Shown piece by piece: positions 1 to 10,432 of a stretch of DNA of 10,432 bases. Numbering within the stretch: position 1 is the stretch's first letter; each line of letters begins with the position of its first letter. The translations under genes and the position numbers were made by a program. The stretch lies in NCBI GenBank assembly GCA_003695725.1, contig RFHX01000008.1, forward strand, positions 1-10,432, given 5' to 3'. The notes under the pieces were generated by a model. It was not told the DNA's origin, did no database searches, and was given only the letters and a program-made list of their open reading frames with translations. The DNA comes from J061 sp003695725 [NCBI: Candidatus Schekmanbacteria bacterium] (GTDB lineage Bacteria; Schekmanbacteria; GWA2-38-11).

Positions 1-98
1 AAGAAAAAATGCTTTTTTGGATTTTCTTTGTTTCTCAAGATAAACATAACTGTTTTGGTTATATGATAAAAAAGCGCAAGTCAAGATTTCAAATGATT

Positions 99-119
99 GT
101 CTTTGTAGAAGACCTTTTT
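99..119 (+). terminator. Weak terminator-like hairpin with T-run
   Basis: GTCTTT (99-104) can pair with GAAGAC (108-113) around a 3-base loop, giving five Watson-Crick pairs and one G-T pair, followed by C and five Ts (115-119). The stem is short and has only two G-C pairs, so termination would be inefficient. It could end a gene lying left of the window. It may equally be chance in A+T-rich DNA. Confidence 0.22.
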
Positions 120-173
120 ATTGCACTGCTTGACTATAACCATCTATTGTAGATGCGTTACAAAGTTGAATAC

Positions 174-188
174 TCATATCAAATATGA
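174..188. promoter_or_regulatory. Possible operator palindrome
   Basis: TCATAT (174-179) and ATATGA (183-188) are perfect inverted repeats around CAA, giving a 15-base dyad about 95 bases before the AOR start codon and about 30 bases before the TATAAT hexamer. The direct repeat ATCAAATA overlaps it. The position would suit a transcription factor site controlling the operon, but short A/T palindromes are common by chance and no regulator gene is in view. Confidence 0.22.
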
Positions 189-219
189 TTATCAAATAAA
201 TGGTAAAGGAAAGATGACA

Positions 220-225
220 TATAAT
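220..225 (+). promoter_or_regulatory. Candidate -10 promoter element
   Basis: TATAAT matches the bacterial sigma-70 -10 consensus exactly and lies 57 bases before the AOR start codon, which would give a leader of roughly 50 bases. No convincing -35 hexamer is found 16-18 bases upstream (the sequence there is TAAATG or similar), so this would depend on an activator or could be chance in A+T-rich DNA. Confidence 0.3.
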
Positions 226-282
226 TTATATTTGCAATAGTTGTAAAAAATTTGTTTCAATGGGAAAAAATGAAAAATTCCA

Positions 283-2235
283 ATGGCTGGAAAAGGAATT
301 GAAAAAAGAGGCGGATTTGTCGGGAAAATTTTGAGGGTTAATCTTACGACTTCTGAAATATGTGAAGATGAGCTTTCAGACGATTTGAAAAGCCAATACA
401 TTGGTGGTGCAGGAATAAATGCAAAGCTGCTCTTTGATAATCTAAGAGAAAAGATGGAAATAAATCCGCTTTCTCCTGATAATCCCCTTATCTTTGGGGC
501 AGGTCCACTTGTGGGCACAAAGTTTCCTTGTGCAACGAGATATACTGTTACTTCGAAAAGTCCTCTTACGGGCCTTTTTGGTGATTCCAATGCAGGAGGC
601 CACTTTGGCGTAAAGATGAAACAGGCCGGCTTCGACCACATCATAATAGAAGGAAAAGCGGAGTTTCCATCTCTTCTTTTGATTGAAAAGGGCAAAAAAC
701 CCCAAATCATAGAAGTTCACGACATTTGGGGAATGGATACATATGAAACAGATGAATATATTGAGAAGAGATTTGGCAGTGATTTCGAGTCGGCAAGGAT
801 AGGTCCTGCCGGAGAAAATCTAGTTAGATATGCGAGTATCTTTTCTGGACGGAAAAGAGTCAGTGCCAATGGGCGTGCAGGAATGGGTTGTGTTATGGGC
901 AGTAAGAAACTTAAAGCAGTGTTGGTTAAGGGAGACGGAATTATCCCTTCTGCCGATGAAGTAAAATTTGATTCACTTGTTAGAGAATATTCAAAACTTT
1001 GGAGTGAAAGTCCTGCAGTTGCCGCAAATTCTGAATATGGGACATTGATACTAATTGCACAACTTGGCACTGAAGTAGCTAAAAAAAATGACCAAGGAAG
1101 GATTTCGGAAGAAGAGCTTTCAAAGTATGATATAACCGAGTTTGCTGAAAAATATAAAGCGGGCAAATCAAGCTGTTTTTTCTGTCCTGTCGGATGCTCT
1201 CAAAAATGGAAAGTCAATGAGGGGAAATACAGAGGCGAAGAAGGTGATAAGATAGAATTTGGGCATTATGTAAATCTTGGACCGCTTCTCGATATTTATG
1301 ATTTTCCAACTCTTTTCCATTTAGCCAATTTGACAAATCGAATGGGATTGGATGTAACGCAGTTTGGATGGAATCTTGCTATGGCAATGGAGTGCTATCA
1401 ACGAGGAATTATAGGACAAGAGGATACGGGCGGTTTTCACTTGAATTGGGGTGATGCTGATTTGGTCGAAGATATGATTATGAAAGTTTCAAAAAGGGAG
1501 GGATTTGGAAACCTCCTTGCTGAGAGCATTCCTGAAATAATAAGGCAGCTTGGCTCAAGAACTTCTCCTTATGGTTTCCATACTAAGGGAATGACATTTC
1601 CATACAACCGCAAACAAGTCCTTCCAATGGGATTGGCTTCCTCGGTAGCAACAAGGGGGGCAGACCATATGAAGGGACATCCATATTCAGCGCTGGTGGG
1701 GGCAAAGGATATGCTTGCCCGCATATTTGGTAAAGATTCTCCAGAAGAGATTGCGAATCCTCTTAGTCCTGTTGCAAAGGGAAGAGTAGTTTGGTGGCAT
1801 GAGAATTTCAAAATGGCGATAGATTCTTTAGGGTTATGCTTTATCCCCGTTGCGGCAACAAACATCTTTGGCAATCCCCTCATTCTATTCAATGAACTTT
1901 ATGAAATCTATGAAGCGGCGACAGGAGTCAAGGACATAAATCTTTTTCATTCGGCTGAAAGGGCTTACCAATTGGAAAAGGGCTTCAACTGCCTGTTAGG
2001 AATAAAAAGAGATGATGATATGAGAAAGGGGACGACACGAGGGGAAGAAGACCCAATAGAACATCCCGGAATGCTTGACGAATACTATTTTTATAGAGGA
2101 TATTCCAAAGAGGGACTGCCTTGCAGGAAAAGGTTGGAAGAGATTGGGTTTGGTGAATTGATGGAGCTCCTTGAAGAAAACGGCAAGCTTGTAGAAGATG
2201 ATGTTTTCTCAATAAAGGATTTTGTCTCAAAATAA
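283..2235 (+). CDS. AOR-family tungsten (molybdopterin) oxidoreductase, BamB-like size
   Basis: This is a 650-residue member of the aldehyde:ferredoxin oxidoreductase family, enzymes that carry a W- or Mo-bis-pyranopterin and one [4Fe-4S] cluster. The N-terminal AOR domain runs from about residue 12 to 215 and ends in GRAGMGCVMGSKKLKAV from residue 197. The cluster ligands are C298, C301 and C305 (CFFCPVGC) plus C519 in DSLGLC. RGADH lies at 458-462. There is no signal peptide or membrane segment, so it is cytoplasmic. ATG 283 is the first start after an in-frame TGA at 271; its ribosome site is poor. Classical AORs are near 600 residues. The extra length and the Hdr neighbours recall BamB, the catalytic subunit of class II benzoyl-CoA reductase, but aldehyde or other acyl-CoA substrates remain possible. 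The family is secure, the substrate is not. Confidence 0.93.
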   Translation: MAGKGIEKRGGFVGKILRVNLTTSEICEDELSDDLKSQYIGGAGINAKLLFDNLREKMEINPLSPDNPLIFGAGPLVGTKFPCATRYTVTSKSPLTGLFGDSNAGGHFGVKMKQAGFDHIIIEGKAEFPSLLLIEKGKKPQIIEVHDIWGMDTYETDEYIEKRFGSDFESARIGPAGENLVRYASIFSGRKRVSANGRAGMGCVMGSKKLKAVLVKGDGIIPSADEVKFDSLVREYSKLWSESPAVAANSEYGTLILIAQLGTEVAKKNDQGRISEEELSKYDITEFAEKYKAGKSSCFFCPVGCSQKWKVNEGKYRGEEGDKIEFGHYVNLGPLLDIYDFPTLFHLANLTNRMGLDVTQFGWNLAMAMECYQRGIIGQEDTGGFHLNWGDADLVEDMIMKVSKREGFGNLLAESIPEIIRQLGSRTSPYGFHTKGMTFPYNRKQVLPMGLASSVATRGADHMKGHPYSALVGAKDMLARIFGKDSPEEIANPLSPVAKGRVVWWHENFKMAIDSLGLCFIPVAATNIFGNPLILFNELYEIYEAATGVKDINLFHSAERAYQLEKGFNCLLGIKRDDDMRKGTTRGEEDPIEHPGMLDEYYFYRGYSKEGLPCRKRLEEIGFGELMELLEENGKLVEDDVFSIKDFVSK

Positions 2236-2267
2236 GCTCTATGAGAGAATTTTTTTGCTTTATTCTT

Positions 2268-2303
2268 AAGCATTTTATAAAAGATTAATGCTTGCTTTTT
2301 TTT
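2268..2303 (+). terminator. Possible intrinsic terminator or attenuator after the AOR gene
   Basis: AAGCATT (2268-2274) is perfectly complementary to AATGCTT (2287-2293) across a 12-base loop, and eight Ts follow at 2296-2303. The stem has only two G-C pairs and the loop is long, so termination is likely to be partial. Placed between the catalytic gene and the Hdr genes, it could lower the amount of downstream message rather than end the operon. It is only 32 bases past the AOR stop codon. Confidence 0.35.
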
Positions 2304-2350
2304 CTTTATTTTATAAAAAAAACAAAAACTTAAAAAAGTCTTTGAAAAAT

Positions 2351-2354
2351 GGAG
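2351..2354 (+). promoter_or_regulatory. Ribosome binding site of the HdrC-like gene
   Basis: GGAG sits 7 bases before ATG 2362, a near-ideal Shine-Dalgarno arrangement that fixes the start of the HdrC-like gene. Confidence 0.75.
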
Positions 2355-2361
2355 ATAAGAA

Positions 2362-2931
2362 ATGGAAATAAAATTTGATGAGTTGGACCCTCAATTTAAA
2401 TATGAGGTTGCCAAAAGGCCCGGCGGTGAAAAAATAAAAAATTGTTATTCCTGTGGAACCTGTTCAGCAAGCTGTCCGGTAAGGAAAATCGATGAGCGTT
2501 TCAATCCACGCCAAATTATCAGAATGGCTCTTCTGGGATTAAAGGAAGCAGTTTACAAAAGTGACTTCGTTTGGCTATGCACTGCCTGTTACAGTTGTCA
2601 GGAAAAATGTCCTCAAGGTGTGAAAATTACAGATTTGATGACTGTTTTCAAAAATCTTGCAACTGAAGAAGGTTATGTTCATCATTCATATGTGCAAATT
2701 GGTGAATTTATCAAAGGCAGTGGAAGAGTTTATGAGCTTGAAGAGTTTGACAACAAGAAAAGAGAAAAGGCAGGACTTCCAAAGCTTCCTCTAAAAATTG
2801 GAGAAGTAGAAAAGATTTTTGAGATTACGGGATTTAGTAAAATTTTGGAAGAGAGTAAAAAAGAAGAAATCAAAGAGACAGCCAGCGATTCTGCGGATGT
2901 CTCTGAAAATCAGACAGGAGAAGGACAGTGA
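2362..2931 (+). CDS. hdrC: HdrC-like two-[4Fe-4S] electron-transfer subunit
   Basis: This is a 189-residue soluble iron-sulfur protein of the heterodisulfide reductase subunit C type. Two cluster motifs are intact: C28-C31-C34-C38 (CYSCGTCSASCP) and C73-C76-C79-C83 (CTACYSCQEKCP). The spacing and the length, close to HdrC of methanogens, support the call. In HdrABC complexes HdrC carries electrons between the HdrA flavoprotein and the HdrB active site, which suits its position just before the HdrB gene. It also resembles BamC, the partner of BamB, but I see two clusters here rather than the three I recall for BamC. The last 30 residues are a charged, Glu/Lys-rich tail with no visible domain. 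There is no membrane segment, so it is not the HdrDE or QmoC type. Its stop codon overlaps the next start by 4 bases. Confidence 0.92.
   Translation: MEIKFDELDPQFKYEVAKRPGGEKIKNCYSCGTCSASCPVRKIDERFNPRQIIRMALLGLKEAVYKSDFVWLCTACYSCQEKCPQGVKITDLMTVFKNLATEEGYVHHSYVQIGEFIKGSGRVYELEEFDNKKREKAGLPKLPLKIGEVEKIFEITGFSKILEESKKEEIKETASDSADVSENQTGEGQ
2916..2920 (+). promoter_or_regulatory. Ribosome binding site supporting a GTG start
   Basis: AGGAG lies 7 bases before GTG 2928, inside the end of the HdrC-like gene. It supports the GTG start that overlaps the HdrC stop as GTGA. Confidence 0.75.
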
Positions 2932-3812
2932 AATTAGGACTTTTTTTGGGATGTACGATACCTGCAAGAGTGAGGCAGTATGAAATATCTACACGAAGAA
3001 TAGCAAAGGAGCTTGGCATAGAATTTGTAGATGTTGAAGACTTTTCTTGTTGTGGATTCCCTTTGAAGGCGGCGAATTATGAAACAGCAATGCTTCTTGC
3101 TGCGCGAAATTTAAGTTTGGCTGAAGAAAAGGGGATAACTGAATTATGCACTATGTGCAGTGCTTGCACTGAAAACCTGACTGAGTTTGCAAATGAAATG
3201 AATGAGGATGAGGAATTGAGGGGAAGAGTGAACAAAAAACTTGAAGCAATAGGGAAGAAATACAATGGCACGGTGAAGGTTAGACATATATGCAGAATTT
3301 TAATCGATGAAATAGGTGTCGAGAAGCTTCAAGAAAAAGTCGTAAGACCTCTTGACAAGCTGAATGTTACCGCACATTTTGGATGCCACTATGTAAGACC
3401 ATCAGCTATATATAACCGTTTTGATGACCCTGAGATGCCTTCATCGTTAAAAGAGTTGATTAAGGCAACAGGAGCAAATTATGTTGAGCATAGTAATGAA
3501 ATGCAATGCTGCGGAGGAGGCATACTTGCAGTAGCAGAAAAAGTTTCTCTTGCCCTTTCAAAGGAGAAGTTAGACCGAATGAAAAAGGCAGGTGCAGACA
3601 TTGTTTGTTTGATATGCCCATTCTGCGGTGTTATGTATGACGCCAATCAGCGTTCCATAGAGGAAGAGTTTCAGACGGAATATAAGATGCCTGTTCTCTT
3701 CTATCCCCAACTGTTAGGCCTTGCAATGGGTTTGCCTTCAAAGGAATTAGGCCTAAATCTAAATGTTGTTAAGACAAAAGAACTTGTCAAATCCTTAGAG
3801 GCAGCAAGTTAG
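2928..3812 (+). CDS. hdrB: HdrB-like subunit with two CCG cysteine domains
   Basis: This is a 294-residue protein with two complete CCG (Cys-Cys-Gly) domains, the hallmark of heterodisulfide reductase subunit B. Domain 1 has C9, C41-C42, C77 and C80; domain 2 has C153, C194-C195, C230 and C233. In methanogen HdrB each set binds a non-cubane [4Fe-4S] cluster that cleaves the CoM-S-S-CoB disulfide, so both clusters are probably built here. Length and spacing match HdrB closely. It has no membrane segment. The GTG start at 2928 has a good ribosome site and overlaps the HdrC stop by 4 bases, so the two are translationally coupled and likely form an HdrBC pair. The natural substrate in this organism is unknown: it could be a bacterial disulfide, or the clusters could simply relay electrons to the AOR-family protein. 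An extra cysteine, C74, makes CTMC with C77. Confidence 0.93.
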   Translation: MKLGLFLGCTIPARVRQYEISTRRIAKELGIEFVDVEDFSCCGFPLKAANYETAMLLAARNLSLAEEKGITELCTMCSACTENLTEFANEMNEDEELRGRVNKKLEAIGKKYNGTVKVRHICRILIDEIGVEKLQEKVVRPLDKLNVTAHFGCHYVRPSAIYNRFDDPEMPSSLKELIKATGANYVEHSNEMQCCGGGILAVAEKVSLALSKEKLDRMKKAGADIVCLICPFCGVMYDANQRSIEEEFQTEYKMPVLFYPQLLGLAMGLPSKELGLNLNVVKTKELVKSLEAAS

Positions 3813-3813
3813 T

Positions 3814-3819
3814 AGGGAG
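3814..3819 (+). promoter_or_regulatory. Ribosome binding site for a TTG start
   Basis: AGGGAG lies 12 bases before TTG 3832, rather far from the codon. The frame is closed by TGA at 3820-3822, so the only start choices are TTG 3832 or ATT 3826. TTG gives the usual short lead into the FAD-binding strand. Confidence 0.55.
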
Positions 3820-3831
3820 TGAAAAATTACA

Positions 3832-5091
3832 TTGAATTTTGATGTTGTTATTATAGGCGGTGGTGTAGCAGGTATTTCAGCAGCTTTGCAGATATCTCAG
3901 GAGGGCTATTCATATGCCTTGATAGAAAAGAGTTTCTTTCTTGGTGGGAAAAGCTTGCAGTTGTGCTGTAAAGCCTCTGACCGCTGCAACAAATGTGGTG
4001 CCTGTACGGCTGACCATAAGATTAGAGAAATCTTCAAGGAATCTTACAATTCATTTTTCATGGGTTCTTTTGTAAACAGAGCTGAAGAAAGAGATGGGAA
4101 CTTTATATTAAATGTAAAAAGGATGCCCAGCGGCATTTTATCAGAAAATTGTACAAAATGCGGAAAATGTGTTGAAGTATGCCCTGTAGAGGGAAAAGCA
4201 GTTAATTTTCCTCCTTTTAGTTCCTTCCCTCAAATTCCTTTTATAGATAAGGAAAAATGCCTTCGTTCATTCGGCAACGAGTGTAGTAAATGTGCCGATG
4301 CCTGTAAATATGCTGCAATCGATTATTCCCAAAAGGAAGAAGAAACTGAGATAAATGCTAAAACAGTAGTAATTGCCGTTGGTCTTGAACATTTTGACCC
4401 TTCCCAGAAATCATCATATCACTACGGAATTTTCAAGAACATTATTAGTGGTCAAGAGCTCGAAGAAAAAATCAGAAAGGAAGGAGTAATCGTTCGTCCT
4501 TCAGACGGAGAGCATCCTTCATCGATTGCTTTTATACAATGTGCAGGAAGCAGAGACCCAAAAAATGCAAATCCTTACTGTTCACAGATTTGCTGTTTAT
4601 TTGCTATGAGAAGCTCTTTGCACATTAAAGAGGACTTGCCCGATACCAGAATCAAAATATTCTATATGGATTTGCAGGCGGACTGTAAAGAGGAAATGGA
4701 AATTGTTGAGCGGTGTAAAAAATCAATAGAGTTTGAAAGGTCAATGCCCGGCGTTATCGTTGAGAAAGAAGATGGAAGAATTGGGCTGACCTATGAATCT
4801 CTTGAAAAGGGGAAAAATATTGAAGAAGATTTTGACCTTGTCGTGCTTTCGACAGGTATAGCGCCTTCTTCGTCAAATAGAGAAATTGCAGAATTGTTTG
4901 GATTAGAGATAGATGAAGCAGGTTTTATTAAGAAACTTTCACCAATTGACAAAACAAGGACAAAGAATGAAAAAATTTTTATTGCTGGCGGCTGTGAAGG
5001 ACCAAAGAATGCAGTTTCAAGCATTATGCAGGGAATTGCCGCAGGGAGAAATGCAGTAACAGCGATAAAAAGGGAGAATAAGGTTGCCTGA
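3832..5091 (+). CDS. HdrA/QmoA-like FAD and iron-sulfur protein, 419 aa
   Basis: This is a short HdrA-type flavoprotein. An FAD-binding Rossmann motif (GGGVAG, residues 9-14) starts almost at the N-terminus, so the usual HdrA N-terminal domain is absent. A cysteine cluster follows at C45, C46, C52, C55 and C58. An inserted ferredoxin domain has one regular set, C107-C110-C113-C117, and one irregular set, C143-x7-C151-x2-C154-x3-C158. The conserved HdrA signature QCAGSRD with C237, C250, C254 and C255 lies in the second half, and a final FAD-contact segment (IFIAGGCEGPKNAVSSIMQG) is near 382-401. The C-terminal ferredoxin domain of full HdrA is missing. Size and layout resemble QmoA and, as I recall it, BamE. 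It probably passes electrons between HdrC/HdrB and the 563-aa partner. It starts at TTG, 19 bases after the HdrB gene, and overlaps the next gene by 8 bases. Confidence 0.88.
   Translation: MNFDVVIIGGGVAGISAALQISQEGYSYALIEKSFFLGGKSLQLCCKASDRCNKCGACTADHKIREIFKESYNSFFMGSFVNRAEERDGNFILNVKRMPSGILSENCTKCGKCVEVCPVEGKAVNFPPFSSFPQIPFIDKEKCLRSFGNECSKCADACKYAAIDYSQKEEETEINAKTVVIAVGLEHFDPSQKSSYHYGIFKNIISGQELEEKIRKEGVIVRPSDGEHPSSIAFIQCAGSRDPKNANPYCSQICCLFAMRSSLHIKEDLPDTRIKIFYMDLQADCKEEMEIVERCKKSIEFERSMPGVIVEKEDGRIGLTYESLEKGKNIEEDFDLVVLSTGIAPSSSNREIAELFGLEIDEAGFIKKLSPIDKTRTKNEKIFIAGGCEGPKNAVSSIMQGIAAGRNAVTAIKRENKVA
5071..5076 (+). promoter_or_regulatory. Ribosome binding site for a TTG start
   Basis: AGGGAG ends 7 bases before TTG 5084, inside the end of the preceding gene. 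It supports the TTG start despite the 8-base overlap. Confidence 0.65.
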
Positions 5092-6775
5092 AAACAAAGA
5101 TACAGGAATCGTATTTATAAGAAGCTCAATAAATGAAGCGAGCTTTTTACCCTTCGAGGATAAAGTATTAAAGGCATTATCTGATTACTGCGACAAAAAA
5201 TCATATTTATGTCTGTCAATAGGACGAAATGATTTTTCCGAAGAAAAGCAGAAAACCATTGCTGACTGGTTTTCGAAAAACGCTCTTTCATCTGCTCTTT
5301 TCATAGATTTTTCGGGTGAATACACAAAAGAAAGAATAATCAAGAGCATTCTATCCGAGGTAGTAATACCTGAAAGAATAATGCTTTTAAATTTTTCAGA
5401 AAGAATTAGGAATACTAATGATGACAATGAAGCGCAGGCAGTTATAGATGAAGCTAAAAGAAATATCGATACTTTTCATAAGAGGTATTCGTTAGGGAAA
5501 AAACTTGATTATTCCCCATTTAATCCAAAGAAAAGAGTTGTCGTGGTTGGCGGTGGAATTGCCGGGATTGAATGTGCCATAAAATTGGCTGAAGAAGGAT
5601 TCGGTGCAGCTATTGTGGAAAGAGAAGAATCTCTTGGAGGAGTTTTAAGAAAGGTACCTGCCTTCTATAATAGCGATATATTGCCATCTGATTTTCTCGA
5701 AGAAAAAATAAAAACCTTAGAATCATTACCTAATATCGATGTATTGTTGAATGGGCAAATCGAATCGATTAAAGGCGAAGCAGGAGATATGAAGGTAAGC
5801 TTTGAAAATGGTGAAGAAAGAAAAGAGATCGACTGTGGGGCTGTAGTTATAGCGGGCGGAGTATGGACAGGAATTTCTGCAGATATTAAAAGGACTATTC
5901 CTGATGATGAAAGAATAATTAGTTTGTCTGATTTTTGTGAGAAAAGAGATGAAATTATCGAAAAAATAAAATCTTCTGCAGACGGGAAAGCTATTCTTTT
6001 TGCCGGAAATTATTCAAAAACCTATTCGCCTGTTTTATTTTCATCTCTCCTTTTCAATGCTCTGAAACTGTATGAAGAAACGAATCTGCCTGTGGCTGTA
6101 GCAATTGCAAATGCAGAAGTTGCGAGAGAGGGTGCTGAAGAGCTTTATACTGAAGTAAGAGAAAAGGGGATTACTCTTTTCAAGACTTTGGAGAAAATGC
6201 CTGAAATTTTCATAAAGGACGGCGACCTTTATTCTGCAATTGATGACATATACCTAAAAGGTGAAGGTATGAGTGATGTGAGAGTATTGGTCGATTGTGC
6301 CTTAATAGTGATAGAGGATTCAGTTGAGAGAAACTTTACACTTGAGGCTGTTGCAGAAAAGATACGGATGAAAACAGGTCCAAGGGCAAGTATTCAGCCG
6401 GAAAACTTAAATCTTCTTGCTGTTGATACAAATAAGAATGGGATATTTGTCTGCGGCTCATGCAGACAGGTTTCTGACATATCAGAAATAGAAAGGGATG
6501 CCGAGAATGTAGTTGCTTCTATTAAAAGAACTTTAGATGAAAACTTGAAATATCCTTCAGAAAAAATAATAGTTGATAAAGGTAAATGCACTTTGTGCCT
6601 TACTTGTGTGAGAGTTTGTCCTCACGGGGCAATTGAGTGGAGCAGGGCGGCGGAAATTTCGCAGATCAATTGTCTGGGTTGCGGCACCTGCACAAGCGAA
6701 TGTCCCAACCGTGCAATAACTCTTTCCTCTTTCAGTGATGAAGAGGTTTATTGTGAACTTGAGGGGCTAATATGA
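5084..6775 (+). CDS. HdrA/QmoB-like FAD protein with C-terminal 2x[4Fe-4S] domain, 563 aa
   Basis: This is a second HdrA-type flavoprotein whose domains complement the 419-aa one. Residues 1-140 look like an HdrA N-terminal domain that has lost its cysteines: where HdrA has CHCG this protein has RSSI, and the other conserved cysteines are also replaced. An FAD-binding motif, GGGIAG, is at 156-161. The HdrA insertion ferredoxin and the CVGSRD cysteine signature are absent. The C-terminal ferredoxin domain has two perfect sets: C502-C505-C508-C512 and C530-C533-C536-C540. With the MvhD-like gene that follows (4-base overlap, ATGA), it has the content of QmoB, which joins an HdrA part to an MvhD part in one chain. 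The likely role is to move electrons between flavin and MvhD or external ferredoxin. The TTG start overlaps the previous gene by 8 bases. Confidence 0.87.
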   Translation: MPENKDTGIVFIRSSINEASFLPFEDKVLKALSDYCDKKSYLCLSIGRNDFSEEKQKTIADWFSKNALSSALFIDFSGEYTKERIIKSILSEVVIPERIMLLNFSERIRNTNDDNEAQAVIDEAKRNIDTFHKRYSLGKKLDYSPFNPKKRVVVVGGGIAGIECAIKLAEEGFGAAIVEREESLGGVLRKVPAFYNSDILPSDFLEEKIKTLESLPNIDVLLNGQIESIKGEAGDMKVSFENGEERKEIDCGAVVIAGGVWTGISADIKRTIPDDERIISLSDFCEKRDEIIEKIKSSADGKAILFAGNYSKTYSPVLFSSLLFNALKLYEETNLPVAVAIANAEVAREGAEELYTEVREKGITLFKTLEKMPEIFIKDGDLYSAIDDIYLKGEGMSDVRVLVDCALIVIEDSVERNFTLEAVAEKIRMKTGPRASIQPENLNLLAVDTNKNGIFVCGSCRQVSDISEIERDAENVVASIKRTLDENLKYPSEKIIVDKGKCTLCLTCVRVCPHGAIEWSRAAEISQINCLGCGTCTSECPNRAITLSSFSDEEVYCELEGLI

Positions 6776-7221
6776 GTGTTGAACAAAAGATTACAGAAGA
6801 AAGAAAGAAGGAGCCGATTGTGGCTTTTTGCTGTAATCATTCCGGATTTGAAGCCTATGAAAGAGCTTGCAGAGAACTTGCTTTTGAAGATTCTGCTCTT
6901 AGGGTTGTAAGAATGCCTTGTTCCGGCAAGGTCGATATACCTCACATCCTTTATGCCTTTGAGAATGGAGCATACGGGGTTTTAGTTTTTGCATGTTATA
7001 AAGATAATTGCAAATATATTCATGGCAATGTGAGGGCTGAAAAAAGAATAGCTGATGTTAAGGGAATTTTACAGGAGATTGGAATTCAACCTGAAAGGGT
7101 AGAATTCAAAGAAGTAGCGTCAAATACTCCTTATAGAATCAAAAATGCAGTTGAGCAAATGAGGGAAAGATTGTCCCAATTGGGCTCTTTAAATCTTGAA
7201 AGAAATAATAACCGCTTATGA
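6772..7221 (+). CDS. mvhD: MvhD-like [2Fe-2S] electron-transfer subunit
   Basis: This is a 149-residue protein of the MvhD/FrhD family, which binds a [2Fe-2S] cluster and links HdrA to its electron donor (a hydrogenase, formate dehydrogenase or NADH module). Family marks are AFCCN at 18-22, MPCSGKVD at 48-55 and the block ACYKDNCKYIHGN around 74-86, giving candidate ligands C20/C21, C50, C75 and C80. The usual CNxC pair near the start is changed to CCNHS, so one conserved cysteine position is a serine. The C-terminal 30 residues are charged and helical-looking. ATG 6772 has GAGG 7 bases upstream and overlaps the preceding stop by 4 bases. In this operon the electron donor would most simply be the NAD(P)H module of the next gene. 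No in-frame UGA (selenocysteine) is present. Confidence 0.9.
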   Translation: MSVEQKITEERKKEPIVAFCCNHSGFEAYERACRELAFEDSALRVVRMPCSGKVDIPHILYAFENGAYGVLVFACYKDNCKYIHGNVRAEKRIADVKGILQEIGIQPERVEFKEVASNTPYRIKNAVEQMRERLSQLGSLNLERNNNRL

Positions 7222-10200
7222 GTGAAAATGGAAAAAATAGAAAAGTAGGGTCTGTCCTTGTCCTTGGCGGCGGAGTGGCAGGTATGCAGTCAGCTATAGA
7301 TTTGGCGGACTCTGGATACAGAGTTTATCTTGCTGAAAAGACGCCATTTATAGGCGGTAAAATGGCTCAGCTTGATAAGACATTTCCGACGAACGATTGT
7401 GCGATGTGCACAATTTCTCCACGCTTAGTAGGTGTTGGAAGACATCTCAATATAGATATTCTTGCAGGAGTCGAGCTGATTCGGGTTGAGGGCGAAGCAG
7501 GAAATTTCAAAGTATTTCTGAAACAAAATGAGCGGTTAATCGACCCTGCAAAGTGTACTGCCTGCGGCGATTGTAAAAAGGTATGTCCTGTGGAAGTTGA
7601 AAGCGAATTTGACCTTGGACTTTCAAAGAGAAATGCAATTTATAAAAGCTATTCACAGGCAGTGCCAAATGCCTATGCCATTGACAAGCGTGGATTGTCT
7701 GCCTGTAAAATTTCCTGTCCTGCAGGAATCAGTGTGCAGGGGTATATTGCCCTTATTGCAAAGGGAAAATATAAGGAAGCATACAATCTTATAATGAAAA
7801 ATAATCCTCTTCCCGGAGTGTGCGGAAGAATGTGCCATCATCCCTGCGAATCAGAATGTCGCAGAGGGCTTGTCGATGAAGCTATTTCGATCAGGAATTT
7901 ACGGCGCTTCTTGGCAGACAAAATTTATGGAGACCCGGATTTTACTCCTCCTCAGGCAGTTGAGAAAAAGCATCCTGAAAAGATTGCCATAATTGGCGCT
8001 GGACCCTCAGGACTATCCTGTGCCTACTATCTTGCACTTGAAGGATACAATGTTGAGATATTTGAGGCTTTGCCCGTCAAGGGAGGAATGCTTGCAGTGG
8101 GAATTCCTGAATATCGGGTGCCGGCAAAATCATTGGCCATAGAGATTTCAAATATAGAGGCATTGGGGGTCAAAATTCATACGAATACCAGAATTGGTAA
8201 GGATATTGCTTTTTCAAAATTGAAAGAGGATTTCGATGTTGTCTATATTGCAACAGGAGCGCATCTTGCAAACAAACTAAACATACCGGGCTCTGACAAT
8301 GAGAATGTAATAGATGGTGTAGAATTTTTGAGAAAGGTTAGCCTTGGTGAGGAGGTTAAAAAAGGTAAAAAGGCGGTAGTCATAGGTGGTGGTAATGTTG
8401 CTTTGGATGTTGCAAGGACAGCCCTTCGCTTGGGATATGATGTTTCTCTTATGTGCCTTGAAAACGAGGAGGAAATCCCCTGTCATCCATGGGAGCTTGA
8501 AGAGGCGATTGAAGAAGGAGTTAAAGTAAATTATTCACTTGGACCAAAAGAAATAGTCGTTAAAGATGGAAAGATTGAAGGTGTCAGAACCATAAAGGTA
8601 AAATCGGTTTTTGACAGCGAAGGGAAATTCAATCCGCAGTTTTATGAAGGTACAGAAGGATTATTGAAAGGTGATACGGTTTTTTTGGCAATTGGTCAAA
8701 GGCCTGATTTGAGTTTTCTCGACTGTGATTTAGAGACGCAGCAGGGAAATAGAATCAAGGTTGACCCATCTCTTCTCCGCACTAGTGATGGCAAAATATA
8801 TGCCGGAGGCGATGTTGTGAGGGGTCCTGCTTCTGCTATTGAGGCGATTGCCGATGGCAGAAGAGCAGCGATGGTGATTGACAGCAAACTGAGAAACAAG
8901 CCGATTCCAGAGGATGTAAGACCTGAACCGACAGAACCTGAGATTGAAGGCAAAAGGATAAAGAAAGAATGGAAAAAGGTTCCGCCTAAACTTTCTCCTG
9001 AAGAGAGAATAAAGGATTTCAGCGAAATCGAGAAACCTTTTTCTGAAGAGGATGCTCTTGCTGAGGCATTGAGATGCCTTCACTGTTCAGTTTGTTCTGA
9101 CTGCAGACTTTGTGAAGAAGCTTGTGAAGCAAAAGCTATAAGCCATGAACAGCCCATTCAAACTGTCAAACAGCTTGATGTAGGAGCTATTATTCTTGCG
9201 CCGGGATTTGAATATTATGATGTTGATCTCAAAGAGGAATTTGGCCATAGGAGGTTTAGCAATGTCCTTTCCAGTTTAGAATTTGAGAGGATTTTGAGCG
9301 CAGGTGGTCCCTTTATGGGAGAGATTAAACGGCTTTCAGACGGAAAACCTCCAAAAAAGATAGCATGGATTCAATGTGTCGGTTCAAGGGATGAAGAAAG
9401 GGATTATTGTTCATCGGTTTGCTGTATGTATGCAACCAAGCAGGCGCGTCTTGTGAAAGAGCATCTTCCTGATGCTGAATGTACTATATTTTTTATTGAT
9501 TTACGGGCTTTTGGGAAAGGTTTCGATGATTATTGCAAAAGGGCTGAAGCTCTTGGAGTAAGATATGTTAGATGCAGACCTTCCAATGTCAAAGAAGACC
9601 CTTTAACCCAAAATCTTCTTTTTCAATATATTACGCCTGAAGGCAAGCCCATAACCGAAGAATTCGATATGGTCGTTCTTTCTGGCGGACTTGGTATCGG
9701 TAAAGAACAAAAGGAAGTGGCAGAAACCCTTGGAATTGAACTCAATGAATTCAATTTTTGTAAAACAGGGAAATGGGATCCTTTATATACTAACAGGGAG
9801 GGGATTTATACCTGTGGTGCTTTTACAGAACCGAAAGATATTCCTGAATCCGTCACTCAGGCAAGTGGAGCGGCTGCTTTGGCTATAGAGCAGTTAAGTG
9901 ATGTGCGCAATACATGTACGAGAAAAAAGGAATATCCTGAAGAAAGAGATGTTTCCAAAGAAGAGCCAAGAGTTGGAGTTTTTGTCTGTAGATGTGGAAC
10001 CAATATTGGGGGAGTAATTGAGGTTCCTTCTGTTGTTGAATATGTGAAACAATTACCCAATGTGGTCTTTGCAGAAGAGAATATGTATACCTGTGCCGCT
10101 GACAGTCTTGAAAAAATAAAGGAGATGATAAAAGAACATAATCTCAATCGTGTTGTAGTTACTTCATGCACGCCCCGCACTCACGAGCCGCTTTTCCAAG

Positions 10201-10432
10201 AAGCATTGCGGGAAGCAGGACTCAATCCATATCTTTTTGAAATGGCTAATATTCGTGACCAATGCACATGGGTGCATGCAAATACTCCTGATAAAGCCCT
10301 GAATAAAGCTAAAACTCTTGCGCAAATGGCTGTAATGAGAGCAAGGAAACTCAATCCCTTATATAATCAGGATATAGATATTTGTCGTGATGTCCTTGTA
10401 ATAGGAGGAGGCATTGCCGGTATGACTTCGGC
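7218..10432 (+). CDS. Giant HdrA-GltD-HdrA fusion flavoprotein, C-terminus beyond the window
   Basis: The frame is open from ATG 7218 to the last base: 1071 codons, no stop. Domains in order: HdrA FAD motif GGGVAG (17-22) and the HdrA signature KMAQLDKTFPTNDCAMC (48-64); ferredoxin C113-C116-C119-C123; at about residue 158 a GltD-type module begins, with N-terminal cysteines C163, C167, C202, C206, C210 and C214, FAD motif GAGPSG (260-265), nucleotide motif GGGNVALDVA (390-399) and FAD segment GGDVV (530-534); a linker; a cysteine block from C620 to C636; resumed HdrA with CVGSRD and C720, C731, C735, C736; then from about 916 a second HdrA N-terminal domain (CRCGTN at 924-929) and a new FAD motif GGGIAG (1063-1068). 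It is probably the NAD(P)H port and bifurcating core of the complex. It overlaps the MvhD stop by 4 bases, with only a weak ribosome site, so coupling is likely. Confidence 0.92.
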   Translation, partial: MSENGKNRKVGSVLVLGGGVAGMQSAIDLADSGYRVYLAEKTPFIGGKMAQLDKTFPTNDCAMCTISPRLVGVGRHLNIDILAGVELIRVEGEAGNFKVFLKQNERLIDPAKCTACGDCKKVCPVEVESEFDLGLSKRNAIYKSYSQAVPNAYAIDKRGLSACKISCPAGISVQGYIALIAKGKYKEAYNLIMKNNPLPGVCGRMCHHPCESECRRGLVDEAISIRNLRRFLADKIYGDPDFTPPQAVEKKHPEKIAIIGAGPSGLSCAYYLALEGYNVEIFEALPVKGGMLAVGIPEYRVPAKSLAIEISNIEALGVKIHTNTRIGKDIAFSKLKEDFDVVYIATGAHLANKLNIPGSDNENVIDGVEFLRKVSLGEEVKKGKKAVVIGGGNVALDVARTALRLGYDVSLMCLENEEEIPCHPWELEEAIEEGVKVNYSLGPKEIVVKDGKIEGVRTIKVKSVFDSEGKFNPQFYEGTEGLLKGDTVFLAIGQRPDLSFLDCDLETQQGNRIKVDPSLLRTSDGKIYAGGDVVRGPASAIEAIADGRRAAMVIDSKLRNKPIPEDVRPEPTEPEIEGKRIKKEWKKVPPKLSPEERIKDFSEIEKPFSEEDALAEALRCLHCSVCSDCRLCEEACEAKAISHEQPIQTVKQLDVGAIILAPGFEYYDVDLKEEFGHRRFSNVLSSLEFERILSAGGPFMGEIKRLSDGKPPKKIAWIQCVGSRDEERDYCSSVCCMYATKQARLVKEHLPDAECTIFFIDLRAFGKGFDDYCKRAEALGVRYVRCRPSNVKEDPLTQNLLFQYITPEGKPITEEFDMVVLSGGLGIGKEQKEVAETLGIELNEFNFCKTGKWDPLYTNREGIYTCGAFTEPKDIPESVTQASGAAALAIEQLSDVRNTCTRKKEYPEERDVSKEEPRVGVFVCRCGTNIGGVIEVPSVVEYVKQLPNVVFAEENMYTCAADSLEKIKEMIKEHNLNRVVVTSCTPRTHEPLFQEALREAGLNPYLFEMANIRDQCTWVHANTPDKALNKAKTLAQMAVMRARKLNPLYNQDIDICRDVLVIGGGIAGMTS

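What the first reader, a model, noticed from the sequence alone, without database searches (positions are those of the whole stretch)
7218..10432. HdrA split by a complete GltD-like oxidoreductase and fused to a second HdrA
Seen: HdrA sequence is normal up to the first ferredoxin and the following segment (FDLGLSKRNAIY, QAVPNAYAIDK), then the second ferredoxin position is taken over by the GltD cysteine domain CPAGISVQGYIALI. HdrA resumes after about residue 640 and a second HdrA starts near 916. Three FAD sites are already visible (17-22, 260-265, 1063-1068). A chain with two bifurcation-type HdrA flavins and an NAD(P)H flavin is unusual and suggests electron confurcation within one polypeptide.
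Basis: partly seen in the sequence, partly recalled or inferred. Interest (0 to 1): 0.75.

Follow-up and report, generated by a model that had tools for sequence, protein, structure and literature searches.

The report
NADH-wired double HdrA (HdrL-type) subunit
This is a real giant electron-handling protein in which an NAD(P)H-oxidising domain sits inside one of two fused heterodisulfide-reductase A units; it is a new member of a kind already known from the acetogen Moorella and probably from Desulfobacterium, so it is informative rather than unprecedented.

Summary
Window 7218-10432 starts an hdrA-type gene whose first HdrA unit is split by a complete GltD module (aa ~159-623) and which runs on into a second HdrA (from aa ~916). 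It is not an assembly fault: the contig ends inside the gene, but two relatives (76% and 66% identical) carry it as one 1492- and 1496-aa open frame, and 72 full-length frames of the same order lie in 66 of 80 fetched loci. The missing end lies on contig C166, followed by MvhD, HdrC and HdrB. One detail is wrong: GltD does not replace the second ferredoxin. It is inserted between the two ferredoxin motifs, and both are kept. The module has the circularly permuted GltD order seen in StnC/NfnABC, so its ends should meet at its iron-sulfur cysteines. The same domain order is published for HdrA of Moorella thermoacetica (1487 aa, NADH-oxidising). Most likely function: NADH enters at the GltD FAD and passes through Fe-S clusters to HdrA flavins that can bifurcate, serving HdrBC and MvhD partners. 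Direction and second acceptor are unknown. Noted here: a nine-gene operon with two Hdr sets, and Arg in place of the StnC-type Lys cluster ligand. Interest modest.

The parts
7218..10432 (+). HdrL/Moorella-type double HdrA with GltD insert; 1071 aa to the contig end; continues on G000:C166 bases 1-1185 after an unread gap of about 36-38 aa
7218..7691 (+). HdrA unit 1, first part (aa 1-158): FAD motif aa 17-22, NDC61AMC64 (C64 = Cys197 of 5odc), first half of inserted ferredoxin
7554..7586 (+). ferredoxin motif I C113 C116 C119 C123 (72 of 72)
7692..9086 (+). GltD module (aa ~159-623): C163 C167 C206 C210 C214 C620 C623 (72 of 72), C202 (67 of 72), FAD motif aa 260-265, NAD(P) motif GGGNVA 390-395
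8976..9092 (+). permuted segment (aa 587-625) matching the N-terminus (aa 8-47) of canonical Nfn-L; modest scores (E 0.0005-0.001 as a 52-aa query)
9087..9908 (+). HdrA unit 1, second part (aa 624-897): ferredoxin motif II C626 C629 C632 C636 (nt 9093-9125), E690, cluster C720 C731 C735 C736, K741
9963..10367 (+). HdrA unit 2 N-terminal cluster domain (aa 916-1050): C924 C926 C959 C984 (72 of 72)
   Evidence: (via L009)
10380..10430 (+). start of HdrA unit 2 thioredoxin-reductase-like FAD domain (GGGIAG aa 1063-1068), cut by contig end
6772..7221 (+). MvhD/FlpD-type protein of the upstream Hdr set
5084..6775 (+). HdrA/QmoB-like protein (563 aa), partner 2 of a split HdrA pair; its N-domain has lost the cluster cysteines (by eye)
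3832..5091 (+). HdrA/QmoA-like protein (419 aa), partner 1 of the split pair; Arg at the Lys409 position (by eye)
2928..3812 (+). HdrB-like (two CCG stretches)
2362..2931 (+). HdrC-like ferredoxin
283..2235 (+). aldehyde:ferredoxin oxidoreductase-type enzyme next to the operon; not found beside it in G001 or G002; association uncertain

Best explanation
The gene encodes a Moorella-type HdrA (also called HdrL): two complementary HdrA halves fused into one chain, the first carrying a circularly permuted GltD module inside its inserted ferredoxin domain. NADH is oxidised at the GltD FAD. Electrons leave singly through the two GltD [4Fe-4S] clusters and the two adjoining HdrA1 ferredoxin clusters to the HdrA1 FAD. 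HdrA1 and HdrA2 act as an internal pseudo-dimer: the HdrA2 N-domain cluster is probably completed by C64 of HdrA1 and leads to HdrC/HdrB, while the HdrA2 C-terminal ferredoxin serves MvhD and its partner. Both HdrA flavins keep the bifurcation-type Glu/Lys pair, so the complex probably bi- or confurcates between NAD(H), an HdrB-side acceptor and an MvhD-side carrier. Shown here: domain order, cysteine conservation, insertion point, permuted order, flavin residues, operon. Inferred: NADH rather than NADPH, electron path, pseudo-dimer. Unknown: direction, second acceptor, partner enzyme in this organism.
For: Same domain order published for Moorella thermoacetica HdrA: 1487 aa, N-terminal TrxR and Fd interrupted by GltD, 3 FAD, 1 NAD(P)H site, E/K in both TrxR domains (PMC9430772 section 5), with NADH:benzyl viologen activity (passage). 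The matching features of the window protein. The model (mean pLDDT 87, pTM 0.81) matches 5odc 137-568 over 426 residues with model aa 4-896 (Z 49.9, rmsd 2.1) and 9bov 99-687 over 471 residues with aa 158-636 (Z 50.1, rmsd 1.9), so the HdrA fold closes round an intact GltD module. NADH: the YRR of 9bov, 9n5u, 8oh5 and 5jca is CLE here (E415); E in 49 of 72 relatives, R in 23. StnC is described as NADPH-binding at this domain. GltD flavin as electron entry: position 229 is R here and K in 70 of 72, aligned with StnC K170, not with NfnB Glu. Complementary halves: C64 72 of 72 in HdrA1, which has no N-domain; in L009, HdrA2 has the N-domain but neither Cys197 nor an inserted ferredoxin; PMC9012536 notes the same complementarity in the Moorella protein. 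MvhD-HdrC-HdrB follow in G000:C166, G001 and G002. MetV- and/or MetF-type genes near HdrL in 49 of 80 loci.
Against: The NAD(P) Rossmann motif is GxGxxA (A395, 72 of 72), which PMC12054007 takes as NADP-type, against the NADH reading from E415. In this clade metVF is not in the cluster; in this genome it lies on C132. In S. ovata no co-reduction of NAD(P)+ or ferredoxin by the related (GltD-less) complex was seen, and the enriched Moorella complex did not couple NADH to methylene-THF (passages). My cysteine count suggests about nine [4Fe-4S] clusters, whereas eight are published for the Moorella protein. No coordinates were available, so cluster distances and the C64 bridge were not measured. 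The E356 equivalence in HdrA2 is provisional, and 9 of 72 HdrA2 units lack the K. Moorella HdrA itself was not aligned here.
Confidence: 0.75

Rival explanations
1. The GltD flavin is itself a bifurcating flavin, as in NfnB, giving two kinds of bifurcation site in one chain (suggested for archaeal HdrA9-11).
For: 45% identity of the ANME-1 insert to NfnB and the suggestion of two bifurcation sites (PMC9012536). R300 aligns with the Arg of the YRLP/FRLP/YRLD stretch of the Nfn and Stn chains, 72 of 72.
Against: The NfnB Glu at the cluster-ligand position is Arg here and Lys in 70 of 72 relatives, as in StnC, whose FAD is reported as non-bifurcating. No NfnA-like protein is among the neighbours annotated (not searched for elsewhere).
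Confidence: 0.1
2. The protein is a plain NAD(P)H-to-HdrBC electron conduit and does not bifurcate or confurcate.
For: The related S. ovata system showed no co-reduction. Non-bifurcating HdrA relatives exist, and the neighbouring split pair here has Arg for the Lys (3 of 3 genomes, by eye).
Against: E/K kept in HdrA1 in 72 of 72 and in HdrA2 in 65 and 63 of 72.
Confidence: 0.2
3. Confurcation within one polypeptide, as the first reader proposed (electrons from two donors combined to make NAD(P)H).
For: Three flavins in one chain; confurcation has been proposed for HdrA/NfnB fusions in ANME-1, there with NADPH as one of the donors (PMC9012536).
Against: Direction cannot be read from sequence. 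Moorella HdrA was assayed as an NADH oxidase and its complex is proposed to bifurcate.
Confidence: 0.25
4. Assembly artefact joining separate genes.
For: The gene is cut by a contig end and its tail lies on another contig.
Against: Uninterrupted 1492- and 1496-aa frames in two other assemblies and 72 full-length frames of the same order.
Confidence: 0.01
5. The module uses NADPH, not NADH.
For: GxGxxA motif; YRR-type sequences in 18 of 72 relatives.
Against: CLE with E415 in this protein and CLE in G001 and G002 in place of the YRR of the solved Nfn/Stn chains.
Confidence: 0.25

Closest known systems
HdrA of Moorella thermoacetica MetFV-HdrABC-MvhD (type IV methylene-THF reductase; PMC9430772, PMC8760232)
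   Same: Domain order: TrxR and Fd interrupted by GltD, then a second HdrA with TrxR and C-terminal Fd and no inserted Fd; length about 1490 aa; E/K in both TrxR domains; MvhD and HdrBC partners
   Different: Here the gene is not beside metVF and lies behind a second, degenerate Hdr set. The two sequences were not aligned here
HdrL1-3 of Desulfobacterium autotrophicum HRM2 (PMC2702500)
   Same: Hdr/glutamate-synthase fusion colocalised with MvhD, proposed to take electrons from NADH
   Different: HdrL1 and HdrL3 contain selenocysteine, and HdrL1 sits beside dsrABC; exact domain order not seen by me
Type III HdrA (HdrA9/10/11) of ANME-1 and Bathyarchaeota (PMC9012536, PMC12054007)
   Same: About 500-aa GltD/NfnB insertion in the inserted ferredoxin domain
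   Different: HdrA lengths in that archaeal survey run only to 1182 aa, below the ~1490 aa of the fused kind
StnC of Sporomusa and the large subunit of NfnABC (8oh5, 9bov, 9n5u)
   Same: Same permuted GltD order, 36-41% identical; StnC-type basic residue at the proximal cluster
   Different: StnC joins the module to a NuoG-like domain, not to HdrA

Membership tests
Moorella-type HdrA / HdrL | GltD module inserted in the ferredoxin domain of an N-terminal HdrA | tested here: met
Moorella-type HdrA / HdrL | C-terminal HdrA with N-domain, TrxR and C-terminal ferredoxin, without inserted ferredoxin | tested here: met
   window aa 916-1071 plus C166 1-1185 (short stretch between unread); complete in G001 and G002
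Moorella-type HdrA / HdrL | Bifurcation-type Glu and Lys in both TrxR domains | tested here: met
   E690, K741; E84, K126 of the C166 frame; the HdrA2 Glu mapping is provisional
Moorella-type HdrA / HdrL | MvhD and HdrBC encoded next to it | tested here: met
Moorella-type HdrA / HdrL | Direct alignment with M. thermoacetica HdrA or HdrL1-3 | not tested
   those sequences were not fetched
Moorella-type HdrA / HdrL | NADH:viologen oxidoreductase activity | not testable with these tools
   needs protein
Type IV methylene-THF reductase cluster | metV and metF in the same cluster | tested here: not met
   not among the genes of C8 and C166 annotated; family matches lie at G000:C132, G001:C1 and C3 (217 kb, away from the operon at 545 kb) and G002:C15, not at the operons
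Type III HdrA | GltD insertion in the inserted ferredoxin | tested here: met
Type III HdrA | GXGXXG nucleotide motif reported for archaeal type III | tested here: not met
   GGGNVA; A395 in 72 of 72
Type II HdrA | Two TrxR domains in one chain | tested here: met
NfnB-type bifurcating GltD flavoprotein | Glu ligand at the proximal cluster | tested here: not met
   R229 aligned with E of 5jca and K170 of StnC
Class II benzoyl-CoA reductase (Bam) complex | BamB-type catalytic subunit beside the Hdr genes | tested here: inconclusive
   the adjacent AOR is nearest 1aor (E 2e-79); BamB 4z3w is the weakest of nine matches (E 8e-41); no tree was made

The most novel reading that the evidence does not exclude
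In this bacterial order the NADH-wired double HdrA works in a nine-gene supercomplex with a second Hdr set (HdrC-HdrB-HdrA-HdrA-MvhD) that has lost its own bifurcation Lys. Electrons would then be split once at HdrL and merely conducted by the other set to a different HdrBC, possibly with an aldehyde oxidoreductase as a partner in this genome, and the GltD proximal cluster would be ligated by arginine.
Probability: 0.15. Interest if true: 0.55.

Novelty: new member of a known kind. Interest (0 to 1): 0.3.

Why it matters
The physiological electron acceptors of the Moorella-type HdrA complexes are an open question in acetogen energy conservation (passages of PMC8760232 and PMC9430772). The 80 loci carry the labels of twelve phyla. 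The protein comes with an E-type or an R-type NAD(P) site, and with metVF-type, hydrogenase-type, Flx-like or no recognised extra partner nearby, so the acceptor question can be tested by comparing natural variants. The permuted GltD order offers an explanation of how a 465-aa enzyme can sit inside a small ferredoxin fold without breaking it.

Tried and rejected
Assembly fusion: rejected by intact frames in G001, G002 and 72 relatives. GltD replacing the second ferredoxin: rejected, since both motifs are kept. Class II benzoyl-CoA reductase: I tested whether the neighbouring AOR is BamB-like; it is nearer to aldehyde oxidoreductases. No AOR match was found in the G001 and G002 stretches (about 6.5 and 5 kb upstream; E 1e-10) or in the 80 relative loci (blastp E 1e-12 on frames of 80 aa or more; many of these contigs are short). 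A lipoate link: GcvH, LplA, LipS2 and LipS1 lie downstream on C166, but no match to them was found in the G001 stretch (about 12 kb downstream) or in the G002 stretch (only about 2.5 kb downstream), so it was not pursued. I expected the GltD-less double HdrA to be ancestral. In the quick tree 20 of 21 of them form one branch (100) nested in a 63-row branch (99) with 43 GltD-bearing rows, and the 21st (L099, a long branch) falls among other GltD-bearing rows; this would suggest loss of GltD in tandem duplicates. It is not settled, because the drawing root is a midpoint, long branches meet, and the loci were gathered with this query. The last paper search, for a published note of the GltD permutation, was too broad to answer: 616 papers held two of the four terms and only 10 were listed. 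The Stn paper has no word beginning 'permut' in its main text. No claim is made that the permutation or the nine-gene operon is unpublished. Mock et al. 2014 is not held, so Moorella activity is taken from other papers. Papers: section 5 and passages of PMC9430772; abstract, section 5 and passages of PMC12054007; passages only of PMC2702500, PMC9012536, PMC8760232, PMC10482914, PMC12142623, PMC5736913, PMC13328260, PMC13101534, PMC5861303, PMC6405883, PMC6085437, PMC7325909 and PMC11237513 (for several also the start of the abstract in search listings). Rows dropped: conservation counts use the 72 full-length frames only; 14 further GltD-bearing double HdrA frames, cut or incomplete, were left out.
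Full report
What is there. The window is the whole contig C8 of its genome. The frame from 7218 runs off its end at 1071 aa. Its order is: HdrA thioredoxin-reductase-like FAD domain and first ferredoxin motif (aa 1-158), GltD module (~159-623), second ferredoxin motif and rest of that HdrA unit (~624-897), then the N-terminal cluster domain (916-1050) and the FAD motif (1063-1068) of a second HdrA. The continuation is on contig C166: its first frame (bases 1-1185) aligns with aa 1138-1503 of the TA06 homologue L009 at 53% and with aa 1115-1488 of the G001 homologue at 71%, while the window part covers G001 aa 3-1076 at 76%, leaving about 36-38 aa unread.

Not an artefact. G001 (same family) and G002 (same order) have the gene as one frame of 1492 and 1496 aa. 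All 80 hold a GltD-bearing double HdrA: 72 full-length frames in 66 loci with the order A1N-GltD-A1C-A2N-A2T-CFd, and 14 frames that are cut or incomplete; 20 further double HdrA frames, 19 of them in Chloroflexota, lack GltD. Being the best matches, these loci are not a random sample. By their labels they are 43 Chloroflexota, 12 Planctomycetota, 7 Thermodesulfobacteriota, 5 Myxococcota, 3 Armatimonadota, 2 Actinomycetota, one each of six further phyla (one archaeal, Thermoplasmatota), and 2 unplaced. Of 60 genomes searched around this one (G000 included), only G000, G001 and G002 gave a match over nearly the whole query.

Correction of the finding. The inserted ferredoxin of HdrA is not replaced. 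5odc residues 146-291 match aa 13-158 and 8rvv 288-557 match the part from aa ~624 on, so GltD sits between the two CxxCxxCxxxC motifs. C113, C116, C119, C123, C626, C629, C632 and C636 are each Cys in 72 of 72 full-length relatives.

How the insertion is possible. aa ~162-558 match residues 51-470 of Nfn-L (5jca), but aa ~588-625 match its residues 10-47, that is, its N-terminus. The second match is modest: E 0.0005 (5vj7), 0.0009 (5jca), 0.003 (4ylf), 0.005 (7mfm) and 0.025 (6s6s) for a 52-aa query, and only E 0.2 for dihydropyrimidine dehydrogenase; it carries the conserved RCLxC cysteines. The module therefore appears circularly permuted relative to Nfn-L and GltD, and has the order of StnC and NfnABC chains (8oh5, 9bov, 9n5u). 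Its first cysteines (C163, C167) and last cysteines (C620, C623; all 72 of 72) correspond to neighbouring positions in canonical GltD, so both ends should meet at its clusters next to the HdrA ferredoxin (inference). AlphaFold2 on a 43-row alignment gave mean pLDDT 87 and pTM 0.81. VIA-align matched the model to 5odc over 426 residues (model aa 4-896, chain 137-568, Z 49.9, rmsd 2.1) and to 9bov over 471 residues (model aa 158-636, Z 50.1, rmsd 1.9).

Flavins and cofactor. HdrA1 keeps E690 and K741, the equivalents of E356 and K409, in 72 of 72; HdrA2 keeps them in 65 and 63 of 72, with the Glu mapping provisional. In the GltD module the residue aligned with StnC K170 and NfnB Glu is R229; it is Lys in 70 of 72 relatives, Arg in one and Gly in one, and Arg also in G001 and G002. 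StnC is reported not to bifurcate at this flavin, and its K170R variant kept about half its activity (passages of PMC10482914). The GltD flavin is therefore read as an electron entry, not a bifurcation site. At the NAD(P) site the YRR of solved Nfn/Stn chains is CLE here; E is found in 49 and R in 23 of 72. E is more frequent near metVF (41 of 53 frames) than elsewhere (8 of 19), a count not corrected for kinship. Against NADH stands the GxGxxA motif (72 of 72), which PMC12054007 takes as NADP-type.

Pseudo-dimer. In methanogen HdrA one ligand of the N-domain cluster, Cys197, comes from the other subunit (PMC9012536). Here HdrA1 has that Cys (C64, 72 of 72) and no N-domain. In L009, HdrA2 has the N-domain but no such Cys and no inserted ferredoxin. 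A DCxxC pattern occurs once in 67 and twice in 5 of 72 proteins. PMC9012536 describes such complementarity for HdrA3/4 in the opposite order, and also for the Moorella protein; that the halves pair within the chain is inference.

Operon. In G001 and G002 the order is HdrC-HdrB-HdrA(A1-like)-HdrA(A2-like)-MvhD-HdrL-MvhD-HdrC-HdrB; C8 plus C166 show the same genes. Read by eye from the sequences: the upstream A1-like protein has Arg at the K409 position in all three genomes; the A2-like protein lacks the CxxxCC stretch in all three; its N-domain has lost the cluster cysteines here, is absent from the G001 frame and keeps cysteines in G002. In many Chloroflexota loci a fused, GltD-less double HdrA with MvhD stands upstream of HdrL instead. 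Of 80 loci, 49 carry matches to MetV and/or MetF (Pfam PF12225 and PF02219 proteins of L019; the gene names are mine), 4 carry MvhA and MvhG matches, and 4 carry Flx-like genes (my label, from Pfam domains; two of these also MetVF); 25 have none of these named partners, though many contigs are short. In G000 one metVF pair lies on C132, away from this operon. The AOR gene stands beside the operon here; no AOR match was found in the G001 and G002 stretches or in the 80 loci.

Known or new. PMC9430772 section 5 describes M. thermoacetica HdrA with this same domain order, and a passage gives its NADH:benzyl viologen activity as 190 U/mg. PMC2702500 named Hdr/glutamate-synthase fusions HdrL in 2009 (passages), and PMC12142623 likens a protein of strain AMeS2 to them. 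The architecture is thus known, and the window adds a member from a lineage with a two-set operon. Whether that operon has been described was not searched for specifically.

Evolution, tentatively. In a quick tree of HdrA1 cores (115 rows) 20 of 21 GltD-less double HdrAs form one branch nested among GltD-bearing rows, the other one falls elsewhere among GltD-bearing rows, and two single HdrAs with GltD form their own branch. The root is a midpoint and long branches meet, so loss of GltD after tandem duplication is only a lead.

Noticed in passing
L089 (G000:C166) 5242-8626: Downstream of the operon: GcvH-type lipoyl protein, LplA-type ligase, LipS2 and LipS1 (partial) lipoyl synthases. Hdr-lipoyl partnerships are known in sulfur oxidisers (recalled), but no such genes were matched in the G001 stretch or the shorter G002 stretch.
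   Followed up: partly
window 283-2235: AOR-type enzyme directly upstream of the Hdr operon, not found beside it in G001 or G002; nearest solved relative 1aor.
   Followed up: partly
MvhD genes in relatives, e.g. L036 and L065: 33 of 91 MvhD matches contain an in-frame TGA, 31 times at the position of C85 of the C166 MvhD: likely selenocysteine.
   Followed up: partly
window 5084-6775 and L105 9368-10627: The HdrA A2-like N-domain seems to be decaying: cysteines kept in G002, lost here, domain absent from the G001 frame (by eye).
   Followed up: no
L096 1033-4476, L097 1054-4449: Single HdrA with N-domain, GltD insert and C-terminal ferredoxin but no second HdrA (type III-like) in two distant genomes of the same domain.
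   Followed up: partly
L100 1396-4830: Degenerate GltD-HdrA fusion in which the second part of HdrA unit 1 was not matched; the stretch also contains masked bases.
   Followed up: no
L089 3138-3488: DUF3088 protein (CPDC motif by eye) just after hdrB on C166.
   Followed up: no
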